This document shows positions 1 through 64,000 of a stretch of DNA of 64,000 nucleotides, piece by piece. The first letter of the stretch is position 1. Each line of letters starts with the position of its first letter. This DNA comes from Streptomyces sp. NBC_01304 (GTDB lineage: Bacteria > Actinomycetota > Actinomycetes > Streptomycetales > Streptomycetaceae): positions 8,494,001 through 8,558,000 of the forward strand of contig NZ_CP109055.1 in the NCBI RefSeq assembly GCF_035975855.1. Direction: 5' to 3'. The position numbers and the translations under genes were made by a program. The notes beneath the pieces were generated by a model. It saw only the letters and a program-made list of their open reading frames with translations. It was not told the origin of the DNA and made no database searches.

Positions 1-1089
1 GAAGGACACCAGGAAGCCGACGGCCCACAGCATCGGCGTCTCGAAGGACAGCGAGCCCTTGAGCATCGTGCCCGTCCAGTTGAAGAACTTCACCCCGGTC
101 GGGACCGCGATCAGGAACGACATGAAGGAGAAGAACGGCAGCAGCACCGCGCCCGTCACGAACATGTGGTGCGCCCACACCACGACCGAGAGCCCGGTGA
201 TGGCCGCGGTCGCGCCGACGAGCATCACGTACCCGAAGATCGGCTTGCGGGAGAAGACCGGCAGGATCTCGGAGATGATCCCGAAGAACGGCAGCGCGAT
301 GATGTAGACCTCGGGATGCCCGAAGAACCAGAACAGATGCTGCCAGAGCAGCGCCCCGCCGAACTCCGCGTCGAAGACCACCGAGTGGAACCGCCGGTCC
401 GCCTCCAGAACGAGCAGCGCGGCCGCGAGCACCGGGAACGCCAGCAGGATCAGGATCGACGTGAACAGCGTGTTCCAGGTGAACACCGGCATCCGGAACA
501 TGGTCATGCCGGGCGCCCGCATCCCGATGATGGTCGTCAGGAAGTTCACCGCACCGAGGATCGTGCCGAACCCGGCGAGCGCGAGTCCCATGATCCACAT
601 GTCGGCGCCGATGCCCGGGGACCGCTCCAGGCTGTTGAGCGGGGCGTACGCGAACCAGCCGAAGTTGGCCGGACCGCTCGGCACTGCCAGCGAGCCGAGG
701 ACCATCAGGCCGCCGAACAGGAACAGCCAGTACGAGAACATGTTGAGCCGCGGGAAGGCCACGTCCGGCGCGCCGATCTGCAGCGGCATGATCTCGTTGG
801 CGAAGCCGGCGAAGGTCGGCGTCGCGAAGAGCAGCAGCATGATCGTGCCGTGCATGGTGAACATCTGGTTGAACTCGTTGTTCGTCATCAGCTGCAGCCC
901 CGGGCGGGCCAGCTCGGCCCGCATCATCAGGGCCATCGCGCCGGCGATCAGGAAGAACGCGAACGACGTGATCAGGTAGAGATGCCCGATCTTCTTGTGG
1001 TCGGTGGTGGTCAGCCAGTCCACGATCAGCCGCCCAGGCCGTCGTTCTTGTGCCGGTCGCGCGGCCGCCTGAGCGGTGTCGGTCCCCAT
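1..1089 (-). CDS. ctaD: Cytochrome c oxidase subunit I (partial, C-terminus outside window)
   Basis: Heme-copper oxidase subunit I, the catalytic membrane subunit of the aa3 terminal oxidase that reduces O2 at the binuclear centre. The ATG at 1089 opens a frame that stays open to base 1, giving 363 codons of a family usually about 570 long. Visible hallmarks are the N-terminal [14 protein letters not shown], the low-spin heme region [10 protein letters not shown], and [19 protein letters not shown] with the Cu-B His/Tyr ligands, followed by the His pair in VWAHHMF. No other oxidase subunit lies upstream, so the gene may be a separate ctaD copy, as many Streptomyces carry two; the downstream side is not visible. 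The identification is secure, but which copy it is remains inference. Confidence 0.97.
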
Positions 1090-1528
1090 CGCTGCTCCCT
1101 CGCTTGTGACGGCTTGGGCCCGAAGTGCCTGAAGGCTCACGCCATGATGCTCGCGTTGCACCCGACTCCAACAGGGGGCGTACGCACGTGAGTGGTGCGG
1201 CGAAGTGGTGCGGCGGGTGCGGGAAATGAGCGGAACCTGTGAATTCGGCACGGCTTCTCACGACCCGTCAATCCGTGCGACGGGGCACGGAATGCAGAAT
1301 GCGGAAGATCGAACTCTGCTTGCCGCGTCAGTGAATCGCCAAGCCCTCGTTGCCTTTTGCGGGGATGCGTATACGGAATTCGGAACCGCTCGTACGTGTG
1401 AAGTTTCGGGCCATAAACGCGTGTGGCGATCCTGTGACACAAGCGTGACCGGAGGGGTACGGGTGACGCTGGGTATGGGGTTTTGGCCGGGCCTTTCGTT
1501 CCCGCGCACCGCGGCCTACGGTGGCGGC
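1090..1528. other. Intergenic region between ctaD and the I78 inhibitor gene
   Basis: About 440 bases separating the divergent ctaD (left) and I78 inhibitor (right) genes, so it must hold both promoters. Open frames crossing it have no recognisable protein features and are treated as chance. I see no clear -35/-10 pair or inverted repeat that I would stand behind. Confidence 0.5.
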
Positions 1529-1744
1529 ATGGCACCCATACCGACCCCCTCCGCGGAACCCCAGGACGCCCCCGACTCCTACGTCGGCCTCGATGCGACG
1601 GGCGCCGAGCGACGGGCCCGTGAGCGCGGCTGGAGCACCGTCAGGTCGCTGCCGCCGGGCGCGATCATCACCATGGAGTACCTGTCCGGGCGGCTCAACT
1701 TCGAGGTCAAGGACGGCGTGGTGAGCCGCTGCTGGAAGGGCTGA
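1529..1744 (+). CDS. Small I78-family peptidase inhibitor-like protein
   Basis: 71-residue protein resembling the peptidase inhibitor I78 family (potato-inhibitor-I-like fold). The core YVGLDATGAERRARERGW followed by VRSLPPGAIITMEYLSGRLNFEVKDGVVSRCWKG matches the family pattern: a short helix, a reactive loop, and strands carrying a conserved RLNFEV motif. Family members bind and block serine proteases. There is no signal peptide, so this one is either cytoplasmic or acts on an unknown target. The ATG at 1529 follows a GGTGGCGG stretch. The frame continues upstream, but that part has no family similarity, so the internal ATG is chosen. A strong terminator follows. The window also encodes two secreted S1 proteases, but nothing links them to this gene. 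Confidence 0.85.
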   Translation: MAPIPTPSAEPQDAPDSYVGLDATGAERRARERGWSTVRSLPPGAIITMEYLSGRLNFEVKDGVVSRCWKG

Positions 1745-1774
1745 ACCACTGTGTGAGTCATCCGGGACGAACGG

Positions 1775-1812
1775 CGAAGGCCCCGGCTCCTCGAGGGAGT
1801 CCGGGGCCTTCG
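1775..1812. terminator. Bidirectional intrinsic terminator
   Basis: Perfect 12-bp stem CGAAGGCCCCGG / CCGGGGCCTTCG with a 14-base loop. It lies between the convergent I78 inhibitor gene (+) and PAP2 gene (-), so it can serve both. Confidence 0.85.
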
Positions 1813-1876
1813 CGTGCGGGGAAAGTTGTGCGTACCGGCCCCGCGGTCCGTGGTGGCTGGTCTCAGCCCTGGCGGC

Positions 1877-2911
1877 TCAGCCGCCCGCCACCGGGCGGGC
1901 GGCGGGAGCCGGGGTGGTGCGCGGCAGCCGGGCCGGGGCGTCGCCGTGCGGCGGCCGGCGGCTGCCGACCGGGGTGACCGGGGTCCGCTCCGAGCGCACC
2001 GCGTGCGGGCGCTGGGTGAGGTGCGCGGTGGTGCGGCCGGTGTGGGCGGCGCCGACCGGTTCGCGCGCCGGGGTCTCGTCGTCGGCGGGGGTGCGCTGCG
2101 GGAACATCGCCGGCATGCCGGCACCGACCGGCGCGGGCGCCGGCAGGGGGACACCGCGGGCGCGCAGCTTGTCGCGCAGGGCGAAGATCCACACCTCGGC
2201 ACGGGCGACCAGCGGCTCGAACCAGGGCAGCGCGAGCAGGATCAGCAGGCCCGCGGCCCAGCCGAGGAAGACGTCACTGAGCCAGTGCGTCCCCAGGTAG
2301 ACCGTGCTCAGGCCGACGCCGAGCGAGGTCACGGCCGAGATCGCGGACAGCCAGCGGCGGGTGCGCGGCGTGGAGGCGAGGTAGGCGAGGATGCCCCAGG
2401 TGATCACGGCGTTGGCCGTGTGGCCCGAGGGAAATATGTCGCCGGTCAGCCACATCTCGTTGGAGCCGATCATGGTGGCGTAGTGCGGGCCCTCGCGGCC
2501 CATGCTCAGCTTGGCGGCGCCCACCGTGATGTTGAGCAGCAGCAGCGAGGTGCCGAGCATCAGGAGCGGCCGCAGCGTGTGCTGCCGCCAGGAGCGCCAG
2601 CCGAGCCAGGCCGCGACCATCACCGCGGTGGGGCCGCGCTGGCCGAGCACCACGTAGTAGTCGATGAAGGCGTGCAGCTCGGGCCACTGCTGGTACGGCC
2701 GGAAGAACATGACCTGCCAGTCCAGGCGGACCAGCCACGACGTGTTGATCACGGCCACGGTGATGAGCAGGTAGAAGACCAGCGTCGAGCCCAGGAGCAC
2801 GATCCTGTGCGGGCTCATCCGCGGTACATCTAGGCCTGTCGGCCGCTCGGGCTCACGGTCGAGACGGGCGAAGAGCCGGTCCCAACGGGTGAGAGTTTGT
2901 TCAGTACGCAC
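1877..2911 (-). CDS. PAP2-superfamily membrane phosphatase homologue with altered catalytic motifs
   Basis: 344-residue integral membrane protein of the PAP2/PgpB superfamily (lipid phosphate phosphatases). Roughly five or six hydrophobic segments lie between residues 35 and 230. They are followed by a hydrophilic, Pro/Arg-rich tail of about 100 residues predicted to be cytoplasmic. Motif 2 is intact (PSGHT, residues 161-165), and the motif 3 His (H209) and Asp (D213) are present. Motif 1 reads KLSMGREGP (from K134), so the Arg of the K-x6-RP consensus is Gly. Motif 3 reads STVYLGTHW, so the Arg of SR-x5-H is Thr. Both lost arginines normally bind the phosphate. It may be a weak phosphatase, a changed-specificity enzyme or a non-catalytic relative. 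The start at 2911 keeps the charged N-terminal segment; ATG codon 31 is an alternative. Confidence 0.85.
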   Translation of the reverse strand: MRTEQTLTRWDRLFARLDREPERPTGLDVPRMSPHRIVLLGSTLVFYLLITVAVINTSWLVRLDWQVMFFRPYQQWPELHAFIDYYVVLGQRGPTAVMVAAWLGWRSWRQHTLRPLLMLGTSLLLLNITVGAAKLSMGREGPHYATMIGSNEMWLTGDIFPSGHTANAVITWGILAYLASTPRTRRWLSAISAVTSLGVGLSTVYLGTHWLSDVFLGWAAGLLILLALPWFEPLVARAEVWIFALRDKLRARGVPLPAPAPVGAGMPAMFPQRTPADDETPAREPVGAAHTGRTTAHLTQRPHAVRSERTPVTPVGSRRPPHGDAPARLPRTTPAPAARPVAGG

Positions 2912-3138
2912 CCAATCGACGCTACAGCGAGTGAGCGTGGCGCTAGGCCGAATCGGTGTCTTTGTGATGACGATGTGATGTGGGATTGATCTCAGGGCGG
3001 ACTTTATTCCCCCCTTTTTCGGAAAGCGGAGTGACCTTGGGCCGCAAATTCCCGTACCAATAGTGGCTGCTGCTTACAACCGGTTTATGCGTGGCCCGAA
3101 TTCGTTCACCCGCCGCTCGGACGGAATTCTCCCTTCCC

Positions 3139-4302
3139 TCACGGAGGCCCCGAGCCGTGCAGCCAGAACGCCCCGTACACCGCCGAGACCAGCGCCACGA
3201 CCCCGAGCACCGCCGCCGACCTGGACGTACGCAGCCGGGCCAGCGCCACCGCGATCGGCAGCAGCAGCGGGAACGCGGGCATGAGCAGCCGCGGCTTCGA
3301 CCCGAAGTAGCCGGACGCGCACAGCGCGAGCGCCACGACGATCCCGCAGTAGACGAGGAGCGGCACCGGCTGCTTCTGCCGTACGCACTTCACGTACAGC
3401 CAGATCACCAGCGCGACCCCGACGATCAGACCGACCCCGGCGAGCGCGCCCGGGACCGAGGTGAACTTGGCCCCGACGAACTTCGCGAAGGCGAGGCCAC
3501 CGTCGAATCCGTTGCCCCACTGCCCCTGCACATCGAGATACCCGAAGAGCCCGCCCCCGGTCTCCTGCCCGACCCACAGCACGTACCCGGCGGCCCCGAG
3601 CGGCGCGAGCAGCGCACCGACGACCATCCGCCACGGCCACCGCTTCTCCCGTACGACGACGAGGACGGCGGCGACCCACAGCGCGGCCACGACGGCCGCC
3701 CCCACCGGCCGGGTCAGCCCGGCCAGCGACGCGAGCAGACCCGCGGTCAGCCAGCGTCCGCTGATCACCGCGTACAGCGACCAGGCGGCAAGCGCCGTGA
3801 ACAGGGATTCGCTGTACGCCATCGACTGCACGATGCCGACCGGCAGCACCGCCCACAGCGCCACCGCGCACACCCCGGCACGGAGCCCGTAGAGCCGGTC
3901 GGCGATCGCGAAGATCCCGCCGGCCGCGGCCAGCGAGGCCAGCCAGCTCACCACCAGGCCCGCGTCCTGGTACGACAGCGGACTGATCGCCGCCCCCAGC
4001 CGCTCCAGCCACGGGAGCAGCGGGAAGAACGCCAGGTTGGAGTGGACGTCGCCGTTGGGCAGCGTCACCTGCCAGCCGTAGCCGGATTCGGCGACGCGGG
4101 TGTACCAGAGCGAGTCCCAGCGCGCGGTGAGCAGCGTGTGCGGGCTCTTGCCCGCGGCCGCCCCCCACACCGCGAGCACCACGAGTCCCAGCGCTCGCAC
4201 CCCCGCGTACACGAGGAGCGCGGGCGCGGCTCGGCGCAGCGCGGCGGAGAGCCGGCCCGGCGCGCTGCCGGTCGGTTTCGTACGTAGATCCAGGTCGGTC
4301 AC
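3139..4302 (-). CDS. PIG-V-like polytopic membrane mannosyltransferase family protein
   Basis: 387-residue polytopic membrane protein with about eight to ten hydrophobic helices. The first periplasmic loop carries ARWDSLWYTRVAESGYG followed by NLAFFPLLPWLERL. These match the signature loop of PIG-V-type GT-C glycosyltransferases, where the acidic residue after the first helix is catalytic and the donor is a polyprenyl-phosphate sugar. The GT-C assignment is established for the family; the actual sugar and acceptor here are unknown. It stands alone on the minus strand with no other glycosylation gene next to it. The start is a GTG at 4302 with a weak ribosome-binding site; a start a few codons inside cannot be excluded. 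Confidence 0.75.
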   Translation of the reverse strand: MTDLDLRTKPTGSAPGRLSAALRRAAPALLVYAGVRALGLVVLAVWGAAAGKSPHTLLTARWDSLWYTRVAESGYGWQVTLPNGDVHSNLAFFPLLPWLERLGAAISPLSYQDAGLVVSWLASLAAAGGIFAIADRLYGLRAGVCAVALWAVLPVGIVQSMAYSESLFTALAAWSLYAVISGRWLTAGLLASLAGLTRPVGAAVVAALWVAAVLVVVREKRWPWRMVVGALLAPLGAAGYVLWVGQETGGGLFGYLDVQGQWGNGFDGGLAFAKFVGAKFTSVPGALAGVGLIVGVALVIWLYVKCVRQKQPVPLLVYCGIVVALALCASGYFGSKPRLLMPAFPLLLPIAVALARLRTSRSAAVLGVVALVSAVYGAFWLHGSGPP

Positions 4303-4530
4303 GGGCTCGATTATGGGCGCCGCCCGGAACCGGACGCCCGCCGACCGGCGTACTTGTCATGGGCAGGCGTGGCGCACGCCACACCGCGCGGGTCAGATAC
4401 GTGAGAGTTCGGACACCCGCCCCAGCGGTTAACTCGCGTAATCTGACGGCTCACTCGCCTGCGTGTCCGGGGCCGCGATCCCCACCCCCCATGGGACCGC
4501 ACTTGGCGAGCATCTACGGGAGGTACGTAC

Positions 4531-6204
4531 ATGTCCGGGACGACCACGGCTGCTCCGACGCGGCCTTCGGCATCCCGGTTCCTGGCTCAGCTCAATCGGC
4601 CGGAGGGCGCCAACCGCTGGGTCGTCCTGATCGTCCTGTGCGTCAGCCTCGCGATAGTCGCCATCGACTCGACCGTGCTGCACGTCGCGGTCCCCGCCGT
4701 CACCGAAGACCTCAAGCCGGGCGCGATCCAGCTCCTGTGGATCGTCGACGTCTACCCGCTGGTCTGCGCCTCCCTCCTGATCCTCTTCGGCACCCTCGGC
4801 GACCGCGTCGGCCGCCGCAAGGTCCTGCTCATCGGATACGCGGCCTTCGGCGTCGCCTCCCTCATGGCGGCCCTCGCGCACGACCCGCAGCTGCTCATCG
4901 CGGCCCGGGCGCTGCTCGGCCTCGGCGGCGCGATGATCATGCCCGCCACGCTCTCGATCGTCCGCCAGGTCTTCCCGGACCGGCGCGAGCGGGCCCTCGC
5001 CATCGGCATCTGGAGCGCGGTCGCCGCGGTCGGTGCCGCGGCGGGCCCGCTGCTCGGCGGATTCCTGCTGGAGCACTATTGGTGGGGCGCCGTCTTCCTC
5101 ATCAACATCCCGCTGATGTTCGGCAGCCTCCTCGTCGGCCGCTGGCTCCTGCCCGAGTCGTTCGGCGACCGGGACGGCCCGTGGGACGTGGTCGGCGCGC
5201 TGATGGCCGCGGGCGGACTGTTCGGCATGGTCCTCGGCGTGAAGCGGGCCGGTGGCGGCGAGGGCGTGCTCAGCGGCATGACCGTGGTGCCGCTGGTGCT
5301 CGGCGCGCTGCTGCTGTTCCTCTTCGTGCGCCGCCAGCGCCGGCGCAAGCATCCGCTGGTCGACCTCACGCTGTTCTCCCGGCCGGCCTTCGGCACCTCG
5401 GTCGGCTGCATCATCCTCGCGATGCTCGCGCTGGTCGGCCTGATGCTGATCGCCGCGCAGTACCTCCAGCTGGTGCTCGGCCTCTCGCCGCTGCAGACCG
5501 GCCTGCGGATGGTGCCGCTCACGCTGGCCGCCATGGCCGGCGGGCTCAGCGGCTCGACGCTCCTGCCGAAGCTCGGCCCGCGCAGGATGGTCGCCTTCGG
5601 CTTCTGCCTCACCGCGCTCGGCGTGCTGACGCTGACGTTCATGGGGCACCAGGACAACTGGCTGCTGCTCCTCACCGGCTTCGTCGTGCTCGGCTTCGGT
5701 CTGCAGACGACGCTCTTCGGTTCGTACGAGTCCATGCTCAGCGAGGTCCCGCAGGGCCAGGCCGGCGGTGCCGCCGCGATCGGCGAGACCTCCTACCAGC
5801 TCGGCGGCGGCATCGGCATAGCGTTCATCGGCAGCGTCATGAACGCCGCGTACGGCCCCGGAATCTCCGCCGTCCCGGGCGTCCCGTCGGCGGACCTGGA
5901 GAACGCCCGGCACTCGCTCGGTGAGGCGTACGAGGTCTCGCACCACCTCGACGGCGGCGCGGGCGCCGCGCTGCGCGAGGCCGCCAAGTCCTCGTTCGTG
6001 CACGGCCTGCACGTCACGCTCCTCGCCAGCGCGGGCCTGCTCCTCGTCGGCGCCCTCGCGGCCCTCAAGCTGCCGCGCACCATGGACTGCAGCGCGCCCG
6101 CGGCGGACGAGTGCGAGACTCCCGCGTCGGGCATCGCGGAGATCCCGGCCCCGGCGTCCGGCGCCCGGGACCGCACGGCGGTAGCCGCCGAGTCCACCGG
6201 CTGA
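4531..6204 (+). CDS. MFS drug exporter of the DHA2 (14-TM, QacA/SmvA-like) family
   Basis: 557-residue major facilitator, the usual length for 14-helix proton-coupled exporters of hydrophobic cations and antibiotics. Helix 1 carries DSTVLHVAVPAVTEDL, a typical DHA2 sequence with a membrane acidic residue. Motif A is GTLGDRVGRRKV between helices 2 and 3, and motif C (the antiporter motif) lies in GPLLGGFLLEHYWW. The last 50 residues are hydrophilic. The gene is transcribed alone and divergently from the PIG-V-like gene. No TetR or MarR regulator sits next to it, so its control is not evident, and the substrate cannot be read from sequence. Confidence 0.92.
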   Translation: MSGTTTAAPTRPSASRFLAQLNRPEGANRWVVLIVLCVSLAIVAIDSTVLHVAVPAVTEDLKPGAIQLLWIVDVYPLVCASLLILFGTLGDRVGRRKVLLIGYAAFGVASLMAALAHDPQLLIAARALLGLGGAMIMPATLSIVRQVFPDRRERALAIGIWSAVAAVGAAAGPLLGGFLLEHYWWGAVFLINIPLMFGSLLVGRWLLPESFGDRDGPWDVVGALMAAGGLFGMVLGVKRAGGGEGVLSGMTVVPLVLGALLLFLFVRRQRRRKHPLVDLTLFSRPAFGTSVGCIILAMLALVGLMLIAAQYLQLVLGLSPLQTGLRMVPLTLAAMAGGLSGSTLLPKLGPRRMVAFGFCLTALGVLTLTFMGHQDNWLLLLTGFVVLGFGLQTTLFGSYESMLSEVPQGQAGGAAAIGETSYQLGGGIGIAFIGSVMNAAYGPGISAVPGVPSADLENARHSLGEAYEVSHHLDGGAGAALREAAKSSFVHGLHVTLLASAGLLLVGALAALKLPRTMDCSAPAADECETPASGIAEIPAPASGARDRTAVAAESTG

Positions 6205-6342
6205 GGGTGGCCAAGGCCTCGCCAACTCGTCCTGGACGTGCGGGACACTGAGCCGTAACGTCGGCCTCGCGCTCCAACTACCACTGCTAGTTTTCCCGCG
6301 ACGTGCCGCGTACGTGCCGCAGCACCACATGGAGGCTCAGCC

Positions 6343-7533
6343 ATGTCAGCCCGCACCCCTTTGCCGCCGTTCGACCCCACCGACCCGCTCGGCATCGACG
6401 ACCTCCTCGACCCCGAGGACCTCGCGATCCGGGACACGGTGCGCACCTGGGCCGCCGACCGGGTCCTGCCGCACATCGCCGACTGGTACGAGCGCGGCGA
6501 GCTCCCCGGCATCCGTGAACTCGCCCGCGAACTCGGCTCGATCGGCGCGCTCGGCATGTCGCTGACCGGCTACGGCTGCGCGGGCGCCAGCGCCGTCCAG
6601 TACGGCCTCGCCTGCCTGGAGCTGGAGGCCGCCGACTCCGGCATCCGGTCCCTGGTCTCGGTGCAGGGCTCCCTCGCGATGTACGCGATCTGGAAGTTCG
6701 GCTCCGAGGAGCAGAAGCAGCAGTGGCTGCCGGGCATGGCCGCCGGCGAACTGATCGGCTGCTTCGGCCTGACCGAGCCCGACCACGGCTCGGACCCCGC
6801 GTCGATGCGTACGTACGCGAAGAGGGACGGCACCGACTGGGTGCTCACCGGGCGCAAGATGTGGATCACCAACGGGTCCGTCGCCTCGGTCGCCGTCGTA
6901 TGGGCGCAGACCGACGACGGCATCCGGGGCTTCGTCGTGCCGACCGACGCCGACGGGTTCTCGGCGCCCGAGATCAAGCACAAGTGGTCGCTGCGCGCCT
7001 CGGTCACCAGCGAGCTCGTCCTTGATGAAGTACGGCTGCCCGCCGACGCCGTACTGCCCGAGGTCACCGGACTGCGCGGGCCGCTCGGCTGTCTGAGCCA
7101 CGCGCGCTACGGCATCGTCTGGGGATCCATGGGCGCGGCCCGCTCCTCCTTCGAGGCGGCCGTCGAATACTCCAAGACCCGCGAGCAGTTCGGCCGGCCC
7201 ATCGGCGGCTTCCAGCTCACCCAGGCCAAGCTCGCCGACATGGCGGTCGAGCTGCACAAGGGCATCCTGCTCGCGCACCATCTGGGCGTGCGCATGGACG
7301 CGGGGAAGCTAAGGCCCGAGCAGATCAGCTTCGGCAAGCTCAACAACGTACGAGAGGCCATCGAGATCTGCCGCACCTCGCGCACCATCCTCGGCGCGAA
7401 CGGGATTTCGCTGGAGTACCCCGTGATGCGGCATGCGACGAACCTGGAGTCGGTGCTCACCTACGAAGGCACCGTGGAGATGCACCAGTTGGTGCTCGGC
7501 AAGGCGCTCACCGGCCTGGACGCGTTTCGGTAG
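6343..7533 (+). CDS. gcdH: Acyl-CoA dehydrogenase, glutaryl-CoA dehydrogenase type
   Basis: 396-residue FAD-dependent acyl-CoA dehydrogenase. The catalytic base is the Glu in LTYEGTVEMH near the C-terminus. FAD-binding segments FGLTEPDHGSDPASM and the KMWITNG strand are present. SGIRSLVSVQGSL matches the segment of glutaryl-CoA dehydrogenases whose Arg/Ser residues hold the gamma-carboxylate of the substrate, so this subtype (oxidative decarboxylation of glutaryl-CoA to crotonyl-CoA in lysine/tryptophan breakdown) is favoured over a plain short-chain enzyme. The ATG at 6343 has a GGAGG at 6330-6334. It is a single gene, convergent with the SepF-like gene. The family is certain; the substrate call is good but not proven. 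Confidence 0.88.
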   Translation: MSARTPLPPFDPTDPLGIDDLLDPEDLAIRDTVRTWAADRVLPHIADWYERGELPGIRELARELGSIGALGMSLTGYGCAGASAVQYGLACLELEAADSGIRSLVSVQGSLAMYAIWKFGSEEQKQQWLPGMAAGELIGCFGLTEPDHGSDPASMRTYAKRDGTDWVLTGRKMWITNGSVASVAVVWAQTDDGIRGFVVPTDADGFSAPEIKHKWSLRASVTSELVLDEVRLPADAVLPEVTGLRGPLGCLSHARYGIVWGSMGAARSSFEAAVEYSKTREQFGRPIGGFQLTQAKLADMAVELHKGILLAHHLGVRMDAGKLRPEQISFGKLNNVREAIEICRTSRTILGANGISLEYPVMRHATNLESVLTYEGTVEMHQLVLGKALTGLDAFR

Positions 7534-7563
7534 ACGCGTCCTCGCAACCGGTGGGCGCCTTGC

Positions 7564-8013
7564 TCAGCTCTGGTTGAAGAAGCCGTCGGCGGGGCGGCTC
7601 GCCGCCTCGCCGTTGACGATCCGGGTGTCCGCCGGTGAGAGCAGGAAGACCCGGTTGGCCACGCGCTCGATGGAGCCGCGCAGGCCGAACGTCAGACCGG
7701 CCGCGAAGTCCACCACGCGCTTGGCGTCGGAGGGGTCCATGGCCGTGAGGTTGATGATGACCGGGACGCCGTCCCGGAACAGCTCACCAATGCCACGGGC
7801 GTCCCTGAAGCCGTCCGGGGCGATGGTGCCGATGCGACGGCCCTTCTCCTCGGCCACCTCGGAGGCCACCCGCACCCGCGGGTCGGTGACCCAGGCGGCG
7901 TCGCCGCGCTCCGGGCCCTCGGCCGCATCGTCTTCGTAACCGTCGTAGTAACGCTCGTCATCGTTGTCGTCGACGAGGCCAAGCCAGGCACTCGCCTTGC
8001 GCACCGATCCCAT
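7564..8013 (-). CDS. SepF-like cell-division protein (DUF552 family)
   Basis: 149-residue protein. The N-terminus [16 protein letters not shown] resembles the membrane-targeting helix of SepF. After an acidic linker of about 30 residues comes the SepF core: [44 protein letters not shown]. SepF polymerises and tethers FtsZ to the membrane. The gene lies outside the division (dcw) cluster, so it is a paralogue rather than the main sepF. From memory, S. coelicolor has SepF-like proteins SflA and SflB that restrain ectopic FtsZ/DivIVA localisation, and the surrounding gene set fits the SflA locus; this equivalence is inference. GAGGAGG lies 5 bases before the ATG, fixing the start. Confidence 0.88.
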
Positions 8014-8300
8014 GGACGCCTCCTCTCGCAGCGGTTCCTGCTGTCCGCCCCCCTATGGTCGTCCATGATGCGGATGCTGCGCCAAGTGGATAGTCGCCGC
8101 GCGGGGGTTTCGTGACGTGACTGGTGCAGAACGTACCCCCATTCTCCAAAGGCATTGCTGTGCGCGGCTGCTGACAGTGAGTGAAATATGATTTGTTGTG
8201 GCGTAAGAGTGACGGCGGGCGTGTCGTGCTGTCACTTGTGGCCGATACGATGCGGTCGCGCGTGTTCGACGCGTGTACTTGCGACTCTCGGGGGAGCGTC

Positions 8301-9560
8301 TTGTTCGGCATCGTCAGGCCTTGCAGCCATCGTCTCGGCGAGGGATTGAAGACCCAGTGGATGGCGCATCTCTGCGGGCTCTGCCTCGCACTGCGCAGTG
8401 ATCATGGCCAGTTCGCGCGGGTCGTCACCAACTACGACGGCCTGATCATCTCGGTTCTGACGGAGGCTCAGGCCGAGCGGGCCACCGACTGGCGGCGCAC
8501 CGCCGGGCCCTGTCCGCTGCGCGGCATGCGGACCGCCTCCGTCGCGCAGGGGGAGGGGGCGCGGCTCGCGGCCGCGGTCTCCCTGGTGCTCGCCTCGGCG
8601 AAGGTGCGCGACCATGTGGCCGACCGGGACGGGCTCTTCGCCCGGCGCCCGGTCGCGGCCGCGGCGCGCAAGGTGGCCCGTGGGTGGGACCGGGCCGGGG
8701 CGCGGACCGGGTCCGATGTGGGCTTCGACACGGCGGTGCTGCTCGACGCGGTCGAGCGGCAGGGCGGCCTGGAGGCGCTGGCCGGGCCCGGCACCTCGGT
8801 GCTCGCCGTCACCGAGCCGACCGAGACGGCGACCGCCGCGGCCTTCGCGCACACCGCGATCCTCGCGGGGCGGCCCGCGAATGCCCAGCCGCTCGCCGAG
8901 GCGGGGCGGCTCTTCGGGCGGCTCGCGCATCTCCTTGACGCCGTGGAGGACCAGGCTGCTGACGCTGCGTCAGGTGCCTGGAATCCGCTGACCGCGACCG
9001 GGACGTCGCTGGTCGAGGCGCGGCGGCTCGCCAGCGATGCCGTCCACGGGATCGGGCTCGCCCTCAAGGACGCCGAGTTCACCGACGCCAAGCTTGCCCA
9101 CGTACTGCTCGTGCACGAGCTGGGGCGCTCCGTGGACCGGGCCTTCGGCGTCGCGCACGGCGGGAGCTGTGCGCATCAGCAGCCGGGGCCGGGGAACGGT
9201 GGCGGGTTCGGGCCGCCGCCGTCCGGGCCGTGGGACGGCGGGCAGGGGAATCCGTATCAGCAGGGTGGCAATCCGTACGCGGGCGGCCCGCAGAACCCGT
9301 ACTCGGGTGGCGGGCCCGCCGGGCCGGGCGGACCCGGTGGCCCGGGATCCCAGTGGCTCGGTGGTGGGCCCTCGCAGCAGCCGCCGAAGCCGCGCGGTTT
9401 CTGGGCCGGCTGCGGCGCCTTCTTCTGCGTCTGCTGCACCTGCAAGATGTGCTGCGCCGACGAGTACGAGGGCCCCTGGTCGCGGAAGAAGCGCAAGGGC
9501 TGCTGCGACGACTGCGACTGCAGTGGCTGTGATTGCTGCTGCCCCTGTGACGGCTGCTGA
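8301..9560 (+). CDS. DUF5685 family protein with Cys-rich C-terminal tail
   Basis: 419-residue protein of unknown function, conserved in Streptomyces as DUF5685. The N-terminus FGIVRPCSHRLGEGLK then MAHLCGLCLALRSDHGQ contains a CxxC plus nearby His and Cys residues, suggesting a metal site. The middle (about 100-300) is mostly helical. It is followed by a Gly/Pro/Asn/Gln-rich linker of about 80 residues. The last roughly 50 residues contain 17 cysteines, in runs such as CVCCTCKMCC and CDCCCPC. The TTG at 8301 is chosen because GGGGAG ends 4 bases before it and because remembered relatives begin at FGIVRP; earlier ATGs add non-conserved sequence. The tail could bind metal, be lipid-modified or be redox-active. 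No function is assigned. Confidence 0.8.
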   Translation: MFGIVRPCSHRLGEGLKTQWMAHLCGLCLALRSDHGQFARVVTNYDGLIISVLTEAQAERATDWRRTAGPCPLRGMRTASVAQGEGARLAAAVSLVLASAKVRDHVADRDGLFARRPVAAAARKVARGWDRAGARTGSDVGFDTAVLLDAVERQGGLEALAGPGTSVLAVTEPTETATAAAFAHTAILAGRPANAQPLAEAGRLFGRLAHLLDAVEDQAADAASGAWNPLTATGTSLVEARRLASDAVHGIGLALKDAEFTDAKLAHVLLVHELGRSVDRAFGVAHGGSCAHQQPGPGNGGGFGPPPSGPWDGGQGNPYQQGGNPYAGGPQNPYSGGGPAGPGGPGGPGSQWLGGGPSQQPPKPRGFWAGCGAFFCVCCTCKMCCADEYEGPWSRKKRKGCCDDCDCSGCDCCCPCDGC

Positions 9561-9578
9561 ACTCCCGTCAGCCTGCGG

Positions 9579-10535
9579 TCACTTGAGCTCCGGCGGAGAG
9601 ATCTGCGACTTCTCGATCGCCGAGGCGCTGGTGCCCCACTTCTTCAGGATCCGGTCGTACGTGCCGTCCTGCTTGAGCCGGTTCACCGCGGCCTGGAAGG
9701 CGGGTGCCAGGTCCGTGTCCTTCTTGAAGGCGAAGCCGACGTCGAGGCGCTTGAACTCGTTGAGGAACTTCAGGCCCTCCTGCTGGTCCACGGCGTAGCG
9801 CAGCCCGTTGATGGTGTTCATCACCACATCGCTGCGGCCCTGTTGGAGGGAGATCCACAGCGCGCCCTGCTCGGCGTACGTCTGCACCTTGTACGCGTCC
9901 TTCCCGGCGTCGGTGCACACGTGCTTGTTCTCCTCGAGGGTCGCCTCGAAGGTGGTGCCCGCCCCGGTGGCCACGTTGAGGCCGCACAGCTGCTTCAGGT
10001 CGGTGACCTTCTTGAGGTCGCTGTCCTTGCGGGTGGCGAAGCCCTGGCCGTCGTTGATGTAGGTGACGAAGTCGATGGTCTTGCGGCGTTCGTCCGTCAC
10101 GCCGAAGTTGCCGGTGCCGAGGTCGTACTTGCCGCTGCCGAGCGCCGGCAGGATCGCCTCGAAGCTCGCCACCTCGCGCTCCAGCTTCAGGCCGAGCACC
10201 TTGGCGACGGCGTTCGCGAAGTCGATGTCCTGGCCGGCGAGGGTCTTGCCGTCCGGCAGGTAGGTCGCAGTCGGCGGGGTGCCGACGCTGGAGGCGAGGG
10301 CGAGGGTGCCGCGTTCGCGCACCTCGGCGGGGAGCAGCTTCGCGGCGGCCGGGTCCTTCTGCACCGAGGAGACCACGTCCTGGGTGGGGATCTTGCCGGT
10401 CTTGGCGGCCGGTTGGGCATCTCCGCCGGCGCCCGTCGCGTCCTCGCCCGAGCCGCAGGCGGAGAGCGTGAGCGCGGCGGCGGTGAGCAGGGCGAAGGGG
10501 ACCGCGATACGGGTCCGGGACATGGTTCTGGGCAT
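9579..10535 (-). CDS. Amino-acid-type ABC transporter substrate-binding lipoprotein
   Basis: 318-residue solute-binding protein of the polar amino acid (family 3) type. The signal peptide MPRTMSRTRIAVPFALLTAAALTLSAC ends in a lipobox (LSAC), so the mature protein is lipid-anchored outside the membrane. Family features include VRERGTLALASSV, DIDFANAVAKVLGLKLE and NFGVTDERRKTIDFVTY. Two cysteines (KQLCGLN and KHVCTDA) could form a disulfide. The ATG at 10535 has GGAGA about 10 bases upstream; the frame upstream of it lacks protein character. It is transcribed divergently from the permease operon at 11042, whose products are its likely partners. A leader peptide and hairpins lie in its long 5' region, suggesting attenuation. 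The substrate is inferred to be a sulfur compound or amino acid. Confidence 0.9.
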   Translation of the reverse strand: MPRTMSRTRIAVPFALLTAAALTLSACGSGEDATGAGGDAQPAAKTGKIPTQDVVSSVQKDPAAAKLLPAEVRERGTLALASSVGTPPTATYLPDGKTLAGQDIDFANAVAKVLGLKLEREVASFEAILPALGSGKYDLGTGNFGVTDERRKTIDFVTYINDGQGFATRKDSDLKKVTDLKQLCGLNVATGAGTTFEATLEENKHVCTDAGKDAYKVQTYAEQGALWISLQQGRSDVVMNTINGLRYAVDQQEGLKFLNEFKRLDVGFAFKKDTDLAPAFQAAVNRLKQDGTYDRILKKWGTSASAIEKSQISPPELK

Positions 10536-10682
10536 GGCGAAGGCACTCTCCGGTGGTCCGGGCGGGGGAAGGCAGGGCATACGAGAAGGCAAAAGGGCGT
10601 ACGTGGAGGACGTACGAGAAAGCAGAAGGCGCGAGGGGAGGGTGGAGCGCTGTGGCGTGGGTGAAGGCGCGAAAAGGGGACG

Positions 10683-10714
10683 GCGTTCCACGCCTCACAC
10701 GGGAGGCGGAACGC
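10683..10714 (-). terminator. Attenuator-like intrinsic terminator in the 5' region of the lipoprotein gene
   Basis: Imperfect stem: GCGTTCC, two bulged bases and GCCTC pair with GAGGC and GGAACGC around a 6-base loop, 12 base pairs in all. Read on the minus strand, the stem is followed within about 10 bases by CCCCTTTT. It sits about 60 bases after the leader-peptide stop and about 150 before the lipoprotein start, the layout of ribosome-mediated attenuation. Folding is by eye only. Confidence 0.6.
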
Positions 10715-10734
10715 GGTCGACGAAGCGCGAGAAG

Positions 10735-10757
10735 CCGGGCCGGACAAGCGGTCCCGG
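10735..10757 (-). promoter_or_regulatory. Second leader hairpin (possible pause or antiterminator element)
   Basis: Eight base pairs (CCGGG+CCG / CGG+CCCGG with one bulged T) around the loop GACAAG. It begins 18 bases past the leader-peptide stop and lies upstream of the terminator-like hairpin. A role as pause or competing structure is inferred from position only. Confidence 0.4.
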
Positions 10758-10775
10758 GTGGAGCAGGGCGTCAGC

Positions 10776-10847
10776 TCAACAGGAGGACGACCACACGCGA
10801 CCGAAGTCGATGTGATCGCGGGTGACCAGCCACTGCTGCGAGTTCAT
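10776..10847 (-). CDS. Short leader peptide (HIDxxR...C type)
   Basis: 23-codon frame ending in VTRDHIDFGRVWSSSC and a TGA stop. The pattern R-x-H-[IV]-D-x-x-R-V-x-S-x-x-C matches the putative leader peptides that I recall being annotated upstream of sulfur-assimilation and amino-acid transporter genes in Streptomyces. There is no good ribosome-binding site, so it may be translated from a leaderless transcript. The Cys as the last codon would let a ribosome stall at the end of the peptide when cysteine is short. Two hairpins follow before the lipoprotein gene. The frame is seen directly; membership of the leader family and the sensed amino acid are inference. Confidence 0.7.
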   Translation of the reverse strand: MNSQQWLVTRDHIDFGRVWSSSC

Positions 10848-10918
10848 GGCCCAAGTGGAACAGGCATCCGTTTCTGCGTCAACTGTCCTGAGACGCACGG
10901 CTCACAGTATGGACACCC

Positions 10919-10949
10919 TTGACAGCTGCCCGAACGCGCGCCGTAGTCT
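10919..10949 (+). promoter_or_regulatory. Putative sigma-70-type promoter for the permease operon
   Basis: TTGACA at 10919-10924 and TAGTCT at 10944-10949 with a 19-base spacer; CGTAGT two bases earlier would give 17. The pair lies about 95 bases before the first permease start. The hexamers are visible; promoter activity is inferred. Confidence 0.5.
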
Positions 10950-11041
10950 CAAGGGCGGGTCGTGCTGAGGGGCGCGGCCCCACTCGCTGTGCTGTGTGAA
11001 GGCTTCACCGTGTTCGATCCTGGCATCCACGGAGCCTTCCT

Positions 11042-11917
11042 ATGTCTGTGCAATCAGACGCCACGCCCGATCTCCTGCTGAAACCCGAGCCTCCCGCCGA
11101 GCCCGTCAAGGTCCAAGACGCCGAACCCCGCGTCGTCCCGGTGCGGCGAACCGGCCAGTGGGCGGCGGCCGTTGCCGTCCTGCTGCTGCTCGCGGGCGCG
11201 CTCAACTCCGTGGTCCGCAACGACGCGTTCCAATGGGACGTCGTCGGCGACTACTTCACCACCGCGGCCGTCCTGCGCGGCCTCGGCCTCACGCTCTGGC
11301 TGACCGTGCTCGTCATGGTGCTCGGCTTCGCGCTCGGCACCCTGCTCGCCGTCATGCGGCTCTCCGCCAACCCCGTGCTGCGCGGCGTCAGTTGGGGGTA
11401 CGTCTGGTTCTTCCGGTCGACGCCGATCCTGGTGCAGCTGCTGTTCTGGTTCAACATCGGCGCGCTCTACCCGCAGATCCTCGGCGTCAGGACGGTGAAT
11501 CTGCTCGGCCCGATCTCCGTCGCCGTCATCGGGCTCACGCTGCACGAGGCCGCGTACGCCGCCGAAGTGGTGCGCGGCGGAATCCTCTCCGTCGACCGGG
11601 GCCAGGTCGAGGCCGCCCAGTCGCTCGGCCTCGGGCGGTGGCGCCGGCTGCGCCGGATCGTGCTGCCGCAGGCCATGAAGTCCATCGTGCCGCCCGCCGG
11701 GAACATGCTGATCGGCACGCTCAAGGGCACCTCGATCGTGTCCATCATCGCCGTGCAGGACCTGCTCTACTCGGTGCAGCTCGTCTATCACCGCACCTAC
11801 CAGGTCATCCCGCTGCTCCTGGTCGCCACCCTCTGGTACGCCGTGGTGACTTCCGTGCTCAGCGTGGGCCAGCACTATGTGGAGCGGTACTACGCGCGCG
11901 GTTCGGGGCGGGCGTGA
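11042..11917 (+). CDS. Amino-acid ABC transporter permease (TcyL/HisM-like), first of two
   Basis: 291-residue inner-membrane permease of the polar amino acid family. An unusual hydrophilic N-terminal extension of about 40 residues precedes the first helix. Five or more helices follow, with the EAA loop reading [21 protein letters not shown] minus its last residue, the contact for the ATPase. [15 protein letters not shown] is typical of L-cystine/histidine-type permeases. It begins the plus-strand operon and its stop overlaps the start of the FAD-binding protein gene (ATGA). A second permease gene follows, so the transporter is probably a heterodimer. The ATPase is encoded two genes downstream. 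The substrate is inferred from the monooxygenases in the operon. Confidence 0.9.
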   Translation: MSVQSDATPDLLLKPEPPAEPVKVQDAEPRVVPVRRTGQWAAAVAVLLLLAGALNSVVRNDAFQWDVVGDYFTTAAVLRGLGLTLWLTVLVMVLGFALGTLLAVMRLSANPVLRGVSWGYVWFFRSTPILVQLLFWFNIGALYPQILGVRTVNLLGPISVAVIGLTLHEAAYAAEVVRGGILSVDRGQVEAAQSLGLGRWRRLRRIVLPQAMKSIVPPAGNMLIGTLKGTSIVSIIAVQDLLYSVQLVYHRTYQVIPLLLVATLWYAVVTSVLSVGQHYVERYYARGSGRA

Positions 11918-13677
11918 TGCGGGCACAGCTGGTGATCGTGGGGGCCGGGCCGCGGGGGACCGGTGTCCTGGAGCGCATCGCGGCCAACGCCGGTGAGCTG
12001 TACGACGGTTCGGGCGTGGACATCCACCTGGTCGATCCCTTCCCGTCCGGCGGCGGCCGGATCTGGCGTGAGGCGCAGTCGCCGTTGCTGTGGATGAACT
12101 CCATGGCCTCGGACGTCACGATGTTCACCGACGAGACGGTCGAGCTCGAAGGTCCCGTCCGGCCCGGACCCACGCTGGAGGAGTGGGCGGGCCTCGACGG
12201 GCAGACCTTCCCGAGCAGGCAGCGGCAGGGCGGCTATCTGCGCTGGGTGTACGAGCAGGCCGTGGCCGCACTGCCCGAAGGCGTCGTCGTGCACGAGCAC
12301 CGGCGCCGGGCGCTGCGGGTCACCGGCCCGCGCGAGGGCCGGCAGCAGGTCTGGCTCGAAGGGCGGGCCAGGCCGCTCCTGGCCGACCTGGTGGTCCTGA
12401 CCCTCGGTCACCTCGACGCCGAACTCGACGAGGAACAGCGCGAGTTGGCTGCGTACGCCGAAGCGCACGGTCTGGTGCATCTGCCGCCCGACTTCACCGC
12501 CGACAGCGACCTGTCCGTGCTCCCGGCCGGGGAACCGGTGATCGTGCGGGGCTTCGGGCTCGCGTTCGTCGACCTGATGGTGCTGCTCACCGAGGGGCGC
12601 GGCGGGCGGTTCGAGGGGGATGCCTATGTGCCGTCCGGGCGCGAGCCGATCCTGTACGTCGGGTCGCGGCGCGGAGTGCCCTACCACTCCAAGATCGGCT
12701 ACACCTGGGAGGGCGAACGGCCGCCGCTGCCCCGCTTCTTCGGGCCCGCCGAGACCGATGAACTCCTCGCCAGAGAAGGCGGGTTCGACTTCCGGCGCGA
12801 TGTGTGGCCGCTGATCGAGAAGGAGCTCGGCTTCGCCCACTACCACCGCCTCTTCGACGCCCATCCGGAACGTACCCGCATCGCCTGGCCCGACTTCGAC
12901 GAGAAGTACGCCGTCTGCGAGCCGGGCAGCCCCGAGCTCGCCGCCCTCGTCGCCTCGGCCGTGCCGGACCCGGCCGACCGGCTCGACCTGACCGCGCTCG
13001 ACCGGCCGCTCGACGGGGTGCGGTATGCCTCGGCGGAAGAGGTCCAGGACGGCCTTCGCCGCTACATCGAGCGCGACCTGGAGCGCCGCCACGACCCGGC
13101 GCACAGCCCCGACCTGGCGGTCTTCCTCGGGCTGCTGTCCGTGTACGGGCAGGTGCTGCGGCTCGGCGACATCGGCGCCTGGTGGCACGGGTTCTTCAGC
13201 TATCTGGCCTCCGGGCCGCCCGGACCGCGGTTGCGCCAACTGCTCGCGCTGTCCCGGGCCGGGGTGGTGCGCTTCCTCGGCGCGGACATGACGGTCGAGG
13301 CCGCCGACGGGATCTTCAGGGCGGGCAGCGCCTCCCTGCCGGGGGAGTACGTCGAGGCCCGTGCGCTGGTCGAGGCCCGGCTGCCCAGCCCCAGCATGGC
13401 CCGAGCCACCGGACCGCTCCTGCGGGAGCTGTACGCCGACGGGGCCCGCGCGACCGGGACCGGGCTGCTCGCCGTCGACCCGGGCGACGGGCGGGTGCTC
13501 CAGCAGGACGGCCGGCCGCACCCCCGGCGCTTCGCGCTCGGCCCGCACACCGATGCCCGGGGGCCCGGCGCCTTCGTCAGGCCGCGCACCAACTCCGCGT
13601 CGTTCCGGCAGAACGACGCCACCGCCCGCGCGGTCCTGCGCTTCCTGCGCGACCTGTCCTGTAGCACCGCCGCCTGA
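11917..13677 (+). CDS. FAD/NAD(P)-binding protein (PF13454-like) in the transporter operon
   Basis: 586-residue protein opening with the dinucleotide-binding motif QLVIVGAGPRGTGVLERI (GxGPRG at residues 9-14). It continues with PSGGGRIWREAQSPLLWMNSM, typical of the FAD-NAD(P)-binding (NAD_binding_9) family. A second glycine-rich segment (VIVRGFGLAFVDLMVLLTEGRGG) probably binds the second nucleotide. The C-terminal part is family-specific and of unknown role. The start overlaps the permease stop, showing tight coupling. It could supply reduced flavin to the two downstream monooxygenases or oxidise the substrate itself; both are inference. There is no ferredoxin or reductase signature. Confidence 0.8.
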   Translation: MRAQLVIVGAGPRGTGVLERIAANAGELYDGSGVDIHLVDPFPSGGGRIWREAQSPLLWMNSMASDVTMFTDETVELEGPVRPGPTLEEWAGLDGQTFPSRQRQGGYLRWVYEQAVAALPEGVVVHEHRRRALRVTGPREGRQQVWLEGRARPLLADLVVLTLGHLDAELDEEQRELAAYAEAHGLVHLPPDFTADSDLSVLPAGEPVIVRGFGLAFVDLMVLLTEGRGGRFEGDAYVPSGREPILYVGSRRGVPYHSKIGYTWEGERPPLPRFFGPAETDELLAREGGFDFRRDVWPLIEKELGFAHYHRLFDAHPERTRIAWPDFDEKYAVCEPGSPELAALVASAVPDPADRLDLTALDRPLDGVRYASAEEVQDGLRRYIERDLERRHDPAHSPDLAVFLGLLSVYGQVLRLGDIGAWWHGFFSYLASGPPGPRLRQLLALSRAGVVRFLGADMTVEAADGIFRAGSASLPGEYVEARALVEARLPSPSMARATGPLLRELYADGARATGTGLLAVDPGDGRVLQQDGRPHPRRFALGPHTDARGPGAFVRPRTNSASFRQNDATARAVLRFLRDLSCSTAA

Positions 13678-13746
13678 ACGCTGCCGCTGCCCGGACCGTC
13701 AACGCTGTCGCTGCCTGTCGCTGCCTGCCGATTCCTGAGGAAACCC

Positions 13747-14643
13747 ATGTCTCTGACCGCTGATCCACCTGTCGACAAAGCTCCACCCCGGCCGCGCTCC
13801 TCCTCCTCCGACGACTACAGCGCCCTGAAGGTCGTGCCCGTGCGCCACCCCTGGCGCTGGGCCGCCGTCGCCGTGACCGCCGTGCTGCTCGCGCAGTTCG
13901 TGCACGGGCTCGCCACCAACTCCGGCTGGGAGTGGGAGGTGTTCGCCGAGTTCTTCACCGCCGACGTCGTCCTCAAGGCGGTGTGGATCACGCTGCAGCT
14001 GACCTTCTACGGGACCGCGCTCGGCTTCGCGCTCGGCATCGTGCTCGCCTTCATGAGGCTTTCGGCCAGCCCGTTCCTGAGGACGGTGGCCTTCGGCTAC
14101 ATCTGGGCGTTCCGCTCGATCCCGCTGATCGTGCAGCTGCTGTTCTGGTTCAACCTCGCCTACCTCTACCAGGAGCTGCAGTTCGGGATCCCCTTCGGGC
14201 CCGGCTTCTTCTCCTTCGACACGATGGGCCTCGTCGGAGCGATGAGCGCGGCCGTCCTCGGGCTCGCCCTGCACCAGGCCGCGTACGCGGCGGAGATCGT
14301 GCGCGGCGGCGTACTCGCCGTGGACAGCGGGCAGTTGGAGGCGGCGGCCGCACTCGGCATCCCGCGGCTTCGGCAGCTGCGGCGGATCGTCCTGCCGCAG
14401 GCCATGCGGTCGATCCTGCCGAACGCCGCCAACGAGGTCATCTCCCTCTTCAAGGGCACCTCGATCGTCTCCGTCATGGCGATCGGCGAACTCTTCTACC
14501 AGGTGCAGGTCATCTACGGCCGCAACGGCCGGGTCGTGCCGCTCCTGATGGTCGCCACCGCCTGGTACATCCTGCTGACCACCGCGCTCTCGGTCCTTCA
14601 GCACTACGTCGAACGTCACTTCGCCAAGGGAGCCACCCGATGA
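13747..14643 (+). CDS. Amino-acid ABC transporter permease (TcyM-like), second of two
   Basis: 298-residue permease paralogous to the one two genes upstream. Shared segments include [35 protein letters not shown] and the EAA loop [20 protein letters not shown]. As in its partner, the N-terminus is a hydrophilic extension of about 35 residues before the first helix. Its ATG follows the FAD-protein gene after a 69-base gap with TGAGGAAAC before the start. The stop overlaps the ATPase start by four bases (ATGA). It probably pairs with the first permease in an asymmetric transmembrane dimer, as in other amino-acid importers. Confidence 0.9.
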
Positions 14644-15437
14644 GCGCGGACACCACCGCCACACCCGTGTCCAAGGCCACGTCCATGGTCGAACTCCGGT
14701 CCGTGCGCAAGAGCTTCGGCTCGCTCGAAGTCCTCAGGGGCGTCGACCTGGAGGTGCGGGCCGGCGAGGTCACCGTCATCCTCGGGCCCTCCGGCTCAGG
14801 CAAGTCCACCCTGCTGCGGACCATCAACCACCTGGAGAAGGTCAACAGCGGCTGGATCAGCGTCGACGGCGCCCTCGTCGGCTACCGGCGCTCCGGCGAC
14901 AAGCTCTACGAGCTGCGCGAGCGCGAGGTGCTCAAGCAGCGCACCCAGATCGGGTTCGTCTTCCAGAACTTCAACCTCTTCCCGCACCTCACCGTCCTGG
15001 AAAACATCGTCGAGGCCCCGGTCGCCGCCCTGAAACGCCCCCGCAAGGAGGCCGTGGCGGCCGCGGAGAAGCTGCTCGCCCGGGTCGGTCTCGCCGACAA
15101 GGCGGCCGCCTACCCCAAGCGGCTCTCCGGCGGCCAGCAGCAACGCGTCGCCATCGCCCGCGCGCTCGCCCTCGAACCCAAGCTGCTGCTCTTCGACGAG
15201 CCGACCTCCGCGCTCGACCCCGAGCTGGTCGGTGAAGTGCTCGACGTCATCAAGGACTTGGCGCACCAGGGCACCACCATGATCGTCGTCACGCACGAGA
15301 TCGGCTTCGCCCGCGAGGTCGCCGACACGGTCGTCTTCATGGACGAGGGCCGCATCGTCGAGCAGGGCAGCCCCGGCGACGTACTCGACAAGCCGCGGCA
15401 GACACGGACCCGCGCGTTCCTCTCCAAAGTCCTCTAG
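14640..15437 (+). CDS. Amino-acid ABC transporter ATP-binding protein (TcyN/GlnQ-like)
   Basis: 265-residue cytoplasmic ATPase. Walker A is GPSGSGKST, the Q-loop lies in [18 protein letters not shown], the signature is LSGGQQQR, Walker B is [12 protein letters not shown], and the switch His is in [14 protein letters not shown] is diagnostic of the polar amino acid subfamily. It is the only ATPase of this type in the island, so it must energise both permeases and may serve both binding proteins. It is translationally coupled to the second permease by a four-base overlap. Confidence 0.95.
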
Positions 15438-15496
15438 CCATGCCCCGCTATCCGGCCGATGTCATCAATTCGGCCTTCACCGCCAGGAGTTCGTAC

Positions 15497-16486
15497 GTGA
15501 ATCGCACCCGCCGCTCCCTCGCCGCAACCGTCGCCGCCATCGCCGCCTCCGCCCTGCTCGGCGCCTGCGGAGGCAGCAGCGATGCCGCCACCACCGGTGG
15601 CAAGCCCGCCAAGGGCGACCAGGTCGGCGGCATCAACATCGGCCCCGACCAGGACCGCGTGCGCGGCAAGAAGGTCGCCGCGATCGCCGCGCTCGTGCCG
15701 GAATCCGTCCGTGAACGCGGCACGTTGAAACTCGGCGGCAGCGCCGACGCCTCGCCACCCCTCGGCTTCTACGCCACCGACGACAAGACCCGGATCGGCT
15801 CCGAGCTCGACCTCGCCACGCTCGTCGCCGACACCCTCGGCCTGAAGGTCGAGTTCGAGGCGGTGTCCTGGGAGAACCTGTTCGTCGGCCTGGACAGCGG
15901 CAAGTTCGACGCCGTCTTCTCCAATGTGACGGTCACCGAGGAGCGCAAGGAGAAGTACGACTTCGCGACCTACCGCCTCGACGACGTGGCCTTCGAGGCG
16001 AAGAAGGGCAGCGGCTGGAAGGTCAAGGGCCCGGGGGACGTGGCGGGCAAGACCGTCTCGGTCTCCTCGGGCACCAACCAGGAGAAGATCCTCCTCGACT
16101 GGAGCAAGCGGAACGAGCAGGCTGGACGGAAACCGGTCGACATCAAGTACTTCCAGAAGGACACCGACTACTACCTGGCCCTCCAGTCCGGCCGCATCGA
16201 CGCCCACCTCGGCCCCAACCCGTCGGCCGCCTACCACGTGGCCTCGGCCGGCCAGACCGAGATCGTCGGCAAGATCTCCGGCGGCGGCGACCAGGTGCAG
16301 GGCAAGATCGCGGCGACCACGAAGAAGGACAGCGGGCTCGTCGACGCCTATGCCGCGGCCCTCGATCACGCCATCAAGGACGGGTCGTACGCCAAGGTGC
16401 TCAAGCGCTGGGGGCTGAGCAGCGAGGCCGTCGAGAAGTCGGAGATCAACCCGCAGGGCCTGCCCAAGCCGAAGTCGGGTGAGTGA
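15497..16486 (+). CDS. Second amino-acid-type ABC transporter substrate-binding lipoprotein
   Basis: 329-residue binding protein starting at GTG 15497, which has AGGAG 8 bases upstream. The ATG at 15440 lacks any ribosome-binding site and would put an odd extension before the signal peptide. The signal NRTRRSLAATVAAIAASALLGAC is given here in outline only: an Arg-rich start, a hydrophobic core, then lipobox LGAC. Family features are VRERGTLKLGG, ELDLATLVADTLGLKVEF and SNVTVTEERKEKYDF. It shares the VRERGTL element and overall plan with the divergent lipoprotein at 9579, but the two are clearly different, suggesting two related substrates for one permease/ATPase set. It lies between the ATPase and monooxygenase genes in the same operon. 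Confidence 0.9.
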   Translation: MNRTRRSLAATVAAIAASALLGACGGSSDAATTGGKPAKGDQVGGINIGPDQDRVRGKKVAAIAALVPESVRERGTLKLGGSADASPPLGFYATDDKTRIGSELDLATLVADTLGLKVEFEAVSWENLFVGLDSGKFDAVFSNVTVTEERKEKYDFATYRLDDVAFEAKKGSGWKVKGPGDVAGKTVSVSSGTNQEKILLDWSKRNEQAGRKPVDIKYFQKDTDYYLALQSGRIDAHLGPNPSAAYHVASAGQTEIVGKISGGGDQVQGKIAATTKKDSGLVDAYAAALDHAIKDGSYAKVLKRWGLSSEAVEKSEINPQGLPKPKSGE

Positions 16487-16487
16487 C

Positions 16488-17564
16488 ATGTCCGGATCCA
16501 CGCGGGCCCTGCATCTGGCGGTCGCCCTGGACGGTGCGGGCGTCCCTGAGGCCGAGCACTTCGTCGGCCTCGCCCGCCTCGCCGAAACCGCCTCGCTCGA
16601 CCTCGTGACGCTCGGCGACTCCTTCGGGCGCCCCGGCCTCGACGCCGTGTCCGTGCTGGCCCGGGTCGCCCCCGCCACCACCCGGATCGGCCTGGTGCCG
16701 ACGGTGACGACGACCCACACCGAGCCGTTCCACGTCCAGGCGGCCCTCGCCACCCTGGACTGGGTCAGCCGGGGCCGGGCCGGCTGGCGCGTCGAGGTGT
16801 CCACGAGCGCCGCCGACGCCCGGCTCTTCGGACGCCGCGAGCCCGCGCTGCCCACCGAGGCCTGGCACGAGGCGGGTGAAGTCGCCGACGCGGCCGCGCT
16901 GTTGTGGGACAGCTGGGAGGACGACGCGGAGATCAGGGACGAGGCGACCGGTCGCTTCATCGACCGGGACAAGCTCCACTACGCCGACTTCCGAGGCCGT
17001 ACGTTCTCGGTGCGCGGCCCGTCCATCGTGCCCCGGCCCCCGCAGGGCCACCCGGTGATCGTGGTCGATGCCACCGAGCCGTACGCCCGGGAGGTCGCGG
17101 CCCGCCACGCGGATGTCGCCCTCGTCCGCGCCGCCACCCCCGAACAGGCCGGGGCGGCCCGTACCGAGTTGCGCCGCAAGGCGGCCGAGCACGGCCGGTC
17201 GCCGGACGCACTGCGGGTACTCGCCGCGCTCGTCGTCGACCTCGGCGGCGGTGAGCACTCCGCCGACGCGGGCCACGGCGGGGGCGGACCGCGGCCCACG
17301 GCGGACGGGCCCGTCTACCGGGGCGGCCCCGTCGACCTCGCGGACCTCGTCGCGCACTGGCACCGGGCCGAGGCGGCCGACGGCTTCCACTTCACACCGG
17401 CCCAACCGGCCCGGGACCTGGAGCGCCTGGCCAACGGGACCGTGCCGTTGCTGCAGCACCGCGGACAGTTCCGGACCTTCTATCCGGGCAGCACCCTGCG
17501 CGAGCACCTGGGACTTGCCCGGCCCGCCAATCGATTCGAGCTCGCCGGGGGGACCAGCGCATGA
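16488..17564 (+). CDS. LLM-class flavin-dependent monooxygenase (short paralogue)
   Basis: 358-residue member of the bacterial-luciferase-like (LLM) family, which uses FMNH2 from a separate reductase and O2. Features are the barrel strands LVTLGDSFGRPGLDAVSVLARVAP and TTRIGLVPTVTTTHTEPFH, and the C-terminal VPLLQHRGQFRTFYPGSTLR. That last element is nearly repeated in the next gene (VPLLQERGAYRTQYTGSTLR), so the two are paralogues, this one about 80 residues shorter. The ATG at 16488 is preferred to the GTG at 16479, because GGTGAG sits just before it. It resembles B. subtilis YtmO (CmoO) in family and setting, which would make it a C-S bond-breaking or sulfur-oxidising enzyme; this is inference. 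Confidence 0.85.
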   Translation: MSGSTRALHLAVALDGAGVPEAEHFVGLARLAETASLDLVTLGDSFGRPGLDAVSVLARVAPATTRIGLVPTVTTTHTEPFHVQAALATLDWVSRGRAGWRVEVSTSAADARLFGRREPALPTEAWHEAGEVADAAALLWDSWEDDAEIRDEATGRFIDRDKLHYADFRGRTFSVRGPSIVPRPPQGHPVIVVDATEPYAREVAARHADVALVRAATPEQAGAARTELRRKAAEHGRSPDALRVLAALVVDLGGGEHSADAGHGGGGPRPTADGPVYRGGPVDLADLVAHWHRAEAADGFHFTPAQPARDLERLANGTVPLLQHRGQFRTFYPGSTLREHLGLARPANRFELAGGTSA

Positions 17565-18880
17565 CCGCGGCAAGGAAACAGATCCATCTCGCCGCCCACT
17601 TCCCGGGCGTCAACAACACCACCGTCTGGGCCGATCCCCGCTCGAAGTCGCAGATCGACTTCTCCTCCTTCGAGCACCTCGCCCGGACCGCCGAACGCGG
17701 CCTCTTCGACTTCTTCTTCCTCGCCGAAGGGCTCCGGCTGCGCGAACACAAGGGCCGCATCCACGACCTCGACGTCGTCGGGCGCCCCGACGCGCTCACC
17801 GTGCTCGGCGCGCTGGCCGGTGTCACCGAGCACCTGGGCCTCGCCGGGACGGTCAACGCCACCTTCAACGAACCCTTCGAACTCGCCCGCAAACTGGCCT
17901 CGTTGGACCACCTCAGCGCGGGCCGCGCCGCCTGGAACGTGGTCACCTCCTCCGACGCGTTCACCGGGGAGAACTTCCGGCGCGGCGGCTATCTGGACCG
18001 GGCCGACCGGTACACGCGGGCCGCCGAGTTCCTGGCCACGGCCCGCGAGCTGTGGGACTCCTGGACGCCGGAGGGCACGCCCGGACCCTTCGCCCACCAG
18101 GGCCAACACTTCGACATCGAGGGCGAGTTCACCGTTCCGCGCTCCCCGCAGGGCCACCCCGTGGTGATCCAGGCCGGGGACTCCGGCGAGGGTCGCGAGT
18201 TCGCCGCGTCCGCCGCCGATGTGGTCTTCACCCGGCACGGCACGATCGAGGCCGGGCGGGCCTTCTACGCCGATGTGAAGGGGCGGCTCGCCAAGTACGG
18301 GCGTACGGAGGACGACCTCAAGATCATGCCGGGGGTCACCTTCGTGCTCGGCGACAGCGCGGCCGAGGCCCAGGAGAAGGCCGCCGAGATCCGCCGCCAG
18401 CAGGTCTCGCCGCAGAACGCGATCCTCGCCCTGGAGCTGATCTGGGGCCGCGACCTGTCCGCGTACGACCCCGACGGGCCGCTCCCGGAGATCGACCCGG
18501 ATCCCGGATCGGAGCTGGTGCAGGGCCGGGTGCGGATCGCGGATCCCTTCGCGGTCGCCGAGAAGTGGCGGGCCCTGTCGCAGGAGAAGGGGCTGTCCAT
18601 CCGGCAGACCGTCATCGAGACGACCGGCCGCCAGTCCTTCATCGGCACCCCGGACGCGGTCGCCGCCGAGCTCGACGAGTTCGTGCGGACCGACGCGGCG
18701 GACGGCTTCATCCTCGTGCCCCATCTGACCCCGGGCGGGCTCGACGAGTTCGTCGACCGGGTCGTGCCGCTCCTTCAGGAACGCGGCGCGTACCGCACGC
18801 AGTACACGGGCAGCACCCTGCGCTCCCACCTCGGGCTCCGCGAGCCGGAACGGACCGGAACAGAAAGGCCGACCCCATGA
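17561..18880 (+). CDS. LLM-class flavin-dependent monooxygenase, NtaA/SnaA/YtnJ type
   Basis: 439-residue FMNH2-dependent monooxygenase, full length for the NtaA/SnaA/DszA/YtnJ branch. Diagnostic segments are the N-terminal HFPGVNNTTVWADPRS, then FDFFFLAEGLRLREHKGR, the family segment AGRAAWNVVTSSD, and NFRRGGYLDRADRYTRAAEF. It overlaps the preceding gene by ATGA and the following DUF1684 gene in the same way. In B. subtilis the relatives YtnJ and YxeK act in sulfur salvage from S-alkyl cysteines, and the accompanying cystine-type transporter here supports a similar role. No acetyltransferase or deacetylase, which those pathways use, is encoded in this island. Substrate therefore open. Confidence 0.88.
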   Translation: MTAARKQIHLAAHFPGVNNTTVWADPRSKSQIDFSSFEHLARTAERGLFDFFFLAEGLRLREHKGRIHDLDVVGRPDALTVLGALAGVTEHLGLAGTVNATFNEPFELARKLASLDHLSAGRAAWNVVTSSDAFTGENFRRGGYLDRADRYTRAAEFLATARELWDSWTPEGTPGPFAHQGQHFDIEGEFTVPRSPQGHPVVIQAGDSGEGREFAASAADVVFTRHGTIEAGRAFYADVKGRLAKYGRTEDDLKIMPGVTFVLGDSAAEAQEKAAEIRRQQVSPQNAILALELIWGRDLSAYDPDGPLPEIDPDPGSELVQGRVRIADPFAVAEKWRALSQEKGLSIRQTVIETTGRQSFIGTPDAVAAELDEFVRTDAADGFILVPHLTPGGLDEFVDRVVPLLQERGAYRTQYTGSTLRSHLGLREPERTGTERPTP

Positions 18881-19674
18881 CCGACGACCAGGCAGCCGCC
18901 GCCCAGGAGTGGAAGCGCTGGCACGAGCAGCGCAATGAGAGCGTCTCCGGGCCTTACGGACTGCTCTCACTTACCGGGACCATTTGGCTCTCGGACCATC
19001 CGGAAGGCAAACTTCCGGCCATTCCCGGGAGTTGGGCCGAAGACGGCGACGAAGTCGTGCTCACCGCGACCGCCGAGGACGGCCTCACCCTGGACGGCAA
19101 GCCCTTCACCGGCGAGGTCCTCCTCACCGAGGACTCCGGGCCGGCCACCGACTCCCGGCTCGCGCACGGCGAGCGGCGCCTGGTGGTGCTGCGGCGCGAA
19201 GGGCTCTGGGCGGTACGCGACTTCGACCCGGCGGCGCCGGACCGGGCGGCCTTCCGGGGCATCGAGGCCACGCCGTACGACCCGGCCTTCGTGGTGCCGG
19301 GACAGTTCACCGCGTACGACGAAAGCCGTGTCGTGAAGGTCGGGAACGCGGACGGGCGCGAGCGCGGGCTCGGGCTCGGCGGGGAGCTCGCCTTCACGTT
19401 CGGCGGGGCCCGGCGGACCCTGCAGGTCACCGTCGAGGCCGACGGTGCGCTGTGGGCCGTCTTCGCCGACGCGACCAGCGGGAACGGCAGTTACCGCTTC
19501 CGCTTCCTGCGGCCCGGGGTGCCCGATGCCGAGGGCCGGGTGACCGTCGATCTCAACCGGGCGCTGCTGCCGCCCTGCGCCTTCGCCGACCACTTCCTCT
19601 GCCCTTTCCCGCCACCCGGAAATACCCTCGCGGTCGCCGTCGAGGCGGGTGAGCGGAACCGGCGGGGCCGCTAG
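18877..19674 (+). CDS. DUF1684 family protein, last gene of the sulfur island
   Basis: 265-residue protein of the DUF1684 family, predicted soluble with no signal peptide. Recognisable blocks are the N-terminal WKRWHEQRNESVSGPYGLLS, the DGLTLDGKPFTGEVLL strand region, and the C-terminal ADHFLCPFPPPGNTLAVAVEAG near the end. The C-terminal block, rich in Pro, Phe, Asn and Leu, is the strongest family mark. The function is unknown. Its ATGA overlap with the monooxygenase gene says it is made together with it. A role in handling the oxidation product (sulfite, aldehyde or cysteine derivative) is plausible but unsupported. A strong terminator follows. Confidence 0.82.
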   Translation: MTDDQAAAAQEWKRWHEQRNESVSGPYGLLSLTGTIWLSDHPEGKLPAIPGSWAEDGDEVVLTATAEDGLTLDGKPFTGEVLLTEDSGPATDSRLAHGERRLVVLRREGLWAVRDFDPAAPDRAAFRGIEATPYDPAFVVPGQFTAYDESRVVKVGNADGRERGLGLGGELAFTFGGARRTLQVTVEADGALWAVFADATSGNGSYRFRFLRPGVPDAEGRVTVDLNRALLPPCAFADHFLCPFPPPGNTLAVAVEAGERNRRGR

Positions 19675-19696
19675 TACGTCACACCCGTGCCGAACA

Positions 19697-19740
19697 GCCC
19701 CGGCGGCGTACGCACATATCGCGTACGGAGCCGCCGGGGC
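19697..19740 (+). terminator. Intrinsic terminator of the sulfur-island operon
   Basis: GCCCCGGCGGC-GTACGC pairs with GCGTAC-GGA-GCCGCCGGGGC around the loop ACATAT. The stem is about 17 base pairs with a small bulge and starts 22 bases after the DUF1684 stop. No clear T-run, as is common in Streptomyces. Confidence 0.8.
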
Positions 19741-19845
19741 ATCGCGGCGTGCACGTGCAGATGGCCGATAGGCGCTCTTGTGCCCTCCCTGTGAGCCCCG
19801 AATACTCCCGAGAAGCGCTTGTCAGGGGCACAACGTATCCGGAAT

Positions 19846-19882
19846 CCGGACGTTCCCTTTGGGGCCCGGACGTTTCCTTTGG
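19846..19882 (+). promoter_or_regulatory. Pair of 17-bp direct repeats upstream of the streptogrisin B-like gene
   Basis: CCGGACGTTCCCTTTGG (19846-19862) and CCGGACGTTTCCTTTGG (19866-19882) differ at one base and start 20 bases apart, about two helical turns. They end 62 bases before the GTG start. The spacing suggests a dimeric activator or repressor site; no binder is known to me. Confidence 0.55.
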
Positions 19883-19944
19883 CTGCGCCTCACGGGCCCA
19901 CCCCACCCAGCGGGCCCCCTGATTCCCCTCGGGAGGAACCACAA

Positions 19945-20847
19945 GTGAGGAACAAGCGCACTACCCCCCGCAGTGGCTTTGCGAGACGAACCCGAATCGG
20001 CGCCGTGACGACCGGCCTTGTGGCCGTCGCCGCACTGGCCGTACCCATGGCACAGGCGGGTGAAGCCCACACTTTCAGTGCGTCCCAGCTCACGCAGGCG
20101 AGCGATGCCCTGCTCAAGGCCGATGTGGCGGGCACCGCCTGGAACATCGACAGCAAGACCAACCGCCTGGTCGTGACGGCCGACTCGACCGTCTCCCAGG
20201 CCGAGCTGAACAAGATCAAGCGCACGGCCGGCGCCAACGCGGGTGCCCTCAAGGTCGAGCGCACCGCCGGCAAGTTCAGCAAGCTGATATCCGGTGGCGA
20301 CGCGATCTACGCCACCAGCTGGCGTTGCTCGGCGGGCTTCAACGTCCGTAACAGCGCGGGTACGTACTTCTTCGTCACCGCAGGGCATTGCACCGAGGGC
20401 AATCCGCCCTGGTACACCAACTCCGGGCGCACCACCAGCATCGGTCCCACGGCCGGGTCCAGCTTCCCGGGCAACGACTACGGCATTGTGCGCTACGCCA
20501 ACACGTCCCTGGCGCACCCCGGTACGGTCGGCAGCCAGGACATCACCAGTGCGGCCAATGCCACGGTGGGCATGTCCGTCACGCGTCGTGGTTCCACCAC
20601 CGGGACGCACGGTGGGTCCGTGACCGGGCTCAACGCGACGGTCAACTATGGCGGCGGGGATGTCGTCTACGGGATGATCCGGACCAATGTGTGTGCCGAG
20701 CCCGGGGACTCGGGTGGTCCGCTCTACTCCGGTTCTCGGGCCATTGGTCTGACGTCCGGTGGTAGTGGGAACTGCTCCTCCGGCGGTACGACGTTCTTCC
20801 AGCCGGTGACCGAGGCTTTGAGCGCGTACGGGGTCAGTGTGTACTGA
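19945..20847 (+). CDS. sprB: Streptogrisin B-like secreted serine protease precursor
   Basis: 300-residue chymotrypsin-fold (S1) protease precursor. A signal peptide ends near residue 38-40. An alpha-lytic-type propeptide (about 43-114) follows, then the mature enzyme from ISGGDAIY at 115 (186 residues). The catalytic triad is His148 (TAGHC), Asp178 (NDYGIV) and Ser256 (GDSGGP). From memory, the mature part is very close to S. griseus protease B, including [12 protein letters not shown] and the ending [10 protein letters not shown]. Disulfide cysteines sit at RCS/GHC and NVC/GNC. The GTG at 19945 has GGGAGGA 9 bases upstream; the upstream frame is not protein-like. The propeptide acts as a folding chaperone and is removed outside the cell. 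Direct repeats lie in its promoter region. Confidence 0.95.
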
Positions 20848-20917
20848 GCTTTCGCTCAGGCTCGGCTCTCGTTCGGTCTTGCAGCCAGCAGTTGATGGGC
20901 CCCCGCCCGGGGTTTGG

Positions 20918-21044
20918 GTGGGGGCTCGCCTTCTTTCTTCTCCCCGCCCCGCCCCTTCCCGAAAGTCCTGCGGACGGCCTGGGGCTTCGCCCCTAGAACC
21001 CCGGATCGGCCTTCGGCCTCTGTCCTCAAACGCCGGACGGGCTG
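20918..21044 (+). repeat. Dispersed intergenic element, copy 1
   Basis: Opens with a G-rich/C-rich hairpin arm pair (GGGTGGGGG ... CCCCGCCC), then CCCCGCCCCTTCCCG. A variable middle follows with small hairpins (GGGGCTTCGCCCC, GGCCTTCGGCC). It closes with a 24-base tail at 21021-21044 (CTCAAACGCCGGACGGGCTG and four bases before it). The tail is identical in copies at 26905 and 47561. It lies downstream of the sprB-like gene and could act as its terminator. Confidence 0.8.
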
Positions 21045-21400
21045 GGTGGGTGGGACGGATGGGCTGGGTGGATGGGGTGGACCGGTCGGGTGGGTGGGGG
21101 TGGACCGGCTGGGTGGCCGGGTGGGTGAGACGGGCCGGTCGGGTGGGTGAGGTGCTGATGGGGAGCTGGGTGGGAAGGGCGCTGACGGGGTGGGTCGGCT
21201 GGGTGGAAGAGGTGCTGGCGGGGTGGCTGGGTGGGAAGGGCGCTGACGGGTTGGGTGGGTCGGCTGGGTGGGAGAGGTGCTGGCGGGGTCGGTGGGAGAG
21301 GTGCTCACGGGATGGGGTGGTTCGGCCGGTTGAGTGGGTGTGGGCCGGGTCGGTGGACGGGGGCGGGATGGCGGTCGGCCGGTGGTTTGAAGAGATGTCT
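21045..21400 (+). repeat. G-rich GGGTGG-type low-complexity tract with a 61-bp tandem duplication
   Basis: About 350 bases dominated by GGGT and GGGA runs on the plus strand, directly after dispersed repeat copy 1 and before the SPFH gene. Two imperfect copies of about 61-65 bp begin at 21165 and 21226 with GCTGGGTGGGAAGGGCGCTG. The many GGG/GGGG runs separated by one to seven bases have strong G-quadruplex potential. Long open frames on both strands through it encode only Thr/Pro- or Gly/Trp-rich repeats and are not regarded as genes. Confidence 0.75.
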
Positions 21401-21484
21401 GACGGGATGAAGTTGGGCACTCCCCTTAAGTGGGGCGCGGGAGTTACCTTCGAGTGATACGTCCAATTCGGACCCTGGGGGGCC

Positions 21485-22456
21485 GTGATGGTCGAGGAGC
21501 TGGTGGCGGCGGGAGTGTCGGTGGCGTCCGCCGGAGTGGTTTATGTGATGGCGGCGGCGCGGGTCGTCAAACAGTACGAGCGGGGTGTGGTGTTCCGGCT
21601 CGGGCGGCTGCAGAAGGAGACGCGCGGGCCGGGGTTCACCATGGTCCTTCCCTTTGTGGACCGGCTGCGCAAGGTCAATCTGCAGATCGTGACCATGCCG
21701 GTCCCCGCGCAGGACGGCATCACCAGGGACAACGTGACGGTCCGGGTCGACGCTGTCATCTACTTCAAGGTGGTCGAGGCCGACAAGGCGGTCGTGAACG
21801 TCGAGGACTATCGCTTCGCGGTCTCGCAGATGGCGCAGACCTCGCTGCGGTCGATCATCGGCAAGAGCGATCTGGACGATCTGCTGTCGAACCGGGAAAA
21901 GCTCAACCAAGGGCTTGAGTTGATGATCGACAGCCCGGCCGTGGGGTGGGGCGTGCAGATCGACCGGGTGGAGATCAAGGACGTGTCGCTGCCGGAGACG
22001 ATGAAGCGGTCGATGGCGCGGCAGGCCGAGGCCGACCGGGAGCGGCGGGCCCGGGTCATCAACGCGGACGCGGAGCTGCAGGCCTCGAAGAAGCTGGCCG
22101 AGGCGGCGCATGTGATGTCGGACGAGCCGGCCGCCCTCCAACTGCGGCTGCTGCAGACCGTGGTGGCGGTCGCCGCCGAGAAGAACTCCACTCTGGTGCT
22201 GCCGTTCCCGGTGGAGCTGCTGCGGTTCCTGGAGCGGGCGCAGCAGAACCTTCCGGGGCAGCAGGGGCAGCAGGGGCAGCAAGGACAGCAAGGACGGCAA
22301 GGACGGCAAGGACAGCAGGGGCAGCAAGGCCGGTCCCAGCCGGGTCCGGCTCCGGCGGTTCAGGATCAGCAGTCGCCGGCCGTCGAGGCGCTTTCGGAAT
22401 CCGGCGTCGTCGGGTCGGATTCCGGCGCCCCGCCGAAGGATTCAGGACAGGACTAG
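21485..22456 (+). CDS. SPFH/slipin-family membrane protein with a QQG-repeat tail
   Basis: 323-residue stomatin/prohibitin-type (SPFH) protein. One N-terminal membrane segment (about 6-28) is followed by the SPFH domain: VVKQYERGVVFRLGRL, GPGFTMVLPFVDRL, VTMPVPAQDGITRDNVTV. The typical helical stretch MARQAEADRERRARVI then drives oligomerisation. Such proteins scaffold membrane microdomains and often control proteases or secretion. The C-terminus holds QQG/RQG tripeptide repeats and a Pro/Ser-rich end. Starts are GTG 21485 or ATG 21488, both behind GGGGGG. The gene lies between two secreted protease genes, so a link to export is possible but only positional. No NfeD partner is adjacent. Confidence 0.9.
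   Translation: MMVEELVAAGVSVASAGVVYVMAAARVVKQYERGVVFRLGRLQKETRGPGFTMVLPFVDRLRKVNLQIVTMPVPAQDGITRDNVTVRVDAVIYFKVVEADKAVVNVEDYRFAVSQMAQTSLRSIIGKSDLDDLLSNREKLNQGLELMIDSPAVGWGVQIDRVEIKDVSLPETMKRSMARQAEADRERRARVINADAELQASKKLAEAAHVMSDEPAALQLRLLQTVVAVAAEKNSTLVLPFPVELLRFLERAQQNLPGQQGQQGQQGQQGRQGRQGQQGQQGRSQPGPAPAVQDQQSPAVEALSESGVVGSDSGAPPKDSGQD
22254..22330 (+). repeat. In-frame 9-bp tandem repeat encoding QQG/RQG
   Basis: About eight units of CAGCAGGGG or close variants (CAGCAAGGA, CGGCAAGGA) inside the SPFH gene. They give Gln-Gln-Gly/Arg-Gln-Gly tripeptides. The 9-bp period keeps the frame, so unit number can vary between strains. Confidence 0.85.
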
Positions 22457-22476
22457 TCCTTACCGCCTGCCGACGA

Positions 22477-22503
22477 CCGCTCGCGCGCGGTGTGTGCGAG
22501 CGG
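22477..22503 (+). terminator. Possible terminator after the SPFH gene
   Basis: CCGCTCGC and GCGAGCGG form an 8-bp stem around an 11-base loop, about 20 bases past the SPFH stop. A 10-base palindrome (GGACTAGTCC) overlaps the stop codon itself. Assigned by position; moderate strength only. Confidence 0.4.
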
Positions 22504-22652
22504 GAACGCGGGAGCGTGACCGGCGCGTGCGGCAGGGGTGAACGTGCCGAGGGCGCGGGGTGTTTGTCGCGTGCGCGTCCTGAAGTCGACCTTGTGTGCT
22601 GCCGGTCGGGATGGGAATAGTGGCTCCCATCCATTTGGCATGGACGCGGCGT

Positions 22653-22693
22653 GAGGGTGCGGATCCCTCAGGTCGAGGGGTGCGAATCCCTCG
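22653..22693 (+). promoter_or_regulatory. Two tandem related hairpins in the streptogrisin D-like leader
   Basis: GAGGGTGCGGATCCCTC (22653-22669) and CGAGGGGTGCGAATCCCTCG (22674-22693) are two similar short stem-loops 4 bases apart, about 105-145 bases before the TTG start. The repeated GAGGG-TGCG-AT-CCCTC plan suggests a duplicated operator or RNA element. Function unknown. Confidence 0.45.
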
Positions 22694-22798
22694 ATTCCCC
22701 CCAACTGCAGCCTGAAATCGCCGCCTTTGTGCCGGTACGCCTTCAGGGCCCGGTGACCCCCACGGATCCGGGTCCGACCCCCCACAGGAGGACGTGAC

Positions 22799-23884
22799 TT
22801 GAAGCACCGACGCATACCGAAGCGGCGTGCGGCCCTGGCAGGTGCGGGCGTCATCGCGCTCGTCGCCGCGGGCATCACCTTGCAGACCGCGAACGCGAGC
22901 GAGGACACCCCGCTCCCCGAGCTGAAGACCCTGTCGGTCGGCGCGGCCGGAAAGCTCGCCGACAGCCTCGGCAAGGACCTGGGCGCCGACGCCGCGGGTA
23001 CGTACTACGACGCCAAGGGCAAGACCTTGGTCGTGAACGTTCTGGACCAGGCCGCGGCCGACGCCGTCGCGCAGGCCGGCGGCAAGGCCAGAATCGTCGA
23101 GAACTCCCTGGCCGAGCTGAAGACCGCGCGCACCGGTCTGCTGAAGAAGGCGAGCACCAAGGGCACCTCCTGGGTGGTCGACCCCAAGACCAACAAGGTC
23201 GTCGTCACCGCCGACCGCACGGTCAAGGGCGCGAAGCTCGCCAAGCTCACCAAGGCCGTGGAAGCGCTCGGCTCCAAGGCGGAGCTGAAGCAGTCCAAGG
23301 GCGAGTTCAAGCGCTTCATCGCGGGCGGCGACGCCATCTGGGGCGGCGGCGGCCGCTGCTCGCTCGGCTTCAACGTCACGGTGGGCGGCGAGCCGCACTT
23401 CCTGACCGCGGGCCACTGCACCGAGGCGATCCAGAGCTGGTCCGAGGAGCAGGGCGGCCCGGTGATCGGTGAGAACGCCGGCTCCAGCTTCCCCGACAAC
23501 GACTACGGCATCGTCAAGTACACCGGCGACACCGCGCACCCGAGCGAGGTCGACCTCTACAACGGCTCGACCCAGGCCATCACGCAGGCCGGCGACGCCA
23601 CGGTCGGGCAGCAGGTGCAGCGCAGCGGCTCCACCACGCAGGTGCACGACGGTGAGGTCACCGCCCTTGACGCCACGGTCGACTACGGCAACGGCGACAT
23701 CGTCAACGGCCTCATCCAGACCACGGTCTGCGCCGAGCCCGGCGACAGCGGCGGCTCGCTCTTCGCGGGCGACACCGCGCTCGGCCTGACCTCGGGCGGC
23801 AGCGGCGACTGCTCGGGCGGCGGGGAGACCTTCTTCCAGCCGGTGCCGGAAGCGCTGTCCGCTTTTGGCGCGGAGATCGGCTGA
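22799..23884 (+). CDS. sprD: Streptogrisin D-like secreted serine protease precursor
   Basis: 361-residue S1 protease precursor. A basic signal peptide (KHRRIPKRR then a hydrophobic core) ends near residue 34. A long propeptide reaches about residue 173 and contains the alpha-lytic-type domain. The mature enzyme begins at IAGGDAIW (174-361, 188 residues, the length I recall for streptogrisin D). The triad is His206 (TAGHC), Asp235 (NDYGIV) and Ser317 (GDSGGS). Family segments VHDGEVTALDATVDYGNGD and [13 protein letters not shown] match the D type. The TTG start is supported by AGGAGG 7 bases upstream. It shares the fold with the sprB-like gene 2 kb away, with the SPFH gene between. A perfect terminator follows. 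Confidence 0.94.
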   Translation: MKHRRIPKRRAALAGAGVIALVAAGITLQTANASEDTPLPELKTLSVGAAGKLADSLGKDLGADAAGTYYDAKGKTLVVNVLDQAAADAVAQAGGKARIVENSLAELKTARTGLLKKASTKGTSWVVDPKTNKVVVTADRTVKGAKLAKLTKAVEALGSKAELKQSKGEFKRFIAGGDAIWGGGGRCSLGFNVTVGGEPHFLTAGHCTEAIQSWSEEQGGPVIGENAGSSFPDNDYGIVKYTGDTAHPSEVDLYNGSTQAITQAGDATVGQQVQRSGSTTQVHDGEVTALDATVDYGNGDIVNGLIQTTVCAEPGDSGGSLFAGDTALGLTSGGSGDCSGGGETFFQPVPEALSAFGAEIG

Positions 23885-23895
23885 TCCCTTCTTTA

Positions 23896-23937
23896 CAGCT
23901 GGGCCCCGCCACCCCTCCGGGTGGCGGGGCCCAGCTG
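23896..23937 (+). terminator. Strong intrinsic terminator after the streptogrisin D-like gene
   Basis: Perfect 19-bp stem (CAGCTGGGCCCCGCCACCC and its complement) with a 4-base CTCC loop, followed by CTTTT. It insulates adhE from the protease gene. Confidence 0.95.
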
Positions 23938-23970
23938 CTTTTCCCGGTCTTATGGTCAATTTCGGAAATT

Positions 23971-23990
23971 CTTGTGAAAGTTTTCACAAG
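23971..23990 (+). promoter_or_regulatory. Rex (redox repressor) operator upstream of adhE
   Basis: A perfect palindrome, CTTGTGAAA-GT-TTTCACAAG. It contains TTGTGAA-N4-TTCACAA, the established recognition sequence of the NADH/NAD-sensing repressor Rex in actinobacteria and firmicutes. It lies about 190 bases before the adhE start and after the terminator of the previous gene, so adhE is its natural target. Rex leaves DNA when NADH rises, which would induce adhE under oxygen limitation. The match is seen directly; regulation is inference. Confidence 0.85.
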
Positions 23991-24180
23991 CGCGCATGGG
24001 TCTTTGGTCCCAATGAATAGGTGCAGGTCAGATGGGGTTAAACCTGGTCGGTGATTTCTCCACATGGCCTTTCGGCCCGCACCTTTAGGGCTTTTTCGGC
24101 CGTCCCGGCGGAGCGAAAAGGTGTGCAATTAAGTCATCGCAGAAAGCACACCCGAAGGTCGCAGCGAAGGAGAACCTGCC

Positions 24181-26799
24181 ATGCAGGCCAATGAGATGGT
24201 GGACGGACTGGTCCAGGGGGCCCTCAAGGCTCTCGACCACTTCGAGACGTACGACCAGGAGCAGGTCGACCACATCGTCAAGAAGGCTTCGCTCGCGGCC
24301 CTCAGCCAGCACGGCGAACTCGCCAAGCTGGCCGTCGAGGAGACCGGCCGTGGCCTCTTCGAGGACAAGGCCGTCAAGAACCTCTTCGCCTGTGAGCACG
24401 TCGTCAACTCGATGCGCGGCCTCAAGACCGCCGGGGTCATCGCCCGCGACGAGCTCAACGGCATCACCGAGATCGCCGAGCCGGTCGGCGTCATCTGCGC
24501 CATGACCCCGGTGACCAACCCGACCTCGACCACCATCTTCAAGGCCCTCATCGCCCTGAAGACCCGCAACCCCATCATCTTCGCCTTCCACCCCTCCGCG
24601 CAGAAGTGCTCCTCGGAGGCCGCCCGCATCGTGCGCGACGCCGCGATCGAGGCCGGTGCCCCGGAGAACTGCGTGCAGTGGATCGAGGAGCCCTCCATGG
24701 AGGGCACCGGCGCGCTGATGAACCACGAGGGCGTCTCCACCATCCTCGCCACCGGCGGCAACGCGATGGTCAAGGCCGCGTACTCCTGCGGCAAGCCGGC
24801 CCTCGGCGTCGGTGCGGGCAACGTCCCCGCGTACGTCCACAAGAGCGCCAAGCTGAAGCGCGCCATCCACGACATCGTCCTGTCGAAGGCCTTCGACAAC
24901 GGCATGATCTGCGCCTCCGAGCAGGCCGTCATCCTCGACAAGGAGGTGTACGCCGAGGGCATGAAGGAGCTCAAGCGCCTGGGTGCGTACGTCGTCTCCG
25001 CGGCGGAGAAGACCCAGCTGGAGAACTTCATGTTCGGCACCAGCGCCTTCGCGGACAACGTCACGAGCGCCAAGCTGAACCCGACCGTCGTCGGCAAGTC
25101 CCCGCAGTGGATCGCCGAGCAGGCCGGCTTCTCGGTGCCCGCGGAGGCCTCGATCCTCCTGGCCGAGTGCGCCGAGGTCGGTGTCAACGAGCCGCTGACC
25201 CGCGAGAAGCTCGCCCCCGTCCTGGCCGCACTGAAGGCCGACTCCACCGAGCTCGGCATCGAACTGGCCGCCCAGATGGTCGAGTTCCACGGCCTCGGCC
25301 ACTCCGCCGCCATCCACGCCGAGGACGAGCAGCTCATCGAGGAGTTCGGCAAGCGCGTCAAGGCGATCCGCGTCATCGCCAACTCGCCCTCCACCTTCGG
25401 CGGCATCGGCGACGTCTACAACGCCTTCCTGCCTTCCCTGACCCTCGGTTGCGGCTCCTACGGCCACAACTCGGTGTCCAACAACGTCACCGCGGTCAAC
25501 CTGGTCAACGTCAAGCGGATCGGACGGCGCAACACCAACATGCAGTGGTTCAAGGTCCCGCCGAAGATCTACTTCGAGCGCAACTCCATCCGCTACGTCG
25601 GCGAGATGGACGGCATCAAGAAGGTCTCGCTCGTCACCGACAAGACCATGGTCGCCCTGGGCATGGCCCAGAAGATCATCGACATCCTGCAGAGCCGCGA
25701 GGGTGCGGTCAACATCCAGGTCATCGACAACGTCGAGCCCAACCCGGAGCTGGAGACCGTCGAAGAGGGCGCCGCGCGCATGCGGGACTTCCAGCCCGAC
25801 ACGATCATCGCCCTCGGCGGTGGCTCCGCGATGGACGCCGCCAAGGTGATGTGGCTGATGTACGAGCACCCGGAGATCGCCTTCGCCGACACGAAGGAGA
25901 AGTTCTTCGACGTCCGCAAGCGCGCCTTCAAGTTCCCCTCGCTCGGCGCCAAGGCCAAGATGGTCGCCATCCCGACCACGTCGGGTACCGGCTCCGAGGT
26001 CACCCCCTTCGCGGTCATCTCCGACCCGAAGGCCGCCCAGAAGTACCCCCTCGCGGACTACGCGCTGACCCCGCACGTCGCCATCGTCGACCCGAACCTG
26101 CCGATGGGCCTGCCGGCCTCCGTCACCGCCGACTCCGGCTTCGACGCGCTGACGCACGCCACCGAGGCGTACATCTCGGCGTACTCCAACGACTACACCG
26201 ACGGCCTCTGCCTGCAGGCCATCAAGCTGATCTTCGAGAACCTCGAGGACTGCGTGAAGCTCGGCGCGAAGGCGCCCGAGGCGCGCGAGAAGATGCACAA
26301 CGCGTCGACGGTGGCGGGCATGGCCTTCGCCAACGCCTTCCTCGGCATGGTGCACGCCATGGCGCACACCCTGGGCAACACCTTCCACGTCCCGCACGGC
26401 CGCACCAACGCGCTGCTCCTGCCGCACGTCATCCGCCACAACGGCACCGTGACGCACAAGGCCACCCCGTGGCCCAAGGCCGAGGTCTACCGCGCCCCGG
26501 AGCGTCTGCAGGAGATCGCCAAGCTCCTCGGCCTCAAGGCCAAGACCCCCGAGGAAGGCGTCGAGTCCTACGCCAAGGCCGTCGAGGAGCTGCGCGACCG
26601 CTGTGGCATCTCGGCCTCGTTCCAGGCCGAGGGCATCGACGAGTCGGCCTTCATCGCCGCTCTGCCGCAGCAGGCCATGAACGCCTATGCCGACCAGTGC
26701 GCGCCCGCGAACCCGCGGATGCCGATGATCGACGATCTGCAGCAGCTCATGAAGCAGGCCTACTACGGCAACCTCGAAGGTGCGCCCAAGGCAGCGTGA
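24181..26799 (+). CDS. adhE: Bifunctional acetaldehyde-CoA/alcohol dehydrogenase
   Basis: 872-residue AdhE, the usual full length. The N-terminal aldehyde dehydrogenase half reduces acetyl-CoA to acetaldehyde; its catalytic Cys is Cys244 (GMICASEQ), with TGGNAMVKAAYSCGKPALGVGAGN split between the cofactor and oxyanion regions. The C-terminal iron-dependent alcohol dehydrogenase half makes ethanol; it shows GGGSAMDAAK and the iron ligands in ADSGFDALTHATEAY and MAHTLGNTFHVPHGRTN. Such proteins form long spirosome filaments. The ATG at 24181 follows GAAGGAGAA. A perfect Rex operator lies upstream and a SatP-type acetate transporter gene converges from downstream. AdhE is a fermentative NADH sink, notable in a genus regarded as obligately aerobic. 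Confidence 0.97.
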   Translation: MQANEMVDGLVQGALKALDHFETYDQEQVDHIVKKASLAALSQHGELAKLAVEETGRGLFEDKAVKNLFACEHVVNSMRGLKTAGVIARDELNGITEIAEPVGVICAMTPVTNPTSTTIFKALIALKTRNPIIFAFHPSAQKCSSEAARIVRDAAIEAGAPENCVQWIEEPSMEGTGALMNHEGVSTILATGGNAMVKAAYSCGKPALGVGAGNVPAYVHKSAKLKRAIHDIVLSKAFDNGMICASEQAVILDKEVYAEGMKELKRLGAYVVSAAEKTQLENFMFGTSAFADNVTSAKLNPTVVGKSPQWIAEQAGFSVPAEASILLAECAEVGVNEPLTREKLAPVLAALKADSTELGIELAAQMVEFHGLGHSAAIHAEDEQLIEEFGKRVKAIRVIANSPSTFGGIGDVYNAFLPSLTLGCGSYGHNSVSNNVTAVNLVNVKRIGRRNTNMQWFKVPPKIYFERNSIRYVGEMDGIKKVSLVTDKTMVALGMAQKIIDILQSREGAVNIQVIDNVEPNPELETVEEGAARMRDFQPDTIIALGGGSAMDAAKVMWLMYEHPEIAFADTKEKFFDVRKRAFKFPSLGAKAKMVAIPTTSGTGSEVTPFAVISDPKAAQKYPLADYALTPHVAIVDPNLPMGLPASVTADSGFDALTHATEAYISAYSNDYTDGLCLQAIKLIFENLEDCVKLGAKAPEAREKMHNASTVAGMAFANAFLGMVHAMAHTLGNTFHVPHGRTNALLLPHVIRHNGTVTHKATPWPKAEVYRAPERLQEIAKLLGLKAKTPEEGVESYAKAVEELRDRCGISASFQAEGIDESAFIAALPQQAMNAYADQCAPANPRMPMIDDLQQLMKQAYYGNLEGAPKAA

Positions 26800-26812
26800 C
26801 CCGCTGGGAGTT

Positions 26813-26849
26813 GGGCCCGCCTGGTACGGAATCCGTGCCGGGCGGGCCC
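26813..26849 (+). terminator. Intrinsic terminator of adhE
   Basis: GGGCCCGCC-GGTACGGA pairs with TCCGTGCC-GGGCGGGCCC (minor bulges), followed by TTTTG. It starts 14 bases after the adhE stop. Confidence 0.88.
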
Positions 26850-26858
26850 TTTTGATTC

Positions 26859-26928
26859 CCCTCCCCGCCCCTTCCCGTAAGGCTGCCGCCGGCTTCTAAA
26901 AGATTGTCCTCAAACGCCGGACGGGCTG
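26859..26928 (+). repeat. Dispersed intergenic element, copy 2 (short form)
   Basis: Begins CTCCCCGCCCCTTCCCG and ends with the same 24-base tail found at 21021 and 47561 (here 26905-26928). It has a shorter middle than the other copies. It lies between convergent adhE and the satP gene, in the same orientation as the other copies relative to the window. Confidence 0.8.
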
Positions 26929-26956
26929 AATGAGGATGCCCGACGGCTGGAGGGGG

Positions 26957-27622
26957 TTACTCCTCGGGGTGTTCCTCTTCCAGGCGCGGCGCGATGAACC
27001 TGCCCATCGGCAGTACGTTGCGGCCCCACGTCGAGGCCAGGATCTGGCCCGCGAGCAGGTACAGCGCGCCGGCCGAGGCCAGCAGGCCGCACCAGCCGGT
27101 GAAGCGGTTCCAGCCGATGCTGCCCGTGAAGCCGTTCACCGTCATGCCGACGAACGCGCCGAGCACACAGGTGAAGGTGAACAGCAGTGCCACGTGGATG
27201 CGGCAGGTGCCCAGCCACAGCACGAACACCACGAACACCCAGGGCAGCGTGAACAGGCCCATCGTGTCGCCGCGCAGCGACGGGTCCAGACCCGGCACCA
27301 CCCACTGCAGCATCAGCGCCTTCGCCATCCAGAACAGGCCGAAGCCGCCGAACACCGTGGCGTGCCAGGTGTCACCGCGGTGCGCCTGGAAGACCCCGGC
27401 GAGCAGCTGAGCCAGACCGCCGATGAAGAAGCCCACCATCGGCACGACCGAGTGCAGCAGCTTCTCCGGGAAGACGCCCGCGTCGATGCCCGTCGCGATC
27501 ATCGTGACGACGATGAAGCCGGTGAGGCCGAGCGGCCCCAACTGGGCCTGCGCGGACGGCTCCATGCGCTTGACGGAGAGCGCCTGGGCGATGGGGCCGG
27601 AGCGGTGGTTCAGGAGGTTCAT
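26957..27622 (-). CDS. satP: Acetate uptake transporter, GPR1/FUN34/YaaH (SatP) family
   Basis: 221-residue membrane protein with six hydrophobic helices, the fold of SatP acetate/succinate-proton channels. The family's first-helix motif NPxPLGLxxF appears here as LGPLGLTGF. The characteristic GDTWHATVFGGFGLFWMAKA block is present, as is TCRIHVALLFTFTCVLG further on. The start overlaps the stop of the DUF3533 gene (ATGA), so the two are co-translated. It lies convergent with adhE, so acetate uptake and the acetyl-CoA/ethanol enzyme are neighbours; joint regulation is not shown. The N-terminal motif is degenerate, which could alter substrate. Confidence 0.87.
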   Translation of the reverse strand: MNLLNHRSGPIAQALSVKRMEPSAQAQLGPLGLTGFIVVTMIATGIDAGVFPEKLLHSVVPMVGFFIGGLAQLLAGVFQAHRGDTWHATVFGGFGLFWMAKALMLQWVVPGLDPSLRGDTMGLFTLPWVFVVFVLWLGTCRIHVALLFTFTCVLGAFVGMTVNGFTGSIGWNRFTGWCGLLASAGALYLLAGQILASTWGRNVLPMGRFIAPRLEEEHPEE

Positions 27623-28746
27623 GCGTCATCCTTCACGAGCCCGAGTGCCTTGTTGTCCTGGCGCAGGAAGGACAGGACGAGCGTGACCGCCGCCGCGCCC
27701 ACCGCCCAGGCGGAGAGGACCAGGAAGGGTCCGCCCGCGCCGTTGCCCTTGAAGTACGCGATCGAGCGGGCCGCGAAGGTGCCCGCGCCCGGTGGCAGCA
27801 CCGGGCCGATGCCGCGCCAGAACCCGGGCAGCAGCGGATACGGATAGGCACCGCCCGCGCTCGGGTTGCCGAGCACCACGACGAGCAGGATCGCCAGGCC
27901 GATGCCGACGACTCCGGCGATGCCCTGGAAGGCCAGCGTGATCGCGCCCACCGCGAAGACGATCAGTGCGCCGAGCCCCCACAGGGCCATGACGCTGCCG
28001 GGCAGCGCGCCCAGTACGGGTCCTGCGATCACCGCTCCGAGCAGGCCCGCCACGACCGCGTACCCGAACATCACACAGAGCCGGATCAGGGCGCGGGCCG
28101 GGTTCGCGGGCTTCGCGCCGGCGCTGATCGCGAGGGCGGAGGCGCAGAGGTAGCCGCCGACGCACCAGCCGACGACCAGGTAGAACGCGGACAGACCGCG
28201 GGCGTCGCCCTTCGCGTCGGGCACGACGTCCACGACCTTCACCGTGCGCTTCTGGGCTGCCTCGGTGGCGGTCAGGATCTCTTCGAGGGCCTGCGAGAGG
28301 GAGGCGCCCGCGCCGCTGGCCACCAGGAGCTTGTCCTGGGTGCCCTGGGGGTCGATGACCAGCGCGCCGTCGACGCCCCGGTCCTTGATCCGGGCGATCG
28401 CGTCCGCCTCGTCCGTGGACGAGCTCGGCTTGAGCGGCTTGCCGGGCAGGGCCTTCAGCTGCTGTACGGCCTTGTCGGCCGCCTGGGCGAGCTGCGCCTC
28501 GGCGGCCTTGGCCTGCGCCGGATCGGCCGGGGCCTGCGCCGGGGCGGCCATGGTGACCGCGATCGGGATCTCGTGCGGCTTCGGTTGGTGGAAGGCGCCG
28601 ATGTACGAGGCGATGAAGGCGAGCTGGACGGCCAGGACGCCGAGGACCAGGAGGGCGGTTCTGGTGCTGACCGCGTCCTTGACCTCGCTGAGGAAGCCGG
28701 TTTTCGGGTCGCCGTCGAGGCCGCCGCCGCGTGTGGTCCGTGTCAT
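27619..28746 (-). CDS. DUF3533/YhgE-like multi-pass membrane protein (ABC-2 fold)
   Basis: 375-residue membrane protein. One N-terminal helix (about 30-50) is followed by an extracellular domain of about 130 residues with an Ala/Gln-rich helical segment (AQAKAAEAQLAQAADKAV). Five or six C-terminal helices follow, including GLSAFYLVVGWCVGGYLCASAL. This plan matches DUF3533 proteins, related to the ABC-2 permease fold but without an ATPase partner. The Gly/Ala-rich core resembles YhgE/Pip phage-receptor-like proteins. It is the first gene of a two-gene minus-strand operon with satP. Function unknown; transport or envelope assembly is suspected. Confidence 0.75.
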   Translation of the reverse strand: MTRTTRGGGLDGDPKTGFLSEVKDAVSTRTALLVLGVLAVQLAFIASYIGAFHQPKPHEIPIAVTMAAPAQAPADPAQAKAAEAQLAQAADKAVQQLKALPGKPLKPSSSTDEADAIARIKDRGVDGALVIDPQGTQDKLLVASGAGASLSQALEEILTATEAAQKRTVKVVDVVPDAKGDARGLSAFYLVVGWCVGGYLCASALAISAGAKPANPARALIRLCVMFGYAVVAGLLGAVIAGPVLGALPGSVMALWGLGALIVFAVGAITLAFQGIAGVVGIGLAILLVVVLGNPSAGGAYPYPLLPGFWRGIGPVLPPGAGTFAARSIAYFKGNGAGGPFLVLSAWAVGAAAVTLVLSFLRQDNKALGLVKDDA

Positions 28747-28849
28747 GGCCCCACGCTCCGTGTCTCCGGCCTGGCTCGCAGCAGGGCGGGGCCGAATGAG
28801 TGACGGGGCGGGCTGAAGGAAGTCGGCGGAAGATGCCCGATTCGTGGAG

Positions 28850-28865
28850 TCGTACTACTGTTCGA
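28850..28865 (+). promoter_or_regulatory. Near-consensus LexA (SOS) box upstream of dnaE2
   Basis: TCGTACTACTGTTCGA matches the actinobacterial SOS box TCGAAC-N4-GTTCGA at 11 of 12 fixed positions. It lies 55 bases before the dnaE2 start and just before a TCTATGG that could be a -10 element. LexA binding is inferred from the match and from the known damage control of dnaE2/imuC genes in other bacteria. Confidence 0.75.
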
Positions 28866-28920
28866 AACTGGTCTATGGTGGAGGCGGGGAGGTGAGAGCG
28901 GATTGGGTCAGGAGGTGCGT

Positions 28921-31900
28921 GTGCCGGGGTTCACGCATCTGCGTACCGTTTCCGGGTTCTCGCTGCGCTACGGCGCCTCGCACCCCGAGCGCCTTGCCGA
29001 GCGCGCCGTCGAGCGCGGCATGGACGCGCTCGCCCTGACGGACCGGGACTCCGTGGCCGGAACCGTGCGGTTCGCCAAGGCCTGCGCCAAGGCGGGGGTG
29101 CGGCCGCTGTTCGGGGCCGAGCTCGCCGTGGGGGAGCCGGTGCGCGGTCGGCAGCGGCGGGCGCCCGTGCGGGGCGGCGCCTTCATCGACGAGTCCGCGC
29201 CCCGTGTCACCTTCCTGGCCAGGGACGGGGCCGCGGGGTGGGCCGACCTGTGCCGCCTGGTCACCGCCGCGCACACCGCAGAGGACCGGCCCCTGCTGGC
29301 CTGGGACGCCAATCACGGCGACGGTCTGACCGTGCTGCTCGGGCCCGCCTCCGACGTGGGCCGGGCGCTCGCCGCGGGCCGGCCCGACCGGGCCGCCAAG
29401 CTGCTCGCCCCTTGGCGGGAGATCTACGGCGACGCGCTGCGCCTCGAAGCCGTGCACCACGGGCTGCGGGGCACCGGCCCCGGCTCGCTGCGCCTCGCCG
29501 CCCGCACCGTCGGCTTCGCCGCCGAGCAGGGCGTACGTCCCGTGCTCAGCAACGCCGTCCGGTACGCCGACCCGGGTCAGGGCCCCGTCGTCGACGTTCT
29601 CGACGCCGCCCGCCGCCTCGTGCCGATCGACCCCCGCAAGGGCCTCGACAGCGGTGAGCGCTGGCTCAAGGGTGCGGCGGACATGCTGGGCGCCGCCGAG
29701 CGGATCGTCGAGGCCGCCGGCTATCGCAAGGACATCGCGTACCGCCTGATGGAGACCACGCAGGAGACCGCCGCCGAGTGCCTCGTCGACCCCGAGGACG
29801 ATCTCGGCATCGGCACCGTGCACTTCCCCGAGCCGCACCTGGTGGGCGCGGGGCGGCGCACCGCCCAGCGGGTGCTCGCCTCCCGGGCCGCGGCCGGCAT
29901 GGTGCGGCGCGGGTACGACGGCAGGCGCGCGTACTGGGAGCGGATGCACCACGAGCTGGACATCATCGAGCACCACGGGTTCGCCTCCTACTTCCTGACG
30001 GTCGCTCAAGTCGTCGACGACGTACGGGAGATGGGGATCCGGGTTGCCGCCCGGGGGTCCGGTGCCGGGTCCCTGGTCAACCATCTGTTGGGCATCGCGC
30101 ACGCCGATCCGGTCGCGCACGACCTCTACATGGAGCGGTTCCTGTCCAAGCGGCGCTCCGTCCTGCCCGACATCGACATCGACGTGGAATCCGCCCGCCG
30201 GCTCGAGGTGTACCGCGCGATCATCGGCCGCTTCGGCACCGAGCGGGTCGCGACCGTCTCCATGCCCGAGACCTACCGGGTGCGTCATGCGGTACGCGAC
30301 GTGGGTGCGGCCCTGTCCATGGACCCGGCCGAGATCGACCGCATCGCCAAGGCCTTCCCGCACATCCGCGCCCGCGACGCCCGCGCCGCGATGGAGGAAC
30401 TGCCCGAACTGCGGGCGGTGGCAGGGGAGATGGAGAGGCATGGGCGGCTGTGGGAGCTGGTCGAGGCGCTGGACGCCCTGCCGCGCGGGATCGCCATGCA
30501 CCCGTGCGGGGTGCTGCTCTCCGACGCCTCGCTGCTCGCCCGTACGCCGGTCATGCCGACCAGCGGCGAGGGATTTCCCATGTCCCAGTTCGACAAGGAG
30601 GACGTCGAGGACCTCGGGCTGCTCAAGCTCGACGTGCTCGGCGTACGGATGCAGTCCGCGATGGCGCACGCCGCCGCCGAGGTGGAGCGGGCCACCGGTA
30701 CGCCGCTCGACCTCGACTCCGTACCGGAGGGTGACCCGGCGACGTATGAACTCATCCGCAGCGCCGAGACGTTGGGGTGTTTTCAGATCGAGTCGCCGGG
30801 GCAGCGGGATCTGGTCGGGCGGCTGCAGCCCGCGACCTTCCACGATCTGGTGGTGGACATCTCGCTGTTCCGTCCCGGGCCGGTCGCGGCGGACATGGTG
30901 CGGCCGTTCATCGAGGCCCGGCACGGGCGCAAGGCCGTGCGGTATCCGCATCCGGACCTGGCAGAGGCGCTGCGCGACACGTACGGCGTCGTCGTCTTCC
31001 ACGAGCAGATCATCGAGATGGTGAACCTCATGACGGGCTGCGGCCGCGACGAGGCCGACCGGGTGCGGCGCGGGCTCTCCGACGTCGAGTCGCAGGGGCG
31101 GATCCGGGTGTGGTTCGCGCAGCAGGCGGCGGCCCGGGGGTACAACGCCGAGGTGATCGGGCGGACTTGGGAGATCATCGAGGCCTTCGGCTCATACGGC
31201 TTCTGCAAGGCGCACGCCGTGGCCTTCGCCGTGCCGACCTATCAGTCGGCCTGGCTGAAGGCGCACCATCCGGCGGCCTTCTATGCGGGGCTGCTCACGC
31301 ACGATCCGGGGATGTATCCGAAGCGGCTGCTGCTCGCGGACGCGCGGCGGCGGGGGGTGCCGGTGCTCCCGCTGGATGTGAACCACTCTGCGGTCGCTCA
31401 TCGGATCGAACTGGTGTACGGTACTGGATCCTCCGGTGACCAGTGGGGCGTGCGGCTCGCGCTGTCCGACGTGCACAGGATCAGTGCGGCCGAGGCCGCG
31501 CGGATCGCCGACGGGCAGCCGTACTCCTCGCTGCTCGACTTCTGGGAGCGGGCCAGGCCCGGCAAGCCGGTCGCCGAACGGCTCGCGCAGGTAGGGGCGT
31601 TGGACGCCTTCGGTGGAAATCGGCGGGATCTGCTCCTGCACCTCGCGGAGCTGCACCGGGGCGCACGCGGCTCGTACGGCGAGCAACTTCCGCTCGCGGG
31701 AGGGCGGAAGACGGCCCCGGCCGGGCTGCCCGACCTGGGCGACGCCGAACGGCTCAGCGCCGAGCTCGGCGTGCTCGGCATGGACGCGTCCCGCCATCTG
31801 ATGGGCGACCACCACGACTTCCTGCGCGAGCTCGGGGTGACCTCCGCCAAGCGCCTGCGGATGGCCGAGCACGGGCAGACCGTCCTCGTCGCGGGCGCCA

Positions 31901-32409
31901 AGGCGGCCACCCAGACCCCGCCCATCCGCTCCGGCAAGCGCGTCATCTTCTCCACCCTCGACGACGGCACGGGCCTGGTCGACCTCGCCTTCTTCGACGA
32001 CAGCCACGAGCGGTGCGCGCACACCGTCTTCCACTCCTGGCTGCTGCTCGTACGGGGTGTGGTGCAGCGGCGCGGGCCGCAGAGCCTGAGCGTGGTGGGC
32101 GCGGCCGCGTGGAACCTCGCCGAACTGGTGGAGCTGCGGGGGGAGGGCGGCCTTGAGGCGGTGGCCGCGCGGCTCGCGACGGAGGGCTCCGCAGGGGCGG
32201 CGGAGGGCGGTGGTCCGGCGGACCGGGCTCAAGGGGCGGCGTCCGGCGGGTCGGAGTCGGGGGCGGAGTCCGGTGACCCGGTGGGCGGGCGGCGGATCCG
32301 GATGGCCACGGGCTACGAGATGCACCCCTGGGCGGATCTGCGTCCGGCGGGCGAAGGGGCGGGGAGCGCAAGGAAGTTGTGGCACCAGAGTCCGGGGAGC
32401 GCGGGATGA
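28921..32409 (+). CDS. dnaE2: Error-prone DNA polymerase III alpha subunit (DnaE2/ImuC type)
   Basis: 1162-residue C-family DNA polymerase. The palm carries the catalytic aspartates in LPDIDIDVES and LLKLDVLGV, and the finger region includes RGSGAGSLVNHLLGI. The C-terminal OB domain is visible (RVIFSTLDDGTGLVDLAFF). The N-terminal PHP domain is altered: the metal-binding HxH reads HLR and ALTDHD reads ALTDRD, so metal-dependent proofreading is unlikely. GTG 28921 is chosen because AGGAGG sits 5 bases before it. The stop overlaps the start of the ImuB-like gene. A LexA box lies upstream. From memory this corresponds to the S. coelicolor dnaE2 locus. Known role of the family: translesion synthesis and induced mutagenesis. 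Confidence 0.93.
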   Translation: MPGFTHLRTVSGFSLRYGASHPERLAERAVERGMDALALTDRDSVAGTVRFAKACAKAGVRPLFGAELAVGEPVRGRQRRAPVRGGAFIDESAPRVTFLARDGAAGWADLCRLVTAAHTAEDRPLLAWDANHGDGLTVLLGPASDVGRALAAGRPDRAAKLLAPWREIYGDALRLEAVHHGLRGTGPGSLRLAARTVGFAAEQGVRPVLSNAVRYADPGQGPVVDVLDAARRLVPIDPRKGLDSGERWLKGAADMLGAAERIVEAAGYRKDIAYRLMETTQETAAECLVDPEDDLGIGTVHFPEPHLVGAGRRTAQRVLASRAAAGMVRRGYDGRRAYWERMHHELDIIEHHGFASYFLTVAQVVDDVREMGIRVAARGSGAGSLVNHLLGIAHADPVAHDLYMERFLSKRRSVLPDIDIDVESARRLEVYRAIIGRFGTERVATVSMPETYRVRHAVRDVGAALSMDPAEIDRIAKAFPHIRARDARAAMEELPELRAVAGEMERHGRLWELVEALDALPRGIAMHPCGVLLSDASLLARTPVMPTSGEGFPMSQFDKEDVEDLGLLKLDVLGVRMQSAMAHAAAEVERATGTPLDLDSVPEGDPATYELIRSAETLGCFQIESPGQRDLVGRLQPATFHDLVVDISLFRPGPVAADMVRPFIEARHGRKAVRYPHPDLAEALRDTYGVVVFHEQIIEMVNLMTGCGRDEADRVRRGLSDVESQGRIRVWFAQQAAARGYNAEVIGRTWEIIEAFGSYGFCKAHAVAFAVPTYQSAWLKAHHPAAFYAGLLTHDPGMYPKRLLLADARRRGVPVLPLDVNHSAVAHRIELVYGTGSSGDQWGVRLALSDVHRISAAEAARIADGQPYSSLLDFWERARPGKPVAERLAQVGALDAFGGNRRDLLLHLAELHRGARGSYGEQLPLAGGRKTAPAGLPDLGDAERLSAELGVLGMDASRHLMGDHHDFLRELGVTSAKRLRMAEHGQTVLVAGAKAATQTPPIRSGKRVIFSTLDDGTGLVDLAFFDDSHERCAHTVFHSWLLLVRGVVQRRGPQSLSVVGAAAWNLAELVELRGEGGLEAVAARLATEGSAGAAEGGGPADRAQGAASGGSESGAESGDPVGGRRIRMATGYEMHPWADLRPAGEGAGSARKLWHQSPGSAG

Positions 32410-33365
32410 TTCTCTTCGTACGTTTCCGGATCGGGCCCGAGGGTGAGGCGCTGCTGCCCGAACTCCTCGCGCTGCTCGGCCAGTTCACGCCCGTCGTCGA
32501 GGCCGTGCCGCCCGACGGGGCGCTCGCCGATGTGCGGGGCGCCCTCAAGTACTTCGGGCGGGGTGCCGGTGAACTGGCCGCGCTCGTCCGGGTCAGGGCG
32601 CTCGCCCTGTACGGCGTGGACTGTGTGATCGGGGCCGGGCCGGGTCCGATGCTGGCCCGGATGGCGGCGCGGGACGCGGCGCCCGGGGTGACCCTCGTCG
32701 TGGACGACCCGGCGGACTACCTCGCCCGCAAACCCGTCGCCGCCCTCGACGGCGTCGGCCGCGCCACTGCCCGCACCCTGTGTGCGTACGGCCTCGACTC
32801 CATCGGCAAGCTCGGCGCCGCGCCGCTCGGCACCGTCCAGCGCATCCTCGGCGCGAAGGCCGGGCGTGAGCTGCACGAGCGGGCCCGTGGCATCGACCAC
32901 GTGCCGGTCGTACGCAATGCCGCATCCCGCTCGGTCGCCGCCGAACGCCCCTTCTCCCGCGACGAGTTGGACCAGGACCGGCACCGCCGTGCGCTGCTCT
33001 CCCTCACCGAGGAGCTGGGCGCCCGGATGCGCGGCGAGCAGCAGGTGTGCAAGACCCTGACCCTCACGGTGCGCTACGCCGACCGGTCCACCACGGTACG
33101 CAGCCGGGCCCTGCCCGAACCCACCGCGCACTCGGCGGCGCTCGCGGCGGCCGCGTACCGCATGTACGAGGCGCTCGGCCTGCAGCGCGCCCGGGTCAGG
33201 GCGCTCTCGCTGCGCGCGGAGGGGCTCGGGCCCGCCGAACTCGCCTCCCACCAGCTCACCTTCGACCCGGCGGACGACAAGGCCCGCCGGATCGAAGAGG
33301 TCGCGGACCGGGCGCGGGCCAAGTTCGGGCCCGGGGCCGTGGTGCCGGGAGCGTTGGCGGCGTAG
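32406..33365 (+). CDS. Y-family polymerase-like protein, ImuB-type, probably catalytically inactive
   Basis: 319-residue DinB/ImuB-related protein, about 50-100 residues shorter than active Y-family polymerases. The N-terminal strand reads MILFVRFRI where DinB has a D-x-D-x-FF motif, and the SxDEA block appears as PPDGALADV. The acidic triad for catalysis is therefore missing and the palm is shortened. The helix-hairpin-helix (ALDGVGRATARTLCAYGL) and little-finger regions are kept. SHQLTFD near the end resembles a beta-clamp-binding peptide. Its ATGA overlap with dnaE2 makes a two-gene mutasome cassette, in which ImuB-type proteins act as clamp adaptors. No imuA-like gene is adjacent. The adaptor role is inference. 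Confidence 0.82.
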   Translation: MILFVRFRIGPEGEALLPELLALLGQFTPVVEAVPPDGALADVRGALKYFGRGAGELAALVRVRALALYGVDCVIGAGPGPMLARMAARDAAPGVTLVVDDPADYLARKPVAALDGVGRATARTLCAYGLDSIGKLGAAPLGTVQRILGAKAGRELHERARGIDHVPVVRNAASRSVAAERPFSRDELDQDRHRRALLSLTEELGARMRGEQQVCKTLTLTVRYADRSTTVRSRALPEPTAHSAALAAAAYRMYEALGLQRARVRALSLRAEGLGPAELASHQLTFDPADDKARRIEEVADRARAKFGPGAVVPGALAA

Positions 33366-33400
33366 ACCTGTCCGACGGAGAGGCCCGCGGGCCGGAGCGG

Positions 33401-34231
33401 TCATACGTCGCGGCGGTCCACCACGAACACCGCGACCAGGCCCGCGACCAGCGGCCAGGCCGCGAACACGATCCACGCCTCGGTGACCGACGTCTGGTAC
33501 CGGCCCAGATCCCAGGTGCTGGTGGGGCCCTGGATCAGGGCGAACCACGCGGAGAGCGGCATGGCGTTGCCGATCTCCGCGACCCAGCGGTAGGTCTCGC
33601 CGCCGAACAGCGCGGGCAGGAGCAGCAGGGCGGCGACCACCGCGACGACCGTGCCCGTGGCGTGCCGGATCAGCGCGCCCAGCGCCATCCCGACGACGGC
33701 GCACACCGGAGCGAGCAGCGCGGAGCCCGCGACGGCCCGCAGCGAGCCGGGATCGCCGAGCGAGCGGCCGCCGTACTCGCCGAGGATCGACTGGGTCACG
33801 CCGAACGACGCCGCCGCGACGACCGTGCCGAGCACCAGCGTCACCACCGTCACGACCACGATCTTCGCCGCCACCACCGGGCGCCGGGCGGGCACGGCCG
33901 TGAACGTCGTACGGATGAGACCGCTGGTGTACTCCCCGAAGACGGAGATCGCGCCGACACTGCCCGCGATGAGCATCAGGATCTGGTAGGCAGGTTCGAC
34001 GAAGGCGGGACCCATCGGGTCGATGCGCATCCCCGGGTCCCTGGGGTTCACGGCCGGCTGGTTCGCCAGCAGATCCGCGTTGGACAGGGCCGAGTTGACG
34101 TTGATCCCGATGACGACCAGGGCGCCCACGAACAGGACCCAGTACGTCGACCGCAGCGACCACAACTTGATCCACTCGGCGGCCAGCAGATCACGGAAAC
34201 GGGCCCGGGGTTCCTGGGCAAGGGCGCTCAT
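33401..34231 (-). CDS. ABC-2 type transporter permease
   Basis: 276-residue membrane protein with about six helices. The N-terminal LLAAEWIKLWSLRSTYW is a typical actinobacterial ABC-2 permease opening. The periplasmic loop between helices 1 and 2 contains NPRDPGMRIDPMG. The GEYTSGLIRTTFTAVPARRPVVAAK coupling region follows helix 2, written here as two overlapping blocks of the same segment. Its start overlaps the stop of the upstream ATPase gene (ATGA). Together they form a minimal exporter, with the divergent two-component pair next door as likely regulator. The exported substrate is unknown; such pairs often serve antibiotic or peptide export. Confidence 0.88.
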   Translation of the reverse strand: MSALAQEPRARFRDLLAAEWIKLWSLRSTYWVLFVGALVVIGINVNSALSNADLLANQPAVNPRDPGMRIDPMGPAFVEPAYQILMLIAGSVGAISVFGEYTSGLIRTTFTAVPARRPVVAAKIVVVTVVTLVLGTVVAAASFGVTQSILGEYGGRSLGDPGSLRAVAGSALLAPVCAVVGMALGALIRHATGTVVAVVAALLLLPALFGGETYRWVAEIGNAMPLSAWFALIQGPTSTWDLGRYQTSVTEAWIVFAAWPLVAGLVAVFVVDRRDV

Positions 34232-35139
34232 CGGGCATCTCCTGCGAGGTATTCGACGCTGTCGGCGGTGAGTTCCAGGAAGGCCTCTTCGAGCGAGGCG
34301 GTCCTGGGGCTGAGTTCATGCAGCAACACCCGGTGGGCGAAGGCGAGTTCACCGATGCGCGCCGCACTGAGCCCGGTCACCGCGCACAGCTCCGGGCCGG
34401 CCGGCTGCACCGAGGCACCCTCGGCCGTCAGCACGCCGGTGAGCTCCGCGAGGTCGGGCGTGCGGACGGCGACACTGAGGCGGGTGCCGCGCGCGGCGAA
34501 CTCTGTCAGGCTCTCCGCCGCGATCAACTCACCACGCCCCACGACGATCAGCTCGTCGGCGGTGTTCTCCATCTCGCTCATCTGATGGCTGGACACGAAC
34601 ACCGTCCGCCCCTCGTCCGCGAGCCGCCTCAGCAGTGCGCGCACCCACAGCACGCCCTCCACGTCCAGGCCGTTCAGCGGCTCGTCGAAGAGCAGCACCG
34701 GAGGGTCGCCGAGCAGTGCGGTCGCGATGCCGAGGCGCTGCTTCATGCCGAGCGAGAAGCCGCCGACGCGGCGCCTCGCCACCTGGGCGAGACCCACCTC
34801 CTCAAGGACCTCGTCCGCCCGGCCGCGCGGGATGCCGTTGCTGCGGGCCAGCGCCGCCAGGTGGGCGCGGGCGGTGCGGCCGCCGTGCACGTCATGGGCG
34901 TCGAGCAGCGCCCCGACCCGGCGCAGGCCCCGGGGGAGGTCGCGGAAGGGGTGGCCGTCGATCGTGATGGTGCCGCTCGTGGGCCGGTTCAGGCCGAGCA
35001 GCATCCGCAGCGTCGTGGTCTTGCCCGCGCCGTTCGGGCCGAGGAATCCGGTGACGCGACCGGGGCGCACGGTAAAGGTCAGGGCGTTCACGGCAGTCGT
35101 GTCGCCGTAGCGTTTGGTGAGGTCGTTGGCTTCAATCAC
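34228..35139 (-). CDS. ABC-2 exporter ATP-binding protein
   Basis: 303-residue ATPase. Walker A is GPNGAGKTTT, the signature is FSLGMKQRLGIA, Walker B is VLLFDEPLNGLD, and the switch His is in FVSSHQMSE. The FSLGM signature is common in bacteriocin/antibiotic-type exporters (BcrA/DrrA-like). The C-terminal domain of about 90 residues resembles DrrA-type extensions. GTG 35139 (IEANDLTKRYGDTTAV) is preferred because relatives begin there, but no strong ribosome-binding site was found. An upstream frame start at 35208 would add a Pro-rich 23-residue extension. It is transcribed divergently from the histidine kinase at 35272. Confidence 0.88.
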   Translation of the reverse strand: MIEANDLTKRYGDTTAVNALTFTVRPGRVTGFLGPNGAGKTTTLRMLLGLNRPTSGTITIDGHPFRDLPRGLRRVGALLDAHDVHGGRTARAHLAALARSNGIPRGRADEVLEEVGLAQVARRRVGGFSLGMKQRLGIATALLGDPPVLLFDEPLNGLDVEGVLWVRALLRRLADEGRTVFVSSHQMSEMENTADELIVVGRGELIAAESLTEFAARGTRLSVAVRTPDLAELTGVLTAEGASVQPAGPELCAVTGLSAARIGELAFAHRVLLHELSPRTASLEEAFLELTADSVEYLAGDAR

Positions 35140-35271
35140 GGCTCTACGCTGCCGGGGCACGGGTGGCCGCGGCATCGGGCCGGCGATCACATTCGGGGGC
35201 GCGGCCATAGCCCGGGGGCGTACGCCCGTGGGCCGATGTCAGGGGGCGGGGCCGGAAATAGGATCACCGTC

Positions 35272-36525
35272 ATGAACGCCCCGCCCGCCGCGCCGCGGCC
35301 CCCGCTGTGGCCCCCGCGCTTCTCGGGACCCACGCGCTTCTCGAGACCCGCCACCGGGGAGCTCCTGGCCTGGTGCGGGGCGCTCGCCTACCCCTTCGCG
35401 CTGTACTTCGCCGCGCTGAGCGAGCAGCAGGAGCTGACCGGGATCCGGCTCGTCCCGGCGGCCCTGACCGCGGTGCTGCCGTTCGCGCTCCTGCGGTACC
35501 GGCCGCTGCCGGCCCTGGTGCTGATGCTGGCCGGTTCGTTCGCCGTGGTGACCCTGGTGACCGAACCGGAGGCTCCTTGGCCGGCCCGAGGGCAGGGCCA
35601 GGGCTGGCAGATCGGGTATCTGCAGGCCGTGGTGGTCGACATCGCCGTCGGCTGGATCGCGGCGACCCGGCCCCGGCGTACCGCCGTCACCGCCGGAGTC
35701 ATGGCGCTCGTGGTGCAGATCCTCTCCACCGCTTACTACCGCTCCGGCTCCGACGTCTTCGCCTCCACCGCGCTCTCCCTCGTCCTGGCCCTCGCCACCG
35801 CCTGGCTGATCGGCTTCTCGGTGTACGAGCGCAGCCGGCACGCCGAGACGCTGCGGGCGCAGGCCGCGCTCCAGGCCGTCACCGCCGAACGGCTGCGGAT
35901 CGCCCGGGAGTTGCACGACATGGTCGCGCACAGCATCGGGGTCATCGCCATCCAGGCCGGGGTCGGCAGCCGCGTCATCGAGACCCAGCCCGCCGAGGCG
36001 CGGAACGCGCTGTCCGCCATCGAGACCACCAGCCGCGAGACCCTTGCGGGGCTGCGCCGGATGCTGGTCGCCCTCCGGCAGTCGGACGAGGGCAAGGGGG
36101 CGGCCCCGGTCGCCCCGGCACCGGGACTTGCCGACGTGGACCGGCTGGCCGAGACGGTGCGGGACGCCGGGGTGCGGGTCGATGTGGAGTGGCGGGGGGA
36201 GCGGCGGGCGCTGCCCGCGGAGGTCGAGCTGTCCGCGTTCCGGATCATCCAGGAGGCGGTGACCAATGTGGTGCGGCATGCGGGGGTGACGGGCTGCAGG
36301 GTGGTGGTCGAGTATCCGGGGGATGCCGGTCCGGCGCAGGAGGAAGCCTTGTCCATCGAGATCGTCGACGACGGGACGGGGCCGGTGCTGCCCGGTGCCG
36401 GATACGGGATCATCGGGATGCGCGAGCGCGCCGGGCTCCTGGGCGGTGCCCTGACCGCGGGCCCCCGCCCGGAGGGCGGCTTCCGGGTGGCGGCCCGGCT
36501 TCCCGTGCCGGAGGAGACCCGATGA
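35272..36525 (+). CDS. Histidine kinase, NarL/DesK type
   Basis: 417-residue sensor kinase with a Pro-rich N-terminus, four or five membrane helices (about 30-180) and little extracytoplasmic sequence, so it probably senses within or near the membrane. The HisKA_3 motif is RIARELHDMVAHSIGVIAIQ with phospho-acceptor His215. A HATPase domain follows, with the N-box in FRIIQEAVTNVVRHAG and the G-box GYGIIGMRERAGLLGG. The ATG at 35272 is chosen; a longer start at 35236 is possible. It overlaps the response-regulator start by four bases. It is divergent from an ABC-2 exporter, a typical target of such systems. Confidence 0.92.
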   Translation: MNAPPAAPRPPLWPPRFSGPTRFSRPATGELLAWCGALAYPFALYFAALSEQQELTGIRLVPAALTAVLPFALLRYRPLPALVLMLAGSFAVVTLVTEPEAPWPARGQGQGWQIGYLQAVVVDIAVGWIAATRPRRTAVTAGVMALVVQILSTAYYRSGSDVFASTALSLVLALATAWLIGFSVYERSRHAETLRAQAALQAVTAERLRIARELHDMVAHSIGVIAIQAGVGSRVIETQPAEARNALSAIETTSRETLAGLRRMLVALRQSDEGKGAAPVAPAPGLADVDRLAETVRDAGVRVDVEWRGERRALPAEVELSAFRIIQEAVTNVVRHAGVTGCRVVVEYPGDAGPAQEEALSIEIVDDGTGPVLPGAGYGIIGMRERAGLLGGALTAGPRPEGGFRVAARLPVPEETR

Positions 36526-37196
36526 GCGAACGACCCGAGCGCCCCGTCGACGTGGTCCTGGTCGACGACCAGCCCCTGGTCCGCGCCGGGCTGCGCGTGC
36601 TCATCGCCGATCATCCCGATCTGAGGATCGTGGGCGAGGCCGGCAGTGGGGCGGAAGCCGTTCGGCTCGTGCGTGAACTCGCCCCCGATGTCGCGGTGAT
36701 GGACATCCGCATGCCCGGCATGGACGGCATCGAGGCGACCCGGCTCATCACCGAGGGGGCCGGCCCGACGCGGGTGCTCGTGCTCACCACGTTCGACGAC
36801 GACGATTACGTGTACGGCGCGCTGCGCGCCGGGGCCAGCGGATTCCTCGTCAAGGACATGGCCATGGACGACATCCTGGGCGCGATCCGGGTGGTCGCCG
36901 CGGGCGACGGCCTGATCGCGCCGAGCGTCACCCGCCGGCTCATCGCGGAGTTCGCGGGCCGCCCCGAGCCCGGTCCCGCGCCCCGGCCCGTCGCGGGCGT
37001 CACCGCACGGGAGCGCGAGGTCCTCACCCTCGTCGGGCGGGGCCTCGCCAACGCGGAGATCGCCGCCGAGCTGTGCATCAGCGTGGCCACCGCCAAGGCC
37101 CATGTGGCGCGGCTCTTCACCAAGCTGGACGCCCGGGACCGCGTACAACTGGTCATCATCGCCTACGAGTTGGGCCTCGTGACGCCGTCGAAGTGA
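36522..37196 (+). CDS. Response regulator, NarL/LuxR type
   Basis: 224-residue DNA-binding regulator, partner of the kinase immediately upstream. The receiver domain has the phospho-acceptor Asp61 (VMDIRMPGMDGIEA) and the switch residues in LTTFDDDDYVYGAL and FLVKDM. The C-terminal LuxR helix-turn-helix is GVTAREREVLTLVGRGLANAE with IAAELCISVATAKAHVARLF. GGAGGA lies just upstream of the ATG, inside the end of the kinase gene. It probably controls the divergent ABC-2 exporter genes; I see no clear inverted-repeat operator in the 130-base gap between them. Confidence 0.94.
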   Translation: MSERPERPVDVVLVDDQPLVRAGLRVLIADHPDLRIVGEAGSGAEAVRLVRELAPDVAVMDIRMPGMDGIEATRLITEGAGPTRVLVLTTFDDDDYVYGALRAGASGFLVKDMAMDDILGAIRVVAAGDGLIAPSVTRRLIAEFAGRPEPGPAPRPVAGVTAREREVLTLVGRGLANAEIAAELCISVATAKAHVARLFTKLDARDRVQLVIIAYELGLVTPSK

Positions 37197-37197
37197 G

Positions 37198-37638
37198 TCA
37201 TGGCGTACGCAGCAGCCCGCGCAGGGCCAGGCCGAAGACGACCCGGCCCGCGACCGCGGTCACCGGGTCGGCGAGGCGCGGGAGCTTCGCGATGCGCAGG
37301 TCCTCGCGCCACTCCACGTACGACCCCGCACCCCGGGGACGTACGGAAATCTCGGCCCAACCCGTCAGCGCCGAACCGGTCTTGACCAGCCGGCAGTGAC
37401 CGGAGGCGGACCCCGGCCCGGGCGGCTCCCAGACCGTGACCTCCATCGGGTCGTCGAAGCCGAACCGGCCCAGTGCCGTGCGGGCCACGAAGCGGGTGCC
37501 CACGCGGGCCGGCGGATCGGTCAGTACGACCGTCTGCGTCAGCGGGACCCGAGCGGCGTGCAGGGGCCAGTCGGTGACCCGTAGCCAGGCCTCCTGGACG
37601 GACAGTCGGGTGCTGCGGGACACACGGAATGCGGACAC
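37198..37638 (-). CDS. SRPBCC (polyketide cyclase/START-like) family protein
   Basis: 146-residue protein with the helix-grip layout. An N-terminal strand FRVSRSTRLSVQEAWLRVTDWPLHAARVP lies in the region 4-32, followed by VGTRFVARTALGRFGFDDPMEV. The C-terminal helix contains AGRVVFGLALRGLLR. Such proteins bind hydrophobic ligands in a central cavity; the ligand here is unknown. The GTG at 37638 is chosen because relatives begin just before this point; an ATG at 37743 would add a non-conserved leader. The gene converges with the response regulator with a single base between stops. There is no clear ribosome-binding site, so the start is uncertain. Confidence 0.78.
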   Translation of the reverse strand: MSAFRVSRSTRLSVQEAWLRVTDWPLHAARVPLTQTVVLTDPPARVGTRFVARTALGRFGFDDPMEVTVWEPPGPGSASGHCRLVKTGSALTGWAEISVRPRGAGSYVEWREDLRIAKLPRLADPVTAVAGRVVFGLALRGLLRTP

Positions 37639-37851
37639 CCCGTGAGCGTACGACCGCGCCACCGCTCCCGAGGTGAAGGGGAGGAGCGGCGGCGCGGTCG
37701 TGGTGTACGGCATCCGGTGGTTCCCATGTCCCGTGGGGACCACCGGAGTCTGGGTGCCGTACAGGTCTATCTGTATCTACCGGTATCTACCGGTGCCGAT
37801 CTGGCGGCAGCGAGAGCTGCGGCTGCGGATCAGCCTGGCGACACGTGCCGT

Positions 37852-38856
37852 TCAGCGGCTGTGCCGGCCACCGGCGACCGCGCGGCGGCGGACCGAGCCG
37901 AACATGGCCGCGGCGCCGATCGCGAGGGCGGCGGCGCCACCGATCGCGATGTACGGGGTGTTGCTGTCGCCACCGGTCTCGGCGAGGTCCTCGCCCGCGG
38001 CGGCGGGCTTGCCGGCGGCGCCGTTCACCTCGGGGGCGTTGTCCTCGGGCGCGGCGGCGGAGGCGTCGGCGCCCGTGTCGGCGTTGTTGTCGCCGTGGCC
38101 GTGGTGCTCGACGGAGGAGTTGCCCTCGCCGTCCTTGATCTGCTCCTCGCTGGGCGCGGAGGCCTCGGGCGCCGGGGTGGTCTCCTCGTCCGAGGTCGAA
38201 CCGCCGCCCGCGGATCCGCCGTTGTCCGCGCCGAAGACGACGTCGGAGCAGGTGTAGAAGGCCTCCGGGGAGTCCGAGCGCTGCCAGATCGAGTAGATCA
38301 GGTGGCGGCCCTTCTTGGCCGGGATCTTGCCGTCGAAGACGTAGTCACCGTTCTCCATCTTCGGGTCGGTGACGTTCGCGAAGGGCTTCGACTCCAGGTC
38401 CGACCACTTGAGCGGCTTGCTCGGGTCGTAGCTGTCCTTGGTGATGTACAGCTCGAAGGAACCCTTGTGCGGGGCGGTGCCCTTGTAGCGGAAGGTGTGG
38501 CTGCCGGACGCCAGCTTGGAGGACGGCCAGTCGGCGCGCGGCAGGTCGAGGCCCTTGTACTTGTCGTTGCCGGCGGAGCAGAGCTTGCCGTCGGGGATGA
38601 TCTCCTTCGACTTGCCCGCGGCGTTGGCGATGTTCACGCCGTTCCAGTCGTAGAAGGCCTGCACGCCGGAGGCGGCGACCGCGGCCTTGCAGGCGGCCGA
38701 GTCGGGGGACTCCGGGCCCTCCGCGTAGCAGGCGGAGACACGGCTCACCGGGTCCGTCATCGAGCCGTGCGCGGAGGCCGGGGATATGGCCAGCGCGGTG
38801 AGGGCGAGCGGGGCGATACCGACGGTGGCGACGGTCGCGATGCGGCGAGCAGTCAT
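37852..38856 (-). CDS. lpmP: Cell-wall-anchored AA10 lytic polysaccharide monooxygenase
   Basis: 334-residue secreted copper enzyme. Signal peptide cleavage after ASA would expose His30 (HGSMTDPVSR), the N-terminal ligand of the copper His-brace. The second His is probably in TAPHKGSF, and the axial aromatic lies in SPEAFYTCSDVVF. The catalytic domain (30-200) is followed by a Ser/Glu/Asp-rich linker of about 80 residues. LAETG at about 291-295, a membrane helix and an Arg-rich tail complete it: a sortase E-type wall anchor. From memory, S. coelicolor LpmP is a wall-anchored LPMO with this layout in an equivalent neighbourhood, so the symbol is by analogy. Substrates could be chitin, cellulose-like glycans at hyphal tips or peptidoglycan. 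Confidence 0.9.
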   Translation of the reverse strand: MTARRIATVATVGIAPLALTALAISPASAHGSMTDPVSRVSACYAEGPESPDSAACKAAVAASGVQAFYDWNGVNIANAAGKSKEIIPDGKLCSAGNDKYKGLDLPRADWPSSKLASGSHTFRYKGTAPHKGSFELYITKDSYDPSKPLKWSDLESKPFANVTDPKMENGDYVFDGKIPAKKGRHLIYSIWQRSDSPEAFYTCSDVVFGADNGGSAGGGSTSDEETTPAPEASAPSEEQIKDGEGNSSVEHHGHGDNNADTGADASAAAPEDNAPEVNGAAGKPAAAGEDLAETGGDSNTPYIAIGGAAALAIGAAAMFGSVRRRAVAGGRHSR

Positions 38857-39017
38857 GGGGGATCTCCTTGAACACGGTGCATAACTGGGGGATACGAGAC
38901 GGGTACGAACCTGCGGTGCTGCCCCCCGATGAAGCGCGGCACCGACGGTTCGAACCCGTCCCGGCGATCAGAAAACTAGCCCCTCGAAACCGTGGAATCG
39001 CCTGCTGAGGCGGGGTG

Positions 39018-39052
39018 GAGCCGATCCTTAGGCTCCCTTTAAGGATCGGCTC
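39018..39052. terminator. Perfect hairpin between the LPMO gene and the CitB-type regulator
   Basis: Thirteen-bp perfect stem (GAGCCGATCCTTA / TAAGGATCGGCTC) with a 9-base loop. It lies 65 bases past the stop of the minus-strand response regulator and about 160 bases before the LPMO start. Most likely the regulator's terminator; an operator role for the LPMO gene is possible. Confidence 0.7.
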
Positions 39053-39116
39053 AGAGATGATTAAGAGCGCGCCCCGAATGTCGGATTCCGGAAGTGGCGA
39101 TCTTTCAGCCGGTGCT

Positions 39117-39803
39117 TCAGCCGACCCACCGATAACGCCGCTCCGGCCGCCCCGTACCCCCGTACCTGAGCGTGACCTCGACCCGTCCGGTGTCCGCGAA
39201 GAACTCCAGGTACCGGCGCGCGCTCACCCGTGACAGCGCCCCCGCCTCGGCGCACTCGGTGGCGGACAGGCCGCCCGGATGGGTCCGCAGCACCCGCTCG
39301 ACCAGCTCCCCGGTGTGCGCCGCGAGCCCCTTGGGCAGTTCGCGCGACCCCGGCGGCCGGGTCCCGAAGATCTGGTCGACGTCCTCCTGCCGGGCCTCGT
39401 CGAGGGAGTCGAGCCGGCTGCGCAGAGCCGCCACGTGCCTCAACTGCTCCTGCAGGGCCGCCTGGTTGAAGGGCTTGATCAGATAGTGCAGCGCCCCGGC
39501 CCGCAGCGCCGAGCGCACCACCTCCGCCTCCCGGGCAGCCGTGATGAACAGGGCGTCCACCGGGGTCCGCCCCGGATCGCGCTCCTCGGCCGCGCGCAGC
39601 TCCCGCAGCACGCTGATGCCGTCCATGTCCGGCATATACACATCGAGCAGGGCGATGTCGGGCCGCAACTGCTCCGCCGCACGCAGCGCCTCGGCGCCGC
39701 TGTGCGCGACCCCGACCACCGAGAACCCCTCCAGGGCGGCCACGTACCGGCTGTGCAGCTTCGCCACCATGAAGTCGTCGTCCACGACCAGCACCTTCGT
39801 CAC
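39117..39803 (-). CDS. CitB/DctR-type response regulator without an adjacent kinase
   Basis: 228-residue regulator of the citrate/malate two-component family. The receiver domain carries Asp54 (ALLDVYMPDMDG), the switch Thr region ALFITAAREAE, and Lys in YLIKPFN. The C-terminal domain (LSATECAEAGALSRVSARRY plus the wing) is the IclR-like winged helix of this family, ending in LRYGGTGRPERRYRWVG. It is transcribed divergently from tctCBA, so it is the probable activator of that transporter. Members of this family normally sit next to a CitA/DcuS-like kinase, but none is encoded nearby: the next minus-strand gene is the LPMO and the plus strand holds only transport genes. Confidence 0.92.
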   Translation of the reverse strand: MTKVLVVDDDFMVAKLHSRYVAALEGFSVVGVAHSGAEALRAAEQLRPDIALLDVYMPDMDGISVLRELRAAEERDPGRTPVDALFITAAREAEVVRSALRAGALHYLIKPFNQAALQEQLRHVAALRSRLDSLDEARQEDVDQIFGTRPPGSRELPKGLAAHTGELVERVLRTHPGGLSATECAEAGALSRVSARRYLEFFADTGRVEVTLRYGGTGRPERRYRWVG

Positions 39804-39821
39804 CGCGTCAGGCTAAGTACG

Positions 39822-39886
39822 CGACCACAACGACCACAACGTCCGTTGCTTGCGGAAGAGAGACAGCTTGTTAACGCGCAGGCAAC
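39822..39886. promoter_or_regulatory. Repeats in the divergent regulator-tctC promoter region
   Basis: Two perfect adjacent direct repeats of CGACCACAA (39822-39839). They are followed by an inverted repeat GTTGCTTGCG (39845-39854) / CGCAGGCAAC (39877-39886) with one mismatch. All lie in the 160-base gap between the regulator and tctC, where the regulator's binding sites are expected. Binding is inferred. Confidence 0.5.
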
Positions 39887-39963
39887 ATGTGGGCCACCTC
39901 ACAGCTCTCCCCCACGAGCTCCTTCTCCCACGTTCTTCTACGTTCCGACAGGTGGTGGCACCC

Positions 39964-40943
<980 letters not shown>

Positions 40944-40947
<4 letters not shown>

Positions 40948-41501
40948 GCACCGAAGGAGAAGGGGCCGTGAGCGCCACCACCGAATCCCCGCAGGACGAC
41001 CGACCCCGCAAGTCGTGGTTGCGCGAGCACTCCGAACTCGGCGTCTGCGTCATGCTGTTGGCGCTCGGCGCACTCGTCCTCACCGACGCGCTCACCATGG
41101 ACGTCGACATCTCCCAGCGCGGCCCCATCGGCCCCAAGACCGTCCCGGTCGTGGTCGGCATCGGGCTGCTCGTCATCGCCCTGCTGCTCGCGGTCGACGT
41201 GCTGCGCGGCGGCCGCGGCGAGGCCGAGGGCGGCGAGGACATCGACCTCGCCGAACCCGCCGACTGGCGCACGGTGTTGCTGCTCGCCGGAGTCTTCCTG
41301 GGCGCCGCCGTCCTCATCGAACCGGTCGGCTTCCCCGTCGCGGGCGCCCTGCTCTTCTGGGGCGCGGCCTTCGCCCTCGGCAGTCGCCGCCCCGACCGCG
41401 ACCCGCTGATCGCCGCCGTCCTCTCGGTCGCGACGTACGCCCTCTTCAACAATCTGCTCGGGGTCCCGCTGCCCGGCGGCCCCCTGATGGGAGTGCTGTG
41501 A
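40944..41501 (+). CDS. tctB: Tripartite tricarboxylate transporter small membrane subunit
   Basis: 185-residue TctB-type protein with four hydrophobic helices after a hydrophilic N-terminus of about 30 residues. Typical segments are [35 protein letters not shown] and [20 protein letters not shown]. The GTG at 40944 overlaps the tctC stop (GTGA) and has AAGGAG upstream. A second GTG at 40968 also has a good ribosome-binding site, so the start is ambiguous by eight codons. The subunit is poorly conserved in the family and needed for transport. Confidence 0.88.
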
Positions 41502-41502
41502 C

Positions 41503-42987
41503 ATGAACGCCCTCAACTCCCTGATGGACGGCTTCGGCACCGCCCTCACCCCCATCAACCTCCTGTGGGCCGCGATAGGCGTCCTGCTCGGCACGGCCAT
41601 CGGCGTACTGCCCGGCATCGGCCCCGCGATGGCCGTGGCGCTGCTGCTCCCGGTGACGTACGGACTCGAACCGACCGGCGCGTTCATCATGTTCGCCGGC
41701 ATCTACTACGGCGCCATGTTCGGCGGCTCCACGACCTCCATCCTCCTCAACACCCCGGGGGAGAGCGCGGCCGTCGTCGCCGCGATGGAAGGCCACCCGA
41801 TGGCCAAGTCGGGCCGTGGCGCGCAGGCCCTCGCGGCCGCCGCCATCGGGCACTTCGCGGGCGGCATGATCGGCACGATCCTGCTCGTCGTCCTGGCGCC
41901 GACCATCGCCGACCTGGCGGTGGACATCGGTGCGCCGGACTACTTCGCCATCATGGTCCTCGCGTTCATCGCGGTGACGTCGGTGCTCGGCTCGTCCCGC
42001 ATCCGCGGCCTGGCATCCCTGTTGATCGGCCTGACGATCGGTCTGGTCGGCCTCGACCAGATGACCGGCCAGCAGCGCCTCACCTTCGGCTCGCTCCAAC
42101 TCGCCGACGGCATCGACGTGGTGATCGTCGCGGTCGGGCTCTTCGCGATCGGCGAGGCCCTGTGGGTGGCCGCCCATCTGCGGCGCACGTCCGGCGACGC
42201 GATCCCGGTCGGCCGGCCCTGGCTCGGCAGGGCGGACGTCAGGCGCACCTGGAAGTCGTGGCTGCGCGGGCCGCTCATCGGGTTCCCGTTCGGGGCGATT
42301 CCGGCCGGTGGCGCGGAGATCCCGACCTTCCTGTCGTACGTCACCGAGAAGCGCCTGTCCAAGCACAAGGACGAGTTCGGCAAGGGCGCCATCGAGGGCG
42401 TCGCCGGACCCGAGTCCGCGGCCTCCGCTTCCGCCGCCGGAACTCTCGTGTCGATGCTGACACTCGGCCTGCCCACCACCGCCGTCGCGGCCGTGATGCT
42501 CGCCGCCTTCCAGCAGTACGGCATCCAGCCCGGGCCGCTCCTCTTCGACCGCGAGCCGGAGTTGGTGTGGGGCCTGATCGCCTCGCTGTTCGTCGGGATG
42601 GTGCTGCTCCTCGCGCTGAACCTGCCGCTCGCACCGGTCTGGGCGAAGCTCCTCAAGATCCCGCGGCCCTATCTGTACGCGGGCATCATGTTCTTCGCCG
42701 CCGTGGGCGCGTACGCCGTCGGGGGCGAGGCCCTCGACCTGGTGATCCTGCTGGTCATCGGCCTGCTGGGGTTCGGGATGCGACGGTACGGACTGCCCGT
42801 CCTGCCCGCGGTCATCGGCGTGATCCTCGGCCCGGCCGCCGAGCAGCAGCTGCGCCGCGCCCTGCAGATCAGCGACGGCAGTGTCTCGGGCCTGGTCAAC
42901 ACGCCCTTCTCGGTGACCGTTTACGCCGTGATCGCGCTGCTCCTCGCCTGGCCGCTGCTGAAGAAGCTGGTGCGGCGGCGCGGCTGA
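41503..42987 (+). CDS. tctA: Tripartite tricarboxylate transporter large membrane subunit
   Basis: 494-residue polytopic subunit, the usual TctA length, with about eleven or twelve helices. Diagnostic motifs are [22 protein letters not shown] near the start, shown in part; [21 protein letters not shown]; and [20 protein letters not shown], with the duplicated half-domain [20 protein letters not shown]. The ATG lies one base past the tctB stop, so the three genes form one operon. The adjacent CitB-type regulator is the likely control. No terminator of note follows before the acetyltransferase gene at 43076. Confidence 0.96.
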
Positions 42988-43075
42988 GTCACTGTGCCGC
43001 AGCGGCGGAAGGGGCCGGCGCACTGTGCCATCGCGGCCCAAGTGCCCGGCCCCGCAGCGTCGCTAACGTGCTCAC

Positions 43076-43537
43076 ATGACCGAGGACACCCATGACATCA
43101 GGCTTGCCGAGGCCGCCGACGTACCCGCCGTGCAGGCAGTGACCGACGCGGCGTACGCGCACTACATCGAGCGGATCGGGCTGCGGCCCGTGCCGATGGA
43201 CGCCGATCACGCGGCGGACGTGGCGGCGGGGCGGGTGTACGTCACCGGGGATCCGGTGATCGGGCTGCTCGTCCTCGTCCCGCACGAGGACCATCTGTAC
43301 CTGGAGTCCATCGCGGTCCACCCCGACGCCCACGGGCGCGGGGTGGGCCGCGTGCTCCTTGAATTCGTCGAGGCGCACGCGCGCGCACTCGGGCTGCCCG
43401 AGGTACGGCTCCTCACGAACGCCAAGATGTGGGAGAACCAGCAGATCTATCCGCGGTTCGGCTACGAGGTCGTGGAGCGCCGCGTCGACGGGCCGTACGA
43501 CCGCATCCACTACCGGAAGCGGCTGGCCCGACCCTGA
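43076..43537 (+). CDS. GNAT-family N-acetyltransferase
   Basis: 153-residue single-domain acetyltransferase. The acetyl-CoA loop is AVHPDAHGRGVGRVLLEFV (R/Q-x-x-G-x-G/A pattern), preceded by strands DHLYLESI and GLLVLVPHE. The C-terminal NQQIYPRFGYEVVERRVDGP with YDRIHYRKRL is common in GNAT proteins of amino-acid or amine acetylating type. The substrate is unknown. It follows tctA by 88 bases and could be read through from it, but a separate promoter is equally likely. Confidence 0.88.
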   Translation: MTEDTHDIRLAEAADVPAVQAVTDAAYAHYIERIGLRPVPMDADHAADVAAGRVYVTGDPVIGLLVLVPHEDHLYLESIAVHPDAHGRGVGRVLLEFVEAHARALGLPEVRLLTNAKMWENQQIYPRFGYEVVERRVDGPYDRIHYRKRLARP

Positions 43538-43549
43538 CGCGGCGCGCGC

Positions 43550-43687
43550 TCAGCCGTCCGGCCACCAGGTCTTGGCTATGTCCCGGCGCACCTCGGGGCG
43601 CTCGCGGGGAGCGGACTCGCGCTCCTCGCGCAGGCGCTGGGTCGTGCTCGACTTCCTGACGGGCTTCTGCACGGTCACGCGACGCAT
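43550..43687 (-). CDS. Conserved-looking 45-residue basic protein
   Basis: 45 codons starting at ATG 43687 with AAGGAGG 5 bases upstream, an excellent ribosome-binding site that supports real translation. The sequence is strongly charged, with 12 Arg and 3 Lys, beginning MRRVTVQKPVRKSSTTQ and ending DIAKTWWPDG. There is no signal peptide or membrane segment. It converges with the acetyltransferase gene, 12 bases apart. I do not recognise the family; a nucleic-acid-binding or ribosome-associated role would fit the charge but is only a guess. Confidence 0.6.
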   Translation of the reverse strand: MRRVTVQKPVRKSSTTQRLREERESAPRERPEVRRDIAKTWWPDG

Positions 43688-44081
43688 GACGGCCTCCTTC
43701 GCTGCCCTTGCCTGTCCGTTGGGATGCAGTGGTTCGGCGCTCGCGTTGCTCGGCTTCCTCAATGCAGACCCTTGGACGGGATATTCCTCATCGGTGCCCG
43801 ACGTATGCGCGCACCGATCGTTGTTCGCCGTGGGCGTGGCCGCGTTTGAGCCCGGTGGGCCGTGCGACTGTCCACGAGGTTGCCGTGACGGTACTCATCG
43901 GGCCTGGTCGGCGCCAGGGGGTTTCGCACACTCGCACGTCACACGTGGGATGGGTCACGGGCCGCGCGGCTCGAGCGAACCTTGAGCGGGCCTGGAACGG
44001 AGCGAGATCCGGGCACTGTCAGTGACGCATGTCACGATCTTCGGATGATGACTCGGGGAGGGCCCATTCAGGGCATGGCGC
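43688..44081. other. Intergenic region upstream of the small basic protein
   Basis: About 390 bases without a convincing gene, between the small minus-strand protein and the terminator of the isochorismatase-like gene. It must contain the promoter of the small protein. A plus-strand open frame (43708-44025) has a Cys/Arg/His-rich, unpatterned translation and no ribosome-binding site. No repeat or hairpin of note was seen. Confidence 0.5.
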
Positions 44082-44110
44082 CGCGCGGCCGGGCAGGGCC
44101 CGGCCGCGCG
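44082..44110 (-). terminator. Intrinsic terminator of the isochorismatase-like gene
   Basis: Perfect 13-bp stem (CGCGCGGCCGGGC / GCCCGGCCGCGCG) with a 3-base loop, 23 bases beyond the stop of the minus-strand hydrolase gene. Confidence 0.85.
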
Positions 44111-44132
44111 GGGGTGACAGGAGTGACAGGGG

Positions 44133-44771
44133 TCAGGCGGGCAGGGCGTCCACCGTGGGGACGACCATGCCGAAGACGTCGGTGATCGTGGTCAGGGCCG
44201 CGGTCTGGAGGGTGGCGGAGGGCAGGACCGTGCCGTCCGGGGCGGCCAGGGCGCGGGTGGCGGTGGCCTCGGCGACGACCGTGGGGCGGTAGCCGAGGTG
44301 GAAGGCGCCCTGAGCGGTGTGGCTGACGCAGATGTGCGTGATGAAGCCGGCCAGGACCAGGTCCTTGCCGCTGCCCGCCGCGGCGCCCAGGTCGGTCAGG
44401 GTCTTCTCCAGGTCGGTGAGGTGGAAGGCGTTGGGGAACTGCTTCACCACGACCGCCTCGCCGTCCACCGGGGCGACCTCGTCGCTGATGGCGCCGAGGG
44501 GGGTGCGGATGTCGTACGGGGTGCCCTCGCCGGCGTCGTTGACGATGTGGACGACCGGGGTGCCGGCGGCGCGGGCCCGGGCCAGCAGGCGGGCGCCCGC
44601 CGCGACGGCCTCCTCGGCGCCGTCCAGGGCCATGACGCCGCTGCGGTAGGTGTTCTGGAAGTCGATCATGATCAGGATCGACTCGCTGAGCCGGGCCGGG
44701 GTGCTGTCCAGACCGCTGACTTCGCGCAGGGTCTTGGAGGGCTGGGGCTGGGAGGACTGAATGGTGCTCAT
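44133..44771 (-). CDS. Isochorismatase-fold cysteine hydrolase
   Basis: 212-residue alpha/beta hydrolase of the isochorismatase-like family. The catalytic triad is complete: Asp37 (IMIDFQNTY), Lys110 (VVVKQFPNAF) and Cys148 (FITHICVSHTA). The family hydrolyses amides and related bonds (nicotinamide, N-carbamoyl compounds, isochorismate); the Cys points to an amidase-like reaction. The first 25 residues are a disordered Ser/Gln/Pro-rich leader. ATG 44771 is chosen, with AAAGG 8 bases upstream; an upstream ATG at 44825 is less likely. The gene follows a GlxA-type AraC regulator on the same strand, a common pairing in which the regulator controls the hydrolase. Confidence 0.9.
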   Translation of the reverse strand: MSTIQSSQPQPSKTLREVSGLDSTPARLSESILIMIDFQNTYRSGVMALDGAEEAVAAGARLLARARAAGTPVVHIVNDAGEGTPYDIRTPLGAISDEVAPVDGEAVVVKQFPNAFHLTDLEKTLTDLGAAAGSGKDLVLAGFITHICVSHTAQGAFHLGYRPTVVAEATATRALAAPDGTVLPSATLQTAALTTITDVFGMVVPTVDALPA

Positions 44772-44871
44772 GGTGTGCCTTTCACAAGGAGGTTGGGGCG
44801 TAAAGGAGTTGATGGAATCGGGCATGGCGAAGCCGTCGGGCTTGCCCGCGTGGTGAGTGGTCGAGTGGTGA

Positions 44872-44913
44872 GCGCTGAGCGCTGAGTGGTGCGCGGTGAG
44901 TGGTGCGCGGTGA
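44872..44913. repeat. Short tandem repeats before the AraC-type gene end
   Basis: GCGCTGA occurs twice in a row (44872-44885), then GTGGTGCGCGGTGA twice in a row (44886-44913). They fill the end of the gap between the AraC-type regulator stop and the hydrolase gene. Probably slippage products. Confidence 0.7.
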
Positions 44914-44916
44914 AGG

Positions 44917-45909
44917 TCAGGCGGTCCGGGTGCGGAAGCGGCGCCGGTAGGCCGCGGGCGTCGTGGCGAGCTGTCGCTTGAACGCGCGGTGCAGGGTTTC
45001 CACCGAGCCGAGCCCCGCCGTGGCCGCGACCTGGTCGAGCGGGCTGTCGGTCGTCTCCAGGAGACGCCGGGCCACTTCGACCCGGGCGGCCTCCACGTAC
45101 GCGCCGGGGCCGGCGCCCGTCTCCTGTTTGAAGACGCGGGCGAAGTGGCGCTCGCTCAGACACATCCGGGCCGCCAGCGCCTCCGCCGACAGGTCCTCGG
45201 TGAGGTGATCGGCGATGAACAGCCGCAGTTCGTCGATGTCGCGGCGCTCGGAGGCCGGACTGCTGAGCGGCACCGAGAACTGGCTCTGGCCGCCCTGCCG
45301 TTTGAGGTACATCACCAGCTGCCGGGCCACGGCCAGGGCTACCTCCTCGCCCTGGTCCTCGGCCACCAGTGCCAGGGCCAGATCGAGGCACGCGCTGATC
45401 CCGGCCCCGGTCCACAGCCGGCCCCGGTCGGTGCGTACGAAGATCGGGTCCGGGTCGACCGTGACGGCCGGGTGCTCGGCGGCCAGCTGGGCGGCGGTCG
45501 ACCAGTGGGTGGTCGCCGTCTTGCCGTCCAGGAGCCCGGCCGCCGCGAGCAGGTGTGCGCCCACGCACACCGACGCCACCCGCCGGGCCCGTGGGGCGGC
45601 CGCCTTCACCCACGCCACGACATCGTCGTCGATGCGGGCGACCGGGCCGGCCTCGGTCATGTCGACGGCGCCGGGCACCAGCATGGTGTCCACGTCGCCG
45701 CCGACCTCGTCGAAGGACAGATCGGTCAGCAGCCGCACCCCCGCCGACGTCCGCACCTCGCCGGCGACCGGTCCGGCGAGGCGGACCTGGTAGCCGGCGC
45801 GGCCCGCGGTCTCCCGGTTGGCCAGGGCGAAGACCTCGGCCGGGCCGGTGACGTCGAGGAGGTCGACATCGGGGAAGACCGCGATCACGACGCGGTGGGT
45901 GCTGGGCAT
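44917..45909 (-). CDS. GlxA-type transcriptional regulator (DJ-1/PfpI + AraC HTH)
   Basis: 330-residue regulator with an N-terminal DJ-1/PfpI-like domain (VVIAVFPDVDLLDVTGPAEVF, then the nucleophile-elbow-like VASVCVGAHLLAAAGLLDGK, whose Cys may sense a ligand or redox state). The C-terminal AraC-type double helix-turn-helix includes LSAEALAARMCLSERHFARV and PLDQVAATAGLGSVETLHRA. Family members respond to small amines or amides. It lies 145 bases upstream of the isochorismatase-like gene on the same strand and probably regulates it. ATG 45909 is chosen; ATG 45936 would add nine residues. Confidence 0.9.
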   Translation of the reverse strand: MPSTHRVVIAVFPDVDLLDVTGPAEVFALANRETAGRAGYQVRLAGPVAGEVRTSAGVRLLTDLSFDEVGGDVDTMLVPGAVDMTEAGPVARIDDDVVAWVKAAAPRARRVASVCVGAHLLAAAGLLDGKTATTHWSTAAQLAAEHPAVTVDPDPIFVRTDRGRLWTGAGISACLDLALALVAEDQGEEVALAVARQLVMYLKRQGGQSQFSVPLSSPASERRDIDELRLFIADHLTEDLSAEALAARMCLSERHFARVFKQETGAGPGAYVEAARVEVARRLLETTDSPLDQVAATAGLGSVETLHRAFKRQLATTPAAYRRRFRTRTA

Positions 45910-46038
45910 GGATCCATCGTCGCCGGGGTCCGCCATGGCCGCAATGACGATTCCCTGTCACTTACGGACATAGGGCGGCGGGCCCTGTGGTGCAGGTGTC
46001 CGGTGCCGGGTGCCGTCGGTCGAGAAGGTCGCGTGCCG

Positions 46039-46548
46039 TCAGTCGAGCAGGGCGACGAACTTGCCCAGCTTGGCAAGGAGCTCGAGCTCGTCCAGGGCGC
46101 GCACCGCCTCGGCCGCGGCCTCCGGGTCGCGCTCGGCCAGGCCGCTGTCCGCGAACTCGTCCTCGTCGAGGCGCAGGATCTGCGCGCCGTCCGCCGAGAC
46201 CCACAGGTCGAGGTCCAGGTCCTCGACGACCAGCTCGCCGTCCGCGGTGCCGGCCGGCCTGGTCACGTCGCAGTACCAGCCCTTGAGGGAGCCGTCGGAC
46301 GCGCGGACCTCCTTCACCGCGTAGTAGCGGTCGCGCCAGAAGTGCTCGGTGAAGACGTCGCCCGGCTCGAAGCGGACGAAGCCGAAGTCACGCGTGTGCG
46401 CGGCGGCCCAGGGCGCGCGGACGGTGGTGCGGGTGCCGTCGTCGCGTACGACCGTCGCCGGGTAACGGATCTTCGTACGGCCCGCCTTGACGAGGACGAC
46501 GTCGATCGTCGTGCCCTGCGTGAAGACGACCTCAGAGCTCGTGGACAT
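46039..46548 (-). CDS. DUF402 family protein (FomD/Ntdp-like hydrolase fold)
   Basis: 169-residue DUF402 protein. The core FTEHFWRDRYYAVKEV then GWYCDVTRPAG and the acidic LVVEDLDLDLWVSADG match the family, whose characterised members are nucleotide or cytidylyl-phosphonate hydrolases using two metal ions held by Asp residues. A C-terminal helical extension is Glu/Ala/Leu-rich. GGAGG lies 7 bases before the ATG. Its start overlaps the end of the upstream acetyltransferase gene by 17 bases, so the two are in one operon. The substrate here is unknown. Confidence 0.85.
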   Translation of the reverse strand: MSTSSEVVFTQGTTIDVVLVKAGRTKIRYPATVVRDDGTRTTVRAPWAAAHTRDFGFVRFEPGDVFTEHFWRDRYYAVKEVRASDGSLKGWYCDVTRPAGTADGELVVEDLDLDLWVSADGAQILRLDEDEFADSGLAERDPEAAAEAVRALDELELLAKLGKFVALLD

Positions 46549-47461
46549 GCCTTACCTCCGTTGCGCTGATCTTGTAGCCGAACCAATTGTTGATCGCCAG
46601 CATCGGTTCGTTGGCCGCGTCGTTCCCGGTGAACGCCTCCGTGTGCCCGGTGGCGCGGGCGCGGTGCAGCGAGGCGTTCTTGGCGAGCTTGGCGAGGCCC
46701 CGGCCGCGGAAGGCGCGGGCAGTGCCGGTCATGCCGGACGCGTAGCGGCTGCCGCCGTCCGTGCGGGCCAGGGTGAAGGCCGCGGGTACGCCGTCCACCA
46801 GGGCGACCATGGTCAGATCATGGCTGGTCAGCGGGTGCCGCCAGGTCTCGGACAGCCAGTGCTCGTAGTCCGTGAACTCGGTCGGTACGTCGCTCGGTTC
46901 GTCCGCCACGGTCTCCGCGTCCAGCGCGAACAGCGTGCGCGGGTCGTCCGCGAAGTCCGCGGCCGGGCGCAGCTCGACGCCCGGCGGAAGCTCTGCCAGT
47001 GGGGGCAGGGTGCCGTTCGCCAGGTCCAGGCGGAGGAAGTGCGCGGGCCTGCTGGCCCGGTAGCCGCGCCGCTCGGCGAAGGCGCGGTACGCGGGCTCGT
47101 CGAGGACCCAGGAGTAGACGGCCGTCGCCCCGGCCTTCGCGAGGCGCTGCTCGGCGAACCTGACGATCTCCGAGCCGGCGCCGAGGCCGCGATGCTCCGG
47201 ATGTACGTAGACGTTGAGCGAGCCCTGGCCCGGCAGCGGGCTGTCGTGGACGAGACCCGTCTGGGCGGTGCCGATGATCTCGCCGGCCGGCGTCTCGGCG
47301 ACCAGGGGGCGGTACTGGGCCTCGGGGTGGGCGTGTGCCGTGTCGAAGGCGACGGATTCTGCGGTGCAGAGCATGAAGGGGACGGCGGCCCTTCGGACTT
47401 GGGCGAAGTGTTCGGTGTCGCGGGGGTCGTGGGGGTCGAGGTCGCGGACGAGCACAGTCAT
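46532..47461 (-). CDS. Double-domain GNAT-family N-acetyltransferase
   Basis: 309-residue protein with two GNAT-like halves. The N-terminal one has NVYVHPEHRGLGAGSEIVRF (V-x-P-x-x-R-G-x-G acetyl-CoA loop). The C-terminal one has GTARAFRGRGLAKLAKNASL and ends NNWFGYKISATEV. This mycothiol-synthase-like layout usually has one active and one degenerate half. The ATG at 47461 opens the conserved region; upstream the frame runs into a tandem DNA repeat and is not protein-like. No clear ribosome-binding site, so it may be leaderless. It is divergent from the GntR gene across repeat copy 3. Confidence 0.87.
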   Translation of the reverse strand: MTVLVRDLDPHDPRDTEHFAQVRRAAVPFMLCTAESVAFDTAHAHPEAQYRPLVAETPAGEIIGTAQTGLVHDSPLPGQGSLNVYVHPEHRGLGAGSEIVRFAEQRLAKAGATAVYSWVLDEPAYRAFAERRGYRASRPAHFLRLDLANGTLPPLAELPPGVELRPAADFADDPRTLFALDAETVADEPSDVPTEFTDYEHWLSETWRHPLTSHDLTMVALVDGVPAAFTLARTDGGSRYASGMTGTARAFRGRGLAKLAKNASLHRARATGHTEAFTGNDAANEPMLAINNWFGYKISATEVRHVHEL

Positions 47462-47475
47462 GTCGGGGACGGTAC

Positions 47476-47584
47476 GTGGGGGTGGGGTGGGGCGTCTTCT
47501 TGTTTTCTCCCCGCCCCGCCCCTTCCCGTAGGTCTGCGACGCCTTCCGCCCTGCGGGCGGTGTCCTCAAACGCCGGACGGGCTG
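47476..47584 (+). repeat. Dispersed intergenic element, copy 3
   Basis: G-rich arm (GGGGGTGGGGTGGGGCG) that can pair, with G-T wobbles, to CCCCGCCCCGCCCC. CCTTCCCGTAGGTC, a small hairpin (CCGCCCTGCGGGCGG) and the common 24-base tail at 47561-47584 follow. The tail runs directly into the 19-bp tandem array. Confidence 0.8.
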
Positions 47585-47790
47585 AAGGGAAGCGGACGGG
47601 CTGAAGGGAAGCGGACGGGCTGAAGGGAAGCGGACGGGCTGAAGGGAAGCGGACGGGCTGAAGGGAAGCGGACGGGCTGAAGGGAAGCGGACGGGCTGAA
47701 GGGAAGCGGACGGGCTGAAGGGAAGCGGACGGGCTGAAGGGAAGCGGACGGGATGGAGGGAAGCGGACGGGATGGAGGGAGCGGACAGGA
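47574..47790 (+). repeat. 19-bp tandem array, about 11 units
   Basis: Nine perfect copies of CGGACGGGCTGAAGGGAAG (47574-47744), then two variants with GGATGGAGGGAAG and a partial unit. The first 10 bases of the unit are the last bases of the dispersed element, so the array looks like an expansion of that tail. It occupies the region directly upstream of the GntR gene, where its promoter should be. Confidence 0.95.
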
Positions 47791-47807
47791 TGGATAGGGT
47801 CGGATCC

Positions 47808-48179
47808 GTGACCTTGAAGCTCCGCATCCACCACGATGCCGCCGTCGCGCCCTTCGAGCAGGTGCGCGTTCAGATTTCCGAGCAGGCCCGGGGCGGGAAG
47901 CTGCCCGTGGGGTACAAGCTGCCGACCGTGCGGGGGCTTGCCGAGGAGTTGGGGCTTGCCGCCAATACCGTGGCGAAGGCGTACCGCGCCCTGGAAGCGG
48001 ACGGGGTGATCGAGACGCGGGGCCGGAACGGCACGTTCATCGCCGCCGCCGGTGACGCGGCCGAGCGCAAGGCCGCCACCGCGGCCGCCGAATACGCGGA
48101 GCAGGCCAGGCGGTTGGGCCTGGACCGGGCCGCGGCGCTCGCGGCGGTCGAGGACGCGGTGCGGGCGGCGTACTCCTAG
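47808..48179 (+). CDS. GntR-family (YtrA-type) transcriptional regulator
   Basis: 123-residue short GntR protein. The winged helix is at 12-75 (PFEQVRVQISEQARGGKL, then YKLPTVRGLAEELGLAANTV, then ALEADGVIETRGRNGTFIAA). The remainder is a short Ala-rich helix of the YtrA subfamily and there is no ligand domain. Such repressors often control a neighbouring ABC transporter, but none is adjacent; the next gene is a convergent kinase. GTG 47808 gives the conserved beginning TLKLRIHHD; ATG 47790 is an alternative. Its upstream region is taken up by the 19-bp array. Confidence 0.88.
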   Translation: MTLKLRIHHDAAVAPFEQVRVQISEQARGGKLPVGYKLPTVRGLAEELGLAANTVAKAYRALEADGVIETRGRNGTFIAAAGDAAERKAATAAAEYAEQARRLGLDRAAALAAVEDAVRAAYS

Positions 48180-48182
48180 AAG

Positions 48183-49438
48183 CTAGAACTCCACCCGGAC
48201 CGTCAGGCCTCCGCCTTCGCCCTCGTTCGCCTCCGCTGTGACCGTCCAGTCGTGGGCCCGCGCGATCGACGCCACGATGGACAGGCCCAGGCCTGCCCCC
48301 GAGCCCGGCCGGTGTTCGCGTTCCTTCAGGCGGCGGAACGGCTCGAAGAGCTGGGGGACGACGTCCGGCGGGACGGGTGGGCCGGTGTTGCAGACGGTCA
48401 GGCCGGTGGCGTCCGTGGTCACCGTGACCGTGCCGCCCGGCCCCGGCACGTTGTGGCGTACGGCGTTGGCCACAAGGTTTTCCACCAGGTGGTGCAGAAG
48501 CACCGGATCGCCGGTCACCGGCACGGGCGCGGCGTCCACCGACACCGTCACCTCGTGCCGCCGGGCCTGCGCCGCGAGCCCCGCCACCGCCTCCTCGACC
48601 GTCCGCCCCAGGTCGACCGGCTCGGCCTTCTCCACACCCTGGTCCGCGGCCGAGAGCAGCAACAGCCCCTCGATCAGGCGCTCGCTGTCGTCGGCCACCT
48701 CCAGCAGCTTGCCCCTGATGCGGGCCACCTTCGCCGGGTCCGGGTCCGCGAGGCCGATCTCCGCCGCCGCCCGCTGCACGGCCAGCGGAGTGCGCAGCTC
48801 GTGCGCGGCGTTCGCGGCGAACCGCTGCTGGGCGCAGACCAGTTGCTCGATCCGGTCCAGCATCTCGTCGAAGGTGTCGGCCAGGCGCTTCAGTTCGCCC
48901 GGCGGCCCGGCCAGGGCGATGCGCCGGTGCAGGTTCTCTCCGGACAGCCGGCGGGCCGTCTCGGCGATCACGCCGACCGGACGCAGCACCCGCCCGGCCA
49001 GCCACCAGGCGAGCACGAGCGACACCACCGCGAACAGGGCGAGCGCCAGCAAGGACACCGTGAGCAGCCGGTTCAGGGTGGCCTGTTCCACGGCGTCCGA
49101 GAGGCTGCTGCGGGTGACCCTGCAGTCCGAGCGCTTCGCGCAGTCGAGCCACGGGGGCGGCGACACCGTCTCCGCGGGGCTCGGCGACGGGGTCGGGGCT
49201 CCCTCGGGGAGATCTTCGAGACGCTGCGCCGGGGCCCAACGGGCGACCGCTCCACTGATCCTCTCGTACAGACTCTCCCGTACGAGGCCATAGACCAGCG
49301 CGACGAGCCCGCCCCCGCAGAGCAGCAGCAGCGCCCCGTACACCAACGTCAGCCGCACCCGCTCGCTGCCCGGCAGCAGGGCCCGCCGCAGCAGTCCGCG
49401 ACGGGCCGGAACGGGGGTCGGCAGGTGAGCGCAGGCCA

Positions 49439-49439
<1 letters not shown>
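48183..49439 (-). CDS. Histidine kinase, OmpR-type partner
   Basis: 418-residue sensor kinase. Two membrane helices (about 29-52 and 125-148) flank an extracytoplasmic loop of about 70 residues containing a Pro/Ser-rich stretch and two cysteines, C100 and C106 (DCAKRSDC), which could form a disulfide. A HAMP domain follows, then HisKA with His213 (AAHELRTPLAVQRAA) and a HATPase domain (NLVANAVRHN; GSGAGLGLSIV). The start overlaps the response-regulator stop (TGATG). With its regulator it is divergent from a MacAB-like operon, so it probably senses envelope stress or a toxic compound handled by that exporter. Confidence 0.93.
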
Positions 49440-50113
<674 letters not shown>

Positions 50114-50138
50114 CCGCCCTGTTTACCCGAGCCCCACA

Positions 50139-50176
50139 TTTCGTCGTTGTAAGCGGAAGCTGTTAGAGCGACGAAA
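50139..50176. promoter_or_regulatory. Inverted repeat between the response regulator and the exporter operon
   Basis: TTTCGTCG (50139-50146) and CGACGAAA (50169-50176) are perfect 8-base arms with 22 bases between, about 30 bases centre to centre. They lie in the 130-base divergent promoter region, 68 bases before the lipoprotein start. Candidate regulator binding site. Confidence 0.5.
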
Positions 50177-50243
50177 CCGCCTCCCTTGCCACGCTCGCCC
50201 CCCGGCCGGCACCGCCGGTACCGATCTCGGCAAGGAGTCCGTG

Positions 50244-50789
50244 ATGTCCTCAATACCCCCTATGTCATTGATGCTGAAGCGCCCCCTGCAGCTGGCCGTC
50301 ATGACCGGCTGCACCGGTCTGATGCTGCTCGCGACCGCCTGCTCCCAGGCGTCCGACGACAACAGCGAGGACGGGGCGGGCGGCAGCGGCGGTCAGAACA
50401 ACGCGGCCGGCGACAACGGCAAGAGCGCCGACGACGCCCTCAAGTTCCGCCAGTGCCTGCGCAAGCAGGGCATCGACATGCCCGACCCCGAGCCGGGCCA
50501 GGATCCGCGCGGCCTCACTCTCGGCGAGGGCACCGACCCGAAGAAGTTCCAGGAGGCCCTGAAGAAGTGCGGGGGCAGCGGCACCGGCCGCAAGGGCGGC
50601 GGCTCCCTGACGCAGGCCGACAAGGACAAGATGATCAAGTTCGCGCAGTGCATGCGCAAGAACGGCATCGACATGAAGGACCCGAAGCTCGACGGCGGCA
50701 CCGCCATGGGCGAGGCGATGAAGATACCCAAGGGCCAGGAGAAGAAGTTCGAGAAGGCCAACAAGCTCTGCTCGCAGACCAACGGCTGA
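50244..50789 (+). CDS. Small lipoprotein with duplicated C-x-R-K-x-GIDM motif
   Basis: 181-residue exported lipoprotein. The signal peptide ends in lipobox LATAC. An Asn/Gly/Asp-rich linker follows, and then two related blocks: FRQCLRKQGIDMPDP and FAQCMRKNGIDMKDP, each with its own later Cys (LKKCGG and NKLCSQ). The internal duplication suggests two small helical modules each closed by a disulfide. ATG 50244 has AAGGAG 6 bases upstream. It is the first gene of an operon with a membrane fusion protein, an ATPase and a MacB-like permease, so it is probably an accessory of that exporter. I do not recognise a named family. Confidence 0.8.
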   Translation: MSSIPPMSLMLKRPLQLAVMTGCTGLMLLATACSQASDDNSEDGAGGSGGQNNAAGDNGKSADDALKFRQCLRKQGIDMPDPEPGQDPRGLTLGEGTDPKKFQEALKKCGGSGTGRKGGGSLTQADKDKMIKFAQCMRKNGIDMKDPKLDGGTAMGEAMKIPKGQEKKFEKANKLCSQTNG

Positions 50790-50804
50790 GGCGGCGGTCC
50801 GCAG

Positions 50805-51902
50805 ATGGCACGCAAGAAGTGGATCCTCGCCTCGACGGCCCTCGTCGTGGCCGTGGCGGGCGGCGGCTTCGCGGTGACCGCGCAGTCGGCGGCCGACGGC
50901 AAGGGCGACCGGCAGCAGAACGAGGGCCTCCCGCCGGACACCGTCCCGGTCGTCGAGGGCGACCTGAGCAACTCCGTCCAGGCCGACGGCACGCTGGGCC
51001 ACGCCAGGGAACGCAAGATCAACGCGGGGACGCCCGGCACCCTCACCAAGATCGCGGGGGAGGGGGACACCCTTGAGCGGGGCGAGCGCCTCTACGAGGT
51101 CAACGGCAAGGCGGTCCGCCTGCTGTACGGCACCTCGCCGGTCTACCGCACGATGAAACTCGGCGACGAGGGCGACGACGTACGGCAGTTGAAGCAGAAC
51201 CTGCGGGCCCTCGGGTACGGCGCGGGTCTCGCCATGGACGACGAGTTCACGTCGGGCACGGCCGCCGCGGTGAAACGGTGGCAGAAGGACCACGAGGCCG
51301 AGCGGACCGGGCGGGTCGGCAAGGAGGACATCGCCTTCGCCCCCGGCCCGCTGCGGGTGCAGGAGACGACGGCCGCGACGGGCGACGAACTCGCCCCGGG
51401 CAAGCCCGTCCTCACCGTCACCGGGTCCGAGCGCGTGGTCACCTTCAAGCTGGACGTCAGCGAGGCGGGCATCGCCAAGAAGGGGACGAAGGTCACCGTC
51501 CAACTGCCCGGCGGCGGCACCGCGAAGGGCAAGGTCTCCTCGGTCGGCAGGACCGCGAAGGGGGACCAGGGCGAGCAGGGCGGCGGTGGTCAGGACCAGA
51601 CGCCCAAGATCAAGGTCACGGTCGCCTTCGACGACCCCGCCGAGGCCAAGGGCCCCGACCAGTCCCCGGTGACCGTCGAGCTCATCGGCGAGACCCGGAA
51701 GGACGTCCTGTCCGTGCCGGTCAACGCCCTGCTCGCGCTGCCCGGCGGCGGCTTCGGCGTCCAGGTCGTCGAGGGCGCCGGCGGCTCCGGTCGCAAGGTG
51801 CGCGAGGTGAAGGTCGAGCTCGGCATGTTCGGCGAGGGCCGGGTCGAGGTCAGCGGCGGCGGGTTGGCCGAAGGCATGAAGGTCGGGGTGCCGAAGGTAT
51901 GA
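50805..51902 (+). CDS. Membrane-fusion-like protein with a peptidoglycan-binding domain
   Basis: 365-residue protein. An N-terminal membrane anchor (about 6-28) precedes a first barrel region (GHARERKINAGTPGTLTKI, then EGDTLERGERLYEVNGK). A peptidoglycan-binding type 1 domain follows (GDEGDDVRQLKQNLRALGYG to AVKRWQKDHEAERTG). Then come HlyD/MacA-like barrel strands (SERVVTFKLDVSEAGIAKKG and SVPVNALLALPGGGFGVQVV). This actinobacterial arrangement replaces the outer-membrane contact of Gram-negative MacA with a cell-wall anchor. The stop overlaps the ATPase start. It links the permease to the wall in a MacAB-like system. Confidence 0.88.
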   Translation: MARKKWILASTALVVAVAGGGFAVTAQSAADGKGDRQQNEGLPPDTVPVVEGDLSNSVQADGTLGHARERKINAGTPGTLTKIAGEGDTLERGERLYEVNGKAVRLLYGTSPVYRTMKLGDEGDDVRQLKQNLRALGYGAGLAMDDEFTSGTAAAVKRWQKDHEAERTGRVGKEDIAFAPGPLRVQETTAATGDELAPGKPVLTVTGSERVVTFKLDVSEAGIAKKGTKVTVQLPGGGTAKGKVSSVGRTAKGDQGEQGGGGQDQTPKIKVTVAFDDPAEAKGPDQSPVTVELIGETRKDVLSVPVNALLALPGGGFGVQVVEGAGGSGRKVREVKVELGMFGEGRVEVSGGGLAEGMKVGVPKV

Positions 51903-52744
51903 GCACCCTTGAGCCGGAGCCGGCCACTGAACCGGCCGCCGCGCCCCCGCCCGTCCGTACGGCCGCAGTGCCCCCGCCCGTCCGCACCGTCGTCGAACTC
52001 CACGGCGTCACCAAGGAGTACGCGGGTGGGGTCGCGGCCCTGCGCGGCGTCGACCTCACCGTCGCGGAGGGCGAACTCCTCGGCATCGTCGGCCCGTCGG
52101 GCTCCGGGAAGTCGACGCTGCTGCACATCGTCGGCACCCTGGACCGGCCGACCGCCGGGTCGGTCGCCATCGCGGGGCACGACATCTCCCGCCTCTCCGA
52201 CCGGGCGCTGTCCGCGCTCCGCTCCCAGCACATCGGCTTCGTCTTCCAGTCCTTCCACCTGGTCTCCGGCATCAGCGCGCAGGACAACGTGGCGGAGGGC
52301 CTGCTCTACTCCGGCCTGTCCCGGACCGAACGGCGCAGGCGCGCGGCCGAGGCGCTCGACCGGGTCGGCCTCGGGGACCGCATGAAGCACCGCCCGCACG
52401 AGCTGTCCGGCGGGCAGAAGCAACGGGTCGCGATCGCCCGTGCGGTGGTCGGCGAGCCGGACCTGCTGCTCGCCGACGAGCCGACCGGGGCCCTCGACTC
52501 GGCGTCGGGGGAGGCGGTGATGGAGCTCCTGCACGACCTCAACCGGGACGGGGCGACCATCGCCGTGATCACCCATGACACGGAGATCGCGGCCCGGCTG
52601 CCGCGCCAGGTGCGGATCAGGGACGGGCGGGTCGTGGCCGACGAGGGCAACGCAGGCCACGCGGGGAACGCAGGCCACGCGGGGAACGCAGGCCACGTGG
52701 GCAACGTACAAACGCCCGACGGCACAAGGTGGGTGGCGTCATGA
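51899..52744 (+). CDS. MacB/LolD-type ABC transporter ATP-binding protein
   Basis: 281-residue ATPase. Walker A is GPSGSGKST, the Q-loop FVFQSFHLVSGISAQDNV (lipoprotein/MacB type), signature LSGGQKQR, Walker B LLLADEPTGALD, and switch His in VITHDTE. An N-terminal Pro/Ala-rich extension of about 30 residues holds a duplicated PPPVRT element. The C-terminal tail contains three NAGHAG-type hexapeptides encoded by an 18-bp tandem repeat. It overlaps both neighbours by ATGA, showing a tight operon. Confidence 0.94.
   Translation: MSTLEPEPATEPAAAPPPVRTAAVPPPVRTVVELHGVTKEYAGGVAALRGVDLTVAEGELLGIVGPSGSGKSTLLHIVGTLDRPTAGSVAIAGHDISRLSDRALSALRSQHIGFVFQSFHLVSGISAQDNVAEGLLYSGLSRTERRRRAAEALDRVGLGDRMKHRPHELSGGQKQRVAIARAVVGEPDLLLADEPTGALDSASGEAVMELLHDLNRDGATIAVITHDTEIAARLPRQVRIRDGRVVADEGNAGHAGNAGHAGNAGHVGNVQTPDGTRWVAS
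52649..52702 (+). repeat. In-frame 18-bp tandem repeat in the ATPase tail
   Basis: Three units of AACGCAGGCCACGCGGGG (the last with two changes) encode Asn-Ala-Gly-His-Ala/Val-Gly. They lie beyond the ATPase core. The 18-bp period preserves frame, so the His-containing tail can lengthen or shorten. Confidence 0.9.
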
Positions 52745-53940
52745 AGCGGCGGAAGCTCTCCCCGGCCCGCCTCGGCCCCCGCGACGTGCTGCACGTCGGC
52801 GTCGCCGGACTGCGCTCGCGCCCCATGCGCGTGGTGCTCTCCTCCCTGGGGATTGCCATCGGGATCGCCACGATGATCGCGGTGGTCGGCATCTCCGCCT
52901 CCAGCCAGGCCCAACTCCTGCGCAAACTCGACGCGTTGGGCACGAACATGCTGGTCGTCACGCCCGGCGAGGAAATGTTCTCCGGGCAGGACACCAAGCT
53001 GCCGAAGGCCGCGCCCGGCATGGTCGGCCGGGTCAAGGGCGTCGAGCAGGTCGGCGCCACCGGCGACGTGGAGCACTCGGCGCGGCGCAGCGAGAAGGTC
53101 GACGAGGGCGAGACCAACGGAATCGCCGTCAAGGCGGCCCGGGGCAAGCTCCTCGAAACGCTGCGCGGCACGATGCGCAGCGGCTCCTGGCTGAACGATG
53201 CCACCGGGCGCTACCCGGCCGTCGTCCTCGGCCACATCACGGCGCAACGCCTGGGTATCACCGAGCCGGGGCAGCAAGTGTTCATCGGTGGGCGCCACTT
53301 CACGGTCACCGGCATCCTCGACCCGCTGCCGCTCGCTCCCGAGATCGAGCGCTCGGCGCTGGTCGGCTGGGACGCCGCGGAGGAGTACCTCGGCTTCGAC
53401 GGACACCCGACCTCGGTCTACGAGCGTTCCGCCGACGGCACGGTCGACGACGTACGTGAGCTGCTCGCGTCGACCGTCAACCCCCAGAACCCGCAGGGCG
53501 TGGCGGTCACCGATCCGTCCGCCGCGCTGCAGGCGAAGGCGGCGACGGAGGGCGCGTTCAGCACGCTGCTGCTCGGACTCGGCGGGATCGCGCTGCTCGT
53601 CGGCGGCGTGGGCGTCGCCAACACCATGATCATCTCGGTCCTGGAGCGCCGTCATGAGATCGGGCTGCGCCGCTCGCTCGGGGCGACGAAGGGCCAGATC
53701 CGGGTCCAGTTCGTGGCCGAGTCGCTGCTGCTCTCGGGACTCGGCGGGCTGGCCGGCGTCGCCCTGGGCGCGGCAGCGACCGCCGTCTACGCGTCCTCGG
53801 GCGGCATGCCGTGGGTGGTCCCGCCCTGGGCGGTCGGCGGCGGCTTCGGCGCGACGCTGGCGATCGGCACGATCGCGGGCCTCTACCCGGCGGCCAGGGC
53901 CGCCCGCCTCTCCCCGACGCTGGCGCTACAGGCGGCCTAG
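52741..53940 (+). CDS. MacB-type ABC transporter permease
   Basis: 399-residue permease with one N-terminal helix (RVVLSSLGIAIGIATMIAVV, about 34-53), a large extracytoplasmic MacB core domain (about 60-265), and three C-terminal helices ending in the conserved FtsX region (LERRHEIGLRRSLGATKGQI and AGLYPAARAARLSPTLAL). These proteins do not move substrate through the membrane; they use ATP to drive movements on the outer side. It is last in the operon, with a large hairpin after it. The regulating two-component pair is divergent upstream. Confidence 0.93.
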   Translation: MKRRKLSPARLGPRDVLHVGVAGLRSRPMRVVLSSLGIAIGIATMIAVVGISASSQAQLLRKLDALGTNMLVVTPGEEMFSGQDTKLPKAAPGMVGRVKGVEQVGATGDVEHSARRSEKVDEGETNGIAVKAARGKLLETLRGTMRSGSWLNDATGRYPAVVLGHITAQRLGITEPGQQVFIGGRHFTVTGILDPLPLAPEIERSALVGWDAAEEYLGFDGHPTSVYERSADGTVDDVRELLASTVNPQNPQGVAVTDPSAALQAKAATEGAFSTLLLGLGGIALLVGGVGVANTMIISVLERRHEIGLRRSLGATKGQIRVQFVAESLLLSGLGGLAGVALGAAATAVYASSGGMPWVVPPWAVGGGFGATLAIGTIAGLYPAARAARLSPTLALQAA

Positions 53941-53971
53941 CCCGACGCGGCGCCCCGTCGAGTCGAGGGTC

Positions 53972-54037
53972 AAGTGGGGGAAAGGGGGCAGAAATCCGCC
54001 CGTTTTGCCGGAATTTCGCGCCCGTTTTCCCCCACTT
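53972..54037. terminator. Long imperfect hairpin between convergent genes
   Basis: Outer arms AAGTGGGGGAAA / TTTTCCCCCACTT enclose a second pairing, GAAATCCG with CGGAATTTC (one bulge). Together they give about 20 base pairs in a 66-base span. It follows the permease gene by 31 bases; the AAA ATPase gene converges from the other side. Confidence 0.75.
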
Positions 54038-54281
54038 ACCGGTGCTTGCCGGCTGCCGGGCCCCGGCCGGTCGCCGCCCTCGCCCCGCCCGGCCGCTCTC
54101 GCCCCGCCCGGCCGCTCTCGCCCCGCCCGGCCGCTCTCGCCCCGGCCGCCCCGCTCTCGCTCCGGCCGCCGCCCTCGCCCCCGGCCGTCGCCGCCCCGCC
54201 CCTGGCTGCCTCCCCGCCCCGCCCCCGCCCCTGCCGCCCCGCCCCCGACCGCCGCCCCCCCCGGAGCCTCCCGCCGCCCCC
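54038..54281. repeat. C-rich low-complexity tract with a second 19-bp tandem repeat
   Basis: At 54091 a unit GGCCGCTCTCGCCCCGCCC repeats three times at 19-bp steps (54091, 54110, 54129, the last with a change). Degraded copies lie on both sides (about 54070-54180). The rest to 54281 is CCCCGCCC-type sequence. No gene or ribosome-binding site is seen; open frames here are Pro/Arg/Ala-rich noise. Confidence 0.8.
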
Positions 54282-55379
54282 CTAGAGGTACAGCCCCGCG
54301 TCGGACCCCCCACCCCGCTGGTCCGGGACAGAAGTCGGGCTCGTCCCCCGCCGCAGCGCGAACAGCTCCGCCAGGGTCGCGCCGTCGCGGCCGACTCCCT
54401 CCTCGCTGCCCAGCCAGCTCGTCGCCTCGCTCCTGGTCAGGGAGCCGACCTCGATCCGGGCCAGGCAGCGGCCGGGGCGGACGACTGCGGGGTGCAGGCG
54501 CTCCAGGTCCTCGTTCGTCGTCACGCCCACCAGGACGTTCCGGCCCTGGCCGAGGAGGCCGTCCGTCAGGTTCAGGAGGCGCGAGAGGGCCTGGCCCGCC
54601 GTGTGCTTGGCCTCGCCGCGGATCAGTTCGTCGCAGTCCTCCAGGAGGAGCAGGCGCCAGCGGCCCTTCGCCGAGCCGTCGTCCTCGCCGATCGCGATGT
54701 CCATCAGATAGCCGACATCCGTAAAGAGCCGCTCGGGGTCGAGGACGCAGTCGACCTGGCACCAGTCCCGCCAGGAACGGGCCAGCGTGCGCAGCGCCGA
54801 CGTCTTTCCCGTCCCGGGCGGGCCGTGCAGGAGAAGGAGGCGGCCCGCGATGTCCTCGGGGGTCGTCTTCATCAGGGAGTCGAGCGCGTCGGCCACCGGC
54901 TCCGTGTAGTTCGCGCGGACCTCTTCCCAAGTACCGGCGCTGATCTGGCGGGTGGTGCGGTGCGGGCCGCGCCTCGGGGAGACGTACCAGAAGCCCATCG
55001 TCACGTTGTCCGGCTGCGGTTCGGGCTCGTCCGTCGCGCCGTCCGTGGACTGCTTGACCACCTTCTCGGCGAGCTCGGCGGTGACCGCGGTGACCGTGAC
55101 GTCCGCGCCGCGGTTCCAGCGGGAGATCAGCAGGGTCCAGCCGTCGCCCTCGGCGAGGGTCGCGCTGCGGTCGTCGTCCTTGGCCGCGCGCAGAATCGAG
55201 GCGCCCGGCGGCAGCAGGGTCGCGCCGGACTTCACGCGGTCGATCGAGGAGCTGTGCGCGAACGGCTGCTCGCCCGTCGCGAAGCGGCCGAGGAAGAGCG
55301 CGTCGACGACGTCCGACGGGGAGTCGCCGTCGTCGACGTTGAGCCGGATCGGCAGAGCGGCCTGGGGGTCAGCTGGCAT
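54282..55379 (-). CDS. AAA ATPase with DUF5925 N-terminal domain
   Basis: 365-residue protein. The N-terminal half (about 1-150, from LPIRLNVDDGDSPSDVVDAL) is the DUF5925 domain. The C-terminal half is an AAA+ module: Walker A GPPGTGKTSA, Walker B RLLLLEDCDEL, sensor 1 LVGVTTNED, and Arg residues in AVVRPGRCLARIEV. These resemble BCS1/26S-type AAA proteins that remodel other proteins. ATG 55379 (PADPQAALPIR) is preferred because relatives begin there; ATG 55388 or GTG 55415 are alternatives. It is divergent from the GH39-like gene. The partner substrate is unknown. Confidence 0.85.
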   Translation of the reverse strand: MPADPQAALPIRLNVDDGDSPSDVVDALFLGRFATGEQPFAHSSSIDRVKSGATLLPPGASILRAAKDDDRSATLAEGDGWTLLISRWNRGADVTVTAVTAELAEKVVKQSTDGATDEPEPQPDNVTMGFWYVSPRRGPHRTTRQISAGTWEEVRANYTEPVADALDSLMKTTPEDIAGRLLLLHGPPGTGKTSALRTLARSWRDWCQVDCVLDPERLFTDVGYLMDIAIGEDDGSAKGRWRLLLLEDCDELIRGEAKHTAGQALSRLLNLTDGLLGQGRNVLVGVTTNEDLERLHPAVVRPGRCLARIEVGSLTRSEATSWLGSEEGVGRDGATLAELFALRRGTSPTSVPDQRGGGSDAGLYL

Positions 55380-55612
55380 GCCGTCCATGATCCGGCACGA
55401 AGGACCTTCTTGCACCGCATTTCCGCAGTATGCGCCGACCGGGGTGGCCGGGTCGCGGCCGAGGCCCCGGATGGCTTCCGAACGCCTTGCCGAGGACTTC
55501 CCGGCGGCTCCCGGGCGGGTCCGGGCCGGGGGCCGTGAGCAGGATGTCCGTTACGGAGCTGTGGCAACGGAGTATGTCGTTCCGTCAACCCGCCTGGATA
55601 CCCTTGCCCTTG

Positions 55613-57022
55613 ATGGGACGTCATGGGTGGAATTCGGGGGCAAGGCGGTGGCGGCTCACCGCCCTCCTTGGTGTGGGTGTGGCCGCTCTGGCCCTGGTGC
55701 TGACCTTGAGCACGCTTCCTGACGGCAAGGGTTCCACGGAAGGCACGACCCCGGACGGCGCCAAGCCGCACGGCACCCCGTCGGTGCCGGCCGGGAAGCC
55801 GGACCCGGAGCTCGGCTGGGGCTTCACCCACACGAAGAACAGCGCGGACGAGGGTGAGCAGCCCGCGATCGAGCGAGCCGGGAAGCTGCTCTCCGCGACG
55901 CCGATGCCGCAGCTCCAGCACCTCATGGGCTGGGGCTCGGACAACCCCGAACCCTCCCCGGGCGCGTACGACTTCGAGGCGATGGACCGGCGCATCGACT
56001 TCATCCGCGCGTCCGGCGGCACCCCCGTGGTGACGCTGTGCTGCGCCCCGGACTGGATGAAGGGCGGCGAGGCGGGCAAGGACAAGATCCGGTGGGACCA
56101 GATCGAGGTCGCCCCGGTCCGCGCCCACTACAAGGACTTCGCGAAGCTGGCGGCCGTCGTCGCCAAGCGCTATCCGGACGTACGTCACTTCGTCGTGTGG
56201 AACGAGTTCAAGGGATTCTGGAACTCCGCCGAGGGCCGCTGGGACTACGAGGGGTACACCGAGCTCTACAACCTGGTCTACAAGGAGCTCAAGAAGGTCG
56301 ACGAGGACATCCAGGTGGGCGGCCCGTACCTGGTCATGGACAGCCTCAACCCCCGTCAGGACGAGGGCGCTTCGAACGAGCTCAAGGGTCCGTGGGGGAG
56401 CGCCGACCAGCGGGTTCTCGATGCCTTCGAGTACTGGAACGAGAAGAAGGCGGGCGCGGATTTCGTGGTCGTCGACGGGTCCAGCTACACGGTCGACGAC
56501 GAGCTGGTCCCCGACGAGTTCAAGGCCACCGACAAGCTGACCGCGGTCGGCAAGTGGGTGCGCGAGAAGAGCGGGGGCCTGCCCCTGTGGTGGGCCGAGT
56601 ACTACGTCGAGCCCGGTGATGACGACGACGACCGCGACGGCTGGACCGAGCCGCACCGGCTGGCCGTGCAGGCCTCCGGGATGATGGCGATGGCCAAGGG
56701 CGGGGCCACGACGGGCTTCTACTGGAACCCGCAGAAGAAGGGCACCAAGTGCGCGGGCTGCCTCTGGCGCTCGACCGAACTGGCGGACGGCGGCAGCGAG
56801 TTGCCCATGCTGGGCCTGGTCGCGCGCTTCGGCAAGGAGTTCGGTCCTGGCACGGAGTACGAGAAGGTCGCCATTGCCGCCGACGACGTGCCGAACGTAC
56901 GGGTCCTGGCGGACGACAAGGCGGTCCTCGTGGTGAACACCCTGGACCGGGAGATCGACGCGAAGATCGACGGGAAGCGCTTCACGATGCCGGGATACGG
57001 GGTGAAGTGGCTCGAGCGCTGA
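55613..57022 (+). CDS. GH39-like extracellular glycoside hydrolase
   Basis: 469-residue protein with one N-terminal membrane helix (about 14-32; signal anchor) followed by a Thr/Pro linker and a TIM-barrel catalytic domain (65-469). Likely acid/base Glu198 lies in HFVVWNEFKGFW (the N-E motif of clan A) and nucleophile Glu329 in LPLWWAEYYVEPG. These fit GH39/GH5-like enzymes acting on xylose- or glucuronate-type glycans. ATG 55613 is chosen because it starts just before the helix; 55574 and 55544 are alternatives. The stop lies 25 bases from the convergent flippase gene. It may trim the polysaccharide made by that cluster (inference). Confidence 0.8.
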   Translation: MGRHGWNSGARRWRLTALLGVGVAALALVLTLSTLPDGKGSTEGTTPDGAKPHGTPSVPAGKPDPELGWGFTHTKNSADEGEQPAIERAGKLLSATPMPQLQHLMGWGSDNPEPSPGAYDFEAMDRRIDFIRASGGTPVVTLCCAPDWMKGGEAGKDKIRWDQIEVAPVRAHYKDFAKLAAVVAKRYPDVRHFVVWNEFKGFWNSAEGRWDYEGYTELYNLVYKELKKVDEDIQVGGPYLVMDSLNPRQDEGASNELKGPWGSADQRVLDAFEYWNEKKAGADFVVVDGSSYTVDDELVPDEFKATDKLTAVGKWVREKSGGLPLWWAEYYVEPGDDDDDRDGWTEPHRLAVQASGMMAMAKGGATTGFYWNPQKKGTKCAGCLWRSTELADGGSELPMLGLVARFGKEFGPGTEYEKVAIAADDVPNVRVLADDKAVLVVNTLDREIDAKIDGKRFTMPGYGVKWLER

Positions 57023-57047
57023 GCCACTTCACCTGAGAGCGAAGCCG

Positions 57048-60000
57048 CTAAGCCATCGTCATGAAGCGCTGCACCAGCGAGGCGAGCAGTACCGCGAGCA
57101 GCGGCAGCGAGAACCAGTACGTGCTCTGCAGCCACTGCAACTGCCGCACGCTGGGCCGCACCGCCACCCGCACCACCTCACGCGCCGCGAGGAGCGCGAT
57201 CAGTGCGAGGGCCGCGAGCGCGCCCACCACCGACCACGGCGTCCACGTGACGAGCGGCCCGATCGGGCCCGGATGGGCCTTGGCCACCGGCCCGTCCGGA
57301 CGCTTGGTGAGGGCGTAGAGCGTGGCGTCGGAGTTCGCGTAGACCTTCTTCAGCTCGGGCCTGTTGTCGAGGTTGCGGATCAGCCGGGTGTCCCAGTTCT
57401 TCGGGTAGCCGGCGTCCATCGTCAGATACACCGACTGGCTCTTGTTGATGATCAGGTACGACTGCGGACCGGCCTTCTTGAGGGCCTTGACCAGGCTGCC
57501 GACCAGGACCGGATCGGCCGGCGCGAGCGTCGGCATGTACTCGACCTTCTCCATGTCCTGCTTGCCCCAGGGCAGCGCGGGCGTGACGTTGTCGACCGTG
57601 TCGTTGCTCATCCACAGCAGCCGTACGGTCGGCTCGTCGTGGTCGTAGACGTACTCCATCGCGGCGACCTCGCCCGGTCTGATCCGCTCGAAGGGCTCAT
57701 TGCCCCAGCGCGCCACGAGGAACCCGCCGACCAGGAGCAGGCCCGCGAGCAGCGCCGCCAGCGGGGCCAGGCTGACCTTGTCCTTGTCGCGCTCCTGGGC
57801 CGTGCGGCCGGTGCGCGGGAAGAGGGCGAGGCCGGCCAGGAGTGCCGCGCCCGGCAGGGCGAACATGAAGACCCGCAGGGCCATCTCGCCGCCGTACGAC
57901 TGCATTCCGAAGCCGAGGAACGGCACGAAGGTGAGCACGAGCAGGGAGCGTTCGGCGTACTTGTGGTTGCGTCGCCGCCACCAGCCCCAGCAGGCCAGGG
58001 CCATGACCGCACCGGCGAGCAACACCCGTACGTACAGCACGAGTTGATGCGTGGAGCTGCCGCCCTCGATGCGGCCGCCGACCGACGAGGTGACATTGCC
58101 GCCGACCCCGCCGACCCCGCCGAACAGGTCCTCGAAGTGGCCCTTCCAGTAGGGCTCGGCGAGGAATCCGACCCACACGGTCACCAGGACCGTGAACAGG
58201 ATCGGCAGGCCGCGCAGCTCGGAGCGGCCCATGAGGACGAGGACGGAAAGGACCCCGAGCATCACGAAGGGCGTGAGCTGGTGGGCCGGGACCGTCGCCG
58301 CGAACAGGGCGACCAGTATCAGCAGCAGGGTCGCCCGCTGGCCGCGCGTGGACGGCAGGACTTCGGCCTCGCCGGGCCTGCGCCTGGCCGCCAGCATGCG
58401 GGGCGCCCGGAACCACACCAGGAGGATCGCCACGAAGGCGATGTAGAGGAGGTACGTGAAGCCCTGCGGCGAGAAGTAGTCCTGGCCCACCCAACCGCTC
58501 AGGACGAAGATCCAGACCCCGGCCCACTTGGCCCGCCAGCTCGCCCGCATGGACCGTACGAGCAGGAACATCGGTGCCAGATAGAGCAGTTGCATGGCCA
58601 GCGGCCACCAGCGGATCAGGCCGGTGAGGTCGGTGACGCCGCAGGCCTCGGCGGCGAAGGTGGCCACCGCGAAGAAGCCGGGCCAGCTCCAGCGCGCGTC
58701 CAGTTCGGGCACGGACGAGCCGGTGCGGTCGATGTACTCCATGAACCCGAGGTGCTGCCAGGCCGTCGCGAACCGCGGCTCTGCCTCGATCACCGCGGGC
58801 AGCGCGTGCAGCGAGAACAGCGTCGCGATCAGCGCCGCCGCGAGCAGCAGCCGGTGCGGGCGGTCGTGCCAGAGCAGCGAGGCGAAGGTGACGACCAGGA
58901 GCGCGGCGCCGATCAGCGTCACGGGTGGCAGTACGGAGATGAGGCCGAGCCCGCCCATCTCGTCCAGGTCGGCCTCGCGCAGTTTGAGCACGGGCACCCA
59001 GAACAGCGTGAGCGCCGTGATGAGCAGGGCGATCACGCCGTACGCGGGCTTCACGGGGGTGCCCTCGTCCGGGTCGGGCGACGGATCGGACGGGCCGGGG
59101 GGAGGGGCGGCGGGCCATGGCGCGTGCTGTGGGGGAGGCGGTGCGCCCGCCGTACCGCGGGCCTGCGGGCCGCCCGGTCCGGCGAGGGCGGAGCTCTCGC
59201 GGGCGGCGAGGGCCGAGCTTTCGTGCGCCGCCACGGCGGAGCCTCCGTGCGCGGCGAGGGCGGAGCTTTCGTGCGCCCCCGCGGCTGCCGAGCTCTCGTG
59301 TGCCGCCTCGGACGCTCCCGCCGCTTCGGCGTCTCTCGGCGCCGGTTCGGGCTCCTGGCTCGCCTCCTGGGACGGGCCGGGCACGGGCGTCGACGCGGGC
59401 TGCCTGCCGGGCGGGGCGGGCGGAACCTTCAGGGCCCAGGTCGGGCGGTGGTCCATCTCGTCCCCCTCACGCGGCGGTTGGTGCGGGACCTCGCGGGGCG
59501 GCTTCCGGTCGGAAGGGCCGCGATCGTCTGGCTCGCGGCGGTCTGTCTGCTGCCGGTGATCGTCCGGCTCGTGGTGGTCTGCTTGCTGCCGGTGGTCGTG
59601 TCGGTCGCCGGGGTTCCCCTGCTGTCGGTGGTCGCCTCGCTCGCGCCGGTGCTCTTGCGCCTGGTGGTCGCCTCGCGCGCGGTGATCGCTTCGTTCGCGG
59701 TGGTCTTCTCGCTCCCGACGCCCGCCCCGGTCGTCGGGCTGCAGATTCAAGGTCGGCGTCCCGGCCGCCGGTGTGCCCGGTCCGGGGCGTACGTCCGGCC
59801 TGCGCTCCATGTGGTCGAAGTCCAGCGGGATGCCGAGCTGCATGGTGTCCGAGTCGAGCGCGGCCCGCAGCGCCCAAGTCGGCCGCTGGCCAGGGTCCTT
59901 GGCGGGCCGTGCGGCGGCCTCGTCCGGCTCCTCGGTGCCGAGGTCGGCCAGGTCGCCGTCCGGGGCGACGGCCGGACGGCGCCTCTCGGCCGGCGGCGCG

Positions 60001-61343
60001 GTGCGCACGAGGCGCCACATCTGGAACCCGGCGACCGAGGCGACCACCGCGAGCGAGGCGATCTCGGCGACACCGGCGCCGGTCAGCCCCATCCGGGGGA
60101 GCAGCACCAGGGTCAGGCCGATCACCAAGGCGCACAGCACGCCCTGCAGATAGGCGAGCGGGGCGGTACGGCTCTGGGCGCGCAGCACCGCGAAGTACGT
60201 CTCTATGACGACGCGCAGCAACGCGCCGACCGCGAACCAGCGCAGCAGCGGAGTGGCCGCGTCCGCGTAGTCGCTCCCGAACACCCGCAGGATCAGCGGC
60301 GCCCCCAGGAACATCAGGGTGCAGATGGGCACCATGAGCCGGGCCATCCGGCGCAGCGCGGCCCGGCAGTTCGCGGCGAGCTGCGCCGGGTCGTGCGCGC
60401 CCTCCACGGTCAGTGAGGCGCCCATGTTGATGGCGAGCAGATTGACGGTGCCGCCTATGGTCGTCGCGATGTAGAAGTACGCGTTGTCGGCCGAGCTCAC
60501 CTGTGAGGCGATGAGCACCGGCACCAGATAGACCACGGCGAGCGAGAACAGCGACCCCGTGTAGTCACCGGCCAGGAAGCGGCCCAGCTCGCGCAGCGTG
60601 GGCGGCGCCGCCCGGTCCGCGGTCGCCGCCACGTGCCGGGGCACCAGGCGCCGGAACACCAGCCAGCCGAGCGGCACCACGGACACGGCGATCGCCGCGA
60701 CCCAGGAGACGAAGACCCCGGCGGTCGGGATGGCGGCGGCGAAGGCGACCAGGAGCACCAGCTTGACGATCGAGAAGACGGTGTTCCCGACCGGCACCCA
60801 CAGGGCGTTGCGCAGCCCCGTCAGCACCCCGTCCTGCAGCGTGAGCAGCGACCAGGCGACCACGGCGAGAAGGAAGCCGATGCCGTTGAGCGTCCCGTGC
60901 AGGAAGCTGTACGAGCCTCCCCACAGGTCGAGCGTGAACAGGAACACCGCGGCGGCCAGCGCGACCGCCAGCGAACTACCCGCGTACGTACGGAAGATGA
61001 ACCGTCCGGTGCTCGCCCCGGCGATGGGGATGAACCGTGCGAGCGCCCCCATCAGGGTCAGCGCGGCAAGCCCCGCGAGCAGCTTCATCGCGGCGATGGC
61101 CGCCGAGCCCTGCCCGACCGCGTCGGCCGAGTAGTAGTGCGCGGCGGCCAGCCAGAAGCCCAGGCCGAGCACGCCGGAGATGCCCGTGTTCAGCATCAGC
61201 GCATAGGCGTTGCGGAACAGCGGACTGCCGCCGTTGCCGTTTCCCGGCAGCCGGCGCCTGAGGCCGGACGGCTGCTGCTTCTCCTGCTCTTCGGTCGCCT
61301 GGTCCACGGTGCTTCTCGCCTGGGCGGTGGTCGTGTCAGACAC
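57048..61343 (-). CDS. Polysaccharide flippase fused to a membrane polymerase/glycosyltransferase-like domain
   Basis: 1431-residue membrane protein in three parts. Residues 40-448 are a MOP-superfamily (Wzx-like) flippase with about 12-14 helices, beginning LFRNAYALMLNTGISGVLGLG minus its last residue. Residues 449-764 form a disordered linker with Asp/His/Arg-rich imperfect repeats (540-610), Ala-His-Glu-Ser-Ser-type repeats (680-721) and two RPTWAL motifs (487 and 633). Residues 765-1431 hold about 12 helices with large loops (FMEYIDRTGSSVPELDARWSWPGF minus the ends; DYFSPQGFTYLLYIAF), like membrane glycosyltransferases or O-antigen polymerases. The start overlaps the deacetylase stop by 8 bases. 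The family for the last part is not certain. Confidence 0.83.
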   Translation of the reverse strand: MSDTTTAQARSTVDQATEEQEKQQPSGLRRRLPGNGNGGSPLFRNAYALMLNTGISGVLGLGFWLAAAHYYSADAVGQGSAAIAAMKLLAGLAALTLMGALARFIPIAGASTGRFIFRTYAGSSLAVALAAAVFLFTLDLWGGSYSFLHGTLNGIGFLLAVVAWSLLTLQDGVLTGLRNALWVPVGNTVFSIVKLVLLVAFAAAIPTAGVFVSWVAAIAVSVVPLGWLVFRRLVPRHVAATADRAAPPTLRELGRFLAGDYTGSLFSLAVVYLVPVLIASQVSSADNAYFYIATTIGGTVNLLAINMGASLTVEGAHDPAQLAANCRAALRRMARLMVPICTLMFLGAPLILRVFGSDYADAATPLLRWFAVGALLRVVIETYFAVLRAQSRTAPLAYLQGVLCALVIGLTLVLLPRMGLTGAGVAEIASLAVVASVAGFQMWRLVRTAPPAERRRPAVAPDGDLADLGTEEPDEAAARPAKDPGQRPTWALRAALDSDTMQLGIPLDFDHMERRPDVRPGPGTPAAGTPTLNLQPDDRGGRREREDHRERSDHRARGDHQAQEHRRERGDHRQQGNPGDRHDHRQQADHHEPDDHRQQTDRREPDDRGPSDRKPPREVPHQPPREGDEMDHRPTWALKVPPAPPGRQPASTPVPGPSQEASQEPEPAPRDAEAAGASEAAHESSAAAGAHESSALAAHGGSAVAAHESSALAARESSALAGPGGPQARGTAGAPPPPQHAPWPAAPPPGPSDPSPDPDEGTPVKPAYGVIALLITALTLFWVPVLKLREADLDEMGGLGLISVLPPVTLIGAALLVVTFASLLWHDRPHRLLLAAALIATLFSLHALPAVIEAEPRFATAWQHLGFMEYIDRTGSSVPELDARWSWPGFFAVATFAAEACGVTDLTGLIRWWPLAMQLLYLAPMFLLVRSMRASWRAKWAGVWIFVLSGWVGQDYFSPQGFTYLLYIAFVAILLVWFRAPRMLAARRRPGEAEVLPSTRGQRATLLLILVALFAATVPAHQLTPFVMLGVLSVLVLMGRSELRGLPILFTVLVTVWVGFLAEPYWKGHFEDLFGGVGGVGGNVTSSVGGRIEGGSSTHQLVLYVRVLLAGAVMALACWGWWRRRNHKYAERSLLVLTFVPFLGFGMQSYGGEMALRVFMFALPGAALLAGLALFPRTGRTAQERDKDKVSLAPLAALLAGLLLVGGFLVARWGNEPFERIRPGEVAAMEYVYDHDEPTVRLLWMSNDTVDNVTPALPWGKQDMEKVEYMPTLAPADPVLVGSLVKALKKAGPQSYLIINKSQSVYLTMDAGYPKNWDTRLIRNLDNRPELKKVYANSDATLYALTKRPDGPVAKAHPGPIGPLVTWTPWSVVGALAALALIALLAAREVVRVAVRPSVRQLQWLQSTYWFSLPLLAVLLASLVQRFMTMA

Positions 61344-62145
61344 GGGAACGGGTTGCCTTCCGGCGGGCCTGTCGGGCTCTTCGGACCACGGCGTACCCCT
61401 TGGTGAGGGCGCGGTCCCTGGCGAAGGTGCGGGCGACGGCGCGGCCCGTCGTGTCCTCCACGATGCGGGTGAATTCGTCGGGCGTGGTGGCCCGGCGCAC
61501 GGTCAGGCGCCGCAGCGCGTACGGGCCTTGCTGTCGCCGCGCCAGGTGGTTGCCGACCGCGAGCGCCTGGGCGAAGCCGACGTCGTGCACCGCTCGGCGG
61601 ACCCGGCGGCTGGAGTAGCCATAGGGGTACGCGAACGACTCGGGCCGCGCTCCGAGCTCGTCGGCGACGATCTCCTTGCAGCGCAGGAGCTCGAACCACA
61701 GGGCGTCGTCGCCGAGTTGGTCGAGCTGCGGATGGGTGTGGCTGTGCCCTCCGATCTCGACGCCGGCCGCGGCCAGGGCCTTGACCTGCTTCCAGTCCAG
61801 CATGGTGTCGAGGGCGCCCCCGGTGTCGTACGAGCCCCTGATCCAGCCCGTGGAGACGAACAGCGTGGCCGCGAAGCCGTGCTTGGCGAGCACCGGCAGG
61901 GCGTGGCCGTGCACGCCCTCGTACCCGTCGTCGAAGGTGATCAGGACCGGCTTGCGCGGCAGCGGGCCGCCGCGCCGCCAGACGGCCGCGAGCTGCGCCG
62001 TGGAGAGCGGGGTGAAGCCCCGCTCGGCCAGGACGCCCATCTGGTCGGCGAACGCCTCGGGGGCGACGGACAGTTCACGCGTCGCGAGCGCCGGTGTGTG
62101 CGCGACGGCGTGGTACATCAGGACGGGCACGGGCTGGCTGCTCAT
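61336..62145 (-). CDS. CE4-family polysaccharide deacetylase
   Basis: 269-residue NodB-type deacetylase. The N-terminal VPVLMYHAV block, the metal/catalytic motif LITFDDGYEGV (Asp72, Asp73), the His pair in GGHSHTHPQL (His134, His138) and the RPESFAYPYG motif are all present, so it should be active. It lacks a recognisable signal peptide, so it may act inside the cell or be exported by another route. ATG 62145 follows GGGGGGCGG; a start at 62208 would add 21 residues without homology. It lies between a glycosyltransferase and the flippase fusion on one strand, consistent with N-deacetylation of the glycan made by this cluster. Confidence 0.9.
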   Translation of the reverse strand: MSSQPVPVLMYHAVAHTPALATRELSVAPEAFADQMGVLAERGFTPLSTAQLAAVWRRGGPLPRKPVLITFDDGYEGVHGHALPVLAKHGFAATLFVSTGWIRGSYDTGGALDTMLDWKQVKALAAAGVEIGGHSHTHPQLDQLGDDALWFELLRCKEIVADELGARPESFAYPYGYSSRRVRRAVHDVGFAQALAVGNHLARRQQGPYALRRLTVRRATTPDEFTRIVEDTTGRAVARTFARDRALTKGYAVVRRARQARRKATRSRV

Positions 62146-62209
62146 GGCCGCCCCCCGGCCCCACAACACGCTTGCCCGGCCCCACAACACCCATGTGCTG
62201 TCCGGCACT

Positions 62210-63289
62210 TCATGCGACGGCCCCTTCCACCGGCCCTGCCGGCCCCGCGCCGTTCGCCCGCTCCGGGGGCGTGATCGGCGCGACCCGGAAGACCGTGCCG
62301 CCCCGGCGGGCGCGGAGGCTCCCCAGAACGTACCCGCCCGCCGCGGCCGTCACTCCGGCCACGATCGCGCCCGCCCGGCCGGCGCCCCCGGGCCGCCGAA
62401 GGAGCGCGTCCCGCACCCCCCGGGCCACCCCTGCGGGCAGCACCCGGGTGGTGTAGCGGCGCTCGGACTCGAGTCCCTTGTCGGCGCCCACGCTTTTGGC
62501 CACGAGCGCCTTCGACAACCCCTCCGCGTACGTACGCGTACGGAAGTAGCGGAAGTGCTCGCGCACGCCCGGCACCCGGTGGTGGATGACCGCCCGGTCG
62601 TCGATCAGCAGGATCGCGTCCGGCCTGGCCCGGGTCAGCCGGATGCACAGCTCGGTCTCCTCGCAGCCGAGCGGGCGCTTGTCGCCGTCGCGGCCGATGC
62701 CCGTCGCGAAGCCGCCCGCCGCGTCGAAGGCCTCGCGACGGAAGGAGGCGTTGCCGCCCAGGACGTTGCGGACCCGCACCTTCCCCTGCGGCAGGCCCTT
62801 GTACGTACAGCCGACGACCCAGTCGAACTCCTCGGGGAACCAGTCGGGGCGGCGGCCCGAGGCCCAGATCGGCATGGTGCGCCCGCCGACCGCCATGACC
62901 CGCGGGTCCGCGTACCCGGCGGCGAAGTGGCGCAGCCAGTCCCGCTCGGCGACCGCGTCGTCGTCCAGGAAGGCGATGACCTCGCCGTGCGACGCGGCGA
63001 TGCCGGTGTTGCGGCCCGCGGACAGGCCGCGGGGGCCCGCGTTCGCGAGCACCCGGACCTCTGTGCGCAGTTCCTTGTACTCCTTGGTCAGCCGGTCGAG
63101 CAGCGCCCGGTTGTGGTCGACGACCAGCAGCGTCTCGAGGGCCGGCCGGGACTGCGCGCGCACCGAGGCGACCGCCGCGAGGATGTCCTCCCAGCGGTCC
63201 TCGGTGTACACGCAGATCACCACGGAGATGCCCCCCGCCAGGTCGCCGCCCGTGCCCGCGGCGCCCGCCTGCGCGTCCCGTACGGTCAA
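62210..63289 (-). CDS. Family-2 glycosyltransferase
   Basis: 359-residue GT-A-fold glycosyltransferase. The nucleotide-binding start is ISVVICVYTEDRW, the metal-binding motif lies in VIAFLDDDAVAERDW, and the acceptor/catalytic block is LGGNASFRREAFDAAGGF with CEETELCIRL. One C-terminal helix (GAIVAGVTAAAGGYVLGSL) may attach it to the membrane. The TTG start at 63289 overlaps the stop of the upstream gene (TTGA) and has GGAGAGG 4 bases before it; no in-frame ATG fits the conserved N-terminus. It is the second gene of the visible polysaccharide operon. Confidence 0.9.
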   Translation of the reverse strand: MTVRDAQAGAAGTGGDLAGGISVVICVYTEDRWEDILAAVASVRAQSRPALETLLVVDHNRALLDRLTKEYKELRTEVRVLANAGPRGLSAGRNTGIAASHGEVIAFLDDDAVAERDWLRHFAAGYADPRVMAVGGRTMPIWASGRRPDWFPEEFDWVVGCTYKGLPQGKVRVRNVLGGNASFRREAFDAAGGFATGIGRDGDKRPLGCEETELCIRLTRARPDAILLIDDRAVIHHRVPGVREHFRYFRTRTYAEGLSKALVAKSVGADKGLESERRYTTRVLPAGVARGVRDALLRRPGGAGRAGAIVAGVTAAAGGYVLGSLRARRGGTVFRVAPITPPERANGAGPAGPVEGAVA

Positions 63290-64000
63290 GACGCCTCTCC
63301 TCGCCTGACGTTGAGACCCGGAGAGTGCGGATGGCTGCGCAGCTCGCGGCGGTTGGAGCGCTCCTTGAGGATCACCCTGAGGACCCGCAGTCCGTCCCGG
63401 ACCGCCCGCAGATTGCTGGCGCCGTGGATGCGGTTGTACTCGTGGCTGGGAATCTCCTGGACCTTCAGGCCGGCCTTGACGACCCGGATGTTCATCAGGG
63501 TCTCCACCTCGAAGCCCGTGCAGTCGAGGTCGATCTTGTCCAGGCAGTGCCGCCAGAAGGCGTTGTAGCCGTAGCACAGGTCGGTGTAGCGGGCGCCGAA
63601 CTTGGCGTTCACGACCGCGCACAGCGCCCAGTTGCCCAGCTTGCGGATCGGGGTCATGTCGTCCGTGCCGCCGCCGTTGGCGAAGCGGGAGCCCTTGGCG
63701 AAGTCGGCGCCCGAGACGAGTGCGGAGACATAGCTGACGATCTCGTCGCCGTCCGCGGAGCCGTCCGCGTCGACCATGACGATGATGTCGCCCGTGCAGG
63801 CGGCGAAGCCGGTGATCAGGGCATCCCCCTTGCCCTTGCCGCGCTGCTCGACGACCTTGACGTCCGGTCGCAGTTCACGGGCGACCGCGACCGTGTCATC
63901 GGTGGAATTGCCGTCGACAAGAACCACTTCGTGGATCCAGTCGGGCAGGGTCTTGAAGACGTACGGAAGATTCTCCGCCTCATTCATCGCAGGGATCACC
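63286..64000 (-). CDS. DPM1-like family-2 glycosyltransferase (partial, N-terminus outside window)
   Basis: At least 238 codons of a GT2 enzyme of the dolichyl-phosphate-mannose-synthase type. Visible are PAMNEAENLPYVFKTLPDW at the start, VVLVDGNSTDDTV, the metal motif VMVDADGSAD, GSRFANGGGTDDMTPIRKL and CYGYNAFWR. The frame is still open at base 64000 and the family normally has a few more residues before PAMNE, so the true start lies beyond the window. Such enzymes move a sugar to a polyprenyl phosphate or start a glycan. It is co-directional with, and overlaps, the next glycosyltransferase gene. Confidence 0.9.
   Translation of the reverse strand, partial: VIPAMNEAENLPYVFKTLPDWIHEVVLVDGNSTDDTVAVARELRPDVKVVEQRGKGKGDALITGFAACTGDIIVMVDADGSADGDEIVSYVSALVSGADFAKGSRFANGGGTDDMTPIRKLGNWALCAVVNAKFGARYTDLCYGYNAFWRHCLDKIDLDCTGFEVETLMNIRVVKAGLKVQEIPSHEYNRIHGASNLRAVRDGLRVLRVILKERSNRRELRSHPHSPGLNVRRGEAS

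Follow-up and report, generated by a model that had tools for sequence, protein, structure and literature searches.

A conserved cysteine-type leader of Streptomyces whose RNA tail is complementary to the divergent 5′ UTR of a sulfur-type operon

The leader and its sulfur-gene neighborhood

In the window, by which we mean the whole 64,000-nucleotide stretch of DNA that was analyzed, the family 3 solute-binding lipoprotein gene SBP1 (9579..10535, minus strand; PF00497, E 5e-28) and its CGGAG-type ribosome site (10546-10553, minus strand) lie 3′ of a leader ORF on the same strand (10847..10776). The leader comprises 23 codons (MNSQQWLVTRDHIDFGRVWSSSC) and the stop TGA (10778-10776), with the cysteine codon TGT (10781-10779) directly before the stop and 240 bases between the frame and the SBP1 ATG at 10535; frame, spacing and terminal cysteine are thus as the initial annotation had described them. 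On the other strand, a divergent sulfur-type operon (11042..18880, plus strand) encodes, in this order, a permease, an FAD/NAD(P)-binding protein, a permease, an ATPase, a second binding protein and two luciferase-like monooxygenases. Its presumed promoter, assigned by consensus only, spans 10919..10949 (plus strand; TTGACA at 10919-10924, TAGTCT at 10944-10949), and its ribosome site with the start-proximal bases CACGGAGCCUUCC lies at 11028..11040 (plus strand). The top NCBIfam matches of the divergent permeases and the ATPase are cystine types, every one below its cut-off, and the second luciferase-like monooxygenase scores above the cut-off for the NtaA/DmoA family; from these assignments, the cluster is likely to serve sulfur scavenging. 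Two further neighbors are a gene for a DUF5685 protein with a very cysteine-rich tail (8181-9560, plus strand; PF18937), which is convergent with SBP1, and a gene for a SepF-family protein (7564-8013, minus strand; PF04472), which adjoins the sulfur locus and is kept in nearly all neighboring loci compared. At L073, L039, L067 and similar loci, the leader and SBP1 are separated by an inserted gene, either for a GNAT acetyltransferase or for a luciferase-like monooxygenase, and the leader stays first.

The leader had been said to fit a HIDxxR..C leader-peptide pattern, and this was borne out by its conservation. Among the orthologous loci found by a scan with SBP1 (best 80 of 187 relatives), the frame is intact in 79 of 80, the exception being L033, where an insertion shifts the leader’s last codons. 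When every synonymous codon was allowed, HIDFGRVW was found in 81 of 150 Streptomyces genomes, and the search for HIDFGRVW plus three more bases matched 21 of 394 genomes of the class and 1 of 137 genera. The leader also occurs beyond Streptomyces, at three loci from a different family of the same order. The conserved blocks are the promoter block, the leader, some 13 nt past its stop (GCTGACGCCCTGC, 10763..10775, minus strand, which can pair with leader GCAG and GGTCA in some folds) and a C-rich block (~10668-10633). The presumed −35 box of the leader promoter, TTGACG (10877..10882, minus strand), is a consensus assignment that is conserved in a 54-row alignment, and the presumed −10 box, TCCACT (10854..10859, minus strand), falls in the conserved block CGGATGCCTGTTCCACT; the promoter scan listed no leader promoter. 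Only six bases separate this −10 box from the leader ATG, which suggests that the leader may be transcribed without a 5′ UTR.

The window leader matches profile NF042936 with E 1.5e-4 and 21.3 bits, below the NCBI cut-off of 45. Profile NF042934 has seven matches in the same genome, among which the window leader is not included, and, across the class, matches in 50 of 60 genomes. The genome carries six other such leaders, and its related leaders include ones before an SsuA-type sulfonate cluster and before genes for a sulfite/nitrite reductase, a sulfatase, an SsuD-like monooxygenase and a dicarboxylate-type symporter. Judged by this company, the leader is part of a sulfur regulon, and cysteine, already named as the probable signal in the initial annotation, is still the likely sensed amino acid because of the leader family and the sulfur genes behind the same-genome leaders. 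An unexpected neighbor was seen at L128 (own genome, C1:2003124-2008140), where a cysteine-type leader, HIDFGRVWSSSC, stands ahead of a peptide-synthetase cluster with a carrier protein (PF00550) and an adenylation/condensation protein (PF00501, PF00668).

Frozen codons and the UGU cysteine codon

The leader codons read CAC ATC GAC TTC/CTC GGT CGN GTG TGG, and across 81 loci (the 80 orthologs and the window) only the third base of the arginine codon varies within this stretch apart from the TTC/CTC alternative. GGT occurs at 81 of 81 loci against a background of 7.3% in the neighboring SBP1 genes, and GTG at 81 of 81 against 44%; among the matches listed in the synonym-tolerant search, the figures are 93/95 for GGT and 95/95 for GTG. 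The invariant bases form an RNA hairpin inside the frame (10792..10814, minus strand), CACAU-CGAC-(UUCG)-GUCG-(variable Arg third base bulged)-GUGUG, with nine pairs and a C(UUCG)G loop, in which the bulge is the free base of the arginine codon. GGT and GTG are invariant because both build this hairpin. At 38 of 111 loci it was compared with 300 synonymous recodings each and gave a mean z of −2.98, where 0 to 13 of the recodings reached the same stability; the complete leader, extended by 25 nt, is of ordinary stability (mean z 0.06). As far as conservation can speak, the leader frame and its internal UUCG hairpin are shown to be under selection, and the hairpin explains how synonymous sites come to be frozen in a coding frame.

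The cysteine codon is equally constrained. It is UGU (TGT in the DNA) in 80 of the 81 loci and lost in the remaining one; TGC makes up 99.6% of the cysteine codons in the neighboring SBP1 genes. The same codon recurs in the related NF042934 family, where TGT stands six residues after the arginine (R+6) in 33 of 33 readable leaders from a set of 36 loci, L191 having no cysteine there and L198 and L217 being unread; L192 is a match below the cut-off inside a long frame, and without it the count is 32/32. The remaining cysteine codons in 18 of these leaders are TGC in 10 of 12 cases, and in one long frame per locus TGT accounts for 30 of 136 cysteine codons. These counts are consistent with UGU as the sensing codon by a class-wide rule, and it is tempting to speculate that U:G wobble decoding of UGU might act as a sensitivity device. 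The frozen UGU offers a simple handle on amino-acid sensing by a single codon.

The leader tail and the divergent 5′ UTR

Between leader and SBP1, two hairpins had been noted, and both are present and fold better than shuffles in the window sequence: hairpin 1 (10735..10757, minus strand) with −12.9 kcal/mol (z −2.28; 7 of 200 shuffles as good) and hairpin 2 (10685..10712, minus strand) with −19.7 kcal/mol for the stretch 10676-10717 (z −3.79; 0 of 200 shuffles), the full 116 nt past the leader stop giving a folding z of −1.60. What did not hold was their reading as the full layout of ribosome-mediated attenuation with an intrinsic terminator. The T run does not directly follow hairpin 2 but is separated from it by nine bases, since the stem ends in ...GGAAC and is followed by GCCGTCCCC and only then by TTTT, and a consensus scan of 10500-11100 gave zero terminator-like sites. 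Both hairpins, moreover, lie outside conserved DNA. In a search of 41 genomes with a 345-base query, in which the leader stop is base 105, hairpin 1 occupies bases 124-146 and hairpin 2 bases ~167-198; the best match of each relative stops by base 121, about 16 nt past the stop, except in G014, where it extends to 141. Hairpin 1 is overlapped by two separate short matches, one of 35 bases (E 4.7e-4) and one of 39 bases (E 1.3e-4), and hairpin 2 had zero matches among the relatives. Because of this lack of conservation and the absence of terminator-like sites in the scan, the intrinsic terminator was rejected and the layout proposed around it is unsupported. Orthologs often hold some hairpin of differing sequence in this region (mean z −1.15, 53% below −1, 81 loci).

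The excess of C over G in the 110 nt past the stop averages 27.8 across 80 loci, compared with −1.6 for 166 further upstream regions from these loci; mean counts are 53 C to 25 G past the leader stop and 36 C to 38 G elsewhere. Only 1 of the 166 control regions reaches the leader median; the excess is 14 to 29 in the six other same-genome leaders and 7 to 32 in 27 class-sample leaders. Because the tract is C-rich and G-poor, Rho-dependent termination would suit it better than an intrinsic terminator, an argument from base composition in a tract where hairpins are frequent among the orthologs.

Within the C-rich block, the leader RNA holds segments that are complementary to the 5′ UTR of the divergent operon. 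The element D (10966..11003, plus strand) consists of UGAGGGG (10966-10972), CGCUGUG (10985-10991) and GUGAAGGC (10996-11003). On the leader side, segment A1, GCCUUCAC (10661..10668, minus strand), is the complement of D at 10996-11003 (plus strand), segment A2, CACAGCG (10648..10654, minus strand), is the complement of CGCTGTG at 10985-10991 (plus strand), and a third segment, CCCUCCCCUC (10633..10642, minus strand), contains CCCCUC, complementary to GAGGGG of the divergent 5′ UTR. The chain of matches between the leader tail (A) and D amounts to 21 Watson-Crick pairs in the window. On the DNA, A and D form a direct repeat on one strand (minus-strand 10668-10648 and 11003-10985, ~335 bases apart), so that only two divergent transcripts can use them as a duplex.

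This complementarity is maintained while the sequences themselves change: A variants and their matching D counterparts include ACGCGACAGC/GCUGUCGCGU, ACACAAC/GUUGUGU, ACCACAC/GUGUGGU, GCACAACG/CGUUGUGC and, in the window, CACAGCG/CGCUGUG. For the variable parts, the longest A-D run averages 5.52 in cognate and 5.02 in permuted combinations (z 5.5, 0/20000, 91 loci), and smaller sets of 60 and 33 loci gave z 4.6 and 4.9 (0/20000 each). Chained A-D pairs average 18.59 in cognate and 16.91 in permuted combinations (z 5.5, 0/20000) over 92 loci, which are those with both anchors among 118 loci, 109 of them distinct and 106 of these with the GAGGGGC anchor, the others having been dropped beforehand; thinning left z 4.06 (0/20000) for 60 loci and z 3.4 (6/20000) for 26. 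Three controls were null (z −0.85, 1.29 and −1.49), in which D was reverse-complemented, D was read backwards or the first 60 nt past the stop replaced A. The conserved first motif alone shows a small gain (79.3% paired vs 77.3% in permuted rows, 45/5000), and the energy-based duplex test is weak (−47.1 vs −45.3 kcal/mol, 701/20000). Allowing G-U pairs lowers the z of the longest-run test to 2.2-2.6, and at non-Watson-Crick A-D positions no enrichment of G-U was found (10 G-U vs 20 others), so that the G-U test does not separate RNA pairing from a DNA repeat. In 142 of 146 cases, the gap between paired runs is of unequal length in A and D, unlike a single DNA-binding footprint. Taken together, the leader tail is complementary in sequence to the divergent 5′ UTR and the match covaries by species; like the in-frame hairpin and the invariant UGU, this complementarity had been missed in the initial annotation. 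At L054 and L061, two or three tandem GCTGTCG-type motifs complementary to the leader RNA occur in the divergent 5′ UTR.

D is also complementary to the start region of its own transcript, its GAAGGC facing GCCUUC beside the divergent start codon over at least 6 nt in 71 of 100 loci and over 4 nt or less in 28 of 100. Blocking the D motif in folding did not free the ribosome site (unpaired 0.217 before and 0.216 after, 99 loci).

Leaders without SBP1 and the proposed trans action

The initial annotation had the leader control the binding-protein gene; as the sole job of the leader, this does not stand. We examined 51 distinct loci, namely 30 of the 95 from the synonym-tolerant search and all 25 matches of the search for HIDFGRVW plus three more bases, with duplicates removed: the leader is followed by SBP1 in 17 and by an SsuD-like monooxygenase gene in 12, 6 have neither, and 16 represent the SBP1 locus minus SBP1. 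Together with one from the conservation search, the latter make up a set of 17 SBP1-less loci, and in 16 of these the sulfur operon is still divergent from the leader. A search for SBP1 in the 17 genomes gave no match in 14, matches at 36-38% corresponding to the second binding protein in 2, and a copy elsewhere (64%) in 1; the positive controls matched in 3 of 3 cases at 69-77%. Since the leader persists in 17 genomes without an adjacent SBP1, regulating this gene is not its only job. At the 16 divergent SBP1-less leaders, the gain of cognate over permuted A-D combinations is modest (9.75 vs 9.20, 547/20000), and L251 has lost both motifs. The DUF5685 gene is convergent 3′ of the leader in 14 of the 17 loci, so that read-through from the leader could be antisense to it; we do not prefer such an action on the cysteine-rich protein’s gene as the reason for SBP1-less leaders because the gene is absent in the other three.

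A rearranged locus brings both segments into one transcript. The leader of L242 has undergone an inversion and now points at the FAD/NAD(P) gene, so that A (+70) and D (+165) reside in one RNA with 11 perfect pairs, followed by GGAGCCUUCACGCAUG at +208; the frame opened by the ATG past this site meets a stop after only 37 codons. Its sister species (L247) has the divergent layout with 14 A-D pairs in trans, and the two differ by a matched 2-nt indel in A and D.

On balance, we lean slightly towards a stand-alone regulatory RNA in which the leader senses cysteine and which also acts on the divergent operon. A leaderless-type promoter would produce an RNA starting at or near the leader AUG. When Cys-tRNA is short, the ribosome would wait at the single UGU before the stop, as we infer from the known family, and transcription would continue into segment A and, where present, SBP1. 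When cysteine is plentiful, the ribosome would leave, and the C-rich, G-poor RNA would be exposed to early termination, most likely by Rho. Once transcribed, A would pair with D in the divergent 5′ UTR, a step for which complementarity and covariation are observed and the effect is conjectural: because D pairs with the start-proximal bases and A resembles them, A would displace these bases from D, and translation of the sulfur genes would be favored when cysteine is short. Possibly, the effect of A on D is repression instead of activation. For the wider proposal, that a cysteine-sensing leader RNA acts in trans so that one ribosome stalled at a single UGU sets two operons, that this RNA outlives its own downstream gene and that inversion has turned it into a cis switch in one genome or more, and that the UGU rule is class-wide, we consider the chances about even.

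Other readings account for parts of these data. The leader might be a cysteine attenuator in cis only, acting on SBP1 alone via Rho or ribosome-site opening as in mycobacterial cys operons, with A-D secondary and the SBP1-less leaders being relics. Such is the known mode in the leader family, according to passages of PMC1262725 and PMC13236596, and the C-rich, G-poor tract past the leader would suit it, as would L245 and L248, where a ribosome-site-like AGGAGACC remains despite the absence of SBP1, which suits a recent loss in those two. However, on a tree built from three neighbor proteins of 38 loci, the presence of SBP1 switches ~10 times, with no fewer than 7 switches forced by supported branches, a well-supported four-species clade (L254-L257) keeps the leader frame though it is wholly without SBP1, and A-D covariation would be left unexplained, so that we regard a purely local attenuator as unlikely. 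Rather improbable, in our estimate, is a DNA operator, in which the direct repeat (GCCTTCAC..CACAGCG type) flanking both promoters would bind a looping regulator and co-diverge with it. Both segments do form a direct repeat on one strand in the window and the G-U test gives RNA no advantage, but the spacing of the repeat motifs differs in 142 of 146 comparisons, the motifs vary greatly across clades (ACGCGACAGC, ACACAAC, ACCACAC, CACAGCG), and the inverted copy of L242 nonetheless keeps the RNA complement in cis.

The ribosome-mediated attenuation with an intrinsic terminator that was originally proposed fares worse, and we consider it quite improbable. The hairpins that outfold their shuffles, and the varied-sequence hairpins common past the leader in orthologs, are what speaks for it; besides the missing terminator-like sites and the position of the hairpins outside conserved DNA, a ribosome stalled at the last codon and one at the stop would be 3 nt apart, so that ribosome position alone could presumably not pick between folds. 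Least of all do we expect a structure-based, riboswitch-like sensor with an incidental peptide, to which the frozen synonymous sites of the UUCG hairpin might point: the wider family retains the peptide pattern H-x-D-x-x-R-x-x-S/T/A-x-x-C while using other codons for it, the leader region as a whole is unexceptional in stability, and Rfam returned nothing at gathering scores in the window.

Several known systems share traits with the trans-acting leader RNA that we favor. The tna operon of E. coli has a leader peptide and presumed Rho control, both of which the proposed window system shares; the logic expected in the window is the opposite, with starvation rather than the amino acid turning expression on. 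The actinobacterial Cys-rich leader peptides (NCBIfam NF042934 cis_reg_atten, NF042936 Ms4527A and NF042933 Ms5788A), among them the polycysteine short ORFs of mycobacteria reportedly described by Canestrari et al. (2020), have in common with the window a short HIDxxR..C frame that precedes sulfur genes and has a cysteine codon near the stop; like them, the window leader may be transcribed without a 5′ UTR. The window leader differs from them in its score (21.3 of 45 bits), its single cysteine codon, its codons frozen by the UUCG hairpin, its retention without the downstream gene and its tail complementary to the divergent mRNA. Passages of PMC1262725 describe terminator-less cysteine leader peptides before cys operons of Mycobacterium and Propionibacterium acnes and before cbs of Bifidobacterium longum, propose Rho for the mycobacterial cys leaders and name the tna operon as a parallel. 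Those leaders resemble ours in having no conserved terminator and in polypyrimidine tracts with possible Rho sites; within those passages, the cysteine section of that paper names neither a Streptomyces leader nor pairing in trans. In rnTrpL/peTrpL of Sinorhizobium meliloti, the subject of PMC7298713, a leader-peptide attenuator product is reported to act in trans, as proposed here; in our case the presumed partner is the mRNA of the divergent neighbor, the pairing is covarying and two- to three-part, and the amino acid is cysteine. No published description of this element or its motif strings was found in the titles, abstract starts and passages searched, and what appears to be new is the complementarity, covarying among species, between leader tail and divergent 5′ UTR. 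Attenuators with leader peptides are commonly taken to act in cis on the gene behind them; a leader kept without that gene beside it, together with a covarying tail, makes trans action of attenuator RNAs testable by matched base swaps in common laboratory strains of Streptomyces, and a covariance model built on A and D could help to detect further divergent pairs.

A second class of leaders (class B; MNAQQRLVSRDHIDFGRVWSAACCA type; L143, L145, L150 and similar loci) precedes the gene of an SsuD-like monooxygenase, with a divergent permease and a conserved GC-rich hairpin past the leader stop. No consistent pairing partner was found for class B leaders before this monooxygenase at 10 loci. At L137, a further leader frame, LVRRRHVDFGRVASAVCCSA, lies upstream of the class B leader, divergent from it on the other strand.
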